A stretch of 64,000 nt of DNA. Source: an uncultured Clostridia bacterium (GTDB lineage Bacteria > Bacillota > Clostridia > Christensenellales > Borkfalkiaceae). Below are positions 1 through 64,000 of the stretch, one piece after another. A model generated the notes under the pieces. It did no database searches. It was not told the origin of the DNA and was given only the letters and a program-made list of their open reading frames with translations. A program made the position numbers and the translations under genes. The stretch lies in NCBI GenBank assembly GCA_947631925.1, contig CANRNE010000001.1, positions 1 through 64,000 of the forward strand. The letters run 5' to 3'. Position 1 is the stretch's first letter, and each line of letters starts with the position of its first letter.

Positions 1-111
1 GATTTGGGAAAATACAGGCAATATGCCGAAAAGGCGTTCGAGGAGTTGGCGGGCTACAAGGCGATTTATGACAGTATACGCAGTCGTCAAAAAGGACAAC
101 ACGATAGATGA
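1..111 (+). CDS. C-terminal end of an unidentified protein (partial)
   Basis: The first 36 codons of the window form an open frame ending in TGA at 109-111. The residues are helical and charged (DLGKYRQYAEKAFEEL...QKGQHDR), which looks like a genuine protein tail, whereas the opposite strand here gives Cys- and Pro-rich nonsense. The gene starts outside the window and the family cannot be named. It converges on the recombinase remnant and overlaps its last recognisable codons (about 83-111), which suggests that one or both ends were trimmed by rearrangement. Confidence 0.45.
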   Translation, partial: DLGKYRQYAEKAFEELAGYKAIYDSIRSRQKGQHDR

Positions 112-572
112 ACGAGTTGAAAAATTCGTTTTTCTCCTCGTCGTTCTGGTATTTCTTCCTCACAAAGTAAATCAGAAACGCTTTTACCGTTTCGTATTGG
201 AGCGGTTGAATTTGCCGTGCCTTTTCCAATGCGATCTTTCCTTCGAGAACATCATTTTGCTGTTCCAAAGCAAGCAGTCTTTCCTTTGTGGACTTCGTAA
301 CGACTCCCTCGGCAATGGCGTTCAGAAAGCCGTTTATGGACTTCTGAACCTGTTGTTGCTCCTTTTCGAGCAGAGTAAGCGAATCGGACTTTGTAATGCT
401 GGTATTGAATTTCTCTACGACCGCCAAGGCAATTTTTTCTATAACCTGAGGTTTTAAGACATAATCTATCGTCTTTTCAAAGACGAGGTTTTCGAGCTTC
501 TCTTTTGTAATATTGCTCTTATTGCATTGCTCCTTGTTCTTCTTTCGGTTAAAACACTTGTAGTATTGCCGT
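83..572 (-). pseudogene. Large serine recombinase, C-terminal remnant
   Basis: Read on the minus strand, the frame gives the second half of a recombinase zinc ribbon (YYKC..RKKNKEQC), a helix containing NLVFEKTIDYVL, a long coiled coil rich in E, Q and K, and the family-typical end (ETVKAFLIYF, then NSFIYRVVLFDD). These features are characteristic of the C-terminal half of Clostridial large serine site-specific recombinases. The catalytic resolvase domain, the DNA-binding recombinase domain and the first zinc-ribbon cysteines are absent: homology stops at about 572 and a stop codon lies at about 601. The frame stays open to base 1, but after about base 83 it no longer resembles the family. 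This is a dead fragment of an integrative element. Confidence 0.7.
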
Positions 573-1682
573 CTATGTTTTGCCACATCGACATTGGATC
601 AAGGTATAAATATGCCTTTTGATCTTGTTTGGATTGATCGGTTTCAACCGTCTCGCCCTTTAAGCGTCAAGAATCTTATTGGTCGAGCCGGGAGATCCAC
701 TTCACTTCCGATATTTGATTTTGGCCAAATAGTCATTAAGGACTCGTCCAAGCAACAATTGCGTAAAATTGTCGAAAACGATATTTTACTTGATGCAGTA
801 TCGCAATTGGATATTACCACCGATCCCAATGATGATTACAAAGAATATAAAGAAGCAATAAAAAATGATCAGTTTTCGGAAGAATTTAACCTTACTTTCG
901 GCGAATTGGAAAGGATCCAAAATGCCGCCAGTGAGTTTTATGTGGAACAAATTTTAACGACCTTATTCGATAAAAATGGAAATCTTATAAATATAACATA
1001 TGACCTTGATGATGATATATACACACGCGTTTTGGGATGTTTTTGTAAGATTTATGAGAATTATTTAAAACGCCCTTTATGCATGGCGGAAAATTATATT
1101 CTGTCTACAGCAATTAAAATAATGCTATGGCGAATAAAAGGAAAAAAATTTAGTCAAATAGTTTGGTTTAGATATTCTTATGCAGCAAGGACTAGAGAAC
1201 GGAACAGGCGAATGTCTTCTGCTAGAACCGAGATTGAAAAAATGCAAGCACAAAAGTACTGTACTTCTCTGCTTGCCAGTCCTATTACCGAATTCGCTAT
1301 GATTCCAAACAAAAATCTTTCGCCTCTGATTTTGACATACAATCAACGTGCTGTTGACGTGGATTACGATCGGGTTATGGTAGATACTTATGACTACATG
1401 GATAAGCTTTTAGGCTTTCGCCTGGGAGATATGTTTTATGCTACTTTTTATAAATTTGGGGAAAAACACTCAAATGAATTATCTACAAAACTAGCAAAGT
1501 ACATTAAATATGGAACCATCGACGAAAAAAGCATCTGGTTATTGCGATATGGCTTTGATTTTGATGATATTGATTGGCTATACGATAAAGTCGTGGCGAT
1601 AGATTCAAAAGGAATAAAATTCAATAATAGTATAGTCGAATTAAATGAAGAGCAAAAGGAAAAAATAACCAAATATATTTAA
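573..1682 (+). pseudogene. SF2 (DEAD/DEAH-type) helicase, C-terminal fragment
   Basis: The frame opens at 564. From about 573 it reads CFATSTLDQGINMPF (motif V) and then NLIGRAGR (motif VI), which identifies the second RecA-like domain of a superfamily 2 helicase. About 330 further residues follow, ending in RYGFDFDDIDWLYDKV. The Walker A/B domain is missing because the sequence turns into recombinase remnant at about 572. The only available initiation codon is a TTG at 594, inside motif V, so no functional helicase is expected. Base composition is much more AT-rich than the core genes, consistent with transfer. Similar helicases occur in phage-defence loci, but the exact family is my inference. 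Confidence 0.65.
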
Positions 1683-1693
1683 CCATATTGAAA

Positions 1694-1818
1694 AACATTC
1701 AAATTGATGGTGAACCGCTTGACATATTGAAAAGAAAAATCATAACCTTGCAGGCAAAAAATCGCGTGCTTTATTCGCCGAAACAATAAACGAAATTTAT
1801 CAGCAAAATTTCAAGTAA
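1694..1818 (+). pseudogene. Frameshifted tail of an unidentified protein
   Basis: Just after the helicase stop, one frame reads NIQIDGEPLDILKRKIITLQAK. At a run of six A (1756-1761) protein-like sequence continues in another frame as SRALFAETINEIYQQNFK, ending at TAA 1816-1818. Joined by a one-base change in the A run, these give a plausible C-terminus. There is no start codon or ribosome-binding site, so this looks like a decayed gene tail. The family was not recognised. Confidence 0.35.
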
Positions 1819-1893
1819 GCAACAACGGAAGAGCCACGCAAATCTGCTTTTCGTATCTGAATAGTTCAAATTCGGATGCCGACGTGCCGCCAG

Positions 1894-1935
1894 ACAAGCC
1901 GCGGCGGGGCACAATGGTGCCCCGCCGCGGCTTGT
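1894..1935. repeat. Long perfect palindrome, left copy
   Basis: Two perfectly complementary 19-nt arms (beginning ACAAGCCGCGGC) surround the loop AATG. A second copy at 3022-3063 has the same length, loop position and flanks. The two differ by one base pair in each arm (C:G here, A:T there), a compensatory change that keeps the stem perfect. No U-tract follows, so it is not a normal intrinsic terminator. The pair brackets the small-RNA array. Confidence 0.85.
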
Positions 1936-2184
1936 ATAAACGAACATGGTGAGGGATTCGAGGGTGGAGGCGCGAGCGAGAGCGAGCGGTTTGCGGACGA
2001 ATTGCAGGACGGCAACCGAGTTCGCCGCAAACTGCACAGCACGGTGTGCTGTGCACCGGGGCGCGCCGCTAAAGGCGCGAATCCCTCACGCTTTGGCGGA
2101 GTCCCTACGCCAATGCGTCATGCAGTTCAAACATCAACACCTGTGCCCCGCCGTGCCGTTTTCTCCGAAAATGGAACCCTTAAA
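1936..2184. other. Non-coding, GC-rich intergenic block with a short hairpin
   Basis: No convincing gene is visible. A perfect hairpin lies at 2033-2055 (arms TGCACAGCAC, loop GGT). A closely related one, sharing CACAGC/GCTGTG, lies in the repeat-rich gap at 35071-35095. The last part (from about 2148) resembles the sequence before the second small-RNA promoter, suggesting that the upstream block was duplicated. Confidence 0.5.
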
Positions 2185-2201
2185 TTTTCTGAAAAAATCT
2201 C

Positions 2202-2230
2202 TTGACTTTGCGCTCGAAGTTACGTATAAT
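2202..2230 (+). promoter_or_regulatory. Sigma-A promoter of small RNA A
   Basis: The -35 box TTGACT (2202-2207) and -10 box TATAAT (2225-2230) are 17 nt apart. The upstream stretch TTAAATTTTCTGAAAAA is shared almost exactly with the promoter of RNA B, which implies duplication or a conserved upstream element. Confidence 0.8.
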
Positions 2231-2235
2231 AATGA

Positions 2236-2317
2236 GTGTGGCGTCGGCGTGTTCCGACCTGACATTTGAAGTCTAACCACACTGAAAGGGTAACATTCTG
2301 TTGCCCTTTATTTATTT
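2236..2317 (+). ncRNA. Putative small RNA A
   Basis: This is the transcript predicted from the promoter ending at 2230. It can fold as a three-way junction: closing stem AGTGTGG (2235-2241) with CCACACT (2277-2283), hairpin GTCGG/CCGAC (2243-2258, loop CGTGTT) and a weak GAC/GTC hairpin (2261-2273). A strong intrinsic terminator follows at 2285-2309 (AAAGGGTAACA paired with TGTTGCCCTTT), then an A/U-rich tail. No start codon with a ribosome-binding site is present, so a non-coding product is likely. I do not recognise the family; the transcription start is inferred from promoter spacing. Confidence 0.65.
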
Positions 2318-2405
2318 CGGTCTTCCCCTTCAGAGATTTTTTTCAGCTCCCATTGATGCAAACAGTATTTGTTTTGTGCAAAAACTTCTCCATGAAAGCT
2401 CTTCC

Positions 2406-2520
2406 TCACAGCTTTCCGTAGCCGTCCTGCGTGCTGTCGGCGATGCCGCGGTAGTACTGCCGCAGTTTCGGCGTCAGAGGCCCGCCGTGCCACCGAAGGA
2501 AACCATTAAATTTTCTGAAA
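2406..2520 (-). pseudogene. C-terminal remnant of an unidentified protein
   Basis: The minus-strand frame reads FNGFLRWHGGPLTPKLRQYY, continues as RGIADSTQDGYGKL, and stops at TGA (plus 2406-2408). The composition is protein-like and GC-rich. No start codon, ribosome-binding site or complete domain is visible, and the 5' end runs into the promoter block of RNA B. It is probably a fragment stranded by rearrangement. I could not assign a family. Confidence 0.35.
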
Positions 2521-2526
2521 AACCTC

Positions 2527-2555
2527 TTGACTTTTCGAGCCTATTTGCTTATAAT
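2527..2555 (+). promoter_or_regulatory. Sigma-A promoter of small RNA B
   Basis: TTGACT (2527-2532) and TATAAT (2550-2555) are separated by 17 nt. The preceding sequence TTAAATTTTCTGAAAAA matches the block before promoter A. Confidence 0.8.
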
Positions 2556-2561
2556 GAATAT

Positions 2562-2641
2562 AGCAGTAGAAATACTGCAGGGAGCTTGTCAGAGTTGGCG
2601 GATCTCAACCGCAGGGCCTGCTCCCTATTTTTTTATTTTTT
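2562..2641 (+). ncRNA. Putative small RNA B
   Basis: The predicted transcript opens with a perfect 6-bp hairpin, GCAGTA/TACTGC, capped by a GAAA tetraloop (2563-2578). It ends with a large terminator stem AGGGAGC (2579-2585) paired with GCTCCCT (2620-2626) and a long U-tract. The 34-nt interior of the terminator stem can form a smaller GCGG/CCGC helix. No ribosome-binding site or reading frame is apparent. The layout (own promoter, compact fold, own terminator) matches RNAs A, C and D although the sequence differs. Confidence 0.65.
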
Positions 2642-2669
2642 CTCCCGCTTCTTTTTTCGTTGCGAATGC

Positions 2670-2698
2670 TTGACACTCTTCTTTCTCCTTGCTATAAT
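2670..2698 (+). promoter_or_regulatory. Sigma-A promoter of small RNA C
   Basis: This is a perfect consensus promoter: TTGACA (2670-2675), 17-nt spacer, TATAAT (2693-2698). Strong transcription is expected. Confidence 0.85.
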
Positions 2699-2704
2699 CA
2701 TTCT

Positions 2705-2815
2705 TGACGACTATAAAGTTGGCAAGGTCCAACAAGGTTGGGTGCGCCGCGAACCCACGAAAAACGATAGTCGACCGTTTTTCTAACCGTCCGCATTTAC
2801 GGGCGGTTATTTTTC
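2705..2815 (+). ncRNA. Putative small RNA C
   Basis: The predicted transcript folds as a clear three-way junction: closing stem CGACTAT (2708-2714) with ATAGTCG (2767-2773), hairpin GTTGG/CCAAC (2718-2733, loop CAAGGT) and hairpin TGGGT/ACCCA (2739-2757). A separate terminator follows (AACCGTCCG 2785-2793 with CGGGCGGTT 2800-2808, then U-rich). The order of stems, and the 5-bp second hairpin with a 6-nt loop, parallel RNA A. There is no credible ORF. The family was not recognised. Confidence 0.7.
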
Positions 2816-2858
2816 TGCGTCTCTTCGGCGAAGAATTTCGAATTTTTTGAGACATTCC

Positions 2859-2887
2859 TTGACTTTCCGCCGGGGACATGGCACAAT
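2859..2887 (+). promoter_or_regulatory. Sigma-A promoter of small RNA D
   Basis: TTGACT (2859-2864) and a weaker -10 box CACAAT (2882-2887) are 17 nt apart. Confidence 0.65.
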
Positions 2888-2892
2888 CATTC

Positions 2893-2962
2893 ATGAAGTC
2901 GGCATCGCTGCGGTGTAACCCGAAGTGCGAAGGAGCTCGTATGGGCACCGACTTCATTTTTT
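2893..2962 (+). ncRNA. Putative small RNA D
   Basis: The closing stem ATGAAGTCGG (2893-2902) pairs perfectly with CCGACTTCAT (2948-2957) and runs straight into a six-U tract, so the outer helix itself serves as terminator. The interior may form two short hairpins (CGC...GCG with inner GGT/ACC, and CGA/TCG), again giving a junction. One ambiguity: AAGGAG followed by ATG at 2941 could start a 22-codon ORF (MGTDFIFYTSF...) ending at about 3009. That ORF would need read-through of the terminator, so I favour the RNA. Confidence 0.6.
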
Positions 2963-3021
2963 ATACTTCTTTCTCGTCTCCTTATCTTCCTCATCGATTT
3001 CGCTTTTAAGATTTCCGCTGG

Positions 3022-3063
3022 ACAAGCCGAGGCGGGGCACAACGGTGCCCCGCCTCGGCTTGT
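3022..3063. repeat. Long perfect palindrome, right copy
   Basis: Two 19-nt arms (beginning ACAAGCCGAGGC) surround the loop AACG. It matches the copy at 1894-1935, including flanks (CCGC..GACAAG before, ATAA after), with a compensatory pair change in the stem. It closes the small-RNA array on the right. Confidence 0.85.
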
Positions 3064-3125
3064 ATAACCAAACCCAAATCACCCCCCAGATCCCCCCGAG
3101 CCAAAAGTAAAAACGCAAAAAATAC

Positions 3126-3154
3126 TTGCATTTTTTGGGGATTGGTAGTATAAT
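3126..3154 (+). promoter_or_regulatory. Sigma-A promoter for the M6 protease gene
   Basis: TTGCAT (3126-3131), 17-nt spacer, TATAAT (3149-3154), located 35 nt before the start codon. Confidence 0.75.
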
Positions 3155-3189
3155 GTTGTGAAATCAAATGCGGAAATCAAAGGAGACAG

Positions 3190-5436
3190 ATGAAAAAGAA
3201 GACCCTGTTTGCGATTTTGGCAATTGTTCTCGCATGCGCCGTGGGACTCGGCGGGTGTGTATTTCAACACAAGTCCGCGGCGTATGAAATCACCCGCACC
3301 CCCGACATGAGCTACTGGCTCGAGGTGGGCGAGGAAGTGGATTTCACGCAATATTTCACCGTAAAGAACGCGGACGGCATGGAAATCAAAGTCACGGAGG
3401 ACATGCTCGATTTGAGCGAAGTTGACCTCACCCACCCCGGCATGTTCGAAGTGACGCTCACCATTGGGGGCAAGAGCATGACCATCGCATTCGCCGTGCG
3501 GGAAGGGGGCGGCGCGGGCGACCTTTCGGATGTTCTCGATGCGTATGCGGACCCCGAGACCCGCAACTTCACCGTCACCGTGTCGATAGTCGGGGACAGC
3601 TACCTCGATGTCTATGACTATGCGGGGCTCAACGTGCGCAACCGCTACGCCTATGATGGTGTGAATTATGTTGATTATCTGGCCTACGACACGACGCTCG
3701 ACTGCTACGAGTTCTACTATCAGAACGACGACGGCACTTACGATGTCTTCGAAGAGGGCTCCACTGACTTCGAGGAATGCTATGCGTTGCTCCAGCTCAT
3801 CGACGTCTCCGTCCTTGCGGACTTCTCCTTCACCTTGGAGGGGGAGAGCTACGTCGCGGAAAATCCCGCCGCCGTCGGCAGCGCCGCGCTCGGCGATTGG
3901 ATGGACGAAGAGGGCGACAGTCTCAGCTGGACGGGCTTCGAACTCACCCTCGCGAACGGCAAAATCTCCAAAGTCGTGGCGACCATGTCGGACGGTACCG
4001 CCTCGCAGTACGTGTTCTCCAACCATGGGAGCGTCTCCTTCACCCTGCCCAACGGCGGCGGCACGACGCCCACGCCCACGCCTTCGGGAATGATGGAGCG
4101 GCAGACTTACAATCCATCCTCCTTCGACAACGGGCGCCTGCAGGACAAACTGGTGTCGGTGGGGGAAGACTCCATCGGACTTCCCTCGACGGGTTCCTAT
4201 CACGCGCTCGTCATTCCCGTACAGTTCCAAGGAGATACGGTCTCTGCGGCACAGCTTGAAAGGCTCGGGATTGCCTTCAACGGCACCGAGGAGCAGACGG
4301 GCTGGGAGAGCGTGAAGACGTATTACCAAAAGTCCTCCTACGGCAAGCTCGACATCACCTTCGACATTCAGGATGTCTATGTGACCCAATACGGGGCCTC
4401 CCATTATGAGCAGTACAGCACGAGCGTCGACTCGGAATTCGGGCGTTACAACCAGACGGGGGAAGAGGTCGTCCTGCTCGAGGCGCTCTCCCATTACGAG
4501 AACGAGCTCGACCTTACGCAGTACGACTTCAACGACGATGGGATGATAGACGCCGTCTATCTCATCTATTCCTCGCCCGTGGACTATCAGGAGGGCGACT
4601 TCTTCTGGGCGTACACGACTTGGTATTTCGGCGACAATACATACGACAACTGCTACCCGTATTATTACTTCTTCGCGGGGTTCGACTTCATGGACGAGAA
4701 CACGGGGCGGAGCCATGTGGGAAGCGACACCTATGACAAGCCCATCGACGGCCTCAAAGTCAACGCCTCGACGTTCATCCACGAGACGGGGCACCTCTTG
4801 GGACTCGACGATTACTATGATTATTATGAAAACGAGGGCAGCAATGAGGGCCTCGGCGGCGCGGACATGATGGATAACACGGTGGGAGACCACGACGTCT
4901 ATTCCAAGACCATGCTCGGCTGGCTCACGCCCACCGTCGTGAATGAGAGCAAGACGGTGACCATCAGAAGCTCCACGGAGAGCGGGGGCGCCCTCTTAAT
5001 CCCCCTCAAGTTCGACAATTCCTACTTCTCGGAGTATCTGCTCATCGACCTCTACACCAATACGGGGCTGAACGCCCTGCATGCGGGGCAGGACGGCTCC
5101 TACCTCTATGACGGGCGGCCCTTCGGGGCGCGCATCTATCACGTCTCCTCGTCCATTGAGACGCCTTACAACGAGGAGGACGAATACGGCTCCTTCACCG
5201 ATTACAACAACTCTACGACCAAGTATTCGCTCATCAAGCTCGTCGAGGCGGACGGCGAGAAGAAATTTGCGTCGTCGGACGGGTATGCCTCCCGCAGCGA
5301 CCTCTTCCAAACGGGCGACAAACTCTCCGAAATCTTCCCCAAGTACACGCGAAACGACGGGAAACTGTTGTGCTTCGACATTTCCTTCGACAGCGTCACG
5401 GCGGATTCCGTCACCGTCACCGTCACATTCTATTGA
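3190..5436 (+). CDS. M6-family zinc metalloprotease lipoprotein
   Basis: This 748-aa protein begins with a lipoprotein signal peptide ending in LGGC (Cys 23), so it should be lipid-anchored on the outer face of the membrane. The zinc-binding motif HETGHLLGLDD (His 531, Glu 532, His 535 and the downstream Gly/Asp) is that of M6 (immune inhibitor A-like) peptidases. The family feature of a Trp/Tyr-rich segment (TYYQKSSYGKLDI) lies upstream, and ADMMD follows as the Met-turn. The N-terminal 300 residues look like beta-rich, Asp/Tyr-rich accessory domains, followed by a TPTPTP linker. ATG 3190 is preceded by AAAGGAGAC. The likely role is extracellular protein degradation; the substrate is unknown. 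It is monocistronic, with its own promoter and terminator. Confidence 0.85.
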   Translation: MKKKTLFAILAIVLACAVGLGGCVFQHKSAAYEITRTPDMSYWLEVGEEVDFTQYFTVKNADGMEIKVTEDMLDLSEVDLTHPGMFEVTLTIGGKSMTIAFAVREGGGAGDLSDVLDAYADPETRNFTVTVSIVGDSYLDVYDYAGLNVRNRYAYDGVNYVDYLAYDTTLDCYEFYYQNDDGTYDVFEEGSTDFEECYALLQLIDVSVLADFSFTLEGESYVAENPAAVGSAALGDWMDEEGDSLSWTGFELTLANGKISKVVATMSDGTASQYVFSNHGSVSFTLPNGGGTTPTPTPSGMMERQTYNPSSFDNGRLQDKLVSVGEDSIGLPSTGSYHALVIPVQFQGDTVSAAQLERLGIAFNGTEEQTGWESVKTYYQKSSYGKLDITFDIQDVYVTQYGASHYEQYSTSVDSEFGRYNQTGEEVVLLEALSHYENELDLTQYDFNDDGMIDAVYLIYSSPVDYQEGDFFWAYTTWYFGDNTYDNCYPYYYFFAGFDFMDENTGRSHVGSDTYDKPIDGLKVNASTFIHETGHLLGLDDYYDYYENEGSNEGLGGADMMDNTVGDHDVYSKTMLGWLTPTVVNESKTVTIRSSTESGGALLIPLKFDNSYFSEYLLIDLYTNTGLNALHAGQDGSYLYDGRPFGARIYHVSSSIETPYNEEDEYGSFTDYNNSTTKYSLIKLVEADGEKKFASSDGYASRSDLFQTGDKLSEIFPKYTRNDGKLLCFDISFDSVTADSVTVTVTFY

Positions 5437-5442
5437 TAGGAG

Positions 5443-5470
5443 TTCGGCGCCCTGCGGGGCGCCGAATTTT
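5443..5470 (+). terminator. Intrinsic terminator after the M6 protease gene
   Basis: Stem TTCGGCGCCC / GGGCGCCGAA with loop TGCG, followed by TTTT. Confidence 0.8.
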
Positions 5471-5494
5471 CACTGACCGAAAAAAGGAGTTCCA

Positions 5495-7219
5495 ATGCTT
5501 GTCTACAGTACCAAACTTTATGTCAAAAAGAGCGTAAAAAGCTACGACATCGAAGAGCTCTTCGTCACATGGCTGCGCGGAAGCAGACATTACGGCTGTA
5601 AAAATCTGACGCTCAAGACGCTCGAGGCGAACGGGAACGTCTATCAAAACGACAAAATCACCTTCACCGTCAAGGGGTATGCGGAGCCGGCGCTTCGCAT
5701 CACCGCCTGCTGTCTCGAAAACATCGACGGCGGGAAGTGGACGGTCTCCTGCATCTTCTATGAGAACAAAAACGGGTCGAATTACATCCTCGTCCAGCAG
5801 GAATTCCAGCCCGAAGAGGGCGGCCGCATGCCGCCGGAGGCCCACCGTCCCTTCCTCGTAAAACTTCTCGCAAACAAGGGCTGGATGGACGAGAGCCGCT
5901 ATCTGTTTGCCGAACAGACTTCGCCTGCGGGGGAGACGGTGCACTATAAAACCGCGGATGCGGAGGATTTCCCCCGTCTTGCGGCATACATCAACGGGGA
6001 GAGCGAGGAGGAACTGCCCCTCGTCTACATCAGCTATCCCTTCAAGGGCCGCCGCGCCCTCCCGCTCGCCTTCATCGAAAAATTGGCAATCGACCTCATC
6101 GGCACGGCGTACGTCGTCGTCGAGCCCAACGACACGGCCTTTGCGGACAAGCTCTCCCTCTGCACGCACAGGCGCAAGGTGTTCCGCGGCTTCGTCGGGG
6201 TGTATTTCCCCAACTGCAAAGAGGACTACATCTTCTACAATCCCGAGCGGCGCGGGAGATGCCTGCATGACTTGCTTCTTCGTGCCGTCTGGCTGCGCGC
6301 GCCCGAGGCAGATATCAACTGGAAGCGGCTTTTAGACGTCTGCGCGGGGGACGAACTTCTCAGCGAACAGGCGGACGTGCTCGAAAAGCTCAAAAGGGAG
6401 CGCATCGAACACGAACAGGCGCTCGCCTTCTACAACGGGCTCAACGAAAGACTCAACAACAGGCGCACCTATTTCGCCTTCCCCGAACTCACCGAGGACA
6501 GGGCGAATGCGGCATTCAAGGAGAGACTGCGCAACCTCATCATCGGCGCCATCGGGACGGGCTGTCACCGCCGCTATTCCGAGGGTTCGCGCGGGGAGAG
6601 CATCGCAAACGCCATTCTCGAGGCCAATCCCAAGACGGAGTACATCCGCGAGGTCTCTTCCTCTCTCAACTTCCCCGCGGTGGGACTTCACAGCACGGAT
6701 GCCGACTTCGACGCCGCCGCCCGCCGCCTCGAGGAGGAAATCGAGGAGAATCGGCGGAAGAACATCAGCTATATCTCGCAGCTTGCCTACTACGAAGACA
6801 CCGTCCCCGCGGAGAATCCCTGCAAGAACATGCTCTTTGCTCCCGCCGAGCGGGAACAGCTCGAGGGGGACTTCGGCGATGCGGTCATCATGTGCCTTCG
6901 GGCGGCGCTCGACACGGGCATCTACGACAGCGAGGAAGAGGAGCTCATCCGCTCTGTGCTCGCGGTCAATCCCCAACATCCCACGGCGGAGAAGCGGATG
7001 GAGGAACTTCGGCGCGTCATCTCGAAGGCGGACAGGGTCTCCGACGTGCGCGCCCTTCTCGAGAAGATGGGACTGCAATTCACCGACTTGGGCGGCGGCC
7101 ATCTGCAGGCGACGTTCGCGGGGAAGAAGTACACCGTGACGTTTGCCGCGACGCCGAGCGACAACCACTCCAACAAAAATTCGGCGGCGGATTTGCTCAA
7201 ACAGATTTCATTGTACTGA
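5495..7219 (+). CDS. Protein of unknown function (574 aa)
   Basis: A strong AAGGAG precedes ATG 5495. The protein has no signal peptide or membrane segment, so it is probably cytosolic. Roughly the first 130 residues look beta-rich. A segment near residues 185-250 (FIEKLAIDLIGTAYVVVEPND...GFVGVYFPN) resembles a conserved core found in uncharacterised bacterial proteins. A helical, charged region (290-400) follows, and a small C-terminal domain (about 520-574) ends in LLKQISLY. No catalytic motif is recognisable. It stands alone between a terminator and a long palindrome, so the context gives no functional clue. A defence or nucleic-acid role is possible but unsupported. Confidence 0.6.
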   Translation: MLVYSTKLYVKKSVKSYDIEELFVTWLRGSRHYGCKNLTLKTLEANGNVYQNDKITFTVKGYAEPALRITACCLENIDGGKWTVSCIFYENKNGSNYILVQQEFQPEEGGRMPPEAHRPFLVKLLANKGWMDESRYLFAEQTSPAGETVHYKTADAEDFPRLAAYINGESEEELPLVYISYPFKGRRALPLAFIEKLAIDLIGTAYVVVEPNDTAFADKLSLCTHRRKVFRGFVGVYFPNCKEDYIFYNPERRGRCLHDLLLRAVWLRAPEADINWKRLLDVCAGDELLSEQADVLEKLKRERIEHEQALAFYNGLNERLNNRRTYFAFPELTEDRANAAFKERLRNLIIGAIGTGCHRRYSEGSRGESIANAILEANPKTEYIREVSSSLNFPAVGLHSTDADFDAAARRLEEEIEENRRKNISYISQLAYYEDTVPAENPCKNMLFAPAEREQLEGDFGDAVIMCLRAALDTGIYDSEEEELIRSVLAVNPQHPTAEKRMEELRRVISKADRVSDVRALLEKMGLQFTDLGGGHLQATFAGKKYTVTFAATPSDNHSNKNSAADLLKQISLY

Positions 7220-7224
7220 ATTCG

Positions 7225-7272
7225 TTCCAAACGAAGGGGGCTTGGCACCAGCCAAGCCCCCTTCGTTTGGAA
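7225..7272. repeat. 48-bp palindrome between convergent genes
   Basis: Two perfect 22-nt arms (TTCCAAACGAAGG... through CTTGGC) surround the loop ACCA. It lies exactly between the convergent stop codons of the 574-aa gene and the InlB-repeat lipoprotein gene. Neither strand has a U-tract, so a bidirectional hairpin or transcript-end stabiliser is likelier than a classical terminator. It resembles the palindromes at 1894, 3022 and 47742 in having long perfect arms and a 4-nt loop starting with A. Confidence 0.8.
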
Positions 7273-7275
7273 GGA

Positions 7276-8634
7276 TTATGATTTTGTGAGGTCGACATAA
7301 TCGCCGCCTTGGACAGGAATCTCCAACAGGTAGCTCCCGTCGTCTTCGTGCCAGATGGCGTAGCGAGCGCCGTCGATATAGAACTCGAGCACATCGTCGC
7401 CCGCGAGATAGGCAATATCGGTGGCGGTTTTGCCGTTCATGACGACGGACGTCGCGTCGACGGTCAGCGTATACACCGTGTCGGTGGCGGGGTGCGTGCC
7501 CGTGTAGGAACCGTAAAACACATCGGGGATGCCTTGTACGGCGGGCCGCTCGAAGCTATATTGAATGCCTTCCATGTAGACGTGCAGTTTCCCGTACTGT
7601 TCGTACAGGTTATAGACTGCTCCGTCGCGGCGGAAGTACAGGTCGGCGGTGTGATAGGTGAGATTCTCGCCGATGATGACGAGCGTGCACTCCGTCCCGT
7701 TCCACGTGAGCGTCTTTGCGGTGATGACGAGGGTGACATTGTGTGCCTTGTCCGCCCATGTCCCGCGGGCGCTGTCGACGATGTCGCGGCTCGTATCTTC
7801 CCGATAGAAGTTATATTCGGTGGCGCCGCCGTCGGCGACGTACGTGAGCCGCAGCTTCCCGTAGGTGAAGGATTCGTCGTTGAGCGTCACGATGTAATCC
7901 TTGCCCTCCCATTCGGTATGATAGACCCCCTCCACTTCCGTCACGGGGCACAGCGTGCCGCTGACGGAGAGGCCGCTGTCGTCGATGACGATGATGTCGG
8001 GTCCCGTCTCGCGGTAGTAGGTGCCGTAGTAGCTCTTGGGAAGTTTTGCGGTAGACGTGTCCGCTTTACGGAATTGCACGATGAGGTCGACATTCCCCTC
8101 CACGGTGAAGGAATACTTGTCGCCGTCGAGCGCGGCGGGCGCGCCGTTTGCCGTCACGGTTGCCGTATAGCCGCTCTCCGGGGTCACCGTGAGGGTGACG
8201 GGAGTCCCTTTCTCGTATTTGCTGTCTGCGGACACGGGCAAGAGGGAGGCGTCCCCGTTGAGCGCGTTGTAGGAGAGCGTCACGGTGTAGAATTCGGGCT
8301 TGGGCGCAAAAGTAGCGGCGAGCGCGATGTCCTTGGTGACGGTGAAGGTATAGCTGTTGCCGTCGAGCGTCTTCTCCTCCCCGTCCACCGTGAAGGAGGC
8401 GAGGACGAAATCGGCTTTCGGCGTGACCGTCGCGGTGACGGAGGTGTTCTTCTCATATTTTCCGTCCTCAGAGACGGGGGAGAGGGAGACGGTCCCTCGC
8501 TCGGCGTCAAAGGACGTCGTCACGGTGAAATAGGTCGTATCGCCGCCGTGGCCGCCGTCGGGAGGGGTGGGGGTGCAGGCGGCGAGCAGGCAGAGCGCAA
8601 GCAGGACGCCCAAAATCGGGGAAAGTTTTTTCAT
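7276..8634 (-). CDS. Surface lipoprotein with InlB-like repeats (452 aa)
   Basis: The signal peptide ends in LLAAC (Cys 20), marking a membrane-anchored lipoprotein. Residues about 35-190 contain two tandem repeats of the InlB B-repeat type (YTVTLSYNALNGDASLLPVS..., KYEKGTPVTLTVTPESGY). The remaining 260 residues are beta-rich modules with recurrent YYGTYYRET- and FYGSYTGTH-like sequences. No enzymatic motif is visible. AGGAG lies just before the ATG. The gene starts 12 nt after the 1410-aa lipoprotein and is probably co-transcribed with it. An adhesion or cell-surface role is inferred from the repeats only. Confidence 0.75.
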   Translation of the reverse strand: MKKLSPILGVLLALCLLAACTPTPPDGGHGGDTTYFTVTTSFDAERGTVSLSPVSEDGKYEKNTSVTATVTPKADFVLASFTVDGEEKTLDGNSYTFTVTKDIALAATFAPKPEFYTVTLSYNALNGDASLLPVSADSKYEKGTPVTLTVTPESGYTATVTANGAPAALDGDKYSFTVEGNVDLIVQFRKADTSTAKLPKSYYGTYYRETGPDIIVIDDSGLSVSGTLCPVTEVEGVYHTEWEGKDYIVTLNDESFTYGKLRLTYVADGGATEYNFYREDTSRDIVDSARGTWADKAHNVTLVITAKTLTWNGTECTLVIIGENLTYHTADLYFRRDGAVYNLYEQYGKLHVYMEGIQYSFERPAVQGIPDVFYGSYTGTHPATDTVYTLTVDATSVVMNGKTATDIAYLAGDDVLEFYIDGARYAIWHEDDGSYLLEIPVQGGDYVDLTKS

Positions 8635-8646
8635 GATAATCTCCTG

Positions 8647-11600
8647 TCAATGACGTTCGGTGACGGAAGCGCCCGTCGGCGTCCCGCCCTCGAGGGTGAG
8701 TTCTACCGTGAAACTTCTCTCATCCGCCGTGTAGACAAAGGCGTTCGAGGCGGAGGCGAGTTCGGTCTCGGGAAGGGGGGTGCCGTCTTCGAAGAGCACG
8801 AGGTCGCAGACCGCCCCCTTCGTCTCGGAGACGAGCGGGAAGTTGCCGTGCCCGTAGAGATAGCAGAAAATGCCCACCGAGAAGGTCCCGCTTGCAAATT
8901 CACGGTACGTTGCGAGCGCGTGCAGATAGTAGCTGTTTTCCGTCAGATAGTAGGTGAGCGCGTACGCCGTCCCCTCGTGTTCGAAGGTGAGCAGATAGCG
9001 GTCGCCGTAGTCGGCGCTCCTGCCCGCAACCTTGACTTCCTCCGCCGAGACGGTGAAGGAGAAGGTGTAGCTGTTTGTGCCGTCCGAATAGGCGAGGTCG
9101 CCCTCCACCGTGGGGCTGATTTGGTCGATGGGCCCGAACCCGAATGCGCGCATCGTGAGTGCACCGCGGGAGTTATTTGTGTTGTCGGCGTCCGCAAAGA
9201 CGGTCGTCGTGTCGCCGCCGATTGCGGTGAAGGTGAGTGTGTCCGTTCTCGCAAACGAGACGGGATATTCCGTGCCCGCATAGCGGAGCCGCGTGACGAC
9301 GCTCCCCGCCGAGTAGCGCACGGCGAACACGAAGCCGCTGTAGCTTGTATCCGTTGTCACGGTTGCCGCCGCCTCGAAGGAAGGTTCCCCGTCGGGGGTG
9401 AAGGTGAGGGTGGCGGAGATGGGGTCGCCCGTCACAAGGCCGTTCCCGTCCCGCATCTCGATGGTGCCGCGGACGGTGACCGCTTCGCCGTCGAACAGGC
9501 GGTAGGTCTTGCCCAGATAAGTCGCCGTCGCCGCCCCGGGGAGGAAGAGACTGCGCGCCGCATACGTCCCGTCGTCCTGCAGGAAGTACGCCGTCACGCC
9601 GTTCTCTTCGATGAAGTAGCGGCCGCTCTCTCCGAACAGGCCGATGCCGCCGCTTGCGTCAAAGCGAATGCCCGCAAAGTCGTCGCCGTAGTAGGAATAT
9701 TCCGTGTAAGTCGGCAGAGAGAAGCTGTTGTTTTCGCGGTCGAGGACGACGGGGATGTAGTTGTAATTGCCGCTCGGCTGCAGGGCGAAATGTCCCTTCT
9801 CCGCGCTGTACACGGTGTAGATGACCCGCCTGCCCGCACTGCCGTCCGCGCCGTACAGGGTGCCGTAGCCGTAGCCGTCGAGCACGAGCACCGCCCAATC
9901 GTCGGAGATGAACACGCCGCTCGAGCCGCTGTCAAAGGGCACGCAGTAGCGGTCGCCCATGAGAATCTTCATGAGCGAGACGACGAAGGTCTTGCCGAGC
10001 CCGATGTCGGCCGCTGCGCTGATTTCGAGTTCGGGCATGCCGTTGTACATGCCCACCGCGCGGTAGCTGCCGACAATCTCGCGCGTTCCGAGGGTAAAGA
10101 CGACTTCGGAGAGGCCGTCGAAACGGACGGTAATCTCTCTGCCCGCATAGGGGGAATAGTTCTGGTCCACGAGGTCCCATTCCCCGTACTCCGTCCCGAG
10201 AAGGACGGCGGAGGTGCCGTCGATGAGGAAGTAGTGCTCCTCGCCCGTCTCGCTGACGAAGTAGACGGCGCTCCCGTCCTCGGTGAGGGCATATGTCCCT
10301 TCGTACATCTCTCCCGCGAAGTAGGCCGCGCGGTAGAAGCCGTCCGCCTCGAAGAGGGGTCCGTATCTGTCCTCGAACATGCCGTCGAGGGCGGCGTTGT
10401 AGCGATAGTAGACGTCGTACGTCACGTCGGAATACAGGTCGTAGTAGATGCCGAGGATGAAGTCAAATCGGACGCTTCCCGCCGAGAAGGTGTAGATGAG
10501 GTCCCCGAACGCGGTCACGTCCTTCATGCGGTATGTTCCCGTGACGGGCTCGCTGTCCTCGGTTTCCGCATAGAGCGCGACGCCGTTTCCGTCCAGCGCG
10601 AGGGAAGCAAAGAGTTCCGTGACGCCCCTGTCGTCCGTCAGGAAGTAGTTGGTGGGCACGGCCTCGACGGGGAGGAAGGAGGTGACTTCGTCGCCCTCCA
10701 CATTGGCCGCAAAGAGGAAGGTGTTGAAGTTCCCCATCCCTTGGTCAAAGTAGGTGAAGCGGAAGTTGTACACCCCGAAGTCGGTGTTCTGAATGCGGTC
10801 GGTCACTGTCCCCTGATAGACATGGCCGTCGGCGTCGAAGTAGAGACTTCCCATCGGAAGGTCTTGGAACTCGATGCGCTCGCCGCCCCTTCCCGTCCAT
10901 TCGGTGTAGCGGGGCGCGCCGTCCCATTCGCGGACGAAGTAGACCTCCGCCGTGATGTTGTCAAACGCGATGCCGCCCACGAGATAGCTGAAACTTGTCG
11001 GCACTCTGCCTTCATACCCCTCTGTTGTCTCCGAAGTCGTAAAGACGGAGGAGTAGACGTTTTCCGCCAGCCGCGTCTCGGCATAAGTTCCCGTCGCGCC
11101 GCATTCGAAACTTCCGTCCGCCTTCTCCCAGAAGAGGGAGGCGCGGCCGTTGTCATAGAGGACGAGGAGGGGACTGATGAGGGAATAGGTGCTGCCCGTC
11201 CTTTGGACGGCGTTGAGCTCGTAGAGGGGGATGCCGCTCCCGTCCGGGACGGTGAAGGTGTCTCCGTCGAGCAGGAAACTGCGCGCGCCCCTGCCGTTTG
11301 CGGGCGTGAGGGTGAGAAGGGTGCCCGCGGTGAGGAAACGTTCCACGGTATAGGTGCCCCGCACGGTCTCGCTTCCCGCCGCATACACAGCGCTGTCTTC
11401 GAAGAGCCCGAAGCCGTCGAGGGTGAGCGTGCCGCCCGTGCCCGCATAGGTGCCGCGGGTGCCGTCCGCAAACAAAAATCCGTTGGAATCCCCCTCGAGA
11501 AGGACGGTGCAGAGGGTATATTCCCTGCCGCCCACCGACGCGGTGACGACATACATGTTCTCACTCGTGCCCGTGTCATAGGCGCCGAGAACTTCATACG

Positions 11601-12879
11601 TCCCCGTCTGAGGGTCCTTGAGAAGGGGGGTGAGGATCGCCGCGCCGTAGCCGTCGAGGAAGAGGGAGTAGCCGCTGCTCATGAGCGTTTCATGCGCCTC
11701 GTCTTCGAAGGCGATGCCGATGTAGTTGCCCGCCTCGTTGCCGCCCTTGATAAAGACGGGTCGGCCGTTACTCTCCGAGAGGCGGAAGCGATAGCCGAAC
11801 GCGCCGCTCTCATGGATAAAGCACCAGTCGCCGATGTCCTCGTCAAAGTAGACGTAGCCCCGCTGTTTCGCCGTTCCCACGGTGGAAGTCGCATTGCGGA
11901 ATTCGTCGACGGTGAGCGTCTGATTGGCGACGATTTCGCCGTTTTCGAGGAGGGTATAGGTGCCCGCGCCGTCCTCGGTGAAGAAGGAGAACGTCGTCTC
12001 ATACAGCTTGCCGGAGAGCGTCCCGCCCTTCGTTTGGAAGGTGAATGTCGAGCCGTCGAGCGTGCCCTCGAATTGCATTCCCCCGCGCACGAGGATGACG
12101 CCGCTCTCACTCTTGAAGATGACGTCGCTCCCGCCGAAGCGGTCCACATACCCCGTCTGCCAGACGGCATACAGCGTGCAGGAGCCGCCGAGGGAGAAGG
12201 CTTCCCCCGCGGGATGGGTGACTTCCCCGCCGCTCTGTTCCGACCAGCCGAGGAAGCGGTAACGAAGGGGCGCCCCGAAGGTGTTTCCGTCCGCGAGCAC
12301 CACTTCGTCCCCGAATTTTCCGCGGAAGGCGGGGATGGCGGTATACGCCGTCCCCTGCGGCAGGTTGGGCGAATAGGTGAGCACCGCGAGCTCCCGCCGC
12401 ATATACGCGGTGAAGACTTCGCTTTTTCCGAGAGGTTCGGCGGAGAGACGGTTGTCCTTCGCGTCATCGAGGACGAAATGTTCGCGCGCGGGCTCATAGG
12501 TGAAGGGTTCTTGCCAGATGGCCTGCCCCGTCACCGTCTCGGCGGCGCCGTACGACCCGTCCGTGCCCTCGAAATAGAGCTCGGCGGTGTAACTTGCATA
12601 ATATTTCGCCGTGACCGTCACGCCCTCTGCGGGCACCGTCTCGTCGGTTACGGGCGCGCCGCCCAGATACCACCCCGCAAAGGTGAGGCCGTCGTCGGGC
12701 GTGGGGGCGACGTCCTTCAGCGCGTCGCCGAGGGAGCTCCCCACGGGGACCTGCACCGAAGTCTTGCCCAGCGTTCCGCCTCCGCCCAAGTCGAGCGTGA
12801 CGGAGGATTTCGGCGCGCATGCCGCCAGCACGAGAAGGGCAAAGGGCAGCGCCGCAAACAGCAGATAGCGTTTTTTCAT
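8647..12879 (-). CDS. Giant surface lipoprotein with InlB-like repeats (1410 aa)
   Basis: I place the start at ATG 12879 (MKKRYLLFAAL), which has GAGG at the right distance; an in-frame codon 30 nt upstream has no such site. The signal peptide ends in LAAC. Near the N-terminus are two Listeria-Bacteroides-type repeats (GLTFAGWYLGGAPV and YRFLGWSEQSGGEV). The rest is a long series of beta-strand modules of about 90-110 residues with recurring GTYTV-, DGYG- and YFLQDDGT-like motifs, evidently an array of degenerate repeats. No catalytic residues are apparent. It probably forms an extended exported fibre or scaffold. First gene of a two-gene unit with the 452-aa lipoprotein. Confidence 0.75.
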   Translation of the reverse strand: MKKRYLLFAALPFALLVLAACAPKSSVTLDLGGGGTLGKTSVQVPVGSSLGDALKDVAPTPDDGLTFAGWYLGGAPVTDETVPAEGVTVTAKYYASYTAELYFEGTDGSYGAAETVTGQAIWQEPFTYEPAREHFVLDDAKDNRLSAEPLGKSEVFTAYMRRELAVLTYSPNLPQGTAYTAIPAFRGKFGDEVVLADGNTFGAPLRYRFLGWSEQSGGEVTHPAGEAFSLGGSCTLYAVWQTGYVDRFGGSDVIFKSESGVILVRGGMQFEGTLDGSTFTFQTKGGTLSGKLYETTFSFFTEDGAGTYTLLENGEIVANQTLTVDEFRNATSTVGTAKQRGYVYFDEDIGDWCFIHESGAFGYRFRLSESNGRPVFIKGGNEAGNYIGIAFEDEAHETLMSSGYSLFLDGYGAAILTPLLKDPQTGTYEVLGAYDTGTSENMYVVTASVGGREYTLCTVLLEGDSNGFLFADGTRGTYAGTGGTLTLDGFGLFEDSAVYAAGSETVRGTYTVERFLTAGTLLTLTPANGRGARSFLLDGDTFTVPDGSGIPLYELNAVQRTGSTYSLISPLLVLYDNGRASLFWEKADGSFECGATGTYAETRLAENVYSSVFTTSETTEGYEGRVPTSFSYLVGGIAFDNITAEVYFVREWDGAPRYTEWTGRGGERIEFQDLPMGSLYFDADGHVYQGTVTDRIQNTDFGVYNFRFTYFDQGMGNFNTFLFAANVEGDEVTSFLPVEAVPTNYFLTDDRGVTELFASLALDGNGVALYAETEDSEPVTGTYRMKDVTAFGDLIYTFSAGSVRFDFILGIYYDLYSDVTYDVYYRYNAALDGMFEDRYGPLFEADGFYRAAYFAGEMYEGTYALTEDGSAVYFVSETGEEHYFLIDGTSAVLLGTEYGEWDLVDQNYSPYAGREITVRFDGLSEVVFTLGTREIVGSYRAVGMYNGMPELEISAAADIGLGKTFVVSLMKILMGDRYCVPFDSGSSGVFISDDWAVLVLDGYGYGTLYGADGSAGRRVIYTVYSAEKGHFALQPSGNYNYIPVVLDRENNSFSLPTYTEYSYYGDDFAGIRFDASGGIGLFGESGRYFIEENGVTAYFLQDDGTYAARSLFLPGAATATYLGKTYRLFDGEAVTVRGTIEMRDGNGLVTGDPISATLTFTPDGEPSFEAAATVTTDTSYSGFVFAVRYSAGSVVTRLRYAGTEYPVSFARTDTLTFTAIGGDTTTVFADADNTNNSRGALTMRAFGFGPIDQISPTVEGDLAYSDGTNSYTFSFTVSAEEVKVAGRSADYGDRYLLTFEHEGTAYALTYYLTENSYYLHALATYREFASGTFSVGIFCYLYGHGNFPLVSETKGAVCDLVLFEDGTPLPETELASASNAFVYTADERSFTVELTLEGGTPTGASVTERH

Positions 12880-12911
12880 AAAAAGCCTCATTAAAATGCA
12901 AATATGCAATG

Positions 12912-12962
12912 ATTATACATAGATTTTGTAATAAGTGTATCATGTGCAGAATGAAAAGTCAA
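12912..12962 (-). promoter_or_regulatory. Promoter region of the lipoprotein operon
   Basis: On the minus strand, TTGACT (plus 12957-12962) with a 17-nt spacer meets TACACT (12934-12939). A second, better -10 box TATAAT (12912-12917) lies closer to the gene but has only a weak -35. Either or both may be used. Confidence 0.5.
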
Positions 12963-13041
12963 GTTTTATGCAGAGGCAAAGTACAGAATCCGAAAAAAAT
13001 TTACGCAAAAGAGGATAGCGCGGCGAGGAGAGGCGATTCGC

Positions 13042-13070
13042 TTGCATTCGGCGCGCAAAGGTGATATAAT
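13042..13070 (+). promoter_or_regulatory. Sigma-A promoter of the dehydratase activase operon
   Basis: TTGCAT (13042-13047), 17-nt spacer, TATAAT (13065-13070). This rules out the longest ORF start at 13042 and supports translation from ATG 13099. Confidence 0.75.
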
Positions 13071-13098
13071 AGAAGAAAATTTTCATAAAGGCAGACGC

Positions 13099-16020
13099 AT
13101 GGCAAACCTTCTCGGCATCGATGTCGGCTCCACAACGGTAAAAGTCTGCGTGCTCGACGGCCGCGGCGCCCTGCTGCACACCACCTATGTGCGGCATTTT
13201 TCGCGTGTCAAGGAGTGCGTGCTCGCCGAACTCGAGCGGGTGCGCGCCTTCGGGAGCGAATTCCGCGTCGCCGTCACGGGCAGTGCGGGGTTGGGGCTTG
13301 CGGAGCGCGCCCGTCTTCCCTTCATACAGGAGGTGCAGGCGGCATTTTGCGCCATCAGAAAGCTGTATCCCGACGCGGACGCGGCGGTCGAACTCGGCGG
13401 CGAGGATGCGAAGATTATCTTCGTCACGGGCGGAACCGAACAGCGCATGAACGGCAGCTGTGCGGGCGGAACGGGCGCCTTCATCGACCAGATGGCGACC
13501 CTTCTCGGCGTCTCCGTGCAGGAGCTCGACGAACTCTCCCTGAAGGCGGAGCGCGTCTATCCCATCGCCTCGCGCTGCGGCGTGTTTGCCAAGTCGGATA
13601 TCCAGCCCCTCATCAATCAGGGGGCGAGAAAGGAGGACATCGCCGCCTCTATCTTCCGTGCCGTCGTCGACCAGACCGTCTCCGGCCTTGCGCAGGGGAG
13701 AAAAATCAGCGGGAAGGTGCTCTTCCTCGGCGGTCCGCTCTACTTCCTCAAGGGACTTCGCAGGGCGTTTTGCGAGACGTTGAAGCTCGACGACGCGCAT
13801 GCGGTTTTCCCCGAGACCGCACCCTGCTTCATGGCAATCGGGGCAGCCATGTCCGCGATCTCCTCGTCGGATTCGACGTTGGACGACATCATTTCCCGCG
13901 TGCAAAGCGCCTCTGATTCGGGGGACATCCGCACGGGCAGGCCGCTCTTTTCCTCCAAGGAAGAGTACGAGGAATTTTCTCGCCGCCACGCACGGCACTT
14001 CCTTCCCTTCCGCGACATCCGCACCTATGAGGGGGAGGCCTACCTCGGGGTGGATTCGGGCTCTACGACCACAAAACTCGTTCTCATCACGCCCACGGGC
14101 GAGATTCTCTATTCCCACTATCAGGCCAACGGCGGCAGACCCCTCGAAATCGTCACGGAAAAGCTCAAAGAGATATACCGTCTTACGGGGGAGCGCACCG
14201 TCATCCGCGGCGCCTGCGTGACGGGCTACGGCGAGGACATGATTCGCGCGGCGCTCAAATTCGACTTCGGCATCGTCGAGACGATGGCCCACTTCAAGGC
14301 CGCGCTCCACTTCGACCCCGAAGCCGACTTCATCATCGACATCGGCGGGCAGGACATCAAGTGTTTCAAGGTGAAGAACGGCGCCGTCGATTCCATCATG
14401 CTCAACGAGGCCTGCTCCTCGGGCTGCGGCTCCTTTATCCAGACGTTTGCGGGCGCGATGGGGATGAGCATCGAGGAATTCGCCCGCCTCGGGCTGTTTG
14501 CGCGCCATCCCGTCGAGCTCGGCTCCCGCTGTACCGTCTTCATGAACAGCTCGGTAAAGCAGGCGCAGAAGGAGGGGGCGAGCGTGGAGGACATCTCCGC
14601 CGGTCTCTCGTCCTCCATCGTCAAAAATGCCATCTATAAAGTCATTCGCGCGCGGACGCCCGACGAACTCGGCAGCCACATCGTCGTGCAGGGCGGAACT
14701 TTTTTGAACGATGCGGTCTTACGCTCCTTCGAACTCGAGACAGGGCGCGAAGTCGTCCGTCCCGCCATCGCGGGGCTCATGGGGGCGTTCGGCGCCGCCC
14801 TGTATGCCCGTGAAAATGCGGAAGGGATCATCTCTTCGGTGATGACGGAGGCGGAGCTCGAGCGCTTCTCCTACGCCGCCCGCGCCACCGTCTGCAACGG
14901 GTGCACCTCCCATTGCAGCATCAACATTCTCACCTTTTCGGACGGAAGGCGGTTTATTTCGGGCAATAAATGCGAGCGGGGAGCGGGATTGAAACCCGCC
15001 GCGCGCGGCCTCGATATCTATGCCTTCAAATATGATTTTTTGCAGTCTGTCCCGCGACATGGTATCCCCGTACGCGGTCGGGTGGGCATTCCGCTGCAGC
15101 TCGTCATGTTCGAACAGCTCCCGCTCTGGACGGGCTTTTTCGAGACGTGCGGCTTTGAGGTCGTCCTCTCCGAAAAGAGCTCCCGCGAGCTCTACTTCCG
15201 CGGCCAGCACACCGTCGCGAGCGACACCGCCTGCTATCCCGCAAAACTCATGCACGGGCACATCGAGAGCCTGCTTGACAAGGGCGTCGACTTCCTCTTT
15301 TACCCCTGCGAGAGCTATAATTTCAACGAAAAGGACAGCGTCAACCACTACAACTGTCCCGTCGTCGCCTACTATCCCGAACTTCTGCGCGCCAACAATC
15401 CCCGCCTGACGCGTGAGAACTTCCTCTCGCCCTACCTCGACCCCAACGACGAGGCGTCCACCGTGCGCGCCCTCACGCATGCGCTCAAACATTTCCACGT
15501 TCCCGCCCGTCTTGTGAAAAAAGGCTACAAGGTCGGTCTCGAGCGCATGCGGGCATACCATGTCCGCGTTGTGGAGGAAGGAAAGCGTATCATGCAGGAG
15601 GCCGCCGCGGCGGGGAAACCCGTCATTGTGCTCGCGGGAAGGCCGTACCATGCCGACCCCGAAATCAACCACGGCATCGGAAAACTCCTCACCTCTTTGG
15701 GGTGCGCCGTCCTCTCGGAGGACGCCGTCTTCGAGGAGGCGGATTTGGTGCAAGTCAACGTGCTCAACCAGTGGACGTACCATGCGAGGCTGTACCGCGC
15801 GGCGGAGCTCGTCTGCCGCCATCCCGAGATGCAGCTCGTCCAGCTCGTCTCCTTCGGGTGCGGAATTGACGCCATCACGTCGGACGAGATTCGCCTCATT
15901 CTCGAGCGGGGCGGCAAGCTCTACACCCAAATCAAAATCGACGAAATCAACAACTTGGGCGTGGTAAAAATCAGACTCCGCTCCCTGCTCGCCGCCGTCG
16001 GTCAAAGGAGGACGCCGTGA
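13099..16020 (+). CDS. 2-hydroxyacyl-CoA dehydratase activase, two ATPase domains plus DUF2229-like region
   Basis: This 973-aa protein starts at MANLLGIDVGSTTVK. It carries two BcrA/BadF-type ATPase domains, each opening with a phosphate loop (GIDVGSTTVKVC, then LGVDSGSTTTKLV at about residue 317). Each also has the cluster/helix signature (GSCAGGTGAFIDQMA; NEACSSGCGSFIQTFAG) whose Cys is expected to help bind a [4Fe-4S] cluster at a dimer interface. The last 400 residues, with DTACYPAKLMHGH and FYPCESYNFNEKD, match the activase-related DUF2229 region. Such proteins use ATP to inject an electron into a radical 2-hydroxyacyl-CoA dehydratase. The downstream gene overlaps by 4 nt and encodes the dehydratase-like part; the two are often one polypeptide in other Clostridia. 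Confidence 0.85.
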   Translation: MANLLGIDVGSTTVKVCVLDGRGALLHTTYVRHFSRVKECVLAELERVRAFGSEFRVAVTGSAGLGLAERARLPFIQEVQAAFCAIRKLYPDADAAVELGGEDAKIIFVTGGTEQRMNGSCAGGTGAFIDQMATLLGVSVQELDELSLKAERVYPIASRCGVFAKSDIQPLINQGARKEDIAASIFRAVVDQTVSGLAQGRKISGKVLFLGGPLYFLKGLRRAFCETLKLDDAHAVFPETAPCFMAIGAAMSAISSSDSTLDDIISRVQSASDSGDIRTGRPLFSSKEEYEEFSRRHARHFLPFRDIRTYEGEAYLGVDSGSTTTKLVLITPTGEILYSHYQANGGRPLEIVTEKLKEIYRLTGERTVIRGACVTGYGEDMIRAALKFDFGIVETMAHFKAALHFDPEADFIIDIGGQDIKCFKVKNGAVDSIMLNEACSSGCGSFIQTFAGAMGMSIEEFARLGLFARHPVELGSRCTVFMNSSVKQAQKEGASVEDISAGLSSSIVKNAIYKVIRARTPDELGSHIVVQGGTFLNDAVLRSFELETGREVVRPAIAGLMGAFGAALYARENAEGIISSVMTEAELERFSYAARATVCNGCTSHCSINILTFSDGRRFISGNKCERGAGLKPAARGLDIYAFKYDFLQSVPRHGIPVRGRVGIPLQLVMFEQLPLWTGFFETCGFEVVLSEKSSRELYFRGQHTVASDTACYPAKLMHGHIESLLDKGVDFLFYPCESYNFNEKDSVNHYNCPVVAYYPELLRANNPRLTRENFLSPYLDPNDEASTVRALTHALKHFHVPARLVKKGYKVGLERMRAYHVRVVEEGKRIMQEAAAAGKPVIVLAGRPYHADPEINHGIGKLLTSLGCAVLSEDAVFEEADLVQVNVLNQWTYHARLYRAAELVCRHPEMQLVQLVSFGCGIDAITSDEIRLILERGGKLYTQIKIDEINNLGVVKIRLRSLLAAVGQRRTP

Positions 16021-17261
16021 ATACCAAGGATTTCCGCGACAACTATCCCACCTTCACGCGCGAAATGAAGGAGACGCACACCATTCTCGTCCCCGACATG
16101 CTCCCGTGGCACTTCGAACTGCTCATCCACATCATGCGGCAGAAGGGCTACCGCATGGAAGTTCTGCACAACGAGGGGAGGCAAGTCATCGACGAGGGCT
16201 TAAAGCATGTCCACAACGACACCTGCTACCCCGCTCTCTGCGTCATCGGGCAGTACCTCGACGCCCTCAAGAGCGGAAAATACGACCCGAGCCGCACGGC
16301 CGTGCTCATCACCCAGACGGGGGGCGGCTGCCGCGCGAGCAACTACCTTCCCCTCATCCGGAAGGCGCTGAAGGCGGAATTTCCCGAAGTTCCCGTCCTC
16401 TCCCTCAACTTTTCGGGGCTGGAGAAGGGCAACGGCCTCGAGATTGACCTTCCCTTCCTCAGAAAGCTCGCCTACGCCATCTTCTACGGCGACCTCGTCA
16501 TGACCTGCTTCAACCGCACAAAGCCGTATGAACGGGAGGCGGGCGCCTGCGAAAAAGTGCGCGCATCTTGCATTCAAGCGCTCTGCTCCGCCTTCGACGA
16601 CGGCAGCTTTTCCCGCTTAAAACGCAACACAGGTCGCATTTTTGACGCATTTTCCTCGGTAGAGTGCGAGAAATCGGACAAAATCAGGGTGGGCATCGTC
16701 GGGGAGATTTACGTCAAGTATTCCCCGCTCGGGAACTCCCATCTCGAGGAATTTTTGCTCAGCGAGGGCTGTGAGCCAACCGTCCCCGCGCTCATGGATT
16801 TCGTGCTCTACTGCATCGCGAACAACCTCAACGACGCCGAATTTTATAACCGCCGCACGCTGATGACCCCCGTCTATGCCATCGTCTACCGCTGGCTGCG
16901 CGGCAAGCAGAAAAAAATCAACCGTATGCTGAAAAAGCGGGGCCTTGCGCCCATGCACGACTTCAAAGAACTGCGAAAATTCGCCGATAAAGTCATCAAT
17001 CAGGGGGTGAAGATGGGGGAGGGGTGGCTGATTCCCGCCGAGATGGCGGCGCTCGCCGCCGAGGGGACGAAGAACATCATCTGCGCCCAACCCTTCGGGT
17101 GTTTGCCCAATCATATTGCGGGAAAGGGCGCCCTGCGCGCCGTCAAAAAACTCTTCCCCGACGCCAACATCGTGCCCGTGGACTACGACCCCTCCGCTAC
17201 AAAAGTCAATCAGGAGAACCGCATCAAACTCATGCTCGCCACCGCACGCGAAAACGCATAA
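16017..17261 (+). CDS. 2-hydroxyacyl-CoA dehydratase-like protein (HgdB/D-component family)
   Basis: The 414-aa protein starts with GTG 16017, overlapping the activase stop by 4 nt (GTGA), a sign of translational coupling. Conserved Cys-containing motifs typical of the family are HNDTCYPALCVIGQ, TQTGGGCRASNY, and near the end CAQPFGCLPNHIAGKG, which should ligate an iron-sulfur cluster. The substrate is unknown. This widespread anaerobe version is usually fused to the activase rather than belonging to a known amino-acid fermentation operon, and no CoA-transferase or dehydrogenase lies nearby. An intrinsic terminator follows directly. Confidence 0.8.
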   Translation: MNTKDFRDNYPTFTREMKETHTILVPDMLPWHFELLIHIMRQKGYRMEVLHNEGRQVIDEGLKHVHNDTCYPALCVIGQYLDALKSGKYDPSRTAVLITQTGGGCRASNYLPLIRKALKAEFPEVPVLSLNFSGLEKGNGLEIDLPFLRKLAYAIFYGDLVMTCFNRTKPYEREAGACEKVRASCIQALCSAFDDGSFSRLKRNTGRIFDAFSSVECEKSDKIRVGIVGEIYVKYSPLGNSHLEEFLLSEGCEPTVPALMDFVLYCIANNLNDAEFYNRRTLMTPVYAIVYRWLRGKQKKINRMLKKRGLAPMHDFKELRKFADKVINQGVKMGEGWLIPAEMAALAAEGTKNIICAQPFGCLPNHIAGKGALRAVKKLFPDANIVPVDYDPSATKVNQENRIKLMLATARENA

Positions 17262-17266
17262 ATTAA

Positions 17267-17299
17267 CCCCGTACCTCGGACATGGTACGGGGATTTTTT
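17267..17299 (+). terminator. Intrinsic terminator of the activase operon
   Basis: Stem CCCCGTACC / GGTACGGGG with an 8-nt loop, followed by six T. The loop and right arm contain the recurring motif CGGACATGGTAC. Confidence 0.85.
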
Positions 17300-17319
17300 G
17301 TCTGAACGGGGGCCCAACC

Positions 17320-17697
17320 TCAAAAGATGTTCTCAATGGCGGGGGAGTAGGTCTCGGGAAGGCAGTCCGTCAGGTGGATGAGAATCTCCAGCTTGGGGAG
17401 GGCGAGCGCATAGTTCTTTTCGGCAATCAGGCGCACCGTTTCGGACATATAGTCGTCAATCCGCATGACGTCGCTGTGCGGAATCCAGATGTGCAAATTC
17501 TCCTTTTTATGCTCCCATGAGGCCTGCACCGCCTTCGCGTCCTCGCCGTTCGCCTCCTCCTCTTCCGCCTTGTTATAGAGCGTCAGAAGTTCCTCTTTGA
17601 AGGCCTCGAACTCGCTGTGCACCGTGACCCATTCCGCGACGCCGAGGCCGGCGAGCAACGCCGCCGCCACGAAGATTGCAATAATCGATTTCACCAT
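17320..17697 (-). CDS. DUF4363 family protein
   Basis: This 125-aa protein has a single N-terminal hydrophobic helix (MVKSIIAIFVAAALLAGLGV) followed by a helical extracytoplasmic domain with HSEFEAFKEEL and HIWIPHSDVMRIDDYM. Size, layout and the last motif match DUF4363, a small Clostridial family of unknown function commonly encoded beside DUF421 genes, as here (16 nt downstream). I see no good ribosome-binding site, so coupling to the upstream DUF421 gene is plausible. Many sporulating Clostridia carry this pair, but no role can be shown from sequence. Confidence 0.75.
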   Translation of the reverse strand: MVKSIIAIFVAAALLAGLGVAEWVTVHSEFEAFKEELLTLYNKAEEEEANGEDAKAVQASWEHKKENLHIWIPHSDVMRIDDYMSETVRLIAEKNYALALPKLEILIHLTDCLPETYSPAIENIF

Positions 17698-17712
17698 ATG
17701 TACCGTGCGGGG

Positions 17713-18402
17713 CTACCATGTCTTCCCGTCGGGGTAGGAGACACGGATGACTTGGAACTTGCGTTTTTTGATTTGCAAATAGATTTTCCCCGTGCCGTCC
17801 GCGGTGAGCACGAGCACCTTTTTCTGCGATTTTATCCCCTCCCGTGCAAGAATTTCGAGAAAAAACGCCTCGCCGAGCCCGCACAGCGCGAGATTTTTTT
17901 TGTCGAATTTCCCGTTGTCGATGATGACGAGAGGAAGGGAAGTCTGCATCTTGTCGTAATCTTCCTTGGGCAGGGCGGAGAAGGTCCCGTTGGCTTCGTA
18001 CAGCGCATAATCGACGCAGTCGAGGGAGAAGTACCCCGCCGCGCGCAGGCTCTCCATGAGGTCGGAGACATCGAGGTTGTTGCGCTTTAACTGATAGTCG
18101 TCGATGCCGTTTTTATTGATGACAAGGCTGGGCTTTCCGCTGATGAGCGACTTGAGCGGCTTTATCTTGAGGTCGAAGAGCATGACAATCTCATGGAGCA
18201 CATAGATGGCGATGACGGAGACGATGCCATAGAGAAGGGGGATGGAGGCGTCCGACATCGGAATGCAGGCGAGCTCGGCGATGAGCAGGGTAATGACGAG
18301 CTCGAAGGGCTGCATCTCCCCGATTTGCCGCTTGCCCATGAGGCGCATGATGACGAGGAGCGCAAAGAAGATGATGGCGGTGCGGATGATGACGAGTACC
18401 AT
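17713..18402 (-). CDS. DUF421 (YetF/YcaP-like) membrane protein
   Basis: Three transmembrane helices occupy about residues 1-85, with the family hallmark RLMGKRQIGEMQPFELVITLL. A cytoplasmic two-part domain containing GKPSLVINKNGIDDYQLKR and NLDVSDLMESLRAAG follows, then a 30-residue C-terminal extension. At 229 aa it is of normal length. DUF421 proteins are conserved in spore formers; some paralogues affect spore or envelope traits, but no biochemical activity is certain. It is transcribed away from folT and probably forms a unit with the DUF4363 gene. Confidence 0.8.
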   Translation of the reverse strand: MVLVIIRTAIIFFALLVIMRLMGKRQIGEMQPFELVITLLIAELACIPMSDASIPLLYGIVSVIAIYVLHEIVMLFDLKIKPLKSLISGKPSLVINKNGIDDYQLKRNNLDVSDLMESLRAAGYFSLDCVDYALYEANGTFSALPKEDYDKMQTSLPLVIIDNGKFDKKNLALCGLGEAFFLEILAREGIKSQKKVLVLTADGTGKIYLQIKKRKFQVIRVSYPDGKTW

Positions 18403-18446
18403 ACGAAGGTCAGTTTTTCACATCGGGCGGAATTTATGTAATTTTG

Positions 18447-18475
18447 TTGCCTTTTGCGCGCCGTTGTGATATGAT
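18447..18475 (+). promoter_or_regulatory. Sigma-A promoter of folT
   Basis: TTGCCT (18447-18452), 17-nt spacer, TATGAT (18470-18475). The riboswitch begins at the expected start of transcription. Confidence 0.7.
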
Positions 18476-18480
18476 AGAGG

Positions 18481-18574
18481 GGAAGAGTAGCCAAGGCGCG
18501 TCAAGTGTTGCGAAACGGGACGTTGTTCGCAAACGAAAGGAAGATATCCTGCGGTGCCGCGGCGCGTCCGCTTC
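18481..18574 (+). promoter_or_regulatory. Tetrahydrofolate (THF) riboswitch
   Basis: The leader contains the conserved blocks of the THF class in order: GGAAGAGTAG, GCGTCAAGTG, GGGACG, ACGAA, GCGGTG and CGTCCGCTTC. These correspond to GGAGAGUAG, GCGUUAAGUG, GGGAUG, CGAA, GGUG and CAUCCGCUCC in the well-studied Streptococcus aptamer. The pseudoknot partners GGGACG and CGTCC differ from that example by a compensatory U-A to C-G change. The gene downstream encodes a folate-type ECF S component, the classic target. High THF should reduce folT expression. Confidence 0.88.
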
Positions 18575-18611
18575 GTCGTCGTGCCCCCGTATTCAGACGG
18601 CGAAATTACGG

Positions 18612-18633
18612 ACCTCCTCAAGGGAGGTTTTTT
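18612..18633 (+). terminator. folT expression platform: hairpin covering the ribosome-binding site
   Basis: ACCTCC pairs with GGAGGT across a 5-nt loop and is followed by six T. The right arm (GGGAGG) is also the Shine-Dalgarno sequence for ATG 18635. One hairpin could therefore end transcription and block translation. Confidence 0.65.
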
Positions 18634-18634
18634 C

Positions 18635-19207
18635 ATGTTCACGAAGTACTTTCGTTCCCTCAATCCTGCCAAAAAAATCGCATATATGGCGCTTTTTCTC
18701 GCACTTGCCGTCGTCGCGAACACCGTCCTCGACATCGACATCACCCCGCAGAACAAGATTACGATTACCTATCTCGTCACCTTCCTCTCCGCCTATGTGC
18801 TCGGCGCGCTCCCCGCGTTTTTTGTCGCCTTTGCGGGGGACGGTTTGGGGCACCTCATCATGCCCGACGGCAATTATTGGCTCTACGGGCTCACCCTTGC
18901 GCTGATGGGATTTGTGATGGGCGTCCTTCTCAAATATCTTCCCTTTCATGGCAAGCGTGCGCCGTACATCAAGACGGCGATTGTATGCGCGGTGTGCTAT
19001 GTGCTGTTCACGGTGTGCATCAACTCCGTCGTCAACTATACCTACGCCTTGGTATTCATTTGGGGCGGGGAAGTGAACAAAACGCTGTGGGTGTACCTCG
19101 CGGGCTACCTTCCGCCGCGGCTCGCCATCCAGACGGCGGTGTATGCGGGCAATTTTGCCGTCTGCTTTGCGCTCCTTCCTCTTCTTGACCGCCTCATGCG
19201 GCGCTGA
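18635..19207 (+). CDS. folT: Folate ECF transporter S component
   Basis: This 190-aa protein starts at MFTKYFRSLNPAKK, 8 nt after GGGAGG; upstream codons in the same frame lie inside the riboswitch leader. It has about five to six hydrophobic helices, with PQNKITITYLVTFL, GALPAFFVAFAGDGLGHLI and a glycine-rich GYLPPRLAIQ. This is the pattern of ECF substrate-binding subunits of the FolT group. It should capture folates at the membrane and work with a shared ECF energising module encoded elsewhere. The THF riboswitch upstream strongly supports folate as ligand. Monocistronic. Confidence 0.85.
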   Translation: MFTKYFRSLNPAKKIAYMALFLALAVVANTVLDIDITPQNKITITYLVTFLSAYVLGALPAFFVAFAGDGLGHLIMPDGNYWLYGLTLALMGFVMGVLLKYLPFHGKRAPYIKTAIVCAVCYVLFTVCINSVVNYTYALVFIWGGEVNKTLWVYLAGYLPPRLAIQTAVYAGNFAVCFALLPLLDRLMRR

Positions 19208-19242
19208 GCCCCCTCTCCCTCATACCGACCCGCTCTTCCCAA

Positions 19243-19440
19243 CCGTCATTCCGAGCCGTAGGCGAGGAATCTCGGCGCCCCCTTGAGGGGGAGCTGTCGA
19301 GGCGTTCGCCGAGACTGAGGGGGTGGCGTTCGTAACCATGCGCCACCCCTTCCGTCCCTCACTTCGTTCGCGCCACCCACCCCTCAAGGGGTGGGCAAGA
19401 AGACCGAGATTTCTCGTCGCTACGCTCCTCGGAATGACGG
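19243..19440. repeat. MITE-like element with terminal inverted repeats
   Basis: The 198-bp segment begins CCGTCATTCCGAG and ends with its complement. Imperfect terminal repeats of about 36 nt (both containing AATCTCGG inward) enclose further inverted blocks (CCCCTTGAGGGG; CCACCC/GGGTGG). It encodes no protein. Part of its interior recurs in inverted orientation at about 35165-35226. Confidence 0.75.
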
Positions 19441-19466
19441 GCGGAAGGGTTTCCTCCGAAAAGCGG

Positions 19467-19494
19467 TTGACTTTTTTTGTTGTATGCGTATAAT
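19467..19494 (+). promoter_or_regulatory. Sigma-A promoter of the lgt-plsY operon
   Basis: TTGACT (19467-19472), 16-nt spacer, TATAAT (19489-19494), just outside the MITE-like element. Confidence 0.75.
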
Positions 19495-19525
19495 AGTAGA
19501 TAACAGACAATAAGGAGAACATCGT

Positions 19526-20632
19526 ATGGGGAGTAATCTTCTTGTGAACGGGAACCCGCTGTTCGGCGCATACGAACAGGGCATCTACGTCTTTTCGCTG
19601 CAGGTGCAGTACTATGCGATCTTCATCGTCACGGGCATGGTGATTGCCGCCCTGCTCTCTGCCCTCATGATGAAGCGCCGCAACATCGACAACAACATCA
19701 TCTATCTGCTGTTCATCTGTTGCATTCCGACCGCCATCATCGGCGCGCGGCTCTTCTCCTGCCTCACCGACGAGGCTCTCGGCATCAAGGCGTTCTTCGA
19801 CTTCCCGTGGGCGGGGCTCTCGATTACGGGCGGCGTCATCGGCGGCGTGCTCGCAGGGCTCATTGTCTGCCTTGCCTGCAGGGTAAACTTCCTGCGCGTG
19901 GCGGACTGCGTTGTCGTCAACATCCTCTTGGCGCAGGCAATCGGCAGATGGGGGAACTTCTTCAACAAGGAAGTGTACGGCATGATTGTGGAGAATCCCG
20001 CCCTGCAACACTTCCCCTTCGCCGTGCCCGTCAGCCCCAATCCCAACCTCTTCGGCATCGGCTCCTTCTCCGACCCCAACAGCGAATGGCACTATGCGTT
20101 CTTCTTCTATGAGATGGTCTTAAATCTCATCGGCTGGGCAATCCTGTTCACTTTTACTTGGTTCCGCAAGAAGAAGCCCAACGGCATCTCCACCTGCCTC
20201 TACTTCGTCTGGTACGGCACGGTGCGCTCCGTGATGGAGCTCCTCCGCGATCCGTCGTTTATTCTCGACAAAGGCGGCGTGCCGTGGTCGGAGCTCTTTG
20301 CCATCCTCATGGTCGGGCTCGGAATCGCCGCAATCCTCGTCCTTCTTCTCGTCAACCACCAAAGGGAGGGCGCCTTTGTCGGAAGCGTCAAAGGGGACCC
20401 CTGCGGCATCACGAAATTCCTCTCCAACGACAAGAAGGCACAGCCCTATTTCTCCAAAATCAACATGATGGGCGCAAACTATCCGCCCGCTCCCCCCAAA
20501 GAAAAAAAGAGCAAAAAGGGCAAGAACGGGAAGCCGACCGAGCCTTCGGAGGACGCTCCCGTGGAGCGCCCCCGCCCCGCAGCCATCGGCTCCCATTCCA
20601 AGGATGAAAAGGACGGCGAAGACAAGAAATGA
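19526..20632 (+). CDS. lgt: Prolipoprotein diacylglyceryl transferase
   Basis: The 368-aa polytopic membrane enzyme transfers diacylglycerol from phosphatidylglycerol to the lipobox cysteine of exported lipoproteins. The Lgt signature GRWGNFFNKEVYG begins near residue 140, and the helix with QYYAIFIVTGM and the ARLF motif are present. AAGGAG precedes ATG 19526. The C-terminal 70 residues form a Lys/Pro-rich cytoplasmic tail (KEKKSKKGKNGKPTEPSEDAP) beyond the usual core, making the protein longer than typical. It heads a seven-gene operon that also encodes lspA, the next enzyme of the pathway, and the window contains several substrate lipoproteins. Confidence 0.93.
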   Translation: MGSNLLVNGNPLFGAYEQGIYVFSLQVQYYAIFIVTGMVIAALLSALMMKRRNIDNNIIYLLFICCIPTAIIGARLFSCLTDEALGIKAFFDFPWAGLSITGGVIGGVLAGLIVCLACRVNFLRVADCVVVNILLAQAIGRWGNFFNKEVYGMIVENPALQHFPFAVPVSPNPNLFGIGSFSDPNSEWHYAFFFYEMVLNLIGWAILFTFTWFRKKKPNGISTCLYFVWYGTVRSVMELLRDPSFILDKGGVPWSELFAILMVGLGIAAILVLLLVNHQREGAFVGSVKGDPCGITKFLSNDKKAQPYFSKINMMGANYPPAPPKEKKSKKGKNGKPTEPSEDAPVERPRPAAIGSHSKDEKDGEDKK

Positions 20633-22053
20633 GAAATCTGACTCTTTTGACCGACCTCTATGAACTCACGATGGGGCAGGGGTACTTCAACGAGGGACGG
20701 CACGAGGAGATTGCCGTGTTCGACGTCTTCTTCCGCCCCAACGCCCTCATCACCTACTCCGTCGCCGCGGGCATGGAACAGGTCGCCGACTATCTCGAAA
20801 ATCTGCACTTCTCCGAGGACGACCTCGCCTATCTGCGCTCCCTCGGCTGTTTTTCGGAACAATTTCTCGCCTATCTCAAGGATTTGCGCTTCACGGGGGA
20901 CGTGACTGCCGTGCGCGAGGGGGAACTTGTCTTCCCGTACGAGCCCATCCTCTCCGTCAAGGCGCCCATGATACAGGCCCAGCTCGTCGAGACCGCCATT
21001 CTCACCTTCGTCAACCATCAGACGCTGATTGCCACGAAGGCGGCGAAGATTGTGGATGCGGCGGGCGGCGGCGTGATGGAATTCGGACTGCGGCGCGCAC
21101 AGGGCGCGGATGCGGGCATCTACGGCGCGCGCGCGGCGATGATTGGCGGCTGCGTGGGCACCTCCAACGTCTATGCGGGCAAACTCTTCGACGTCCCCGT
21201 CTCGGGCACGATGGCGCACAGCTGGGTGATGAATTTCCCCTCCGAGCTCGAGGCCTTCCGCGCCTATGCGAGAAGTTTCCCCGACAACTGCCTCCTCCTC
21301 GTCGACACCTACGACACCTTGAAGAGCGGCGTGCCCAATGCCATCAAAGTCTTCAAAGAGCTGCGGGCGGCGGGGCATGAGCCCAAGGGCATCCGCCTCG
21401 ATTCGGGCGACCTCGCCTCCCTCTCCAAGCGGGCGAGAAAGATGCTCGACGCGGCGGGTTTCCCGAATGCCGTCATCTGCGCCTCGGGCGACCTCGACGA
21501 GTACAGCATCGCCTCTCTGAAGGAACAGGGGGCGAAAATCGACAGCTGGGGCGTGGGAACCAAGCTCATCACGAGCGCCGACCTTCCCGCCCTCGGCGGG
21601 GTCTATAAGCTCGCCGCCGTCTTTGAAGACGGAAGGGAAATTCCCAAAATCAAGCTCTCCGACACGACGGAGAAGATTACCAACCCCGGCGAGAAGGAAG
21701 TCTACCGCCTCTATGACGAGGCGGGCATGGCGGTCGCCGATTACATTGTGCGCAAGGGGGAGACGGTGGATGAGGGAAGTCCGCTCGAGATTTTCCACCC
21801 CGTCGAGACATGGAAGCGCATGACGCTTACGAATTTTTCAGCGAGGGAGCTCCGCTGCCCCCTCATCGTCGGCGGAAAGGCGGTGCGCGAAAAGCTCCCG
21901 CTCTCTGCCCATGCGGCATATTTCCGCGCCGAAAAGGGGAAGTTCTGGGAAGAATATACGCGGCGGGACGTGCCGCACATCTATAAAGTCGATTTGTCGC
22001 CCGCGCTCCATGCTCTCAAGACGGAGATGGTGCGCAAGGGGAAGGGGGACTGA
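20629..22053 (+). CDS. pncB: Nicotinate phosphoribosyltransferase
   Basis: The 474-aa protein converts nicotinate and PRPP to nicotinate mononucleotide in NAD salvage. Family motifs are the N-terminal TDLYELTMGQGY, the FNHQT-like FVNHQT, EFGLRRAQG, SGTMAHSWV (site of the regulatory or catalytic His) and GIRLDSGDLASLS. Length is normal. Its start overlaps the lgt stop by 4 nt (ATGA), indicating coupled translation. The operon mixes lipid, NAD and RNA-modification genes, so context adds little. Confidence 0.92.
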   Translation: MRNLTLLTDLYELTMGQGYFNEGRHEEIAVFDVFFRPNALITYSVAAGMEQVADYLENLHFSEDDLAYLRSLGCFSEQFLAYLKDLRFTGDVTAVREGELVFPYEPILSVKAPMIQAQLVETAILTFVNHQTLIATKAAKIVDAAGGGVMEFGLRRAQGADAGIYGARAAMIGGCVGTSNVYAGKLFDVPVSGTMAHSWVMNFPSELEAFRAYARSFPDNCLLLVDTYDTLKSGVPNAIKVFKELRAAGHEPKGIRLDSGDLASLSKRARKMLDAAGFPNAVICASGDLDEYSIASLKEQGAKIDSWGVGTKLITSADLPALGGVYKLAAVFEDGREIPKIKLSDTTEKITNPGEKEVYRLYDEAGMAVADYIVRKGETVDEGSPLEIFHPVETWKRMTLTNFSARELRCPLIVGGKAVREKLPLSAHAAYFRAEKGKFWEEYTRRDVPHIYKVDLSPALHALKTEMVRKGKGD

Positions 22054-22526
22054 TGGCGCTCTACAGCGAGGGGCGGGTGAAGAAGCTCGTCATCCGCCTC
22101 AAAGAAGAATATGACAGGGCGCTCAAGAGCCAGCGCGAAGTCTCGGCCTCCCTCAAAGAGGAGAACAGGGCGCTCAAGGCCCGCGTACTCCTTCTCGAAG
22201 GGGAGAGAAAGGAAGTCGCGGACGCCCTCGTCCTCGCCGTAAAGGAGAGAAAACGGGCGGAGGCGGCGGCGGGACAAGAGGAAAAAAACGGGCAGGCCGA
22301 ACTTCGCCTGCTCGCCGCAAAATGCCGTGCGCTCGCCGAACATCTCCTCGAGAAATATCCCGAAGAGGACGGCGCGGCCACCCTGCTTGCCCATGCCGAC
22401 GACCTCTCGGAGGCGATGGGGGAGCCCGTCTCCACGGGCTTCAACATGGAGGAAGTCATCGCGCCCAAACAGCCCCTCGACCTTGCCAAACTCTGCCGCT
22501 CGCTCGGCGTCATGGAGGAAGAATGA
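22053..22526 (+). CDS. Small coiled-coil protein of unknown function
   Basis: The 157-aa protein is almost entirely charged helix. Residues about 15-75 (RLKEEYDRALKSQREV, LKEENRALKARVLLLEGE) form an evident coiled coil, followed by an acidic C-terminal part with STGFNMEEVIAPKQPLDL. It has no signal or membrane segment. Overlap with pncB (1 nt) and lspA (4 nt) shows it is an integral operon member. The arrangement vaguely recalls DivIVA-like cytoskeletal proteins, but the N-terminal lipid-binding motif is absent, so I leave it unassigned. Confidence 0.7.
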   Translation: MALYSEGRVKKLVIRLKEEYDRALKSQREVSASLKEENRALKARVLLLEGERKEVADALVLAVKERKRAEAAAGQEEKNGQAELRLLAAKCRALAEHLLEKYPEEDGAATLLAHADDLSEAMGEPVSTGFNMEEVIAPKQPLDLAKLCRSLGVMEEE

Positions 22527-23092
22527 ACATCGATTTGAAAAAGACAAAACGCGTCCTCATCCTCATCTTCGTCGCGCTCGTCTTGGTGCTTGCCGACCAG
22601 ATTTTGAAGACGGTCGCCCAGCTCACCCTTGCAAGGGCGGAGCAGATTGACCTCATCCCGGGGTGGCTCTGGCTCACCTATTCGGAGAACACGGGCGCGG
22701 CGTTCAGCTCCTTCAGCGACGACCCCACGGCGATGCTCGTTATCACCTATCTCACCCCCGTGCTCGTGGCGGTATTTGTCGCGCTCGCCTTCACCGTCTT
22801 CAAAAAGAACGTTCCCGCACAGGCGTCCCTCTTTGTCATCTCGGCGGGCGCCATGGGGAACTTCCTTGACCGGATTTTGTTCTCGGGCATTTTGCCGGGG
22901 ACGGCGGGACAGGCCGCCGTGCGCGACTTTGTGGGGCTGAAATTCTTCAATGTCTGCAACTTCGCGGATTTTTACATCACGCTCGGGGCCGTCGCCTTCC
23001 TCTTTATCATCCTCTTCATCGGACCGCAGGCGGTGTTCCCCATGACGAAGAAATGGCGGGCGCAGGCGAAGGAAGAAGATGCAAAGAAGTAA
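22523..23092 (+). CDS. lspA: Signal peptidase II (lipoprotein signal peptidase)
   Basis: The 189-aa protein with four transmembrane helices cleaves lipoprotein precursors before the modified cysteine. Conserved family blocks are present: ADQILK near residue 24, ENTGAAFS, AGAMGNFLDRI and FNVCNFADFYI. The last two carry the two catalytic aspartates (in GNFLDR and NFADF). A charged C-terminal tail follows. The ATG overlaps the coiled-coil gene stop. Together with lgt in the same operon it completes the core lipoprotein maturation pathway. Confidence 0.93.
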   Translation: MNIDLKKTKRVLILIFVALVLVLADQILKTVAQLTLARAEQIDLIPGWLWLTYSENTGAAFSSFSDDPTAMLVITYLTPVLVAVFVALAFTVFKKNVPAQASLFVISAGAMGNFLDRILFSGILPGTAGQAAVRDFVGLKFFNVCNFADFYITLGAVAFLFIILFIGPQAVFPMTKKWRAQAKEEDAKK

Positions 23093-23990
23093 GTTTACGG
23101 CGGACGGCGCGGGCAGGGTGGACGTCTTTTTGAGCAGGTGCACCTCGCTTACCCGTTCTGCGATAAAAAAGCTCGCAGACGCAGACATGGTATGGGTAAA
23201 TTGTCTCCCCGCTAAGGCGGGAGCCATGCTGAAGGGGGGCGAAGAGGTGGAGATTCTCATCCCCGACCCCGTCCCGACTTCGGCGCAGGCGGAGGACATT
23301 CCCATCGAAATCCTCTATGAGGACGACGACCTCGCCGTCGTCAACAAGCCGCAGGGCATGACCGTGCACGCGGGCGCGGGAAACTACGAGGGAACGCTCG
23401 TCAACGCCCTCCTCTTCCGCCTGAAAAATCTGAGCGGGATAGGCGGGGAGCTGCGCCCGGGAATCGTTCACCGCATCGACAAGGAGACCTCGGGGCTTCT
23501 CGTCGTCGCCAAAAACGACGCGGCCCACCTCTCCCTCTCCAAACAAATCGCCGAAAAGACGGCGCGGCGGGAGTATTTTGCCCTCGTCGAGGGGGTGGTG
23601 AAGGAGGACAGCGGCACGATTGTCACGCAGATGGGGCGGGACCCCAAGAATCGCCTGAGACAGGCCGTCCTTCCCGCGGGCGAGGGGAGAAGAGCGGAGA
23701 CCCGCTTCGAGGTCGTCGAGCGCTTCAAAAACAACACCCTCATGCGTTTTTCCCTCAAGACGGGCAGAACGCACCAAATCCGCGTCCACGCAAAATATAT
23801 GGGACACCCCGTCGTCGGGGACAAGCTGTACGGCTACCAAAGGCAGCGCTTTCATCTCGAAGGGCAGCTCCTGCACGCCTTCCGGCTCACCTTCACGCAC
23901 CCGCGCACGGGCGAAGTGATGACATTCGAGGCACCCATGCCCGAGACCTTCACGCACATTTTGCAAATTTTGAGAAACGAGACCACCTAA
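23079..23990 (+). CDS. rluD: RluA-family pseudouridine synthase with S4 domain (RluD-like)
   Basis: The 303-aa protein has an N-terminal S4 RNA-binding domain (RVDVFLSRCTSLTRSAIKKL) and a catalytic domain with HRIDKETSGLLVVAKN, in which the Asp is the conserved catalytic residue. LKTGRTHQIRVHAKYMGHPVVGD is the other family hallmark. Such enzymes convert uridines of 23S rRNA to pseudouridine; the specific sites cannot be read from sequence. It overlaps lspA by 14 nt, the gene order commonly seen in Bacillota (lspA followed by this synthase). Confidence 0.88.
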   Translation: MQRSKFTADGAGRVDVFLSRCTSLTRSAIKKLADADMVWVNCLPAKAGAMLKGGEEVEILIPDPVPTSAQAEDIPIEILYEDDDLAVVNKPQGMTVHAGAGNYEGTLVNALLFRLKNLSGIGGELRPGIVHRIDKETSGLLVVAKNDAAHLSLSKQIAEKTARREYFALVEGVVKEDSGTIVTQMGRDPKNRLRQAVLPAGEGRRAETRFEVVERFKNNTLMRFSLKTGRTHQIRVHAKYMGHPVVGDKLYGYQRQRFHLEGQLLHAFRLTFTHPRTGEVMTFEAPMPETFTHILQILRNETT

Positions 23991-24002
23991 AGAGGAACGC
24001 AT

Positions 24003-25310
24003 ATGAATCCCGTCGTCGCCATTGTCGGCAGACCCAACGTGGGGAAGAGCACCTTCTTCAACCGCGTTGCGGGCAGAAAAATTTCCATCACCGAAAACAG
24101 GCCGGGCGTCACGCGCGACCGCATCACCGCGGACTGCGAATGGCGGGGGAAGCCCTTCACGCTCATCGACACGGGCGGGCTCGAGCCGCGCAGCGAGGAC
24201 CTTCTGTGGAAGCAGATTGCCCTGCAGGCGTCGCTCGCCGTGGACACCGCCGACGTCATCTTGTTCTTCACGGACGGAAGGGAGGGGCTGACCTCCTCCG
24301 ACTACGAAGTCGCCGAGATGCTCCGCAGGAGCCGCCGCCCCGTCGTGCTCGTCGTCAACAAGGTGGATGAATACACCCCCGACACCGTCTCCGAATTCTA
24401 CGCCCTCGGCTTGGGCGAGCCCTATCCCGTCTCCGCAGAACACGGAAGAGGGGTGGGAGATGCGCTCGACAAGGCCGTCGAATTCTTCCCCAAGGGGGAG
24501 CAGAGCGCGTCGGATGCCTTAAAAATTGCCGTCGTGGGGAAGCCCAATGCGGGCAAGAGCTCCCTCGTCAACAAAATCTTGGGCTCGGAGCGCACCATCG
24601 TCACCCCGATTGCGGGCACGACGCGGGACGCCGTGGACACCCGCTTTTCGAGAGGGGGGAAGGACTACGTCATCATCGACACGGCGGGCATTCGCAGAAA
24701 GCGTTCGGTGGAGGACGACGTCGAGTACTACTCCGTCCTCCGCGCCTTTGACGCCGTGCGCCGCGCCGACGTCGCCGTCCTCGTCGTGGACAGCATGGAG
24801 GGGCTCACCGAGCAGGACGTCCGCATCATCGGCTATGTCCATGAACAGGGCAAGCCCTCCGTCGTCGTCATGAACAAGTGGGACGCCGTCGAAAAGGACA
24901 CGCACACGGTGAATGCCTTCGAGAAGAAGCTCGCCGAGGACCTCAAGTTCATGAGCTATTATAAGTCGGTGTACATCTCCGCCAAGACGGGCCAGCGCGT
25001 CGACAAGGTGCTCTCCCTCGCGGAGGAGGCGTTTGCGCATGCCAATTTCCGCGTCCCGACGGGCGCCCTCAACGATTTGCTCATTGACGCCGTGCGCGTC
25101 TCCGAGCCGCCGAGCTACAACGGCCGCCGTCTCAAACTCTACTATTCGGCGCAGGTCTCCGTCTGCCCGCCCCTCTTTGCCCTGCAGGTGAACGACGAAA
25201 CCCTCCTTCATTTTTCCTATGAGCGCTATCTCGAGAACATCATCCGCGAGGCGTACGACTTCTCGGGCACGCCCATCCGCATTCAGGCGCGGGGGAGGAA
25301 GGAGGAATGA
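24003..25310 (+). CDS. der: Ribosome biogenesis GTPase Der (EngA)
   Basis: The 435-aa protein contains two tandem GTPase domains: G1 GRPNVGKST with G3 DTGG and G4 NKVD, then G1 GKPNAGKSS, G3 DTAGIRRK and G4 NKWD. The C-terminal KH-like domain, with FRVPTGALNDLL and KLYYSAQVSVCPPLFALQVN, is typical. Der acts in assembly of the large ribosomal subunit and is normally essential. It begins 13 nt after rluD and overlaps plsY by 4 nt. The order der-plsY is widely conserved in Bacillota. Confidence 0.95.
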   Translation: MNPVVAIVGRPNVGKSTFFNRVAGRKISITENRPGVTRDRITADCEWRGKPFTLIDTGGLEPRSEDLLWKQIALQASLAVDTADVILFFTDGREGLTSSDYEVAEMLRRSRRPVVLVVNKVDEYTPDTVSEFYALGLGEPYPVSAEHGRGVGDALDKAVEFFPKGEQSASDALKIAVVGKPNAGKSSLVNKILGSERTIVTPIAGTTRDAVDTRFSRGGKDYVIIDTAGIRRKRSVEDDVEYYSVLRAFDAVRRADVAVLVVDSMEGLTEQDVRIIGYVHEQGKPSVVVMNKWDAVEKDTHTVNAFEKKLAEDLKFMSYYKSVYISAKTGQRVDKVLSLAEEAFAHANFRVPTGALNDLLIDAVRVSEPPSYNGRRLKLYYSAQVSVCPPLFALQVNDETLLHFSYERYLENIIREAYDFSGTPIRIQARGRKEE

Positions 25311-26065
25311 ATTTGCTCGCCGCGCGCGCCTATGCCTTTTCCGAATTGTGGTATTGGCTGCTCCTCATGGCGGTCGTCTGCTACTTTGTCGGTTGTTTCA
25401 ACTTTGCCGTCCTCATCGCGAAGAAGCGGCACAAGGACGTGCATGCTATCGGCAGCGGCAACCCGGGGACGATGAACATCAGCCGTGAATTCGGCCTCAA
25501 AGTCGGCTTTGTCAACTTCCTCTGCGACGCGCTGAAGGGGGGAATTCCCGCCCTCGTCGGCTTTCTCGTCTTCCGCGGCTGTGTGTTTGCGGGAACGAAC
25601 GTCCTCATCTCCGACTTCGTGCGCTATTTCAACGGCTTCTTCGTCATCTTGGGGCACATCTTCCCCGTGACGATGAAATTCCGCGGCGGGAAGGGGATTG
25701 CCTCCTCCCTCGGACTGTTCACCGTCTGCATCTCCTGCGAGAACCCGTGGTATACCTTCGGGACGGTGGGTGCGCTCTTTGCCGTGCTGTTCTACATCTG
25801 GCTCACCGAATGGGGCTCGATGGGGTCGCTGCTCGGAGTGACGGGCTTCTCCGTCTGGCAGGCGCTCATCTTCCTCGTCCGCTATGAGGCGCTCGGGTCG
25901 CTTGCAAACGGCTGGGTCATCGGGATTTTCATGTTGCTCCTCGGGCTGAATTTTTTGCCTTGGTTTGCGCACCGCAGAAACCTCGTGCGCCTGTTTGCGG
26001 GCGAAGAGCACAGAACGTCCGTGAAGAAGCTCTACAAGGGCAAGCGCGGCATGAAGGACATGTAG
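25307..26065 (+). CDS. plsY: Glycerol-3-phosphate acyltransferase PlsY
   Basis: The 252-aa integral membrane enzyme transfers acyl groups from acylphosphate to glycerol-3-phosphate, the first step of phospholipid synthesis. The three family motifs are visible: AIGSGNPGTMNISREFG, GHIFPVTMKFRGGKGIASSLG, and a later HRRNLVRLFAGEEHR. Length is slightly above the usual 200-220 aa because of a longer C-terminal half. Its start overlaps der by 4 nt. It is the last gene of the operon before a strong terminator. Confidence 0.93.
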   Translation: MNLLAARAYAFSELWYWLLLMAVVCYFVGCFNFAVLIAKKRHKDVHAIGSGNPGTMNISREFGLKVGFVNFLCDALKGGIPALVGFLVFRGCVFAGTNVLISDFVRYFNGFFVILGHIFPVTMKFRGGKGIASSLGLFTVCISCENPWYTFGTVGALFAVLFYIWLTEWGSMGSLLGVTGFSVWQALIFLVRYEALGSLANGWVIGIFMLLLGLNFLPWFAHRRNLVRLFAGEEHRTSVKKLYKGKRGMKDM

Positions 26066-26084
26066 AATTTCCCATTTTCCGATA

Positions 26085-26112
26085 AAAAAACGCGGGGTAC
26101 CCCCGCGTTTTT
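26085..26112. terminator. Bidirectional intrinsic terminator
   Basis: Stem CGCGGGG / CCCCGCG is flanked by A-rich and T-rich tracts on both sides, serving plsY (+) and the flavodoxin gene (-). Confidence 0.85.
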
Positions 26113-26144
26113 CATAACCTTTTCTGCCTGCGCTGCGGCAATTT

Positions 26145-26621
26145 TTATTTCACACTTTCCACCCAGGATTTGAGCGCGCTTTCCCTTGCGCCGTTCAAAA
26201 GTTTTCCGCCCCGAAAGACGGCGTTCGGGGCACAGGGTTTCAAAGCGCTCTCCGTCTTGCCGAGTCCGCTGCCGCCGCTCGTCGCAAAGAGGACAATCTC
26301 CTTCCCCGAAAAGTCGTAGCTCTCGAGGAAGGACTTGATGATGGTCGGCGCGGTGTACCACCAGATGGGAAATCCGAGGAAGACGACGTCGAAGGCACCC
26401 ATGTCCGCGACTCGGCTTGCAATTTCGGGACGGGAAGAGGGGTCGTTCATCTCCAGCGTAGAGCGGCTCTTTTTGTTCGTCCAATCGAGGTCGGCCGCCG
26501 TGTAGGGGACTTTGGGTTGAATTTCAAAGAGGTCGGCGCCCGCCGCCTTCGCAAGAAGGCTTGCAACCCGTTTCGTCACGCCGCTTGCCGAAAAATACGC
26601 CACCAAAATTTTCTTGCTCAT
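26145..26621 (-). CDS. Flavodoxin-family protein
   Basis: The 158-aa protein begins MSKKILVAYFSASGVTKRVA, with the FMN-phosphate loop (SASGVT) of flavodoxins. FLGFPIWWYTAPTIIKSFLE and LFATSGGSGLGKTESAL, the latter of the flavodoxin_4 type, supply the isoalloxazine-binding loops. It probably binds FMN and acts as a low-potential electron carrier or quinone/nitro-reductase-like protein in the cytosol. AAAGGAG precedes the start. Its transcript begins downstream of the gpmI terminator, and no partner oxidoreductase lies next to it. Confidence 0.88.
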   Translation of the reverse strand: MSKKILVAYFSASGVTKRVASLLAKAAGADLFEIQPKVPYTAADLDWTNKKSRSTLEMNDPSSRPEIASRVADMGAFDVVFLGFPIWWYTAPTIIKSFLESYDFSGKEIVLFATSGGSGLGKTESALKPCAPNAVFRGGKLLNGARESALKSWVESVK

Positions 26622-26640
26622 GATTTTATTCTCCTTTTAT

Positions 26641-26668
26641 AAAAGGCAACATGCGTGTTGCCTTTTTT
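26641..26668 (-). terminator. Intrinsic terminator after gpmI
   Basis: Stem AAAAGGCAACA / TGTTGCCTTTT with a 4-nt loop; on the minus strand it is followed by a short T-rich tract, just before the flavodoxin ribosome-binding site. Confidence 0.75.
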
Positions 26669-26674
26669 CTCCGT

Positions 26675-28228
26675 TTATTTTACGATGAGGCTCTTGCCCG
26701 TCATCTCGGGCGGGATGGGAAGTTCCATCATCTCGAGAAGGGTGGGGGCGAGGTCGGCGAGGATGCCGTCCTCTCTCAGCGTGACGCCCCTGAATTTCTC
26801 CGAAATCAGCACGACGGGGACGGGATTTGTCGTGTGCGCCGTGAAGGGCGAGCCGTCCTCCGCGAGCATCTTGTCGGCGTTTCCGTGGTCGGCTGTGAGC
26901 AAAAGCGAGCCACCCATGTCCAGGATCTTGTCGACAACTTGCTTGACGCACCCGTCCACGGTGTGCACCGCCTTGACTGCCGCGGGGATGACGCCCGTGT
27001 GTCCGACCATGTCGCAGTTGGCGAAGTTGAGAATCATCGCGTCGTACTCGCCCGTGGACAGCTCTTCGATGGCGCGCGCGGTGACTTCGGGCGCCGACAT
27101 CTCGGGCTGAAGGTCATAAGTTGCGACTTTGGGGGAGTTGATGAGCACGCGCACCTCGTTCTCATTGGGCTGTTCCACGCCCCCGTTGAAGAAAAAGGTC
27201 ACATGGGCGTACTTCTCCGTCTCGGCGATGCGCAGTTGTTTTTTTCCGCACTTGGCGAGGTATTCGCCGAGCGTGTTGGCCATACTCTGCTTGGGGAAGG
27301 CGATTTGCACGCCCTCGAATTGGGCATCGTACACCGTGAAGCAGACATAGACGGGGTGCAAAAAGCCCGTCTTGCGCGCAAACGCCGTTCCCTTGGGGAC
27401 GAGGAATTCCCTTTGCGAGAAGGCGCGGGTAATCTGCCGTGCGCGGTCGGGACGGAAGTTAAAGAAGATGATGCTGTCCCCCTCCTCCACGAGGGCGACG
27501 GGTTTGCCGTCTTCGCAGAGATTGGTGGGCAGGAAGAACTCGTCCGTGACGCCCGCCGCATAAGAAGTTTCGATGGCCTTCACGGGGTCGTCCGCATGCA
27601 CGCCCGTGCCGAGGGTGAGCATGTCGTAGGACTTTTCGAGGCGGTCCCAGTTGTTGTCGCGGTCCATCGAATAGTATCTCCCCGAGAGGGAGGCAAGCTT
27701 TCCGTAGCCGATTTTCTTCATCTCGTCGAGGAGCGCCTTGACAAAGCCGACGCCCGAGGTGGGGGAGACGTCCCTGCCGTCGAGGAAGGCATGCACATAG
27801 GTCTCGGGCACGCCCCGCCGCTTTGCCATCTCGAGGAGGGCAAAGAGGTGGGTGATATGGCTGTGCACGCCGCCGTCGGACAAAAGTCCCCACAGGTGCA
27901 ACTTTTTGCCCGAAGCCTTCGCGCTGTCCATCGCGGAGATGAGGGCGGGATTTTCAAAGAAGTCGCCGTCCTCGATGGCCTTTGTAATCTTCGTGAGGTC
28001 CTGATAGACGATTCTACCCGCCCCGATGTTGAGGTGCCCCACTTCGGAGTTGCCCATCTGCCCCGCGGGGAGCCCGACGGAGAGCCCGCTCGCGCCGAGG
28101 GTGGCGGAGGGGTAGCGCCGCCTCAATTCGTTGACGTTCTTGCTGCCGTCCATAAAGATGGCGTTGCCCTCGTGGACGGGCGAGAGCCCGTAGCCGTCCA
28201 TGATGATAATCGCAAAAGGTGTCTTCAT
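26675..28228 (-). CDS. gpmI: 2,3-bisphosphoglycerate-independent phosphoglycerate mutase
   Basis: The 517-aa enzyme interconverts 3- and 2-phosphoglycerate in glycolysis using two metal ions. I chose ATG 28228 (MKTPFAIIIMDGYGLS) because the metal-binding IMDGYG begins at the usual distance and GAGG lies upstream; the longer ORF has no support. GQMGNSEVGHLNIGAGR contains the phosphoserine nucleophile. HAFLDGRDVSPTS, GRYYSMDRDNNWDR and LLTADHGNADKM are further conserved sites. Length is normal. It stands alone under its own promoter. Confidence 0.95.
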   Translation of the reverse strand: MKTPFAIIIMDGYGLSPVHEGNAIFMDGSKNVNELRRRYPSATLGASGLSVGLPAGQMGNSEVGHLNIGAGRIVYQDLTKITKAIEDGDFFENPALISAMDSAKASGKKLHLWGLLSDGGVHSHITHLFALLEMAKRRGVPETYVHAFLDGRDVSPTSGVGFVKALLDEMKKIGYGKLASLSGRYYSMDRDNNWDRLEKSYDMLTLGTGVHADDPVKAIETSYAAGVTDEFFLPTNLCEDGKPVALVEEGDSIIFFNFRPDRARQITRAFSQREFLVPKGTAFARKTGFLHPVYVCFTVYDAQFEGVQIAFPKQSMANTLGEYLAKCGKKQLRIAETEKYAHVTFFFNGGVEQPNENEVRVLINSPKVATYDLQPEMSAPEVTARAIEELSTGEYDAMILNFANCDMVGHTGVIPAAVKAVHTVDGCVKQVVDKILDMGGSLLLTADHGNADKMLAEDGSPFTAHTTNPVPVVLISEKFRGVTLREDGILADLAPTLLEMMELPIPPEMTGKSLIVK

Positions 28229-28258
28229 AATTTGCCTCGTGATGAATTTTTCCCTATT

Positions 28259-28287
28259 ATTATAGTCAAAACAACAAAATTTCGCAA
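28259..28287 (-). promoter_or_regulatory. Sigma-A promoter of gpmI
   Basis: On the minus strand TTGCGA (plus 28282-28287), 17-nt spacer, TATAAT (28259-28264). Confidence 0.7.
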
Positions 28288-28379
28288 GCGGAGAAGGGGG
28301 GATAGGCAAAAGAAATTGTGTTTTTCGCCCCATATTCGGGGGATTTTGCACAATATGTCGGAAAACGTCGCGCAAGGGG

Positions 28380-28409
28380 TTGCAAATTCCGATAAAAATG
28401 TGTTATAAT
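28380..28409 (+). promoter_or_regulatory. Sigma-A promoter of the topoisomerase operon
   Basis: TTGCAA (28380-28385), 18-nt spacer, TATAAT (28404-28409). Confidence 0.7.
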
Positions 28410-28460
28410 AGAAAAAGCGCGCTGTGTGCGCACGACCGAGCAAAACAAACAGGAGCAGTT

Positions 28461-30527
28461 ATGTCAGAACATTACGACGCAAGAGACTTGACCATTCTCG
28501 AGGGTCTGGATGCCGTGCGGCTTCGCCCCGGCATGTACATCGGATCGACGGGGCCGAAGGGCCTCCACCACATCCTCTGGGAGATTGTGGACAACGCCAT
28601 CGATGAGGCGGCCAACGGCTATGCGGACAAGATAGACGTGCGCATCTACAAGGACGGCAGCGTCTCCGTCGAGGACAACGGGCGGGGAATCCCCACCGAT
28701 ATCCATCCCAAGACCAAGGTCTCGGGCGTGCAAGTCGTCTTCACCCAGCTGCATGCGGGCGGCAAATTCGACGAGCACAACTATTCCTTCTCGGGCGGCC
28801 TGCACGGCGTGGGCGCCTCCGTCACCAATGCGCTCTCCAAGTGGCTGAAAGTGCGCGTCATGCGGGGCGGCTCCACCTATGAGATGGAGTTCACCTCCTA
28901 CTACGACAAAGCCAAAAAGAAGTTCGAATCGGGCATCCCGACGGGCCCCTTGCGCAACACGGGCGTGCGCACCAAGCGGCACGGCACCTTCGTCCACTTC
29001 ATGCCCGACGACGCCGTCTTCACGACGACGGAATTCTCCCTGAACACCATCGAGCGCCGCCTCAACGAGCTCGCCTTCCTCAATAAAGGGGTGACGATTA
29101 CACTCACCGACGAGCGCATCACCGAGAACGAATACCGCGCCGCTGGCGGGGAGGAGAGCGAGGGGGAGGCCGTCCAGCTCGACCTCATCGGCTCCGTAAA
29201 GCCGCACAGCGTCATCTATCGCTATGAGGGCGGCATCTCCGACTTCGTCTCCTATCTCAACGACGGCAAGACCAAACTCTACGCCCGTCCGCTCTACTAC
29301 CGTGCGGAGCGGGACGGCATTCTGGTGGAATTCTCCATCCAGCACACGTCGGAGTTCACCGAGAGCCTCTTCTCCTTCGTCAACAACATCCCCACGCCCG
29401 AGGGCGGCTTCCACGAGATGGGATTCCGCGGCGGCATCACCCGCATGCTCAACGACTACGCGCGGGACAACAAACTGCTCAAGGACAAGGACCCCAACTT
29501 CCTCGGGGACGACTTCCGCGAAGGCCTCACCGCCGTGCTCTCCATCAAGATGAAGAACGTGCAGTTCGAGGGGCAGACCAAGACCAAACTCGGCAACCCC
29601 GAGGCGCGTTCCCCCGTCGAGAGCGTCGTCGTGGAGGGCCTTCGCACCCTCGCCGCGGATGCCAAGAACAAGAAGGCATTCGAGGAGATGATAAAGAAGG
29701 CACAGGGGGCGATGCGCGTGCGCGTCGCGGCGCGGCAGGCAAAGGACACCGCCCGCGCCAAGAACAGCATCGACTCCCTCCAGCTCATCGGAAAGCTCGC
29801 CGCCTGTTCGGGCAAGAAGGCGGAGCTCAACGAGCTCTTCATCGTCGAGGGCGACAGCGCAGGCGGCACGGCAAAACAGGCGCGGGTGCGCCAGTTCCAG
29901 TCCATTCTTCCCTTGCGCGGCAAGCCCCTCAACGTCGAGAAGAAGCGCCTCGACCAAGTGCTCGCCAACGAGGAGATTCGCACCATCATCTCCGCCCTCG
30001 GCGCAGGCATCGGCAACGATTTCAATTTGGACAAGCTCAACTATCACAAAGTCATCATCCTCTCGGATGCGGACCAGGACGGCTTCCACATTCGCTGCAT
30101 CCTTCTCACCTTCTTCTTCCGCTATATGCGTCCCCTCGTCTCGGCGGGGCATGTCTACATCGGCATGCCGCCCCTCTACAAGGTCTACAAGCAGAACGGC
30201 AGCGCCGAGGAGTACGCCTACGACGACAAGGAGCTGCAGGAGAAGATAGACAAAGTGGGGAGGGGGTACCTCATTCAGCGCTACAAGGGGCTGGGCGAGA
30301 TGAGCGCCGAACAGCTGTGGACGACGACGATGGACCCCGCAAAGCGCAACCTCACGCAGGTCACCCTCGAGGACGCCGTCGCCGCAGAGGACATGATAAC
30401 CACCCTCATGGGGGACAAGGTGGACGGCCGCAAGGAATTCTTGAGCCGCTACGCCAATTTCAACAAGCAGGACACCTTTATCGACCGAGTAAAACTCAAG
30501 AAGGAGGGCAGCGATGAAGAAGAATGA
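28461..30527 (+). CDS. parE: Type IIA topoisomerase subunit B (ParE/GyrB family)
   Basis: The 688-aa ATPase subunit starts at [20 protein letters not shown] after AGGAG. The GHKL ATPase sites are [17 protein letters not shown] and [15 protein letters not shown]; the Toprim metal sites are VEGDSAGG and SDADQDG. Gyrase versus topoisomerase IV is not clear-cut. [19 protein letters not shown] is gyrase-like, but [22 protein letters not shown] and the companion A subunit without a canonical GyrA box favour topoisomerase IV or a related second type IIA enzyme. It controls DNA supercoiling or decatenation. It overlaps the A-subunit gene by 14 nt. Confidence 0.85.
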
Positions 30528-32949
30528 GCAGCCGCAGGAGCCGCAGGGCAATCTCTATGTGACCCCCCTTGAGGAGGTCCTCCCGCAGTCCATGCTTCCC
30601 TATGCGGAATTCGTCATCATGGACCGCGCGCTTCCCCGCGTCGAAGACGGTTTGAAGCCCGTCCAGAGGCGAATCCTTTATACCATGTCCGAGATGGGGC
30701 TCACACCCGACAAGCCGCACAAGAAGTCGGCGCGCATCGTCGGCGACTGCATGGGCAAGTACCATCCGCACGGCGACAGCTCGGTCTATGACGCCATGGT
30801 GCGCATGGCGCAGGACTTCAACATGGGCAGAACGCTCGTCAACGGGCACGGAAATTTCGGCTCGGTGGACGGCGACCCCGCCGCGGCGATGCGCTATACC
30901 GAGGCCCGTCTCGAGCCCATTGCCCTCGAACTTCTGCGCGACCTCGACAAGAACACAGTTCCCTTCTCGCTCAACTTCGACGACAGCCTGAAGGAGCCCG
31001 ATATGCTCCCCGGGCGGTTCCCCAACCTCCTCGTCAACGGGGCGTCGGGCATCGCCGTGGGACTCGCCACCAACATCCCGCCCCACAACCTCGCCGAGTG
31101 CATCGACGGCGTGGTGGCGTTCATCGACAACCCCCGCATCACCTGCGAGGGGCTCATGAAGTACATCCCCGCACCCGACTTCCCGACGGGCGGCTACATC
31201 ATTCCCAACGAGCTCGAACAGGCATATAAGACGGGCAAGGGAAGGATTACCCTCCGCGCCAAAATCCGGGTGGAGGCGGGGGACGCCGACAAGAAGAACA
31301 TCGTCATCTACGAACTTCCCTATCAGGTCAACAAATCCGCCCTGCTCCGCAAGATTGCAGAGCTGCGCGAGGAGAAGAAGGAGACGTTCGCGGGCATCAC
31401 CAAGGTGGTGGACGAGAGCGATCGCGTCGGCATGCGCGCCGTCGTCGAAGTCAAGGGGGACACCGACGTCGACAGACTCCTCAAGGCGCTCTATAAATAC
31501 ACTGACCTCGAAGTCAGTTTCGGCATCAACATGGTGGCGATTGCGAGCGGCAGACCCATGCTGATGGGCCTTGTCGACATCATCAAATATTATGTTGAAT
31601 ACCAGCGCAACGTCGTGCTGCGCCGCACCCGCTTCGACCTCGCACAGGCGAAGGAGCGCTGCCACATTCTGGAAGGGCTCATCATCGCCGTCCGCAACAT
31701 CGACGAGGTCATCAAAATCATCAAATCGGCGGAGAGCACTGCGGACGCGCGCGACAAACTGCGCAAGCGCTTCGACCTCTCGGAGCGGCAGGCACAGGCC
31801 ATTCTCGACCTCCGTCTCGCCCGCCTCACCAAGCTCGAGGTCTTCAAGCTCGAGGAAGAGCTCAAGGCGCTCAAAATTCTCATCGAAAAGCTCACCGCCA
31901 TCGTCGAGAGCAACCGTCTGCAGCTGCAGGTCGTGCGCGAGGAGATTCTCGAAATCAAGAAGAAATACAAGACGCCGAGAAAGTCCACCCTCGCCGTCAA
32001 GGAGGGGGACGCCGACGCCGAACGCACCGACGTGCGCGAACCCGGGGTGGCATCCCTCATGGTCATCACCGCCGACCATAAGATCAAGTGCATCACCGAG
32101 AAGAACTACGCCGCCGCGAACAAACTCATCGGCGAGAATTCCCGCAAGAGTTCGATTATCGTCAAGAGCGTGCGCGTGATGTCGGACGAGCTCGTGCTCA
32201 TCTTTTCCGACCGCGGCAACTGCTACCGCATGTTCGGCATGGACTGCACTAAGAAGTTTACCGAGAGCGGCTACGCCCTCTCCGACCTCTTCGAGGACGC
32301 GGAAAAGGGGGAGAGGCCCGTCTCCGTCTTAAAGGCGTTCCCCGAGGGCAATCTGCTCTTCATCACGCGGCAGGGCATGCTGAAAAAGACCGCGTGGAGC
32401 GAATATAACCTCTCCAAGTCCTGTTTCCAAGCCATCAAACTCGCCGAGGGCGACGCCCTCCTTGAGGTGCAGATTGACTCCGACGAGGAGGGCGTCACCG
32501 TCTTCTTCGTCTCCAAAAACGGCATGTGCCTCAATGCGAGAAAGGACGAAATTCCCATGCAGGGGCGCATTGCGGGCGGCGTCAAGGGCATGAACCTCAA
32601 CGAGGGGGACGAGGTCGTCTTCGCCTCGCAGATAGACGGGGAGGGCGAGATTGTCGTCGCCGTCTCGGGCGGCAGATGGAAGCGCGTCATTGCCGCGCAG
32701 ATAGACACCCTGCCGCGCTACCGCAAGGGTGTGCAAATCGTCTCCTGCAAGGGAGAGCAGGTGCTCTTCGCGGACTATGTCACCGTGCCGTATATGCTCG
32801 CCGTGAGCACAAACGAGGGTACCATGTCCGAGATATCCACCGAAGAAGTGCCCATCGACGCGACGAATACGCGGGGCAGGCCGCTCAAAAACGTCAAGTG
32901 GCAGGCCGCCGAAGTATTTTCCATGAAATATCGCGAAGTCGAAGACTGA
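30514..32949 (+). CDS. parC: Type IIA topoisomerase subunit A (ParC/GyrA family)
   Basis: The 811-aa subunit contains the DNA-breakage domain ([43 protein letters not shown] with the catalytic Tyr), the coiled-coil region with [20 protein letters not shown], and a C-terminal beta-pinwheel of several blades. I cannot find the QRRGGKG-type GyrA box; the nearest repeat is [11 protein letters not shown]. This argues for a decatenating ParC-like enzyme rather than a canonical gyrase. The quinolone-determining segment carries the drug-sensitive-type Ser (HGDSSV). It is translated with the B subunit and closed by a terminator. Confidence 0.85.
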
Positions 32950-32955
32950 GCGCGC

Positions 32956-32982
32956 GCCGCCCCCTTTTCGGGGCGGCATTTT
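32956..32982 (+). terminator. Intrinsic terminator of the topoisomerase operon
   Basis: Stem GCCGCCCC / GGGGCGGC, 6-nt loop, then ATTTTCTT. Confidence 0.8.
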
Positions 32983-33059
32983 CTTGCCGTTTTTGCCTCT
33001 TCTTTGGGGAAAGGCGGGGCGCCGCACAAGAAAATTTTCCCCAAATGCCGAAAAAACGC

Positions 33060-33089
33060 GTGACAAACGGGCGCGTTCCCTGTTATAAT
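33060..33089 (+). promoter_or_regulatory. Sigma-A promoter of the Na/Pi cotransporter gene
   Basis: GTGACA (33060-33065), 18-nt spacer, TATAAT (33084-33089), only 17 nt before the ATG. Confidence 0.65.
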
Positions 33090-33106
33090 GGTATGCGGGA
33101 TAACGT

Positions 33107-34789
33107 ATGAACGCTTGGGATATCATCAAAATCATCTTGCAGATATTGGGCGGCATGGGGGCCTTCCTCATCGGCATGAAGCTGCTCTCCGAGAACATGA
33201 CCAAGCTCGCGCACGGCAAACTTCGCAAGATGCTCAACAAGACGGCGAAGAGCCGCTTTGCGGGGGTGGGAATCGGCGCCGCGGTCACCGTGCTCGGACA
33301 GAGTTCCGCCTTTACGACCGTCATGGTCGTCGGCCTCGTCAATGCGGGCATCATGACCCTCTTTCAGGCGACCGCCATCATCATGGGTGCGAATATCGGC
33401 ACCACGCTCAACGCATGGGTCATCGCCATCGGCGGGTCGGATATCACCGTCGTCTTCTTCGGACTTGCCGCCGTCGGCGTGCTCATGACGATGTTTTCCA
33501 AGAAGGACAAAGTCGTGACGGTGGGCTCCGTCATCGCCGCCTTCGGGCTCATCTTCGTGGGGCTGAAGTTCATGTCGGGCGCGCTCTCCTTTGAGGCGGG
33601 AACCCCCGAATACGATGCCGTCACCCCCGTCCTTTCCGCCATCAAAAATCCCATCCTGCTCCTGCTCCTCGGCATTGCAATCACCGCCCTCGTGCAGAGC
33701 TCCACGGCGGTCAACGCCATCATTCTGACGATGGCGACCGCGGGACTGACGATAGGCAGCGGCGGCAATTCCGCCCTCTACATCATCATCGGGTCGAATA
33801 TCGGCACCTGCGTCACCGCGCTCATTTCCTCGCTCGGGGCGTCCTCCAACGCCAAGCGCGCCGCCCTCATCCACTTCCTGTTCAACCTCTTCGGCGGCAT
33901 CATCTTCATGATTATTCTCCTCTGCTGGAAGGGCTTTGCCGACACCGTGCTCGGCGGCGTCTTCCCCACGGGTTCCATGCAGCTGGGGGAGACGGACATG
34001 GCGCCCGGGATGCAGATTGCCTTCTTCCACACCCTCTTCAACGTCACGAACGCCCTGCTCTTTCTGCCCTTTGTCAAGGGATTTGTCTGGATTGCGGAGC
34101 ACGTCGTGCGGGACGGGAAGAAGAAGTCGCAGTCGGACATCATCTTCGGCGACCTCGACGAACGCCTCATGCGCTCGCCCTCCGTCGCCCTCGGGCATAT
34201 CTATCTGCAGACGGGGAAGATGTTCTCCTATGCGATGGACACCCTCGACGCCTCCTTCCGCGCCTTCGTGCAAAAGGACGTCGCGGGGGCGGATGAGATT
34301 GCAAAGCGCAACCTCGACCTCTCCGAATCCAACAAGGTGGCGGTCTCCACCCTCGTCAAGATTTCTGCCGCCGCGCTCGCGGAGGAGGACGAGAAGACGG
34401 TCTCCACCCTGCACTATGTGCTCAACGACATCATGCGTATCGGCGAACTCGCCGACAACGTCGTCAAATATACCCATCACTATGTGGAGGATTCCCTCGT
34501 CTTCTCGGAGGAATTCATCACGATGATAGAGGGGATGTACGACAAGATTTCCGCGCTCTCCGTCGCCGCGCTCTCCGCCTTTCTCGAGAAGGACAGGACG
34601 AGCCTCGCCAAGGTGGACGCGCTGGAGGACGGCATCGACGAGGACAGGAAGATTCTCATCGAGCGGCACATCAAGCGACTCAACGAGGGCAAATGCCAGC
34701 CGCAGAATTCGGGCGTGTTCATCAACCTCGTCGGCAATTTGGAGCGCGCCGCCGACCATATCACGTATATAGCACATTCTATAGACTAA
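33107..34789 (+). CDS. Na+/phosphate cotransporter family protein with PhoU-like domain
   Basis: The 560-aa protein has an N-terminal membrane region of about eight to nine helices with the duplicated family signature: GAAVTVLGQSSAFTTVMVV, then ITALVQSSTAVNAIILTMA, each carrying QSS. GANIGTTLNAW and GSNIGTCVTALISS are the paired re-entrant loops. Residues about 340-560 form a soluble helical PhoU-like domain. Such proteins take up or export inorganic phosphate with sodium. No pst or phoU genes are adjacent, and the gene is probably transcribed alone. The 5' leader is very short and lacks a strong ribosome-binding site. Confidence 0.88.
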   Translation: MNAWDIIKIILQILGGMGAFLIGMKLLSENMTKLAHGKLRKMLNKTAKSRFAGVGIGAAVTVLGQSSAFTTVMVVGLVNAGIMTLFQATAIIMGANIGTTLNAWVIAIGGSDITVVFFGLAAVGVLMTMFSKKDKVVTVGSVIAAFGLIFVGLKFMSGALSFEAGTPEYDAVTPVLSAIKNPILLLLLGIAITALVQSSTAVNAIILTMATAGLTIGSGGNSALYIIIGSNIGTCVTALISSLGASSNAKRAALIHFLFNLFGGIIFMIILLCWKGFADTVLGGVFPTGSMQLGETDMAPGMQIAFFHTLFNVTNALLFLPFVKGFVWIAEHVVRDGKKKSQSDIIFGDLDERLMRSPSVALGHIYLQTGKMFSYAMDTLDASFRAFVQKDVAGADEIAKRNLDLSESNKVAVSTLVKISAAALAEEDEKTVSTLHYVLNDIMRIGELADNVVKYTHHYVEDSLVFSEEFITMIEGMYDKISALSVAALSAFLEKDRTSLAKVDALEDGIDEDRKILIERHIKRLNEGKCQPQNSGVFINLVGNLERAADHITYIAHSID

Positions 34790-34793
34790 GGTT

Positions 34794-34830
34794 TCGACGA
34801 AAATCTTTGCTTCGCAAATCTTTTCGTCGA
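34794..34830. repeat. Hairpin after the Na/Pi transporter gene
   Basis: Arms TCGACGAAAA and TTTTCGTCGA with an inner TTTGC/GCAAA helix and loop TTC. There is no U-tract, so it may protect or end the transcript only weakly. Confidence 0.55.
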
Positions 34831-35114
34831 GCGGATGGGCGTTCATACCTTCTCCAGCTCTTAGCCGCGCAAGCGGTACTGTTTCATCGGACAATAAGCC
34901 TGCGGTGGCGTTGCAAATGGGGGCGCCCACGGCGGAAGTGAATTCCGCCTAAGGCACATGATTTGGAAATGACACCCCCTCACCGCCTATGGCGGAGCTT
35001 TCTCGGGCAGGTAGAGTCCTGCCCTCGGGCACCGTTCGCGCGGCAAATGCGCTCACTCACCGCAAACGCCGCGCACAGCGCACTGTGCTGTGCGCGAGAA
35101 ATGCGTTTGCGACC

Positions 35115-35176
35115 CTCAAGGGGGCGCCAAGTTGCTTGCCCGAGTCTCAAGGGGGCGCCAAGTCACTTGCCCACCC
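35115..35176. repeat. Two tandem 31-bp repeats
   Basis: Both units begin CTCAAGGGGGCGCCAAGT (35115 and 35146) and diverge only near their ends. Confidence 0.7.
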
Positions 35177-35226
35177 CTTGAGGGGTGGGTGGCGCGAACG
35201 AAGAGAGCGACGGAAGGGGTGGCGCT
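35165..35226 (-). repeat. Inverted partial copy of the MITE-like element
   Basis: The sequence from CTTGCCCACCCC to GGAAGGGGTGGCGC matches the reverse complement of the right half of the 19243-19440 element with only a few differences. Confidence 0.7.
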
Positions 35227-35292
35227 CTGAATTCGTCATGCTGAGCGAAGCGTAGCGAAGTCGAAGCATATCCGCATTTCACAAAAAAAATT

Positions 35293-37029
35293 ATGAACAT
35301 CAACATATCCGAACAAAAAATTCCCATTCGGCAGAACAGTTTCGGCATCTCCCTCGACGACGTCAACTATGCCTTCGACGGCGGCGTGTATGCGGAACTG
35401 CTCGAGAACCGCGATTTCGAGGCGCAGGAAGTCACCGTAAAGGACGGCCGCTACCTCATCTCCGCGGGCGGCAATTACGCATGGTCGCCCGTCGGCAACT
35501 GCGCGCTCAAAGTCAAGACGGACCGCCCCCTGCATGTGGAAAATCCGCACTATCTTCGCATCGAGGCGGCAGAGGACGGCGCGGGCGCGGAGAACGCCTG
35601 CTACGGCGGCGCGGCCATCGAAAAGGGGAGGGAATACCGCCTCGTCTTCTCCCTCCGCTCCTATGACTGCAAGGGAAGCGTCCTCGTCGGGGTCTATGGG
35701 GACGCCCCGCTCTTCGAGAAGAAGCTCAAGCTCAAGGCAGACGGCAAGTGGCACCGCTACAGCGTCCGCCTCAAGGCAAAGGGGAGCGGCACGGGCCATT
35801 TCCGCATCCGCCTCTTGCGCGCGGGGTGCGTCCACGCCGACTGCTTCTCCCTCATGCCCGCCTATGCCGTACTCGGCTGTTTCCGCCGCGACCTCGTCGA
35901 ATACATGTCCGAATTGAAACCGGGGTATCTCCGCTTTGCGGGCAACTGCGGCAGGGGATATAACCGCGCCTCGTGGAAGGATTCCGTGGGCGACCCCGAA
36001 CTTCGGCGGCACAACTGGAACGTCTGGGCGGCGCATTCGCCCCTCTTCTCCCACTATGGGAAGACGCAGGGCGCGGGCATTCTCGAATGCCTCTCGCTTG
36101 CCGAATATCTGCGCGCAGACGCCCTGCCTATCGTGGACATGGGTAGCCCGTCCGACCCCGAGGACGCCTTCGAAGGCTTTGTGCAGGACACCCTCGACCT
36201 CGTCGAATTTGCGACGGGTGCAGGCGGCATCTGGGGGAAATTGCGCGCCGAGCTCGGACATCCCGCTCCCTTCCGTCTCAAGGCGGTGGAAGCGGGCTAT
36301 ACCGCAGGGGAACAGGCGAGCGCCGTTGCGGAGCGCTTCTCCCGTTTCGCCGCCCGCATTCACGAAGTCTATCCCGACCTCGCCGTCATCCCGCCCCAGC
36401 GTCCGCTCTTTTTGCGCCCCGCCGCGCTCTATCACAACACGACGCTCTACGATGGTCTTCCCCGTGAAAACGCCGTCGCGCTCACCGAATTCGCCGCCCG
36501 CGGCGCCCCCTCCACCGACCCCTCTGCGGGCAACTGGGAGGGCGCACTCGCCGAAGCGGCCTTCCTCACGGGTGCGGAGCGCAACGGGGACATCGTGGCA
36601 ATGAAGTCGTACGCTCCCTTCTTCGCCCGTGCAGGCTATGTGCAGTGGTCGCCCGCCCTCGTCTGGTTCGACGCATCCCGTTCCTGCGGCTCGGCAAGCT
36701 ACCATGTGCAGAAATTGTACGGACAGTACACGGGCGACTTCGCCCGCAGGGCAGAGACGGACGAGCCGCATACCTATGCCACCGCCTCGGAGGGGGAGGG
36801 CTATCTCTTCGTCAAAGTCGTCAACGCGTCCGAGCGCGAACTCGGCGCCTCCGTCGTCGGGGAGAACATCGGCTCCCTCATGCGAATCATCCGCCTGTGT
36901 GCCGAGCCCGAAGATTACAACACCCTCGACGACCCCGCCCGCATCTTCCCGCGGGACGTCGCACCCGTAGCGCCCCGTTACGCCGTACTCCCGCCGCACA
37001 GCTTCAGCGTGCTGGTGTTCCGCAAGTGA
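35293..37029 (+). CDS. GH51-like (alpha-L-arabinofuranosidase family) protein lacking the acid/base Glu
   Basis: The 578-aa protein aligns by motif with GH51: FGISLDDVNYAFDGGVYAEL, LKPGYLRFAGNC, WGKLRAELGHPAPF, NWEGALAEAAFLTGAERN and YAPFFARAGYVQWSPALVWFD. A normal member removes arabinose side chains. Here the GNEN motif that supplies the acid/base Glu reads GYTAG (Gly 335, Tyr 336, Thr 337), and FPGGC reads FAGNC. The presumed nucleophile survives (LTEFAA, Glu 399). It is therefore probably a non-hydrolytic or altered enzyme. There is no signal peptide and no clear ribosome-binding site before ATG 35293; the gene follows a repeat-rich gap. It is 7 nt from the methyltransferase gene. Confidence 0.8.
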   Translation: MNINISEQKIPIRQNSFGISLDDVNYAFDGGVYAELLENRDFEAQEVTVKDGRYLISAGGNYAWSPVGNCALKVKTDRPLHVENPHYLRIEAAEDGAGAENACYGGAAIEKGREYRLVFSLRSYDCKGSVLVGVYGDAPLFEKKLKLKADGKWHRYSVRLKAKGSGTGHFRIRLLRAGCVHADCFSLMPAYAVLGCFRRDLVEYMSELKPGYLRFAGNCGRGYNRASWKDSVGDPELRRHNWNVWAAHSPLFSHYGKTQGAGILECLSLAEYLRADALPIVDMGSPSDPEDAFEGFVQDTLDLVEFATGAGGIWGKLRAELGHPAPFRLKAVEAGYTAGEQASAVAERFSRFAARIHEVYPDLAVIPPQRPLFLRPAALYHNTTLYDGLPRENAVALTEFAARGAPSTDPSAGNWEGALAEAAFLTGAERNGDIVAMKSYAPFFARAGYVQWSPALVWFDASRSCGSASYHVQKLYGQYTGDFARRAETDEPHTYATASEGEGYLFVKVVNASERELGASVVGENIGSLMRIIRLCAEPEDYNTLDDPARIFPRDVAPVAPRYAVLPPHSFSVLVFRK

Positions 37030-37036
37030 GGGCGAC

Positions 37037-37897
37037 ATGATACGGCTTGCAACAGATTGGAAGGACTTCTCCGTCATCGCGACGGGGGACGGATATAAAC
37101 TCGAACGGTGGGGGGGCACCGTGCTCCTCCGCCCCGACCCGCAGGTAATCTGGGGCGCACAGCGCGATTTGTTTGCCTATCCCGGCCTCTCCGCCGTCTA
37201 CCGCCGCAGCGAGAAGGGGGGCGGGAGCTGGGAATACAAAAAACCCATTCCCGAGAGCTGGCAAATCTCCTACCGCGACCTCACCTTCAAGGTGAAGCCG
37301 ATGGGCTTCAAGCACACGGGGCTCTTCCCCGAACAGGCGGTGAATTGGGACAGGACGTGCGCGCTCGTCAAGAATGCGCACCGCCCCGTCAAAGTGCTCA
37401 ACCTCTTCGCCTACACGGGGGGCGCCACCGTGGCGCTCGCAAAAGCGGGGGCGGAAGTCGTGCATGTGGACGCCGCCAAGGGCATGGTGGAGCGTGCGGG
37501 GGAGAACGCCCGCCTTTCGGGTATCACCTCGGGCATCCGCTACATCGTGGACGACTGCAAGAAGTTCGTCCTGCGCGAGATTCGGCGGGGCAACCGCTAC
37601 GACGCCATCCTCATGGACCCGCCTTCCTACGGAAGGGGCCCCGGGGGGGAGATGTGGAAGCTCGAGACGGAGCTCTATCCCTTCGTCAAACTCTGTGCGG
37701 AGATCCTCTCGGACGACCCGCTCTTCTTTCTCATCAACAGCTACACGACGGGTCTGCAGCCCTCCGTGCTCGCCAACCTGCTCACCCTCTGCCTCGGCGG
37801 ACGGAGGGGCAACATCGACGCATACGAGGTGGGGCTGCCCACCGAAGAGGGCATCGCGCTTCCCTGCGGCGCGGGAGGAATTTATACGAATGACTGA
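37037..37897 (+). CDS. Class I SAM-dependent methyltransferase (RlmI-like)
   Basis: The 286-aa protein has the SAM-binding glycine loop VLNLFAYTGGATVALA, an acidic second strand (VVHVDAAKGMVERA) and the catalytic-loop motif DAILMDPPSYGRGPGGEMWKLE. The upstream KHTGLFPEQAVNW corresponds to the family HSGLFLDQR-like segment. These match the COG1092 group that methylates rRNA cytosines, although the PUA domain of full-length RlmI is reduced here, so the substrate is uncertain. It overlaps the following pseudouridine synthase gene by 8 nt, consistent with a small RNA-modification pair. Confidence 0.82.
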   Translation: MIRLATDWKDFSVIATGDGYKLERWGGTVLLRPDPQVIWGAQRDLFAYPGLSAVYRRSEKGGGSWEYKKPIPESWQISYRDLTFKVKPMGFKHTGLFPEQAVNWDRTCALVKNAHRPVKVLNLFAYTGGATVALAKAGAEVVHVDAAKGMVERAGENARLSGITSGIRYIVDDCKKFVLREIRRGNRYDAILMDPPSYGRGPGGEMWKLETELYPFVKLCAEILSDDPLFFLINSYTTGLQPSVLANLLTLCLGGRRGNIDAYEVGLPTEEGIALPCGAGGIYTND

Positions 37898-38594
37898 CTT
37901 TTCACCCATCGTTCTCTATGAGGACAACCATCTGCTCGTCGTGCTCAAGGAGCAAAATCTCGCCTGCTGTCCCGACGACAGCGGGGACGACAACCTTCTG
38001 GACCTTCTCAAGGAGGACCTCCGCGTCCGCTACCAAAAACCGGGAAATGTCTATTTGGGACTGGTACACCGCCTCGACCGCCCTACGGGCGGGGTGATGG
38101 TTTTTGCCAAGACGAGCAAGGCCGCCGCCCGCCTCTCCCTGCAGATGAAGGCGGGGGATTTCGTCAAGCGCTATCTCGCCGTCCTCGTCGGCGCGCCCGA
38201 GACGAAGGCCGCCCGCCTCTCCAACTATCTCAAAAAGAATCCCGTCAACAACACCGTCTATCTCTCCACCCCGGGGACGGACGGGGCGAAGCTCGCCGTG
38301 CTCGACTATCGGGTGCTCGAGGAAAAGAGCGGGCTGGCGCTCACCGACATCCTCCTGCACACCGGGAGGAGCCATCAGATTCGGGTGCAGATGGAGGGCA
38401 TCTCCCATCCCGTCTACGGCGATCTCCGCTACGGCGGGGAGAGGGCCAAGAAGGGCAAGCTCGCCCTTTGGGCGTATTCGCTCTCCTTCTCCCATCCCGT
38501 CACCCATGAGCGCATGCGCTTCATGGCGGAGCCGCCCAAGGATGAGACGCCGTGGAAGTTCTTCGACGTCTCCTCCGCCGTCAAATGCGAGTAG
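37890..38594 (+). CDS. RluA-family pseudouridine synthase (no S4 domain)
   Basis: The 234-aa protein starts at MTDFSPIVLYEDNHLLVVLK with GGGAGGAA 9 nt upstream, inside the end of the methyltransferase gene. LVHRLDRPTGGVMVFAKTSKAA contains the catalytic Asp; LLHTGRSHQIRVQMEGISHPVYGD is the second hallmark. Lacking an S4 domain, it resembles the short RluA/RluC-like synthases that act on rRNA or tRNA; the target cannot be told. It is the second pseudouridine synthase of the window, after the S4-containing one at 23079. Confidence 0.85.
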   Translation: MTDFSPIVLYEDNHLLVVLKEQNLACCPDDSGDDNLLDLLKEDLRVRYQKPGNVYLGLVHRLDRPTGGVMVFAKTSKAAARLSLQMKAGDFVKRYLAVLVGAPETKAARLSNYLKKNPVNNTVYLSTPGTDGAKLAVLDYRVLEEKSGLALTDILLHTGRSHQIRVQMEGISHPVYGDLRYGGERAKKGKLALWAYSLSFSHPVTHERMRFMAEPPKDETPWKFFDVSSAVKCE

Positions 38595-38651
38595 GGAAGG
38601 GGCAAAATTTCGGGAAAATTTTATTTTCTCGCCGAATCCGCGCATTACCGC

Positions 38652-38680
38652 TTGACGGACGGGAAAAATTCGTGTACAAT
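38652..38680 (+). promoter_or_regulatory. Sigma-A promoter of the large surface protein gene
   Basis: TTGACG (38652-38657), 17-nt spacer, TACAAT (38675-38680). A small hairpin ACGGGCG/CGCCCGT at 38704-38719 lies in the leader. Confidence 0.7.
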
Positions 38681-38731
38681 AAAACGGATATAAAATGTAT
38701 CTCACGGGCGCACGCCCGTATCGGAGCTATC

Positions 38732-41122
38732 ATGAACAGGACTAAAACAATTCGCTTGATTACGATTTTCACGCTGGGTCTCGCGGCGATTATCGTCTTC
38801 GGCTTCGCGTTTGCGGCTCTCCGCACGCCCGCCGTCGCCGCAGAGTACTATGCGCCCTCCGTCATCTTCGAGAACGGCGAGGGCGGCACAGTCGGCACGG
38901 ACAAGCCCGAAGAAGGCGCGGAAGAAGGTGCGACGTATCGGGTACAGTTCACGCTCGGGGACGGCGGCAGAGTGCATTTCCGCCGCAACCTTGCGCTGAA
39001 GTGGTTTGCCGCCGCGCCCGCAGATGACACGGCGCCCGCAGGCACCCTCGTCAATCCCGGCGTCCCGCAGTATCTCTCCATGCAGTTCGCCTTCCCCGAA
39101 GTGCTCTTCGAGACCTTCACCGTCTCCTTCGACAGCGCGGAAGAGAACGTCACCAAGGAGGGCCTGACGACTAACGCCCTCGTCTTCACCAAGACGGCGA
39201 GCGGCTTTGATGTCTGCGTCCACGACTCCGATTATGACGAAGAGGACACGGAGAATGTCCCCGCCGCGACGTCGTTCGACTACACGGCGGGCACGGTCAT
39301 CTCCTTCCGCATCGACGATGCGGACTGTGAACCGGGCAGCTTTTCCGTCTATCTCAAAGTCGGCAGCGGCGAAGAGAAGAACATCGGCGAGTTCACCAAC
39401 ATCAGCGGCTACTATCTTGAGTACCGCAGCCCCGACTCCACCACGCCTTCGACGCCCATCACGTTCGAGGCAGACCTTCCCGACACGGCGGAAGAGAGCG
39501 CGACGCAGCGCGTGCTCATGCACGAACTCAACGGGCAGACCTTCGAAGTCGGCGAAGACGGCCGCGTCGAAGACAATGCGCCGCCCGTGCTCGTTCTCAA
39601 CGAGACCATCTATCCCATCCGTCTCGGGCAGTCCTTCTCCCTGACCTACTACGTCATCGACGTCATGCGTTCGGCGTCCGTCTCCTCCCGCAGCTACTAC
39701 ATGTTCGACAGCGAGGACCCGCACGCCCCCAACGAAGAGAGCAGCGACGTCGAGGCCGAGAAGAAGTACAACTACAAGTCCCTCTCCTCCACGGCATACT
39801 TCCTGCCCCCCAATGACGAGAGCCTGACGGACGACGGCACACACGTCGCCATCCGCTTCACCCTCACCGACAGCACCTTCACCAAGACCTATGTCTATCT
39901 CACATGGTATGCGGATAAAGATGCCGTCACGACGGAGGGCTCGGGCGAAAACGCCTACGACTATATCAAAGTCCTTCCCGAAATCGACGGCCCCGTCTAT
40001 TCGGTCCTCACGGCAAATTCCGATGCGAAAACCAACGACAAGGGTGCGGATTATGACACCACAATCGGGAAGTATCAGGAAGAACTCGACGCCGCCGCGG
40101 AAAAGGTGAGCGCGGGCGACGGGGCGTATCTGTATCTTCCGTCCCTGCGCGAGCTCATCACGAGCGACTATGCGGACTACCGCAACCTGCGCTTCAACAT
40201 TTACTACTATAAGCCCAACACCGCGGACGGCGGCTCCGCCACGAGCGCAACCTCTCTCCGCTACAGCAATCTCCGCATCGAAGTGGACCGCGAGGGCACC
40301 TATAAGATGCGCATCGTCGCAACGGACTCCGCTTCCAACGAGATGAAGTACTACGATACCGACGGCAACCTCGTCGCCCTGACTTCTTCCAACGTCTGGG
40401 ACATTGAGAATATCCCCGACTTCTACTTCACCATCAAGTACACGGGTCCCTCCATCGAGGATGCGGGCACCCAGACCGAGGGCCGCCGCGACCAGACCTA
40501 CTCCATCTCTCAGTTTGACATCATCGCCCTCGACGGCTATGAGACGGAATATCACCTCTTCTACTTCTCGCAGGAGCGCTTCGACTCCCTTACCGAGGAC
40601 GTCCTCGGCGGACTGAAGATTCCCGCCGCGTACAGCGACCTTGCAAAGGATATCGACGGCATCGCAAAGCGTCTGCAGGAGATTGACGAGGACAGAGACG
40701 AGAAGATTCTCCGCGAGATAAGAACGTATAACGACGAAGTTTCGGAAAGCGATGAGGAATGGGACGAGACGGACAACGCCTACCACTGGAATCCCTCCTC
40801 GGTGCTCTCCTTCTGCCCGCAGGAGGAAGGGTATTACTTCCTCAAAGTGACCGTGACCGACTCCAAGATTAAGGGCGGCAAGGGCATTGCGGAGAAGTGG
40901 ATGGCAATCAACGTGTACAGCCCGCAGGACCGCAAGCCCGGCCAGAGCAAGTGGTTGCAGAACAACACCACGGCGGTCGTGCTCTTTGCCATCGCAGGCG
41001 CACTGCTCATCGCCATCATCCTGCTCGCCGTCATCCGTCCCTCCGACAAGAAGGTGGAAGAGGTCGACCTCAAGTCACTCAAGGGCGGCAAGAAAAAGGA
41101 CAAAGGCAACAAGAAGGAATAA
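38732..41122 (+). CDS. Large membrane-anchored surface protein of unknown function (796 aa)
   Basis: The start at MNRTKTIRLITIFTLGL (GGAG upstream) gives a hydrophobic signal segment ending near AVAAEYY. A long acidic, Tyr/Asp/Ser-rich ectodomain follows, with Ig-like or cadherin-like beta patches (YPIRLGQSFSLTYYVIDVM; EGTYKMRIVATDSASNEMKYYD; EGYYFLKVTVTDSKIKGG). It ends with one transmembrane helix (TAVVLFAIAGALLIAIILLAVI) and a lysine-rich cytoplasmic tail. No sortase motif or catalytic residue is visible. The topology is that of a type I membrane protein with its bulk outside. It is monocistronic. Confidence 0.75.
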   Translation: MNRTKTIRLITIFTLGLAAIIVFGFAFAALRTPAVAAEYYAPSVIFENGEGGTVGTDKPEEGAEEGATYRVQFTLGDGGRVHFRRNLALKWFAAAPADDTAPAGTLVNPGVPQYLSMQFAFPEVLFETFTVSFDSAEENVTKEGLTTNALVFTKTASGFDVCVHDSDYDEEDTENVPAATSFDYTAGTVISFRIDDADCEPGSFSVYLKVGSGEEKNIGEFTNISGYYLEYRSPDSTTPSTPITFEADLPDTAEESATQRVLMHELNGQTFEVGEDGRVEDNAPPVLVLNETIYPIRLGQSFSLTYYVIDVMRSASVSSRSYYMFDSEDPHAPNEESSDVEAEKKYNYKSLSSTAYFLPPNDESLTDDGTHVAIRFTLTDSTFTKTYVYLTWYADKDAVTTEGSGENAYDYIKVLPEIDGPVYSVLTANSDAKTNDKGADYDTTIGKYQEELDAAAEKVSAGDGAYLYLPSLRELITSDYADYRNLRFNIYYYKPNTADGGSATSATSLRYSNLRIEVDREGTYKMRIVATDSASNEMKYYDTDGNLVALTSSNVWDIENIPDFYFTIKYTGPSIEDAGTQTEGRRDQTYSISQFDIIALDGYETEYHLFYFSQERFDSLTEDVLGGLKIPAAYSDLAKDIDGIAKRLQEIDEDRDEKILREIRTYNDEVSESDEEWDETDNAYHWNPSSVLSFCPQEEGYYFLKVTVTDSKIKGGKGIAEKWMAINVYSPQDRKPGQSKWLQNNTTAVVLFAIAGALLIAIILLAVIRPSDKKVEEVDLKSLKGGKKKDKGNKKE

Positions 41123-41137
41123 ATTCTTCTGAATTTG

Positions 41138-41164
41138 AAAACGGCTCCCTCGGGAGCCGTTTTT
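41138..41164. terminator. Intrinsic terminator after the surface protein gene
   Basis: Stem ACGGCTCCC / GGGAGCCGT, loop TC, followed by TTTTT; preceded by AAAA, so it may also serve the minus-strand ung-mtnN unit. Confidence 0.8.
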
Positions 41165-41236
41165 AACTTTATTATAATCATGATACCCTTCGACTGCGCT
41201 CAGGGTGACGAATTAGAATGCCATCCCTTCCGCCGC

Positions 41237-41902
41237 TTATCGCAAATTCCAGTCGATGGGGGGGATGCCGTGCGCCGCGAGGTAGGCGTTGGCCCTGGAG
41301 TAGTGGCGGCAGCCGAAGAAGCCCGCATATGCCGAGAGGGGAGAGGGGTGCGCGCATTCGAGGATGAGATGCTTGCCTTGGTCGATGAGCGGCTTCTTCT
41401 TCCGCGCGTTGCCGCCCCAGAGGAGAAACACGAGGTGCTCCTTGTTTTTCGAGAGCAGTTCGATGACGGAGTCGGTAAACCAGCTCCAGCCGCAGGTTGC
41501 ATGAGAATTCGCCTGATGTTCGCGCACGGTGAGCGCGGTATTGAGAAGGAGCACGCCCTCCTTCGCCCACTTGGTGAGGTCGCCCGAGGCGGGCGGGGCA
41601 AAGCCGAGGTCGTCCTTTAATTCCTTGAACATGTTGACGAGGGAGGGGGGAAGGGGGACGCCTTCCTTCACCGAAAAGCACAGCCCGTGCGCCTGTCCCT
41701 CGTTGTGATAGGGGTCCTGCCCCAAGAGGACGGCCTTGACCCCCGAATAGGGCGTCAGACGGAAGCAGTTGAAGATATCATACATGCTCGGATAGACGAT
41801 ATGGTGCGAATATTCATATTTGAGAAATTCGCGAATCTTCAGATACCGCTCATCCGCAAAGAGCGGCGCAAGGACGTCGTTCCAATCCCCCAAATCTACC
41901 AT
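41237..41902 (-). CDS. ung: Uracil-DNA glycosylase
   Basis: The 221-aa family 1 enzyme excises uracil from DNA. The start MVDLGDWNDVL at 41902 has GGGGGA upstream; the longer ORF enters mtnN. Motifs are AVLLGQDPYHNEGQAHGLCFS, with the catalytic Asp of GQDPYH, and CAHPSPLSAYAGFFGC, with the leucine-loop HPSPLSA. LLWGGNARKKK is also typical. Length is normal. It follows mtnN by 10 nt and is probably co-transcribed with it. Confidence 0.95.
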   Translation of the reverse strand: MVDLGDWNDVLAPLFADERYLKIREFLKYEYSHHIVYPSMYDIFNCFRLTPYSGVKAVLLGQDPYHNEGQAHGLCFSVKEGVPLPPSLVNMFKELKDDLGFAPPASGDLTKWAKEGVLLLNTALTVREHQANSHATCGWSWFTDSVIELLSKNKEHLVFLLWGGNARKKKPLIDQGKHLILECAHPSPLSAYAGFFGCRHYSRANAYLAAHGIPPIDWNLR

Positions 41903-41912
41903 AGTTCCCCCT

Positions 41913-42569
41913 TTAGCCGAGCGCGGCGAAAATCTCGGGCAGGTGCGCGCCGAGTTCGAACAGGGCATATTTGAGATTTTTGCGGAATTGCTCCGTCGTC
42001 GCGCCCGAGCCGTACACGTCGGAGACCGTCTTCACGGAGACAAAGGGCACGCCCGCGTTCCGGCAGACCTGCGCCATCGCGCCCGCCTCCATCTCGCGGA
42101 TGTCGCACCCGAGGCGGAGAAGCAGGGCATGGTCGGCCTCGGAATCGTCAAAGCGGTCGCCCGTGCCCAGCGCGCGGCGGGGCAGGGAGAGCCCTTCGGG
42201 GCAGCAGAGCGGCAGGAAGTTCTCCCGTTCCCCGGGGAGCGTTCCGACCTCCTGTCCCGTAAGCTGTCTGAGGTCAAAGTCGTACTGCACCGCCTTTTCG
42301 ATGAGATAGGCGCCCCCGACTTCACAGCTGTCGTTGAGGCCGCCCGCGACGCCGAGGTTGAGAACGAGGTCCGCCCCCGCACAGATGGCGGCGCAGGCCC
42401 CCGCGGCGGCGTTTCCCTTGCCCTCGCCCGACACGACGACGAGCGCGTCTTTTTGGAAAATCTTTCCGCGGTGCACCGTCTTTCCGAACACCGTCGAGAC
42501 GCTCTCCACACACATCTGCGCCAAAAGGACTTCCGCCTCGCTGTCCATTGCAATCACACAACCGATCAT
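41913..42569 (-). CDS. mtnN: 5'-methylthioadenosine/S-adenosylhomocysteine nucleosidase
   Basis: The 218-aa protein starts best at MIGCVIAMDSEAEVLL (GAGG 6 nt upstream); a GTG 12 nt earlier lacks a site. VVVSGEGKGNAAAGACAAI, LNLGVAGGLNDSCEVG, the purine- and ribose-binding REMEAGAMAQVC and VKTVSDVYGSG define the MTN family; the last carries the catalytic Asp. It hydrolyses MTA and SAH to adenine and thioribose products in the methyl cycle. It is first in a two-gene unit with ung, whose promoter contains a possible operator. Confidence 0.9.
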   Translation of the reverse strand: MIGCVIAMDSEAEVLLAQMCVESVSTVFGKTVHRGKIFQKDALVVVSGEGKGNAAAGACAAICAGADLVLNLGVAGGLNDSCEVGGAYLIEKAVQYDFDLRQLTGQEVGTLPGERENFLPLCCPEGLSLPRRALGTGDRFDDSEADHALLLRLGCDIREMEAGAMAQVCRNAGVPFVSVKTVSDVYGSGATTEQFRKNLKYALFELGAHLPEIFAALG

Positions 42570-42630
42570 CGTTTTCCTCACTTTCGGAAATTCCCGCCCG
42601 TTCCGCTTATTTCGGGGCGGGCTCCTTTCT

Positions 42631-42659
42631 ATTGTAACAACTTTTTACAAAAAAAGCAA
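42631..42659 (-). promoter_or_regulatory. mtnN promoter overlapped by an inverted repeat
   Basis: On the minus strand TTGCTT (plus 42654-42659), 17-nt spacer, TACAAT (42631-42636). The inverted repeat TTGTAA-N7-TTACAA (42632-42650) covers the -10 box and spacer, where a repressor could bind. It may also affect the divergent ferritin-like gene. Confidence 0.55.
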
Positions 42660-42713
42660 CTGTGAGAATACTTCTTTTTGCATTCGGCGATAAAGAGGAC
42701 AAAAGGAGGTCTT

Positions 42714-43961
42714 ATGAACCCGTTTGAAGAAAAGCCGCAGAGAGCGGACAAGATTTTTACCAATTGGAGCAAAGTGCTTGTCAAGCCGTACGACAAGAAC
42801 GAAGTCGACCCCTACACCCGTCTTCGGGTCATCCTGATGTCTGGCACCGAATTCGAGAGCGTGCGCCTCTCCAATTCCTTCACCCGCCACTGCCCCAACA
42901 ACGACGTGCGCCGCCGCCTCGCCCGCATGCGCAGAGGGGAGCAGATTCAGCAAAAGCGCGTCGCCTCGCTCAAACCCATCAACGAGAGCATCCTGGAGCA
43001 CACAATCGGCTACGAGCAGCTCGCCGTCGACCTCACCGCCAACCTCGCCGTGACCGAGAAGAACAGCTATGTCAAAAAACAGCTCGACTTCGCCCTTTTG
43101 GAGGATTTCGACCACTTGTACCGCTATTCCGACCTCATGGAGCTCGAGAAGGGCGGCGACCCCAAAAAGATCGTGGGCAGTTACACCGAAATCATGCCGG
43201 GGCGGCCCACCGTCGCCGAGTACCGCCACCCGCACGACGACGTCAACTTCTATATCAACGGATATCTGAGCGACCTCAAGACCAAGCTGAACATCAACAT
43301 CATCACGGCGGCAGAGCAACAGACGATGAACTTCTACATGAACGTCGCCAACCTCTACAATACGCCGCTCGGCAGAAAGCTCTACAACGAGATTGCGATG
43401 ATAGAGGAACAGCACGTCACGGGCTACGGCAGCTTAAAGGACCCCACCATGTCGTGGTGGGAGTGCCTCCTGATGAACGAATACACCGAATGTTACCTCT
43501 ACTATTCCTGCTACAAGGACGAGAAGGACGAGCGCATCAAGGCCATCTGGGAACAGCATTTCGAGGAGGAGATTGTGCATCTGCACGAGGCGGCGGACCT
43601 TCTCAAGACCTACGAGGGCAAAGTCTGGCAGCAGGTGCTCCCCGAGGGAGGCGACTTCCCCGAACTGCTCCGCCTGCGGCCGCAGAAGGAGTACGTGCGC
43701 GACGCCCTGAAGAGCGTGCGGCTCACCGCCGTCGAGGAGGGCTGGGAGGAGCTCGACAAGCTCCCCGACACCTTCCGCTACTTCGGCTATAACGCGAAAA
43801 TCAACAAGAACCCCGCCGCCGTGGGCACGCATACCGTCATCGAGAAGGCGATTGCCGGCCTCGGACAGGACTATCGCATCCAGAACGCCGAGCACCCCGT
43901 AAAGGCGCTCTCCAACCGCAAGAAGGACAACCTCGACGTCGCCCGCGTCAAGGGGAAATGA
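42714..43961 (+). CDS. Ferritin-like domain protein (415 aa)
   Basis: The start at MNPFEEKPQRADKIF is fixed by AAAGGAGG 5 nt upstream. The helical protein carries Glu/His patterns of a diiron four-helix bundle: ESILEHTIGYEQLAVDL, IEEQHVTGYGSL (E-E-x-H, residues about 231-234) and HFEEEIVHLHEAADLL. It is twice the length of ordinary ferritins and rubrerythrins and lacks a rubredoxin domain. It is probably a cytosolic iron or oxygen-related protein conserved in anaerobes, but the reaction is unknown. It is a single-gene unit with its own terminator, divergent from mtnN. Confidence 0.7.
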   Translation: MNPFEEKPQRADKIFTNWSKVLVKPYDKNEVDPYTRLRVILMSGTEFESVRLSNSFTRHCPNNDVRRRLARMRRGEQIQQKRVASLKPINESILEHTIGYEQLAVDLTANLAVTEKNSYVKKQLDFALLEDFDHLYRYSDLMELEKGGDPKKIVGSYTEIMPGRPTVAEYRHPHDDVNFYINGYLSDLKTKLNINIITAAEQQTMNFYMNVANLYNTPLGRKLYNEIAMIEEQHVTGYGSLKDPTMSWWECLLMNEYTECYLYYSCYKDEKDERIKAIWEQHFEEEIVHLHEAADLLKTYEGKVWQQVLPEGGDFPELLRLRPQKEYVRDALKSVRLTAVEEGWEELDKLPDTFRYFGYNAKINKNPAAVGTHTVIEKAIAGLGQDYRIQNAEHPVKALSNRKKDNLDVARVKGK

Positions 43962-43984
43962 AAAAAATCACAAAAAACTGCGGA

Positions 43985-44011
43985 ATCCGTCGGCTCTGCC
44001 GATGGATTTTT
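43985..44011 (+). terminator. Intrinsic terminator after the ferritin-like gene
   Basis: Stem ATCCGTCGGC / GCCGATGGAT, loop TCT, then TTTT. Confidence 0.8.
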
Positions 44012-44031
44012 GCAATTTGCCGCGTGAAAAT

Positions 44032-44061
44032 TTGACGGGGCGGCGGCTTATATGCTATAAT
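44032..44061 (+). promoter_or_regulatory. Sigma-A promoter of the thioredoxin-like lipoprotein gene
   Basis: TTGACG (44032-44037), 18-nt spacer, TATAAT (44056-44061). Confidence 0.7.
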
Positions 44062-44087
44062 ATTGAGGAAAAGACAGGGAGGTCCCC

Positions 44088-45374
44088 ATGAAAACTCGCA
44101 GATATATGACAGTCGCGGCGGCGGCGCTCGCGTGCGTGTTCGCGCTCGCGGCGTGCACCCCCGAAGCGCATACCCACAACTACACCGAATGGAAACATTC
44201 GGAGACCGAACACTGGCGCATCTGCCCCGAGGACGAGGCGGAAGAGGAGGGCTCGCGCGCACAGCACAATTTTGTAGGCGGCAAGTGCGAATGCGGCTAC
44301 GACGAAGGCCACATCCACAGCTACACCGCGTGGAAATCTTCGGCCACCGAGCACTGGCGCATCTGTCCCGAGGACGAGGCGGAAGAGCCGGGCACGCGGG
44401 CTGCGCACATCTTCGGCGACCCCGTCGTTGAGCGCTATCCCACCCTCGACGCGGAAGGACTCGAAGTACGCCCTTGCACCGTCTGCGGCGCGCACGACCC
44501 CGATTACGACGGCACCATGCCCAAATACACCGAGACTTCCGTCATCGAATATCGCTATGAGCTCGTCAATTCCGTCGGCATGCCCTTCGGCGGCAAGATT
44601 AACCTCGCCATTCGCGTGACGGATGCGGACGGCAACAAGCCCACGGACGGAGACGGCAGGCCCTTCAACGGCAACGTGGTGACGACGAGCGGGTCTCTCC
44701 GCCTCGTCGCGGGCGCCGCGCGCGGCGTGTATACCATGACGGTGTCCGTGCAGGGAAACAGTCCCGATTACACCCTGCTCGATACGGAGCTCTCCCTCAC
44801 CCCCGCCTCGCCCAATGTCAAAATCCGCATCAAGGCAAATCCCCCCGAGACGGAGCCCGACCTCTATCAGGAGGGCAAAGTGCTCAAGGATTACACCTTC
44901 ACCTCGGTGAAGTCCGACCGCAGCACGGTGACCCTCTCCGACCTGTATCAGGACTACCGCGTGGTGCTCATCAGCTTCTTCTATGTGGGCTGTCAGTACT
45001 GTGAGGCGGAGCTCCCGCCCATTCTCGAGGCGTATGAGGAGTATCGCGACGAGATGGCAATCGTCTTCTTGAACATCAATGACGACACCATTGATACGGA
45101 CGCGGAAATTCTCAACTGGGGTCAAGAATTCTGCATCTCCGACTTCTTCATCGGGCGCTCGACGCTGTTCAACAAGCTGACCGTCACCCATTCGGGCGGT
45201 GCGGCGCAGGTGGGCGGCGTGCCCGTCAGCCTCTTCGTGGACGCCGAGGGGAGCATCCTCAAAATTCACGGCGGCGCCATCGGCCACAACAGCAACGGCT
45301 CGTTCGTGAGCACCGTGGAGGACGTCTATGCCGTCTTCGACGAAGTCATGGCAAAGACGGGCTGGTCCCGCTGA
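44088..45374 (+). CDS. Thioredoxin-like (TlpA/ResA-type) lipoprotein with His-rich repeats
   Basis: The 428-aa precursor has a lipobox at LAAC (Cys 23). Residues about 28-110 hold two near-identical repeats (HTHNYTEWKHSETEHWRICP and HIHSYTAWKSSATEHWRICP, each followed by EDEAEE), rich in His and Cys and able to bind metal. A beta-sandwich region follows. The C-terminal domain (about 285-428) is thioredoxin-like, with FFYVGCQYCEAELPP giving a CxxC pair (Cys 302, Cys 305) and the cis-Pro motif GGVPVSLFVD. It is probably an extracytoplasmic thiol oxidoreductase tethered to the membrane. GGGAGG precedes the ATG. Confidence 0.8.
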   Translation: MKTRRYMTVAAAALACVFALAACTPEAHTHNYTEWKHSETEHWRICPEDEAEEEGSRAQHNFVGGKCECGYDEGHIHSYTAWKSSATEHWRICPEDEAEEPGTRAAHIFGDPVVERYPTLDAEGLEVRPCTVCGAHDPDYDGTMPKYTETSVIEYRYELVNSVGMPFGGKINLAIRVTDADGNKPTDGDGRPFNGNVVTTSGSLRLVAGAARGVYTMTVSVQGNSPDYTLLDTELSLTPASPNVKIRIKANPPETEPDLYQEGKVLKDYTFTSVKSDRSTVTLSDLYQDYRVVLISFFYVGCQYCEAELPPILEAYEEYRDEMAIVFLNINDDTIDTDAEILNWGQEFCISDFFIGRSTLFNKLTVTHSGGAAQVGGVPVSLFVDAEGSILKIHGGAIGHNSNGSFVSTVEDVYAVFDEVMAKTGWSR

Positions 45375-45399
45375 GCCGACAATCTCCAAATAGCAATGC

Positions 45400-45424
45400 A
45401 AAAGCCCCCGCATCGGGGGCTTTT
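45400..45424. terminator. Bidirectional intrinsic terminator
   Basis: Perfect stem AAAAGCCCCCG / CGGGGGCTTTT with loop CAT between convergent genes. Confidence 0.88.
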
Positions 45425-45438
45425 CCGTTTGCAAAGAT

Positions 45439-45915
45439 TCACAGGCACACGAGTTCGACTTCGGTCGGGGCGTCGGTGCAGAGGCAGAGGACGCAGCCGA
45501 ACAGCTCGAAGAAGGCGAGGGCGCCGACCCTGTGCCCTTCCTCAAAGAGCGCGCCGCGGAAGGTGAGCGCGGGGAGCATGGCGGCGAGCGTTCCGCCGCG
45601 CAGTTTGATGTATGCCTCCTTCGCCGTCCAGAGGCGGAAGAAATCCTCCTCGCGCTCGGCGGGGGTGAGGCGGGCGAAGATGTTGGGCGGGGGAGCCTCT
45701 CTTCTTCGTTCGGCGTCGAGGCCTATGGCAAAATCTCCCACGGCGACGGCGGACAGTCCCTTGGTGTGCGTGACCCCGATTTCGGGCCCGCCCGCAAAGT
45801 AGGGCTTCCCCGCCCCCGTGCGAAGGAGGGGCTTGTCGGGCAAGATGCCCCGCGCCTGCAGGGCGGAGATGAGCGCTTCCCCCGTCACCGTCTGCGGGGT
45901 GTAATAAATTCTCAT
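45439..45915 (-). CDS. 4'-phosphopantetheinyl transferase (Sfp-type)
   Basis: The 158-aa protein starts at MRIYYTPQTVTGEAL. GVTHTKGLSAVAVGDFAIGLDAE contains the magnesium-binding Asp/Glu pair (GLDAE), and FFRLWTAKEAYIKLRGG supplies the WTAKEA motif of the superfamily. It transfers phosphopantetheine from CoA to a carrier-protein serine. At 158 aa it is shorter than Sfp (about 220 aa) and nearer to a single half domain. No polyketide or peptide synthase is nearby, so acyl carrier protein of fatty acid synthesis is a likely target. Confidence 0.85.
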   Translation of the reverse strand: MRIYYTPQTVTGEALISALQARGILPDKPLLRTGAGKPYFAGGPEIGVTHTKGLSAVAVGDFAIGLDAERRREAPPPNIFARLTPAEREEDFFRLWTAKEAYIKLRGGTLAAMLPALTFRGALFEEGHRVGALAFFELFGCVLCLCTDAPTEVELVCL

Positions 45916-45990
45916 GGCAGAAGTGTACCACGCGGCGGGGAAAAAGTCAATCGGCCGCATAAAATTTCCACGGGCGGCAACACTTTTTTT

Positions 45991-46410
45991 ATGAAGAAAA
46001 AGAGAATTTTCCGAAACATTGCGCCCGTTTTGCTCCTTGTGCCCCTCTTGCTGTTTGCGGCGTGCGACGCCGAGGAGCTCGGCTCCCTCGAGGACCTCTC
46101 CATGCCCTATTGCGGGGTGTACGAATGCGAGCGGCTCGAACTCGGGGGGAAGAATCTCCTCGAGGATTTCGACTTTGTCCGCCTCGAACTTGCCTACAGC
46201 GGGGACTTTGCCCTCACCTACCGCACCCGCGCGGGCGGGAAGGGGACCCTCGGCGGCACCTACCGCGTGGATACCGGGAAGGAGGAAATTTCCTTTTCGT
46301 GCACCTTCGGCGTAAGAAGCGTGTCGCGCACCTTCCCGATGCCCAAGGGAAGCATCCTCATCGAAGAAAATTTTCTCGGCAAGCCGCTCTTCGCCCTCTT
46401 CAAAACCTGA
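45991..46410 (+). CDS. Small lipoprotein of unknown function (139 aa)
   Basis: A signal peptide (MKKKRIFRNIAPVLLLVPLL) ends in FAAC (Cys 25). The mature part is a single small beta-rich domain with YCGVYECERLELGGK and GTLGGTYRVDTGKEEISFSC, resembling a lipocalin-like or META-like fold found in Clostridial lipoproteins. No active site is evident. The ribosome-binding site is poor (GGCGGCAAC). It is divergent from the phosphopantetheinyl transferase. Confidence 0.65.
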   Translation: MKKKRIFRNIAPVLLLVPLLLFAACDAEELGSLEDLSMPYCGVYECERLELGGKNLLEDFDFVRLELAYSGDFALTYRTRAGGKGTLGGTYRVDTGKEEISFSCTFGVRSVSRTFPMPKGSILIEENFLGKPLFALFKT

Positions 46411-46418
46411 AATTTTGT

Positions 46419-46447
46419 TTGCATTTTCCCGCCGTCTGTGCTATACT
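46419..46447 (+). promoter_or_regulatory. Sigma-A promoter of the helicase gene
   Basis: TTGCAT (46419-46424), 17-nt spacer, TATACT (46442-46447). The predicted start of transcription is at or beside the GTG start codon at 46455. Confidence 0.65.
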
Positions 46448-46454
46448 GAAAGGC

Positions 46455-47714
46455 GTGGATGCAAACATTTCCCGCAAGGTCGTGCTCACCCGTGACCAGA
46501 CCGAGGCGGCGGAACTCATCGAAGAGTGGTTCCTACATCTGAATACGCAGATTTTCGTGCTCTGCGGCTATGCGGGGACGGGGAAGACCTTCCTCGTCGA
46601 CTATGTCGTGCGCAGTCTCGGGCTCGTCCCGGGCGAGAGCGCCGTCTTTGTCGCGCCCACGGGGAAGGCCGCCTCCGTGCTCATCCGCGGCGGAACGCCC
46701 GCAGGCACCGTGCACAGCCTCATCTACACGCGCGAAGAGGACATCGAAGTCAACGAGGACGGAGAGGTCATCTCCGAGCGCTTTTTGCGGTTTGTCAAAA
46801 AGGAGAGCCTCCCAAAAGAGATTCGCCTCATCGTCGTGGACGAGACGAGCATGGTCTCCGACGACATCTTAAAAGATTTGCTCTCCTTCGGGGTGAAGTG
46901 CCTCTTCTGCGGCGACCCCGCCCAGCTTCCGCCCGTCGGCGGGACCAATTCTCTCCTATCCATGCCCGTGATTACTCTCACGGAAATCGTGCGGCAGGAG
47001 GCAAACAACCCCATCGTCCGCCTCGCCGAACAGGTGCGGCAGGGCGCCTATCCCTCCTTCGGAACGTACGGGGAACAGGCGGCGGTGCTCCCCAAACGCG
47101 CCATCTCCAAGGAGCGCATGCAACGGCTGCTCCTCGAGGCCGACCAAGTCATCGTGGGCACCAACCGCACACGGGCGCGCATCAACGGGGAAGTCCGCGC
47201 CCTCAAGGGGATTTACGGCACCCTTCCCGCGGACGGGGAAAAACTCGTCTGCACCCTCAACGACTGGGGGAAGGCGCTCGACGACAAGGGGGACTTCCAC
47301 CTCGTCAACGGGATTATCGGCACCGCCTACAACGTGCGCGAGGGGGAGGACGGGCTGGCGATGCTCGACTTCCGCGCCGACTTCCTCTCCAAACCCGTCT
47401 TCGATTTGCCCTTTGACACGGGCGTGTTCGTGAGCGGGAATTATTTTCATGAATACGGGGACAAGGCATGCCTGCTCGCGGGCGGACGGCTCGTCCATGA
47501 GAACAATTTCGAGGCAATCCGAAAGAACAAGGTGCGGCGGGAGGATACCGTTTGCCGCTTTGAATTCGCCTACGCCGTCACCTGCCACAAGGCGCAGGGC
47601 TCGGAGTACGGCAAAGTCGTCGTCTTTGACGAGAGCCGCCTCTTCGAGAACGCCTCCTCATGGCTGTACACCGCCATCACCCGCGCCAAACAAAAACTTG
47701 TCATTGTGAGATAA
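46455..47714 (+). CDS. SF1B helicase/ATPase (RecD/Pif1/Dda-like)
   Basis: The protein of about 419 aa begins with LTRDQTEAAELIEEWF, followed by Walker A LCGYAGTGKTFLV, motif Ia VAPTGKAASVLI, Walker B IVVDETSMVSDDIL, motif III CLFCGDPAQLPPVGG, and a C-terminal UvrD-C2-type end YAVTCHKAQGSEYGKVVVF with YTAITRAKQKLVIVR. It should unwind DNA 5' to 3'. It lacks the N-terminal extension of RecD2 and resembles phage Dda in size. GTG 46455 lies at the inferred transcription start; an alternative GTG lies about 24 nt downstream after AAGG. Confidence 0.85.
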   Translation: MDANISRKVVLTRDQTEAAELIEEWFLHLNTQIFVLCGYAGTGKTFLVDYVVRSLGLVPGESAVFVAPTGKAASVLIRGGTPAGTVHSLIYTREEDIEVNEDGEVISERFLRFVKKESLPKEIRLIVVDETSMVSDDILKDLLSFGVKCLFCGDPAQLPPVGGTNSLLSMPVITLTEIVRQEANNPIVRLAEQVRQGAYPSFGTYGEQAAVLPKRAISKERMQRLLLEADQVIVGTNRTRARINGEVRALKGIYGTLPADGEKLVCTLNDWGKALDDKGDFHLVNGIIGTAYNVREGEDGLAMLDFRADFLSKPVFDLPFDTGVFVSGNYFHEYGDKACLLAGGRLVHENNFEAIRKNKVRREDTVCRFEFAYAVTCHKAQGSEYGKVVVFDESRLFENASSWLYTAITRAKQKLVIVR

Positions 47715-47741
47715 ATTCCAAGTGAAATACGATAATACATA

Positions 47742-47775
47742 GGGCGCGCGACGTGCAGCAGCACGTCGCGCGCCC
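47742..47775. repeat. Long perfect palindrome
   Basis: Arms of 15 nt (GGGCGCGCGACGTGC and its complement) surround the loop AGCA. There is no U-tract on the plus strand. It belongs by design to the same group as the palindromes at 1894, 3022 and 7225. Confidence 0.8.
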
Positions 47776-47907
47776 GTTGTCTCTTCGCAGAAAAAACCAA
47801 CTGCCTATCAATACATTGCAGAACGGGGCGGTATCATTGCAGGCGGCGTTTCAAAGGAACTGCAATTATTGATTATAGGCTACCAACTCATCATCCCGAA
47901 GGGGTGA
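47776..47907 (+). pseudogene. C-terminal remnant of a BRCT-like domain
   Basis: An open frame without a start codon reads KPTAYQYIAERGGIIAGGVS, then KELQLLIIGYQLIIPKG, and stops at 47905-47907. The pattern RGGIIAGGVS followed by LLIIG resembles the GGxxxxSVS...LVVG core of BRCT domains. It begins directly at the edge of the palindrome and is more AT-rich than its neighbours, so it is probably a stranded gene fragment. Confidence 0.4.
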
Positions 47908-47966
47908 AAAGATAGGCCTACAAAAAGAAATCTCGGGGTAAGGAGAGGGAAAACAAACCAATCTGC

Positions 47967-47995
47967 TTGACATTCCGCGCGGCAAGGCTTACAAT
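47967..47995 (+). promoter_or_regulatory. Sigma-A promoter of aspS
   Basis: TTGACA (47967-47972), 17-nt spacer, TACAAT (47990-47995). The leader is under 30 nt, so there is no room for a T-box. Confidence 0.75.
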
Positions 47996-48021
47996 AAAAG
48001 AAAAACTTTTTCGAGGAAACC

Positions 48022-49785
48022 ATGTACTTCCGTACACACAATTGTAACGAACTCCGTGAGGGCGATGTCGGCAAGAAGGTCAAGCTCGCGGGCTGGCTGG
48101 ACAGCAAGCGCGACAAGGGCAGTCTGCTCTTTGCCGTACTGCGCGATTTCTACGGCACGACGCAAGTCGTCTGCTCTTCGGACGAGACCATCCGCATTTT
48201 CCGCGACATTCCCACCGAATCCACCGTGAGTGTGGAGGGGGAAGTCGTCCTCCGCTCCGCACCCAACGACAAACTCCCCACGGGACGCATCGAAATTGTC
48301 CCCGAACGCGTGGAAGTCCTGGGCCGTCGGCTTCTGCCCGCGCTGCCCTTCGAGGTCTCCCATTCGACGGAGGCGGGGGAAGACGCGCGCCTGCGCTACC
48401 GCTTCCTCGACCTGCGCAATCCCGCCGTCAAGGATAAAATCGTGCTCCGTTCCCAAATCATTGCGGACCTTCGCCGTCTCATGACGGAGGAGGGCTTCAT
48501 GGAGATTGCGACGCCCATCCTCACCTCCTCCTCGCCCGAGGGCGCGCGGGACTACATCGTCCCCAGCCGCATCTACCCCGGGGAGTTCTATGCCCTCCCG
48601 CAGGCGCCGCAGCAGTACAAACAGCTCTTGATGTGCGCGGGTTTCGACAAATATTTCCAGATTGCGCCCTGTTTCCGTGACGAGGACGCCCGTGCCGACC
48701 GCTCGCCGGGGGAATTTTACCAGCTCGATATCGAGATGGCATTTGCGACGCAGGAGGATGTTTTCGGCGTGCTCGAGCGGGTGCTCCCGCCCGTCTTTGC
48801 CAAATATTCGGGCAAGAAGGCGGACAAACCCCCGTTCCGCCGCATTCCCTATCTCACCGCGCTCGAAGATTACGGCACCGACAAGCCCGACCTTCGCAAC
48901 CCGCTCCTCATCAAGGATGTGACAAACCTCTGCGTAAACTGCGGCTTCGACCCGCTCATGCTCAAGCACGTCAAGGCCATCTGCGTCGCGGGCGTGAACG
49001 TCCCCCGCAAGTGGATTGACAAGACGGCGGAGGAGTTCAAGGTCAAGACCGAGGGCGGGCAGATGTTCTGGTTCAAGCTCGACGAAAACGGTGCCCCCGC
49101 GGGCGGCATTTCCAAATTCGTCGCCGAAAACGTCGGCGCGTGGAAGGAGGCGCTCGGCATTGACAGGGACGTCTTCGTCGCCCTCGTCGCGGAGAGCAAA
49201 TTGCAGGACGTGCAAAAGCGCGCGGGAATCCTTCGCACCATGCTCGGCACGGGGCTCGACCTCTGCGAAAAGGACGTCTTCCGCTTCTGCTGGATTGTGG
49301 ACTTCCCCATGTACGAGATAGGGGAGGAGAGCGGACAGCTCGAATTCTGCCACAACCCCTTCTCTATGCCGCAGGGCGGGCTGGAAGCGCTCGAGCACAA
49401 GGACCCGCTCGAGGTGCTCGCATGGCAGTACGACATCGTCTGCAACGGCGTGGAGCTCTCCTCGGGCGCCGTCCGCAACCACGACCCCGAGATTATGCTC
49501 AAGGCGTTCTCCCTCGTGGGGCTCGGCAAAGAGGAGGTCGTCAGGAAGTTCCCCGCCCTCTACAACGCCTTTGAATACGGCGCCCCGCCGCACGCGGGCG
49601 TCGCCCCCGGCGTGGACAGAATGGTGATGCTCATCGCCGACACGATGAACATCCGCGAGGTCATCGCCTTCCCGATGAACGCCAAGGCGCGCGACCTCAT
49701 GATGAACGCCCCCTCGCCCGTCGAGAAGAAGCAGCTCGACGAAGTGCACATCAAAATCGACAGCAAGAAAACGCCGCAGGAGTAA
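48022..49785 (+). CDS. aspS: Aspartate--tRNA ligase
   Basis: The 587-aa class II synthetase has an N-terminal OB anticodon-binding domain (VKLAGWLDSKRDKGSLLF), class II motif 1, motif 2 around FQIAPCFRDEDARADRSPGEF, the bacterial GAD insertion and motif 3 (GVAPGVDRMVMLI). Length is that of the bacterial type. The stretch QAPQQYKQLLMCAGFDKYFQ differs from the usual Bacillus QSPQLFKQLLM and recalls AspRS sequences known from alphaproteobacteria and some Clostridia. Whether it charges tRNA-Asn as well cannot be decided here. It has its own promoter. Confidence 0.95.
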   Translation: MYFRTHNCNELREGDVGKKVKLAGWLDSKRDKGSLLFAVLRDFYGTTQVVCSSDETIRIFRDIPTESTVSVEGEVVLRSAPNDKLPTGRIEIVPERVEVLGRRLLPALPFEVSHSTEAGEDARLRYRFLDLRNPAVKDKIVLRSQIIADLRRLMTEEGFMEIATPILTSSSPEGARDYIVPSRIYPGEFYALPQAPQQYKQLLMCAGFDKYFQIAPCFRDEDARADRSPGEFYQLDIEMAFATQEDVFGVLERVLPPVFAKYSGKKADKPPFRRIPYLTALEDYGTDKPDLRNPLLIKDVTNLCVNCGFDPLMLKHVKAICVAGVNVPRKWIDKTAEEFKVKTEGGQMFWFKLDENGAPAGGISKFVAENVGAWKEALGIDRDVFVALVAESKLQDVQKRAGILRTMLGTGLDLCEKDVFRFCWIVDFPMYEIGEESGQLEFCHNPFSMPQGGLEALEHKDPLEVLAWQYDIVCNGVELSSGAVRNHDPEIMLKAFSLVGLGKEEVVRKFPALYNAFEYGAPPHAGVAPGVDRMVMLIADTMNIREVIAFPMNAKARDLMMNAPSPVEKKQLDEVHIKIDSKKTPQE

Positions 49786-49809
49786 AAATCGAACCCGGAG
49801 GAAACCCGT

Positions 49810-50382
49810 ATGAACGTCATTGCCCGAAGAAGCAAGTCCGCCTTGGCGAGCGGCATCGCCTGCATCGTCTTATCCGCGCTTTTAATCGTGCTCTCCGTTG
49901 TCCTCACGCTCGTCGTCATCCTGTCGGGGGAGAGCGACTTCTCCGTCTGCATCCTCTGTGTCGTCCTCGCCCTGATTTTCGGCGCCATTCTCGTCCTCGA
50001 CAGCGTCATCGTCGCGAAAATCGTGCGTCTTCCCAAAGTACTCATCGAGCGCGACGGCGACACGCTGAAGATTTATCAGAAGGACGGCATTCTCGAAGTG
50101 GACGGCGGGGCGGTGCTCCGCGCCGAGCCCGTCAAGTCGTTCTGGACGGCAAGCCTCATCGGCCTCGCCTCCAATCACTACGACTCGAGCATCCGCATCA
50201 CCCTGCTCGACGGCAGGACGCCCGAAGTGCCCTATGTCAGCGTCTCGCCGCAGGTGTGCAACGCGCTGTTTGCCATCGGCAACGAGGTGCGCAGCAAGCG
50301 CCTCGCCCAAACCGCCGCCGAAGAGGCTTCCCCCGAAGAATCTTCCCCCGCGGCGCCCTCGGACGCACCCGAACAGGAATAA
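49810..50382 (+). CDS. Small membrane protein of unknown function (190 aa)
   Basis: GGAGG lies before ATG 49810. Two transmembrane helices (residues about 14-38 and 45-70) are followed by a soluble beta-rich domain of about 90 residues (VLIERDGDTLKIYQKDGILEVDGG). The tail is low-complexity, rich in Ala, Glu, Pro and Ser. The layout resembles small PH-like membrane proteins, but I cannot assign a family. It sits 24 nt after aspS and may be co-transcribed; a terminator follows. Confidence 0.7.
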   Translation: MNVIARRSKSALASGIACIVLSALLIVLSVVLTLVVILSGESDFSVCILCVVLALIFGAILVLDSVIVAKIVRLPKVLIERDGDTLKIYQKDGILEVDGGAVLRAEPVKSFWTASLIGLASNHYDSSIRITLLDGRTPEVPYVSVSPQVCNALFAIGNEVRSKRLAQTAAEEASPEESSPAAPSDAPEQE

Positions 50383-50397
50383 TTTCTCATCTTCCGG

Positions 50398-50424
50398 AAA
50401 GGAACGGTTCGCCGTTCCTTTTTT
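50398..50424 (+). terminator. Intrinsic terminator of the aspS unit
   Basis: Stem AAAGGAACGG / CCGTTCCTTT with a TTCG tetraloop and six T. Confidence 0.85.
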
Positions 50425-50530
50425 GCTACTGCATTTTTGGGCGGCGGAGAGAAAACCCGAGAGGGGAGCGCCGCAAATTTTGTCGAAACTTTCGCCCCTG
50501 TCCCGCATATACTGCCGTGAGAGGTGAAGT

Positions 50531-51229
50531 ATGATGCTCGGACTGCTCGCCGTGCTTGCACGGCTGTTTTTCTTTACGGGGTCGGTTTCGGACGGAAGTT
50601 CGTACCCCCGCCCGCTCTCCCCCGAAGAGGAAGAGCGCTATTTGAAACTCGCCAAACAGGGCGACGCGCACGCCAAGGAGATGCTGATAAAGCACAACAT
50701 GCGCCTCGTCGCGCACATCGTCAAAAAGTATGCGGGGGCGGCGGAGACAGACGACATGATTTCGGTGGGCTCCATCGGGCTCATCAAGGCTATCAACACC
50801 TATGAGTTCGGACATGGTACCCGCCTCGCGACTTATACGGCGCGCTGTATCGAGAATGAAATTCTCATGCTCATCCGTGCGGGCAAGAAGCACAAGTCCA
50901 CCGTTCTCCTCTCCGACCCCGTGGGCACCGACAAGGACGGCAACGAGCTCACCCTCATGGACCTCCTCTTCGAGAAGGAGGAAAAAGTCTTCGCGGGCGT
51001 GGAGCAGACGCTCATGCAGGAGAAGTTCCTCGCGGCGGTCAAGAGCGTCCTCTCCGAGCGGGAGACGGAGATTATCTGCCTGCGCTATGCCCTGCAGGGA
51101 GGCGTGCCGCTCGCCCAGCGAGAAGTCGCCGCCAAGCTGAAAATCTCCCGTTCCTACGTCTCCCGCATCGAAAAGAAGGCGCTCGAGAAACTGCGCGCGC
51201 ATCTGAAACGGGAGGACTTCTTCGAATGA
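50531..51229 (+). CDS. sigK: RNA polymerase sporulation sigma factor SigK
   Basis: The 232-aa sigma-70 family protein begins with a short hydrophobic pro-like segment (LLAVLARLFFFTGSVSDG). PRPLSPEEEERYLKLAKQGD, HNMRLVAHIVKKYAG (region 2) and GHGTRLATYTARCIENEILMLI follow, then region 4 (SERETEIICLRYAL, ISRSYVSRIEKKALEKL). This order closely follows Bacillus SigK, the late mother-cell sigma factor. The gene is intact, with no skin-type interruption, so activity may rely on pro-sequence processing. GAGGTGA precedes tandem ATG codons at 50531 and 50534. Its presence implies a spore-forming lineage. Confidence 0.88.
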   Translation: MMLGLLAVLARLFFFTGSVSDGSSYPRPLSPEEEERYLKLAKQGDAHAKEMLIKHNMRLVAHIVKKYAGAAETDDMISVGSIGLIKAINTYEFGHGTRLATYTARCIENEILMLIRAGKKHKSTVLLSDPVGTDKDGNELTLMDLLFEKEEKVFAGVEQTLMQEKFLAAVKSVLSERETEIICLRYALQGGVPLAQREVAAKLKISRSYVSRIEKKALEKLRAHLKREDFFE

Positions 51230-51245
51230 CGAAAAAAGGGGATTC

Positions 51246-51274
51246 GGGGCAATTCCGCCGCGGGAAATTGCCCC
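51246..51274 (+). terminator. Possible hairpin terminator after sigK
   Basis: GGGGCAATT pairs with AATTGCCCC across a GC-rich interior. There is no U-tract, so termination would be weak. Confidence 0.4.
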
Positions 51275-51281
51275 GAAACGT

Positions 51282-51310
51282 TTGACTTGTCGGGCGCGGA
51301 ATCATATAAT
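51282..51310 (+). promoter_or_regulatory. Sigma-A promoter of the glutamine synthetase operon
   Basis: TTGACT (51282-51287), 17-nt spacer, TATAAT (51305-51310). Confidence 0.8.
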
Positions 51311-51342
51311 AAAACGTGAGAAAACACGAAGGAGGGCAAACA

Positions 51343-53421
51343 ATGGACGTCACCAGACTCTTTGGCTGCAATGTCTTCGGCGACGAAGTCATGAAGAACT
51401 CTCTGCCCGAAGAGGTGTACAAGTCCCTGAGGCGGACCATCGAAGAGGGCGCCCCGCTCGATGTCGGCATCGCGGGCACCGTCGCCAACGCCATGAAGGA
51501 TTGGGCGGTCTCCAAGGGCGCCACACACTACACCCACTGGTTCCAGCCCCTCACCAATCTCACGGCGGAGAAGCACGACAGCTTCCTCGAGCCCGACGGC
51601 GACAGGGCCATTCTGCGCCTCTCGGGAAAAGACCTCATCGTCGGCGAACCAGACGCATCCTCCTTCCCTTCGGGCGGGACCCGTGCCACGAGCGCGGCGC
51701 GCGGCTACACCGCATGGGACCCCACCTCCCCCGCCTTCGTCAAGGAGGGGACGCTGTACATTCCCACCGTATTTGTCTCCTACACGGGGGAGACGCTCGA
51801 CAAGAAGGCGCCCCTTCTCAAGTCGATGACCGCACTCGACGCGCAAGCCAAGCGCCTTCTGAAGCTCTTCGGCATCGAGGCAAGGCGGGTGGCGACGACG
51901 GTGGGGCCCGAACAGGAGTACTTCCTCATCGACGAGGAGGTCTACAAAAAGCGCAAGGACCTCATTCTCACGGGGAGGACGCTCTTCGGCACCCCCTGCG
52001 CCCGCGGGCAGGAGCTCGAGGACAACTACTTCGGCGCCTTAAAGCCCCGCGTCTCCGCCTTCATGCGCGACCTCGACGAGACACTCTGGTCGTACGGCGT
52101 CTTCTCCAAGACCAAACACAACGAAGTCGCTCCCGCCCAGCATGAGCTCGCCCCCGTCTTCGCCACGGCAAACATTGCCGTCGACGCCAACCAGCTCACG
52201 ATGGAGCTGATGAAGAAGACCGCCGAGAAACACCACCTCGTCTGTCTCCTGCATGAAAAGCCCTTCGAGGGCATCAACGGCTCGGGAAAGCACAACAACT
52301 GGTCGCTCTCCACGGACAGCGGGCTCAACCTTCTCGACCCCGGGGAGACCCCCGAGCGCAATCTCCGCTTCATGCTCATCCTCGCCTGCATCGTCGCGGC
52401 GGTGGATGACTATCAGGGGATTTTGCGCGCCTCCGTCGCCTCTGCGGGCAACGACCACCGTCTCGGCGCCGACGAAGCGCCGCCCGCCATCATCTCCGTC
52501 TATCTCGGGGACCAGCTCGGCGCCATCGTGGACAGCATCGTCATGGGAAGAACGTACGTCTCCAAGCGCCCCGTCCCCGGTTCCATCGGCGTGCCCTCGT
52601 CGCCCATCTTCCCGATTGACACGACGGACCGCAACCGCACCTCGCCGTTTGCCTTCACGGGCAACAAATTCGAATTCCGCATGCTCGGCTCGCAGGCCTC
52701 CGTCGCCGACCCCAACATCGTCCTCAACACCATCGCGGCGCAGGCGTTTTCGGATGCCGTGGACGCGCTCGAGGGCGCAAAGGACTTTGAAAAGGCGTGC
52801 AGGGCGTACACCGAGAAGCTCTTCAAACAGCACTATCGCATCATCTTCAACTACAACGGCTACGGCCCCGACTGGGAGAAAGAGGCGGAGCGGAGGGGGC
52901 TTCTCAACAACAAGACGACGGCGGACGCCGCGGGCGAACTCTTAAAGCCCGAGAACATCGCCGTGTTCGTGCGGCAGGGGGTGTACACCGAAAAGGAGGT
53001 GCTCGCCCGCGCCGACATCGTCCTCGAAAACTATGTCAAGACCATCGCCATCGAGGCGCGCACGATGATAGAGATGGCGCGCCGCGAAATTTTCCCCGCC
53101 GTTTCCGCCTATATAAAAGAGCTGTGCGAAGGAATCGCCGCCCGCCGCGCCGCATGCGAAAATTTGCCCATTACCTCGGACATGGGTACCGCGGAATCGC
53201 TCGCGAGGCTCAACGACGACTTCCTCTCCGCCGTCGAAACGCTGGAAGAGGACTTGAAAAACGTCCCCTCCGACACGAAGGCGGCCGCGGGGGCAATGGC
53301 GCACATCGTCTCCTGCGACATGGAGAAGGTCCGCGCCCTCGCCGACGGGATGGAGCGGCTCACCGCCGCAAAGTATTGGCCCTTCCCCACTTACTTCGAA
53401 TTGTTATACAGTGTCCGCTAA
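51343..53421 (+). CDS. glnN: Type III glutamine synthetase (GlnN)
   Basis: The 692-aa protein starts at MDVTRLFGCNVFGDEVM after GAAGGAGGG. HYTHWFQPLTNLTAEKHDSF and FPSGGTRATSAARGYTAWD are type III signatures. The catalytic core has TVGPEQEYFLID, NEVAPAQHELAPVF, HEKPFEGINGSGKHNNWSL and GSIGVPSSPIFPIDTTDRNRTSPFAF. The length (about 700 aa against 450 for type I) is typical of GSIII. It makes glutamine from glutamate, ammonia and ATP. No GlnR/TnrA-like operator or partner glutamate synthase is evident. dut follows 11 nt downstream. Confidence 0.95.
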   Translation: MDVTRLFGCNVFGDEVMKNSLPEEVYKSLRRTIEEGAPLDVGIAGTVANAMKDWAVSKGATHYTHWFQPLTNLTAEKHDSFLEPDGDRAILRLSGKDLIVGEPDASSFPSGGTRATSAARGYTAWDPTSPAFVKEGTLYIPTVFVSYTGETLDKKAPLLKSMTALDAQAKRLLKLFGIEARRVATTVGPEQEYFLIDEEVYKKRKDLILTGRTLFGTPCARGQELEDNYFGALKPRVSAFMRDLDETLWSYGVFSKTKHNEVAPAQHELAPVFATANIAVDANQLTMELMKKTAEKHHLVCLLHEKPFEGINGSGKHNNWSLSTDSGLNLLDPGETPERNLRFMLILACIVAAVDDYQGILRASVASAGNDHRLGADEAPPAIISVYLGDQLGAIVDSIVMGRTYVSKRPVPGSIGVPSSPIFPIDTTDRNRTSPFAFTGNKFEFRMLGSQASVADPNIVLNTIAAQAFSDAVDALEGAKDFEKACRAYTEKLFKQHYRIIFNYNGYGPDWEKEAERRGLLNNKTTADAAGELLKPENIAVFVRQGVYTEKEVLARADIVLENYVKTIAIEARTMIEMARREIFPAVSAYIKELCEGIAARRAACENLPITSDMGTAESLARLNDDFLSAVETLEEDLKNVPSDTKAAAGAMAHIVSCDMEKVRALADGMERLTAAKYWPFPTYFELLYSVR

Positions 53422-53432
53422 AGGAGCGCCCC

Positions 53433-53864
53433 ATGCAGATAAAAGTCAAGAAACTCAACGAAAATGCCATCCTTCCCCGCTACGGTTCGGAATTTGCCGC
53501 CGGGGCAGACCTCTATGCGGCAGAGGGGAAGACCGTCGCCGCAGGCGCTACCGAATTTGTGCACACGGGGGTCGCCGTCGAGCTCCCCGCGGGCACGGTG
53601 GGGCTCATCTTCGCGCGCAGCGGTCTCGCCTGTAAGCAGGACCTCGCGCCCGCCAACAAGGTGGGGGTCATCGACTGCGACTACCGCGGAGAAGTCGTCG
53701 TCGCGCTTCACAATCACGGGACAAGCCCGCGCACCGTCGAGGCGGGGGACCGCATCGCCCAGCTCGTCGTCATGCCCTACATCGCAGCGCAATTCGAGGA
53801 GGCGGACACCCTCTCGGATACCGTGCGCGGCGCGGGCGGGTTCGGGTCCACGGGGAGAGCATAG
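53433..53864 (+). CDS. dut: dUTP diphosphatase
   Basis: The 143-aa trimeric-type dUTPase hydrolyses dUTP to dUMP and pyrophosphate. All five motifs are visible: AGADLYAA, IFARSGLACK, VGVIDCDYRGEV with the catalytic Asp, AGDRIAQLVVMP, and the C-terminal arm RGAGGFGSTGRA. Length is normal. AAGGAG precedes ATG 53433, 11 nt after the glutamine synthetase stop; trmB begins 2 nt after dut. Together with ung it limits uracil in DNA. Confidence 0.95.
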   Translation: MQIKVKKLNENAILPRYGSEFAAGADLYAAEGKTVAAGATEFVHTGVAVELPAGTVGLIFARSGLACKQDLAPANKVGVIDCDYRGEVVVALHNHGTSPRTVEAGDRIAQLVVMPYIAAQFEEADTLSDTVRGAGGFGSTGRA

Positions 53865-53866
53865 CC

Positions 53867-54544
53867 ATGCGCATGCGCAAAAAACGCCACCTCGAGGAGC
53901 GCATGGAGCGGTGCGGCTCCATTCTCATCGCGCGCGGCAGTCCCGAGAAAAACCTCAAGCATGCCGCGGAGACCTTCCGCGCCCTCATCGACTACCGAGA
54001 GACCTTCGGGAATGACTTCCCCGTCTGCCTCGAAGTGGGGTGCGGGAACGGGAAATTCGTCGCCGAGCTCGCAAAGCGGGAAAGGGAGAAAAATTTTCTC
54101 GCCGTCGAACTGTGCACCAACGTCATTTTGACCGCGATGGAGCGCGTGCGCGCGGAGAACATCCCCAACGTGCGCTTTTTGAACATCCCCGCCGAAATTC
54201 TGCCCTGCTATCTGCCCGCACGCAGCGTGGAGACCGTTTATCTCAACTTCTCCACCCCTCTGCCCAACCGCTCCGAGGAGCGCCAGCGGCTCACCTCGCC
54301 GCGCTTTTTGGAACTCTATAGGGACGTGCTCGCCGACGGCGGGACCATCGTCCAGAAGACGGACAGCGAGCCGTTTTTCGACTATTCGCTGGAAAAATTC
54401 GCGGAATGCGGCTTCGAAGTCGTCGAGGTGACGCGCGACCTCCATCACAGCGCATGGGCGAAGGAGAACATCGTCACCGAGTACGAGCAGAACTTTGTCT
54501 CCCGGGGGCTGCCCATCTTCCGCGCCGTCGCCCGCCTCAAATAA
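53867..54544 (+). CDS. trmB: tRNA (guanine-N7-)-methyltransferase
   Basis: The 225-aa SAM enzyme makes m7G46 in tRNA. CLEVGCGNGKFVAELAKRE is the SAM-binding loop, NFLAVELCTNVILTAMERV the second strand, and QKTDSEPFFDYSLEKF the TDxExxF-like motif near the active site. The usual DPWPKxRH loop reads STPLPNRSEERQRL, a variant in which several positions differ from the Escherichia-type consensus but the fold markers remain. The gene starts 2 nt after dut and is followed by its own terminator, convergent with radA. Confidence 0.9.
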   Translation: MRMRKKRHLEERMERCGSILIARGSPEKNLKHAAETFRALIDYRETFGNDFPVCLEVGCGNGKFVAELAKREREKNFLAVELCTNVILTAMERVRAENIPNVRFLNIPAEILPCYLPARSVETVYLNFSTPLPNRSEERQRLTSPRFLELYRDVLADGGTIVQKTDSEPFFDYSLEKFAECGFEVVEVTRDLHHSAWAKENIVTEYEQNFVSRGLPIFRAVARLK

Positions 54545-54564
54545 AAAACACCCCCGAAGGGGTG
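54543..54564 (-). terminator. Intrinsic terminator of radA
   Basis: Stem CACCCC / GGGGTG with loop CGAA; on the minus strand it is followed by six T. Confidence 0.75.
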
Positions 54565-54569
54565 CGAAG

Positions 54570-54592
54570 ACTCCGCAGATTGCGGAGTTTTT
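54570..54592 (+). terminator. Intrinsic terminator of trmB
   Basis: Stem ACTCCGCA / TGCGGAGT, loop GAT, followed by TTTTT; it overlaps the last codon of radA. Confidence 0.8.
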
Positions 54593-55961
54593 ATTTTGTG
54601 TCGCCGAAGAGGGCGCGAATCATCTGGGAGACATAGGTGACAGGGACGAGCTCCATCTTCCCCTTGAATTTTTCGCACGCTTTCATGTTTTTTGCGGGCA
54701 AAATGACGCGTTTGAAGCCCATTTTCAGGCACTCGTTGACGCGTTTTTCGGCAAAATTCACCCCGCGCACTTCGCCCGTGAGCCCCACTTCCCCGAAGAC
54801 CGCCGTGTACTTTTCGACGGCAACCATCTTCTCCGCCGAGGCGAGCGCGGCACAGACGGCGAGGTCGCTGCTCGGCTCCGTAAGTTTGATTCCGCCCATC
54901 GCGTTGAGGTAGATGTCCTGCATGCCGAGGGGGATGGCGCACCGCTTTTCGAGGACGGCAATGAGCACGATGAGACGGTTGAGGTCGATACCGAGGGACA
55001 TTCTCCGCGGCAGGCCGTACGCGGTTTTTGCCATGAGGGTCTGGATTTCCACCATCATGCAGCGGTTTCCCGTCTCGCTCGGCGTGACGACGGCGCCCGC
55101 CGCAATCCCGCGGCTGTCCGAGAGGAAGAGGGAGGAGTAGTCGGTGATGCCGAAGATGCCTTCCCCCGTCATCTCGAAGACGCCCACTTCCTGCACCGAG
55201 CCGAACCTGTTCTTGACTGCGCGCAGAATTTTGAAATTCTCCGTCCGCTCGCCCTCGAAATAGAGCACGGCGTCCATGATATGCTCGAGCACCTTGGGCC
55301 CCGCAAGCGTGCCCTCCTTCGTGACGTGCCCGACAATGAAGAAGGTGATGCCGCGGCTCTTTGCAATCCGCATGAGTTTGGAGGCGCACTCCCGCACCTG
55401 CGCGACGCTCCCCGCCGAGGAGGTCAGACTCTCGGTGTAGACGGCCTGAATACTGTCGATAATGACGTATTCCGCCTCATAAAAACTTTCCTCCGCCGCA
55501 TCGAGGTTGGTCTCGTTGAGCAGAAGCAGGCCGTCCGAATTCAGCCCCAGCCGCTCGCAGCGGAGCTTTACTTGCGAACAACTCTCCTCGGCGGAGAGGT
55601 AGAGCACTTTGTGCTCCTCGGCGAGGTGCGCCGCAACCTGCGTGAGAAGGGTGGACTTGCCCACTCCGGGGTCGCCGCCGACGAGCACGAGCGAGCCGCG
55701 CACGATGCCGCCCCCGAGTACGATGTCGAGCTCGGAAATTCCCGAGGAAACGCGCTCGTACTTTTCGAATTTCACCTGCGAGAGGGGAATGGCGCGTGAG
55801 GGGTTGATGCGGGACATGGGTGCCCCCTTTTTGCTCAAAGCGGGCTCTATCGCCTCTTCGATGAGGGTGTTGAAGGTCCCGCAACCGGGGCACTTGCCCA
55901 GCCACTTGGGGCTTGCATAGCCGCATTCGCTGCATACAAACTGTGTCGTCGCTTTCGCCAT
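54591..55961 (-). CDS. radA: DNA repair protein RadA
   Basis: The 456-aa protein has an N-terminal zinc finger (CSECGYASPKWLGKCPGCG), a RecA-like ATPase with Walker A GGDPGVGKSTLL and Walker B YVIIDSIQAVYT, the RadA-specific KNRFGSVQEVGVFEM motif, and a C-terminal Lon-protease-like domain (MGGIKLTEPSSDLAVC, FGEVGLTGEVRGV). It promotes branch migration during recombinational repair. ATG 55961 has GAGGAGA upstream; an upstream codon in the same frame lies inside ispDF. It is the last gene of a minus-strand group with rqcP and ispDF. Confidence 0.95.
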   Translation of the reverse strand: MAKATTQFVCSECGYASPKWLGKCPGCGTFNTLIEEAIEPALSKKGAPMSRINPSRAIPLSQVKFEKYERVSSGISELDIVLGGGIVRGSLVLVGGDPGVGKSTLLTQVAAHLAEEHKVLYLSAEESCSQVKLRCERLGLNSDGLLLLNETNLDAAEESFYEAEYVIIDSIQAVYTESLTSSAGSVAQVRECASKLMRIAKSRGITFFIVGHVTKEGTLAGPKVLEHIMDAVLYFEGERTENFKILRAVKNRFGSVQEVGVFEMTGEGIFGITDYSSLFLSDSRGIAAGAVVTPSETGNRCMMVEIQTLMAKTAYGLPRRMSLGIDLNRLIVLIAVLEKRCAIPLGMQDIYLNAMGGIKLTEPSSDLAVCAALASAEKMVAVEKYTAVFGEVGLTGEVRGVNFAEKRVNECLKMGFKRVILPAKNMKACEKFKGKMELVPVTYVSQMIRALFGDTK

Positions 55962-55972
55962 GGTACTTCTCC

Positions 55973-57112
55973 TCAATTCTTGCTCAGGAGCACCGCCGCA
56001 TAGCAGGTGATGCCCCGTCTTTCCCCGATATATCCGAGTTTTTCATTCGTCCCCGCGGCAACGGCAACCGCATCGCAGCCGAGCGCGGCGCGAAGATTCT
56101 TCCGCATGCCCTCGATGTAGGGCGCAAGGCGGGGCCGCTCGCACAGCACCGAGAGGCTTGCGTTTTGCACTGCAAATCCCTTCCCGTGCACAATTTCCAT
56201 GACCGCGGAAAGCAGTTGCATGCTGTTTGCCCCCTCGAAGGCGGGGTCGGAATCGGGGAACAGGCACCCGATGTCGCGCTCGCCCGCGGCGGAGAGCAGG
56301 GCGTCCATGAGGGCATGGACGAGGACGTCGCCGTCACTGTGCGCCTCGATGGCGCGGTCGGAGGGGATGACGACCCCCCCGAGCGTGATATAGTTGAGGT
56401 TGAGCCGCGCGATGCCGCGGTCAATCTCCTCCTGATGGGAAAACGCATGGGTGTCGACGCCGAATCCCACCCGTTCCGCGGGCAGAAAATCACGTGGATA
56501 GGTGAGTTTTTTGTTGGAAATGTCGCCCGCGACGATGTGCGGCGGCTGAAAACAGGCGGCATAGACCCCGCTGTCGTCGGTGAAGTCCGCGCGCCCGTCC
56601 GCCTCTGCTTTTTCATAGGCGGAAAGAATGTCTTTCGTCAAAAATCCCTGCGGCGTCTGGAGGGCGTAGAGCGCATCGCGGGAGGGCATGTCTGCGATTC
56701 GGCCTTCCGAAACATGCGCGACGGTGTCCGTCACGGGCAGGGCGGCGACGGCGGAGCCGTACTTTCGGACGCTTTCAATGCAGTTCTCGATGATTTCGGG
56801 CGTCACAAAGGGGCGCGCGGCGTCGTGAATGAGCACCGTGTCGCCCTTCACCTCTTTGAGGGCGCAAAAAACGCTCTCCCCGCGGGTCGCCCCGCCGCGC
56901 ACGGTGCGGGCATTCGCAAAGGGGGAGAGGAGGGGAAGGATTTTTTCCTCATCCTCCGCTCTGCATGCGACGAGAATCTCGTCCGCATAGGGGGCGAACG
57001 CCGAGAGGGAATGGCAGAGGACGGGCATGCCGTACAGCTCGTGTAAAATTTTATTTTCGGGCATCTTCGCCCGCGCGCCGCTCCCCGCGGCACAGAGGAT
57101 GACGGAAATCAT
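55973..57112 (-). CDS. ispDF: Bifunctional IspD-IspF enzyme
   Basis: The 379-aa fusion catalyses two steps of the MEP isoprenoid pathway. Residues about 1-220 are IspD (CAAGSGARAKMPENKIL, VLIHDAARPFVTPEII, ALQTPQGF), making CDP-methylerythritol. Residues about 225-379 are IspF (VGFGVDTHAF, GGVVIPSDRAIEAHSDGDVLVHAL, the zinc-binding region, and GTNEKLGYIGERRGI), forming the cyclodiphosphate. IspE is encoded elsewhere. Fusion of D and F is common in some lineages and may channel substrate around the missing step. It lies 5 nt after rqcP and 11 nt before radA. Confidence 0.94.
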   Translation of the reverse strand: MISVILCAAGSGARAKMPENKILHELYGMPVLCHSLSAFAPYADEILVACRAEDEEKILPLLSPFANARTVRGGATRGESVFCALKEVKGDTVLIHDAARPFVTPEIIENCIESVRKYGSAVAALPVTDTVAHVSEGRIADMPSRDALYALQTPQGFLTKDILSAYEKAEADGRADFTDDSGVYAACFQPPHIVAGDISNKKLTYPRDFLPAERVGFGVDTHAFSHQEEIDRGIARLNLNYITLGGVVIPSDRAIEAHSDGDVLVHALMDALLSAAGERDIGCLFPDSDPAFEGANSMQLLSAVMEIVHGKGFAVQNASLSVLCERPRLAPYIEGMRKNLRAALGCDAVAVAAGTNEKLGYIGERRGITCYAAVLLSKN

Positions 57113-57117
57113 GGCGG

Positions 57118-57360
57118 CTATGCAATCACCTCATAGAGATTTGCCGCGTCGTCCTTTTTGACGCTCTCGCGCAGTTCGAGGACGCGGAAGCGGAGAACCC
57201 CGCTCGAAAAGGCGAGCTCGACGACGTCGCCCACCTTCACGCGGTAGGCGGGCTTGACTTCCTTTCCGTTTACGGAAATTTTTCCCGCTTCGGCGGCGTC
57301 ATGTGCCACCGTGCGGCGCTTTAAGATGCGGCTGACCTTCAAAAACTTGTCGATTCTCAT
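57118..57360 (-). CDS. rqcP: S4-domain RNA-binding protein RqcP
   Basis: The 80-aa protein is one S4 domain: MRIDKFLKVSRILKRRTVAH, GKISVNGKEVKPAYRVKVGD, then the conserved tail SVKKDDAANLYEVI. Length and sequence match RqcP (YabO), which binds stalled 50S subunits and helps RqcH add alanine tails in ribosome quality control. Upstream in-frame codons belong to the rpoB leader region and lack support. No strong ribosome-binding site is seen. It heads the minus-strand group with ispDF, divergent from rpoB. Confidence 0.85.
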   Translation of the reverse strand: MRIDKFLKVSRILKRRTVAHDAAEAGKISVNGKEVKPAYRVKVGDVVELAFSSGVLRFRVLELRESVKKDDAANLYEVIA

Positions 57361-57409
57361 GTTTTTTTGCGGAATTTCCGAAAAAATTATTTTTGTGCCC
57401 CAAAACCGA

Positions 57410-57438
57410 TTGACTTTCTCTGCGCAAAAAGTTATAAT
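57410..57438 (+). promoter_or_regulatory. Sigma-A promoter of rpoBC
   Basis: TTGACT (57410-57415), 17-nt spacer, TATAAT (57433-57438). The resulting leader to ATG 57657 is about 210 nt and contains GC-rich inverted repeats (for example CCCGC/GCGGG near 57538-57557), where autoregulation could act. Confidence 0.7.
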
Positions 57439-57656
57439 TCCATACTGTATCATTATGTTTAGAATGAGGTTTTGTGCCGTTTTTGCGGATTTCGGGCGCT
57501 TTTCGGAGCGGTTTGCTCCTCCCATTATACCGCAAAACCCGCGGCTTGTAAAGCGGGAAACGGAAATTTTATTCGGACATTTCGATTTTTATCGATGAAA
57601 AGATATACTCGGTAAATCGCCAAATGATAACATCGCCATAAGGAGTTATTTGACGG

Positions 57657-61784
<4,128 letters not shown>

Positions 61785-61796
61785 GGAGGACACGGT

Positions 61797-64000
<2,204 letters not shown>

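What the first reader, a model, noticed from the sequence alone, without database searches (positions are those of the whole stretch)
1894..3063. Palindrome-bracketed array of four small RNA units, each with its own promoter and terminator
Within about 760 bp (2202-2962) there are four sigma-A promoters with 17-nt spacers: TTGACT/TATAAT, TTGACT/TATAAT, TTGACA/TATAAT and TTGACT/CACAAT. Each drives a stretch of only 70-110 nt that folds into compact hairpins or junctions and ends in an intrinsic terminator. No intact protein gene lies among them. The interval is bracketed by two almost identical 42-bp palindromes and sits beside recombinase and helicase remnants. I know of no described family with this layout. 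It could be a mobile small-RNA cassette, a set of antisense or decoy RNAs, or RNAs of a defence system.
Basis: partly seen in the sequence, partly recalled or inferred. Interest (0 to 1): 0.88.

Follow-up and report, generated by a model that had tools for sequence, protein, structure and literature searches.

The report
Orphan phage antitoxin-like small RNA array
Four small structured RNA genes in a row turn out to be leftovers of virus-like mobile elements, where the same RNAs sit beside small proteins (one family shaped like the RNA-cutting toxin MazF), so the array is probably a set of kept RNA antidotes whose poisons are gone, in a layout not described before.

Summary
Four promoter–RNA–terminator units (called A–D here) lie at 2202–2966: three promoters match 11–12 of 12 positions with a 17-nt spacer, against 0.002 expected. 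No Rfam family matches. The RNAs are real, conserved families: A, B and C recur across an uncultured Clostridia family (A in 26 and C in up to 34 of 398 genomes) with strong covariation, and C has a pseudoknot.

In relatives, and on contig C22 of the same genome, the same RNAs lie in intact integrated elements (rolling-circle Rep, membrane ATPase, IS30-type integrase). They are antisense to the element genes and directly beside small protein genes: A–T3, B and D–T1, C (and its relative G)–T4. This pairing far exceeds controls. T1's predicted fold matches MazF/PemK toxins in two libraries; one T3 member weakly matches PemK. Elsewhere the RNAs stand alone or in arrays, promoters mostly intact and protein genes lost or truncated. 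The window array is one such, carrying two element-gene scraps.

Best reading: type III-like RNA antitoxins encoded opposite their toxin, and an array of orphan antitoxin RNAs retained after element decay, perhaps as anti-addiction genes. Neutralisation and toxicity are inferred. The palindromes are real but not general to such arrays.

The parts
2202..2230 (+). promoter of RNA A (TTGACT-17-TATAAT)
2236..2316 (+). RNA A: three-way junction plus terminator hairpin; in intact elements convergent with T3 (F25) protein genes
   Evidence: fold z -4.5; covariation; T3 pairing
2404..2481 (-). scrap of an element gene: last ~24 codons and stop of a 79-aa protein that precedes the ATPase gene in the G135 element (L179:4008-4247)
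   Evidence: 77 nt at 79% identity; reading frame shown
2527..2555 (+). promoter of RNA B (TTGACT-17-TATAAT)
2561..2634 (+). RNA B: 5' hairpin, then closing stem around a nearly invariant 28-nt core, then T-run; in elements convergent with T1 genes
   Evidence: pairing L187 and L229
2670..2698 (+). promoter of RNA C (TTGACA-17-TATAAT, 12/12, TG before -10)
2704..2815 (+). RNA C: P2, P3 and P4 hairpins, pseudoknot of the 5' CGACU with the P4 loop AGUCG, terminator; in elements divergent from T4 (F18) genes
2859..2887 (+). promoter of RNA D (TTGACT-17-CACAAT, 9/12)
2893..2966 (+). RNA D: long closing stem with inner hairpins, then T-run; 92% identical to RNA D of the C22 element, where it is convergent with a T1 (MazF-fold) gene
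2957..3028 (-). scrap of the T1 gene: match to its last 24 codons (58% identity) at the 3' end of RNA D
   Evidence: tblastn E 6.7e-4; DNA match 2886-2998 at 93% to L009
1894..1935 (.). left palindrome, 19-nt arms
3022..3063 (.). right palindrome, 19-nt arms; with the left one part of a 59-bp direct repeat
1953..2086 (.). copy of a dispersed ~130-bp repeat of this genome, not part of the RNA array
38..565 (-). recombinase remnant, frame broken
   Evidence: tblastn E 1.5e-25 to the C22 recombinase

Best explanation
The four RNAs are orphan RNA antitoxins. In intact integrated elements each such RNA is made from its own strong promoter on the strand opposite a small toxin-like protein gene, tail-to-tail with T1, T2 or T3 and head-to-head with T4. 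The folded RNA presumably binds and inactivates the protein, as ToxI does with the MazF-fold ToxN. After the element decayed, the protein genes were lost or truncated while the RNA genes were kept, here as a row of four. They would protect the cell from toxins of resident or incoming elements (anti-addiction); the same genome carries an intact element with the D-T1 and C-T4 pairs. Shown: RNA families with conserved folds, their element origin, RNA-protein gene pairing, MazF-like predicted fold of T1, loss of protein genes with retention of promoters and folds. Inferred: toxicity, RNA-protein binding, neutralisation in trans, benefit to the host.
For: Homologues of A-D in the C22 element and in 29 of 251 family genomes. 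Covariation of A: 26 of 26 pairs with changes on both sides, 96.9% of cells paired (that alignment was fitted to the model; the unfitted one gives 7 of 26); B; C with pseudoknot, 13 pairs. RNA strand selected: G-U 59 against A-C 11 in A, 11 against 1 in B. Pairing: T3 4/4 and T2 2/3 convergent, T1 8/25 convergent, T4 5/5 divergent; other ORFs in the same loci 15/664 and 18/664 (p 3e-7 to 3e-9). Subfamilies match: F18 with C, F20 with G. T1 model (pLDDT 79): the top 35 PDB matches are all MazF-family (prob 1.00 for the best, E 0.018, TM ~0.5-0.56), and the top of the viral library is dominated by PemK/MazF. PemK_toxin weakly matches a T3 member (E 0.0035, below cutoff). Orphan RNAs keep promoters of 10/12 or better (A 12/18, B 7/8, C 13/15, G 9/10) beside lost or truncated T genes. 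Element-gene scraps in the window.
Against: T4, partner of C and G, has a confident model with no PDB match; T1-T4 show no mutual sequence homology. 17 of 25 T1 genes have no detected convergent unit. T1 has no sequence match to known toxins, and the fold-match E-values are modest. Orphan and paired are partly a matter of contig context, and the orphan counts for C and G overlap. No transcript, toxicity or binding data. RNA D is known from only two copies, and its window promoter is weak (9/12).
Confidence: 0.57

Rival explanations
1. The RNAs are structural or regulatory parts of the element's life cycle (replication, packaging, gene control), and the neighbouring small basic proteins are RNA- or DNA-binding partners, not toxins; the chromosomal copies are leftovers or regulators taken over by the host.
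For: RNAs have fixed places between element genes, always antisense; proteins are lysine-rich; T4 has no known fold match.
Against: T1 has a MazF/PemK-like predicted fold; several RNA families pair with several protein families; orphan copies keep promoters and folds without any element genes.
Confidence: 0.22
2. The RNAs are antisense or superinfection-immunity RNAs (like P4 CI/C4 RNA or type I antitoxins) that act by pairing with element mRNA; chromosomal arrays give immunity to related elements.
For: RNAs are antisense to element operons and abut or slightly overlap the 3' ends of T1-T3 genes; arrays collect several families.
Against: Overlap is only tens of bases, and none for the divergent C/G-T4 pairs; the fold of the RNA strand is conserved; the same genome holds the array and a resident element with 92% (D) and 87% (C) identical RNAs, which immunity would oppose.
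Confidence: 0.13
3. The array is a non-functional remnant of a decayed element.
For: Scraps of element genes lie between the units; some orphan A copies have weak promoters.
Against: Three of the four promoters match 11-12/12; orphan copies across genera keep pairing by compensatory changes while the protein genes are gone.
Confidence: 0.08

Closest known systems
Type III toxin-antitoxin systems (ToxIN, CptIN, TenpIN, AbiQ)
   Same: MazF/Kid-fold protein (T1 by predicted fold) next to a small structured RNA that ends in an intrinsic terminator; one RNA (C) is pseudoknotted.
   Different: RNA on the opposite strand with its own promoter, a single unit of 70-115 nt rather than tandem 34-50-nt repeats, and several unrelated RNA families in one element. 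Type III loci are bicistronic, RNA first, one promoter (PMC5086642).
AbiF with ncRNA RCd22 (C. difficile phages)
   Same: Phage-borne structured ncRNA of ~100 nt with sigma-A promoter and terminator that neutralises a toxin in trans (PMC12373285).
   Different: RCd22 precedes abiF on the same strand, the toxin is a different protein, and the RNA is Rfam RF03085, which did not match here.
Type I TA with convergent RNA (txpA/RatA, bsrG/SR4; from memory)
   Same: Prophage-borne RNA gene convergent with the toxin gene.
   Different: Type I toxins are tiny hydrophobic peptides and the RNA pairs over a long 3' overlap; here the proteins are 95-220 aa and soluble-looking, the overlap is short, and the fold covaries.
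Orphan antitoxins and chromosomal anti-addiction modules
   Same: Antitoxin-like genes kept in chromosomes, able to blunt toxins of mobile elements (anti-addiction discussed in PMC12548467).
   Different: The cases I found in the searched papers concern whole TA systems or protein antitoxins; arrays of orphan RNA antitoxins were not found.
Phage PhiTE ToxI mimic (PMC3475682)
   Same: An antitoxin RNA outside its toxin locus that neutralises in trans.
   Different: There the phage takes up the RNA to escape; here bacterial chromosomes hold several element-derived RNAs.

Membership tests
Type III toxin-antitoxin system | Toxin with MazF/Kid-like fold | tested here: met
   For T1, partner of B and D in elements: PDB and viral fold searches, predicted model only. 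Not shown for T4; T2 and T3 not modelled. No toxin gene remains in the window.
Type III toxin-antitoxin system | Antitoxin RNA made of tandem repeats | tested here: not met
   Single units throughout; the only repeat seen is a two-copy RNA A in G047.
Type III toxin-antitoxin system | Bicistronic operon: RNA upstream of toxin on the same strand, one promoter, terminator between | tested here: not met
   RNA on the opposite strand with its own promoter, convergent or divergent.
Type III toxin-antitoxin system | Toxin is an endoribonuclease, inhibited by direct RNA binding | not testable with these tools
   Needs expression and binding assays.
Type I toxin-antitoxin system | Long antisense complementarity of RNA to toxin mRNA; small hydrophobic toxin | tested here: not met
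   3' overlap is at most tens of bases and absent for C/G; proteins 95-220 aa, lysine-rich.
Any Rfam family, including C4 antisense RNA, ToxI and abiF motif | Match to the covariance model | tested here: not met
   No match reaches a gathering score in the window array or related arrays.
Filamentous phage (inovirus) for the parent elements | Rolling-circle Rep of G2P type or similar | tested here: met
   REP_ORF2-G2P E 1e-11 in L074; the other elements carry Rep_OBD plus helicase instead.
Filamentous phage (inovirus) for the parent elements | Zot/pI-type assembly ATPase | tested here: inconclusive
   Conserved ~735-aa membrane protein with a P-loop, but no match in PHROGs or PDB.

The most novel reading that the evidence does not exclude
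These Clostridia hold a growing chromosomal collection of antidote RNAs: whenever an element carrying several convergent MazF-like toxin/RNA pairs decays, selection keeps only the RNAs, so arrays such as A-B-C-D here, C-G-G-G in G018 and C plus five G in G223 act as a heritable anti-addiction memory against the family's mobile elements. The toxin/RNA pairs themselves would be a new architecture of RNA-neutralised toxin systems with many unrelated RNA folds.
Probability: 0.3. Interest if true: 0.9.

Novelty: new variant of a known kind. Interest (0 to 1): 0.76.

Why it matters
If true, RNA antitoxins are far more varied than the repeat-based ToxI type: single folded RNAs with their own promoters, encoded opposite the toxin, several kinds per mobile element. 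Orphan arrays would show hosts keeping the antidote and discarding the poison, a simple testable route by which bacteria escape addiction to mobile DNA. It also gives at least seven undescribed RNA families with partner proteins ready for bench tests.

Tried and rejected
Rfam search of window and related arrays: no family. Palindromes as defining brackets: rejected as general, since they occur only here in the genome and not around other arrays. Left interval 1953-2086 as part of the array: it is a dispersed repeat. IMG/VR scans with the RNA cores: no hits. Genome-collection scan with the C core: the hits outside Clostridia MAGs were not examined and taken as chance matches of a 20-base pattern; the Clostridia hits match genomes already found. 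T4 as MazF-like: no fold match. T1-T4 as one sequence superfamily: not supported by hhalign, though T1 and T2 share an H..YV...TH-like motif. ATPase F1 as Zot: no sequence support. T1 outside the family: 0 other matches among 331 genomes drawn across the class. J RNAs (T1 partners) did not align well enough for a covariation test. Defence-system library: no match.

Full report
What is there. Between 2202 and 2966 lie four promoter-RNA-terminator units, A to D, all on the + strand. Three have promoters matching 11, 11 and 12 of 12 consensus positions with a 17-nt spacer; shuffles of the same stretch give 0.002 such sites. The fourth is 9/12. The RNAs are 74-112 nt and fold better than shuffled sequence. 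No intact protein gene lies among them and no Rfam family fits.

They are real RNA families. The genome itself holds further copies of C and D on contig C22. A DNA search of 251 genomes of the family found homologues in 29, in 9 of 18 genera. Covariance models found A in 26 of 398 genomes and C in 34 of 398, in 9 and 10 genera; several of the weak C hits are the related RNA G and some may be chance. A is a three-way junction with 7 of 26 pairs showing double changes in the unfitted alignment and all 26 in the larger, model-fitted one, with 0 of 500 shuffles reaching the observed values. B has six such pairs. C has 13 and a pseudoknot between its 5' end and the P4 loop, including CG to UA exchanges. 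In A and B, G-U pairs far outnumber A-C mismatches (59:11, 11:1), so it is the transcribed strand whose fold is kept; C was inconclusive in this test.

Where they come from. On C22 the RNAs C, D and two further ones (E, F) lie in an integrated element next to the tmRNA gene. The element has a Rep with origin-binding and superfamily-3 helicase domains, a large membrane P-loop protein, secreted or membrane proteins and an integrase-like gene; other elements use a G2P-type Rep and an IS30-like integrase. All element genes run one way and the RNA units run the other, in the gaps between genes. These look like filamentous-phage-like elements, but the assembly ATPase could not be identified by sequence.

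The partner genes. Each RNA unit in an element abuts a small lysine-rich protein gene: A with T3 (F25), B and D with T1, E-like RNAs with T2, C with T4a (F18), G with T4b (F20). Counting all ORFs in the collected loci, a convergent RNA unit within 60 bp of the stop codon is found for 4/4 T3, 2/3 T2 and 8/25 T1 genes but 15/664 other ORFs; a divergent unit for 5/5 T4 genes but 18/664 others (Fisher p between 3e-7 and 3e-9). The seed proteins were partly noticed because they lay by RNAs, so T2-T4 counts are not independent; the T1 set came from a genome-wide protein search and is the fairest test. Two T1 genes in different genomes pair with RNA B (L187, L229), one with D, others with further RNAs (J) whose closing stem also forms the terminator. 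The predicted T1 structure (29 sequences, pLDDT 79) matches MazF-family structures in the top 35 places of the PDB search and PemK/MazF-like phage proteins at the top of the viral library. E-values are modest (0.018, 0.005), sequence searches find nothing, and T4 matches no known fold. A T3 member weakly matches PemK_toxin. The nearly invariant H26 and T44 of T1 fall where MazF has its catalytic Arg and Thr (inference from motif order).

Arrays without partners. Many copies lie outside elements. G018 has C-G-G-G, G165 F-E-B-B plus another RNA, G245 B-A-F'-C, and G223 C plus five G. Where T genes remain they are fragments: T4 20-38% of length, T2 57%, T1 up to 67%. Promoters of 10/12 or better persist in 12/18 orphan A, 7/8 B, 13/15 C and 9/10 G copies, the last two sets overlapping. 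The window array fits: the 3' flank of D contains the end of a T1 gene (2957-3028, 24 codons) and 2404-2481 is the end of another element gene. A recombinase remnant lies at 38-565. The palindromes are real but do not bracket other arrays, and the stretch 1953-2086 is a dispersed repeat.

How it most likely works. A MazF-fold protein beside a small structured RNA is the signature of type III toxin-antitoxin systems (PMC5086642), and a phage-borne single ncRNA with its own sigma-A promoter can neutralise a toxin in trans (AbiF/RCd22, PMC12373285). I therefore read the RNAs as antitoxins and the window array as a set of orphan antitoxins kept after the element decayed. Since C22 carries intact D-T1 and C-T4 pairs with RNAs 92% and 87% identical to those in the window, the orphans may shield the cell from that element's toxins (anti-addiction, a concept reviewed in PMC12548467). 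Toxicity, binding and rescue are not shown.

Membership. The systems fail two defining features of type III loci, tandem repeats and the bicistronic RNA-first operon, so they are not filed as members; they are a variant that probably works like type III. Nothing like orphan RNA antitoxin arrays turned up in the searched papers, which hold only open-licence literature. T1 seems confined to this bacterial family (44 of 345 family genomes; none but the own genome in 331 drawn across the class).

Noticed in passing
window 18481-18575: THF riboswitch (Rfam RF01831) above gathering score on the + strand.
   Followed up: no
window 1953-2086: Copy of a ~130-bp dispersed repeat with terminal inverted repeats (GTGAGGGATTCG...CGAATCCCTCAC), about nine copies in the genome, some in tandem.
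   Followed up: partly
window 7225-7272: Another large perfect palindrome (22-nt arms) in the window, unrelated to the RNA array.
   Followed up: no
window 3190-5436: Secreted 748-aa protein with HETGHLLGLDDYYDY, looks like a zinc metallopeptidase (from the sequence, not searched).
   Followed up: no
L009:17722-18113: tmRNA gene directly beside the C22 element, with a recombinase remnant beyond it; possible integration site.
   Followed up: no
L020:1466-1650 (G047): Two tandem copies of RNA A behind one promoter, reminiscent of repeated type III antitoxins.
   Followed up: no
L115, L116 (G329, G230): RNA A bodies carrying the TAACCGTTCC-type terminator hairpin of the C/G family: terminators look exchangeable.
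   Followed up: no
L213, L216, L218, L219, L230, L231; L179:7253-7368 with L228: Two more RNA kinds convergent with T1 (J) and T3-like (K) genes; not yet modelled.
   Followed up: partly
L078, L073: Short AT-rich RNA units convergent with T2 genes sharing AAATATTATTT..CTTTTTCC-stem-GGAATTCTTT.
   Followed up: no
L009:15600-16706 and L074:10868-11857: Otherwise similar elements use unrelated replication proteins: CRESS-like Rep (Rep_OBD plus helicase) or G2P-type Rep.
   Followed up: partly
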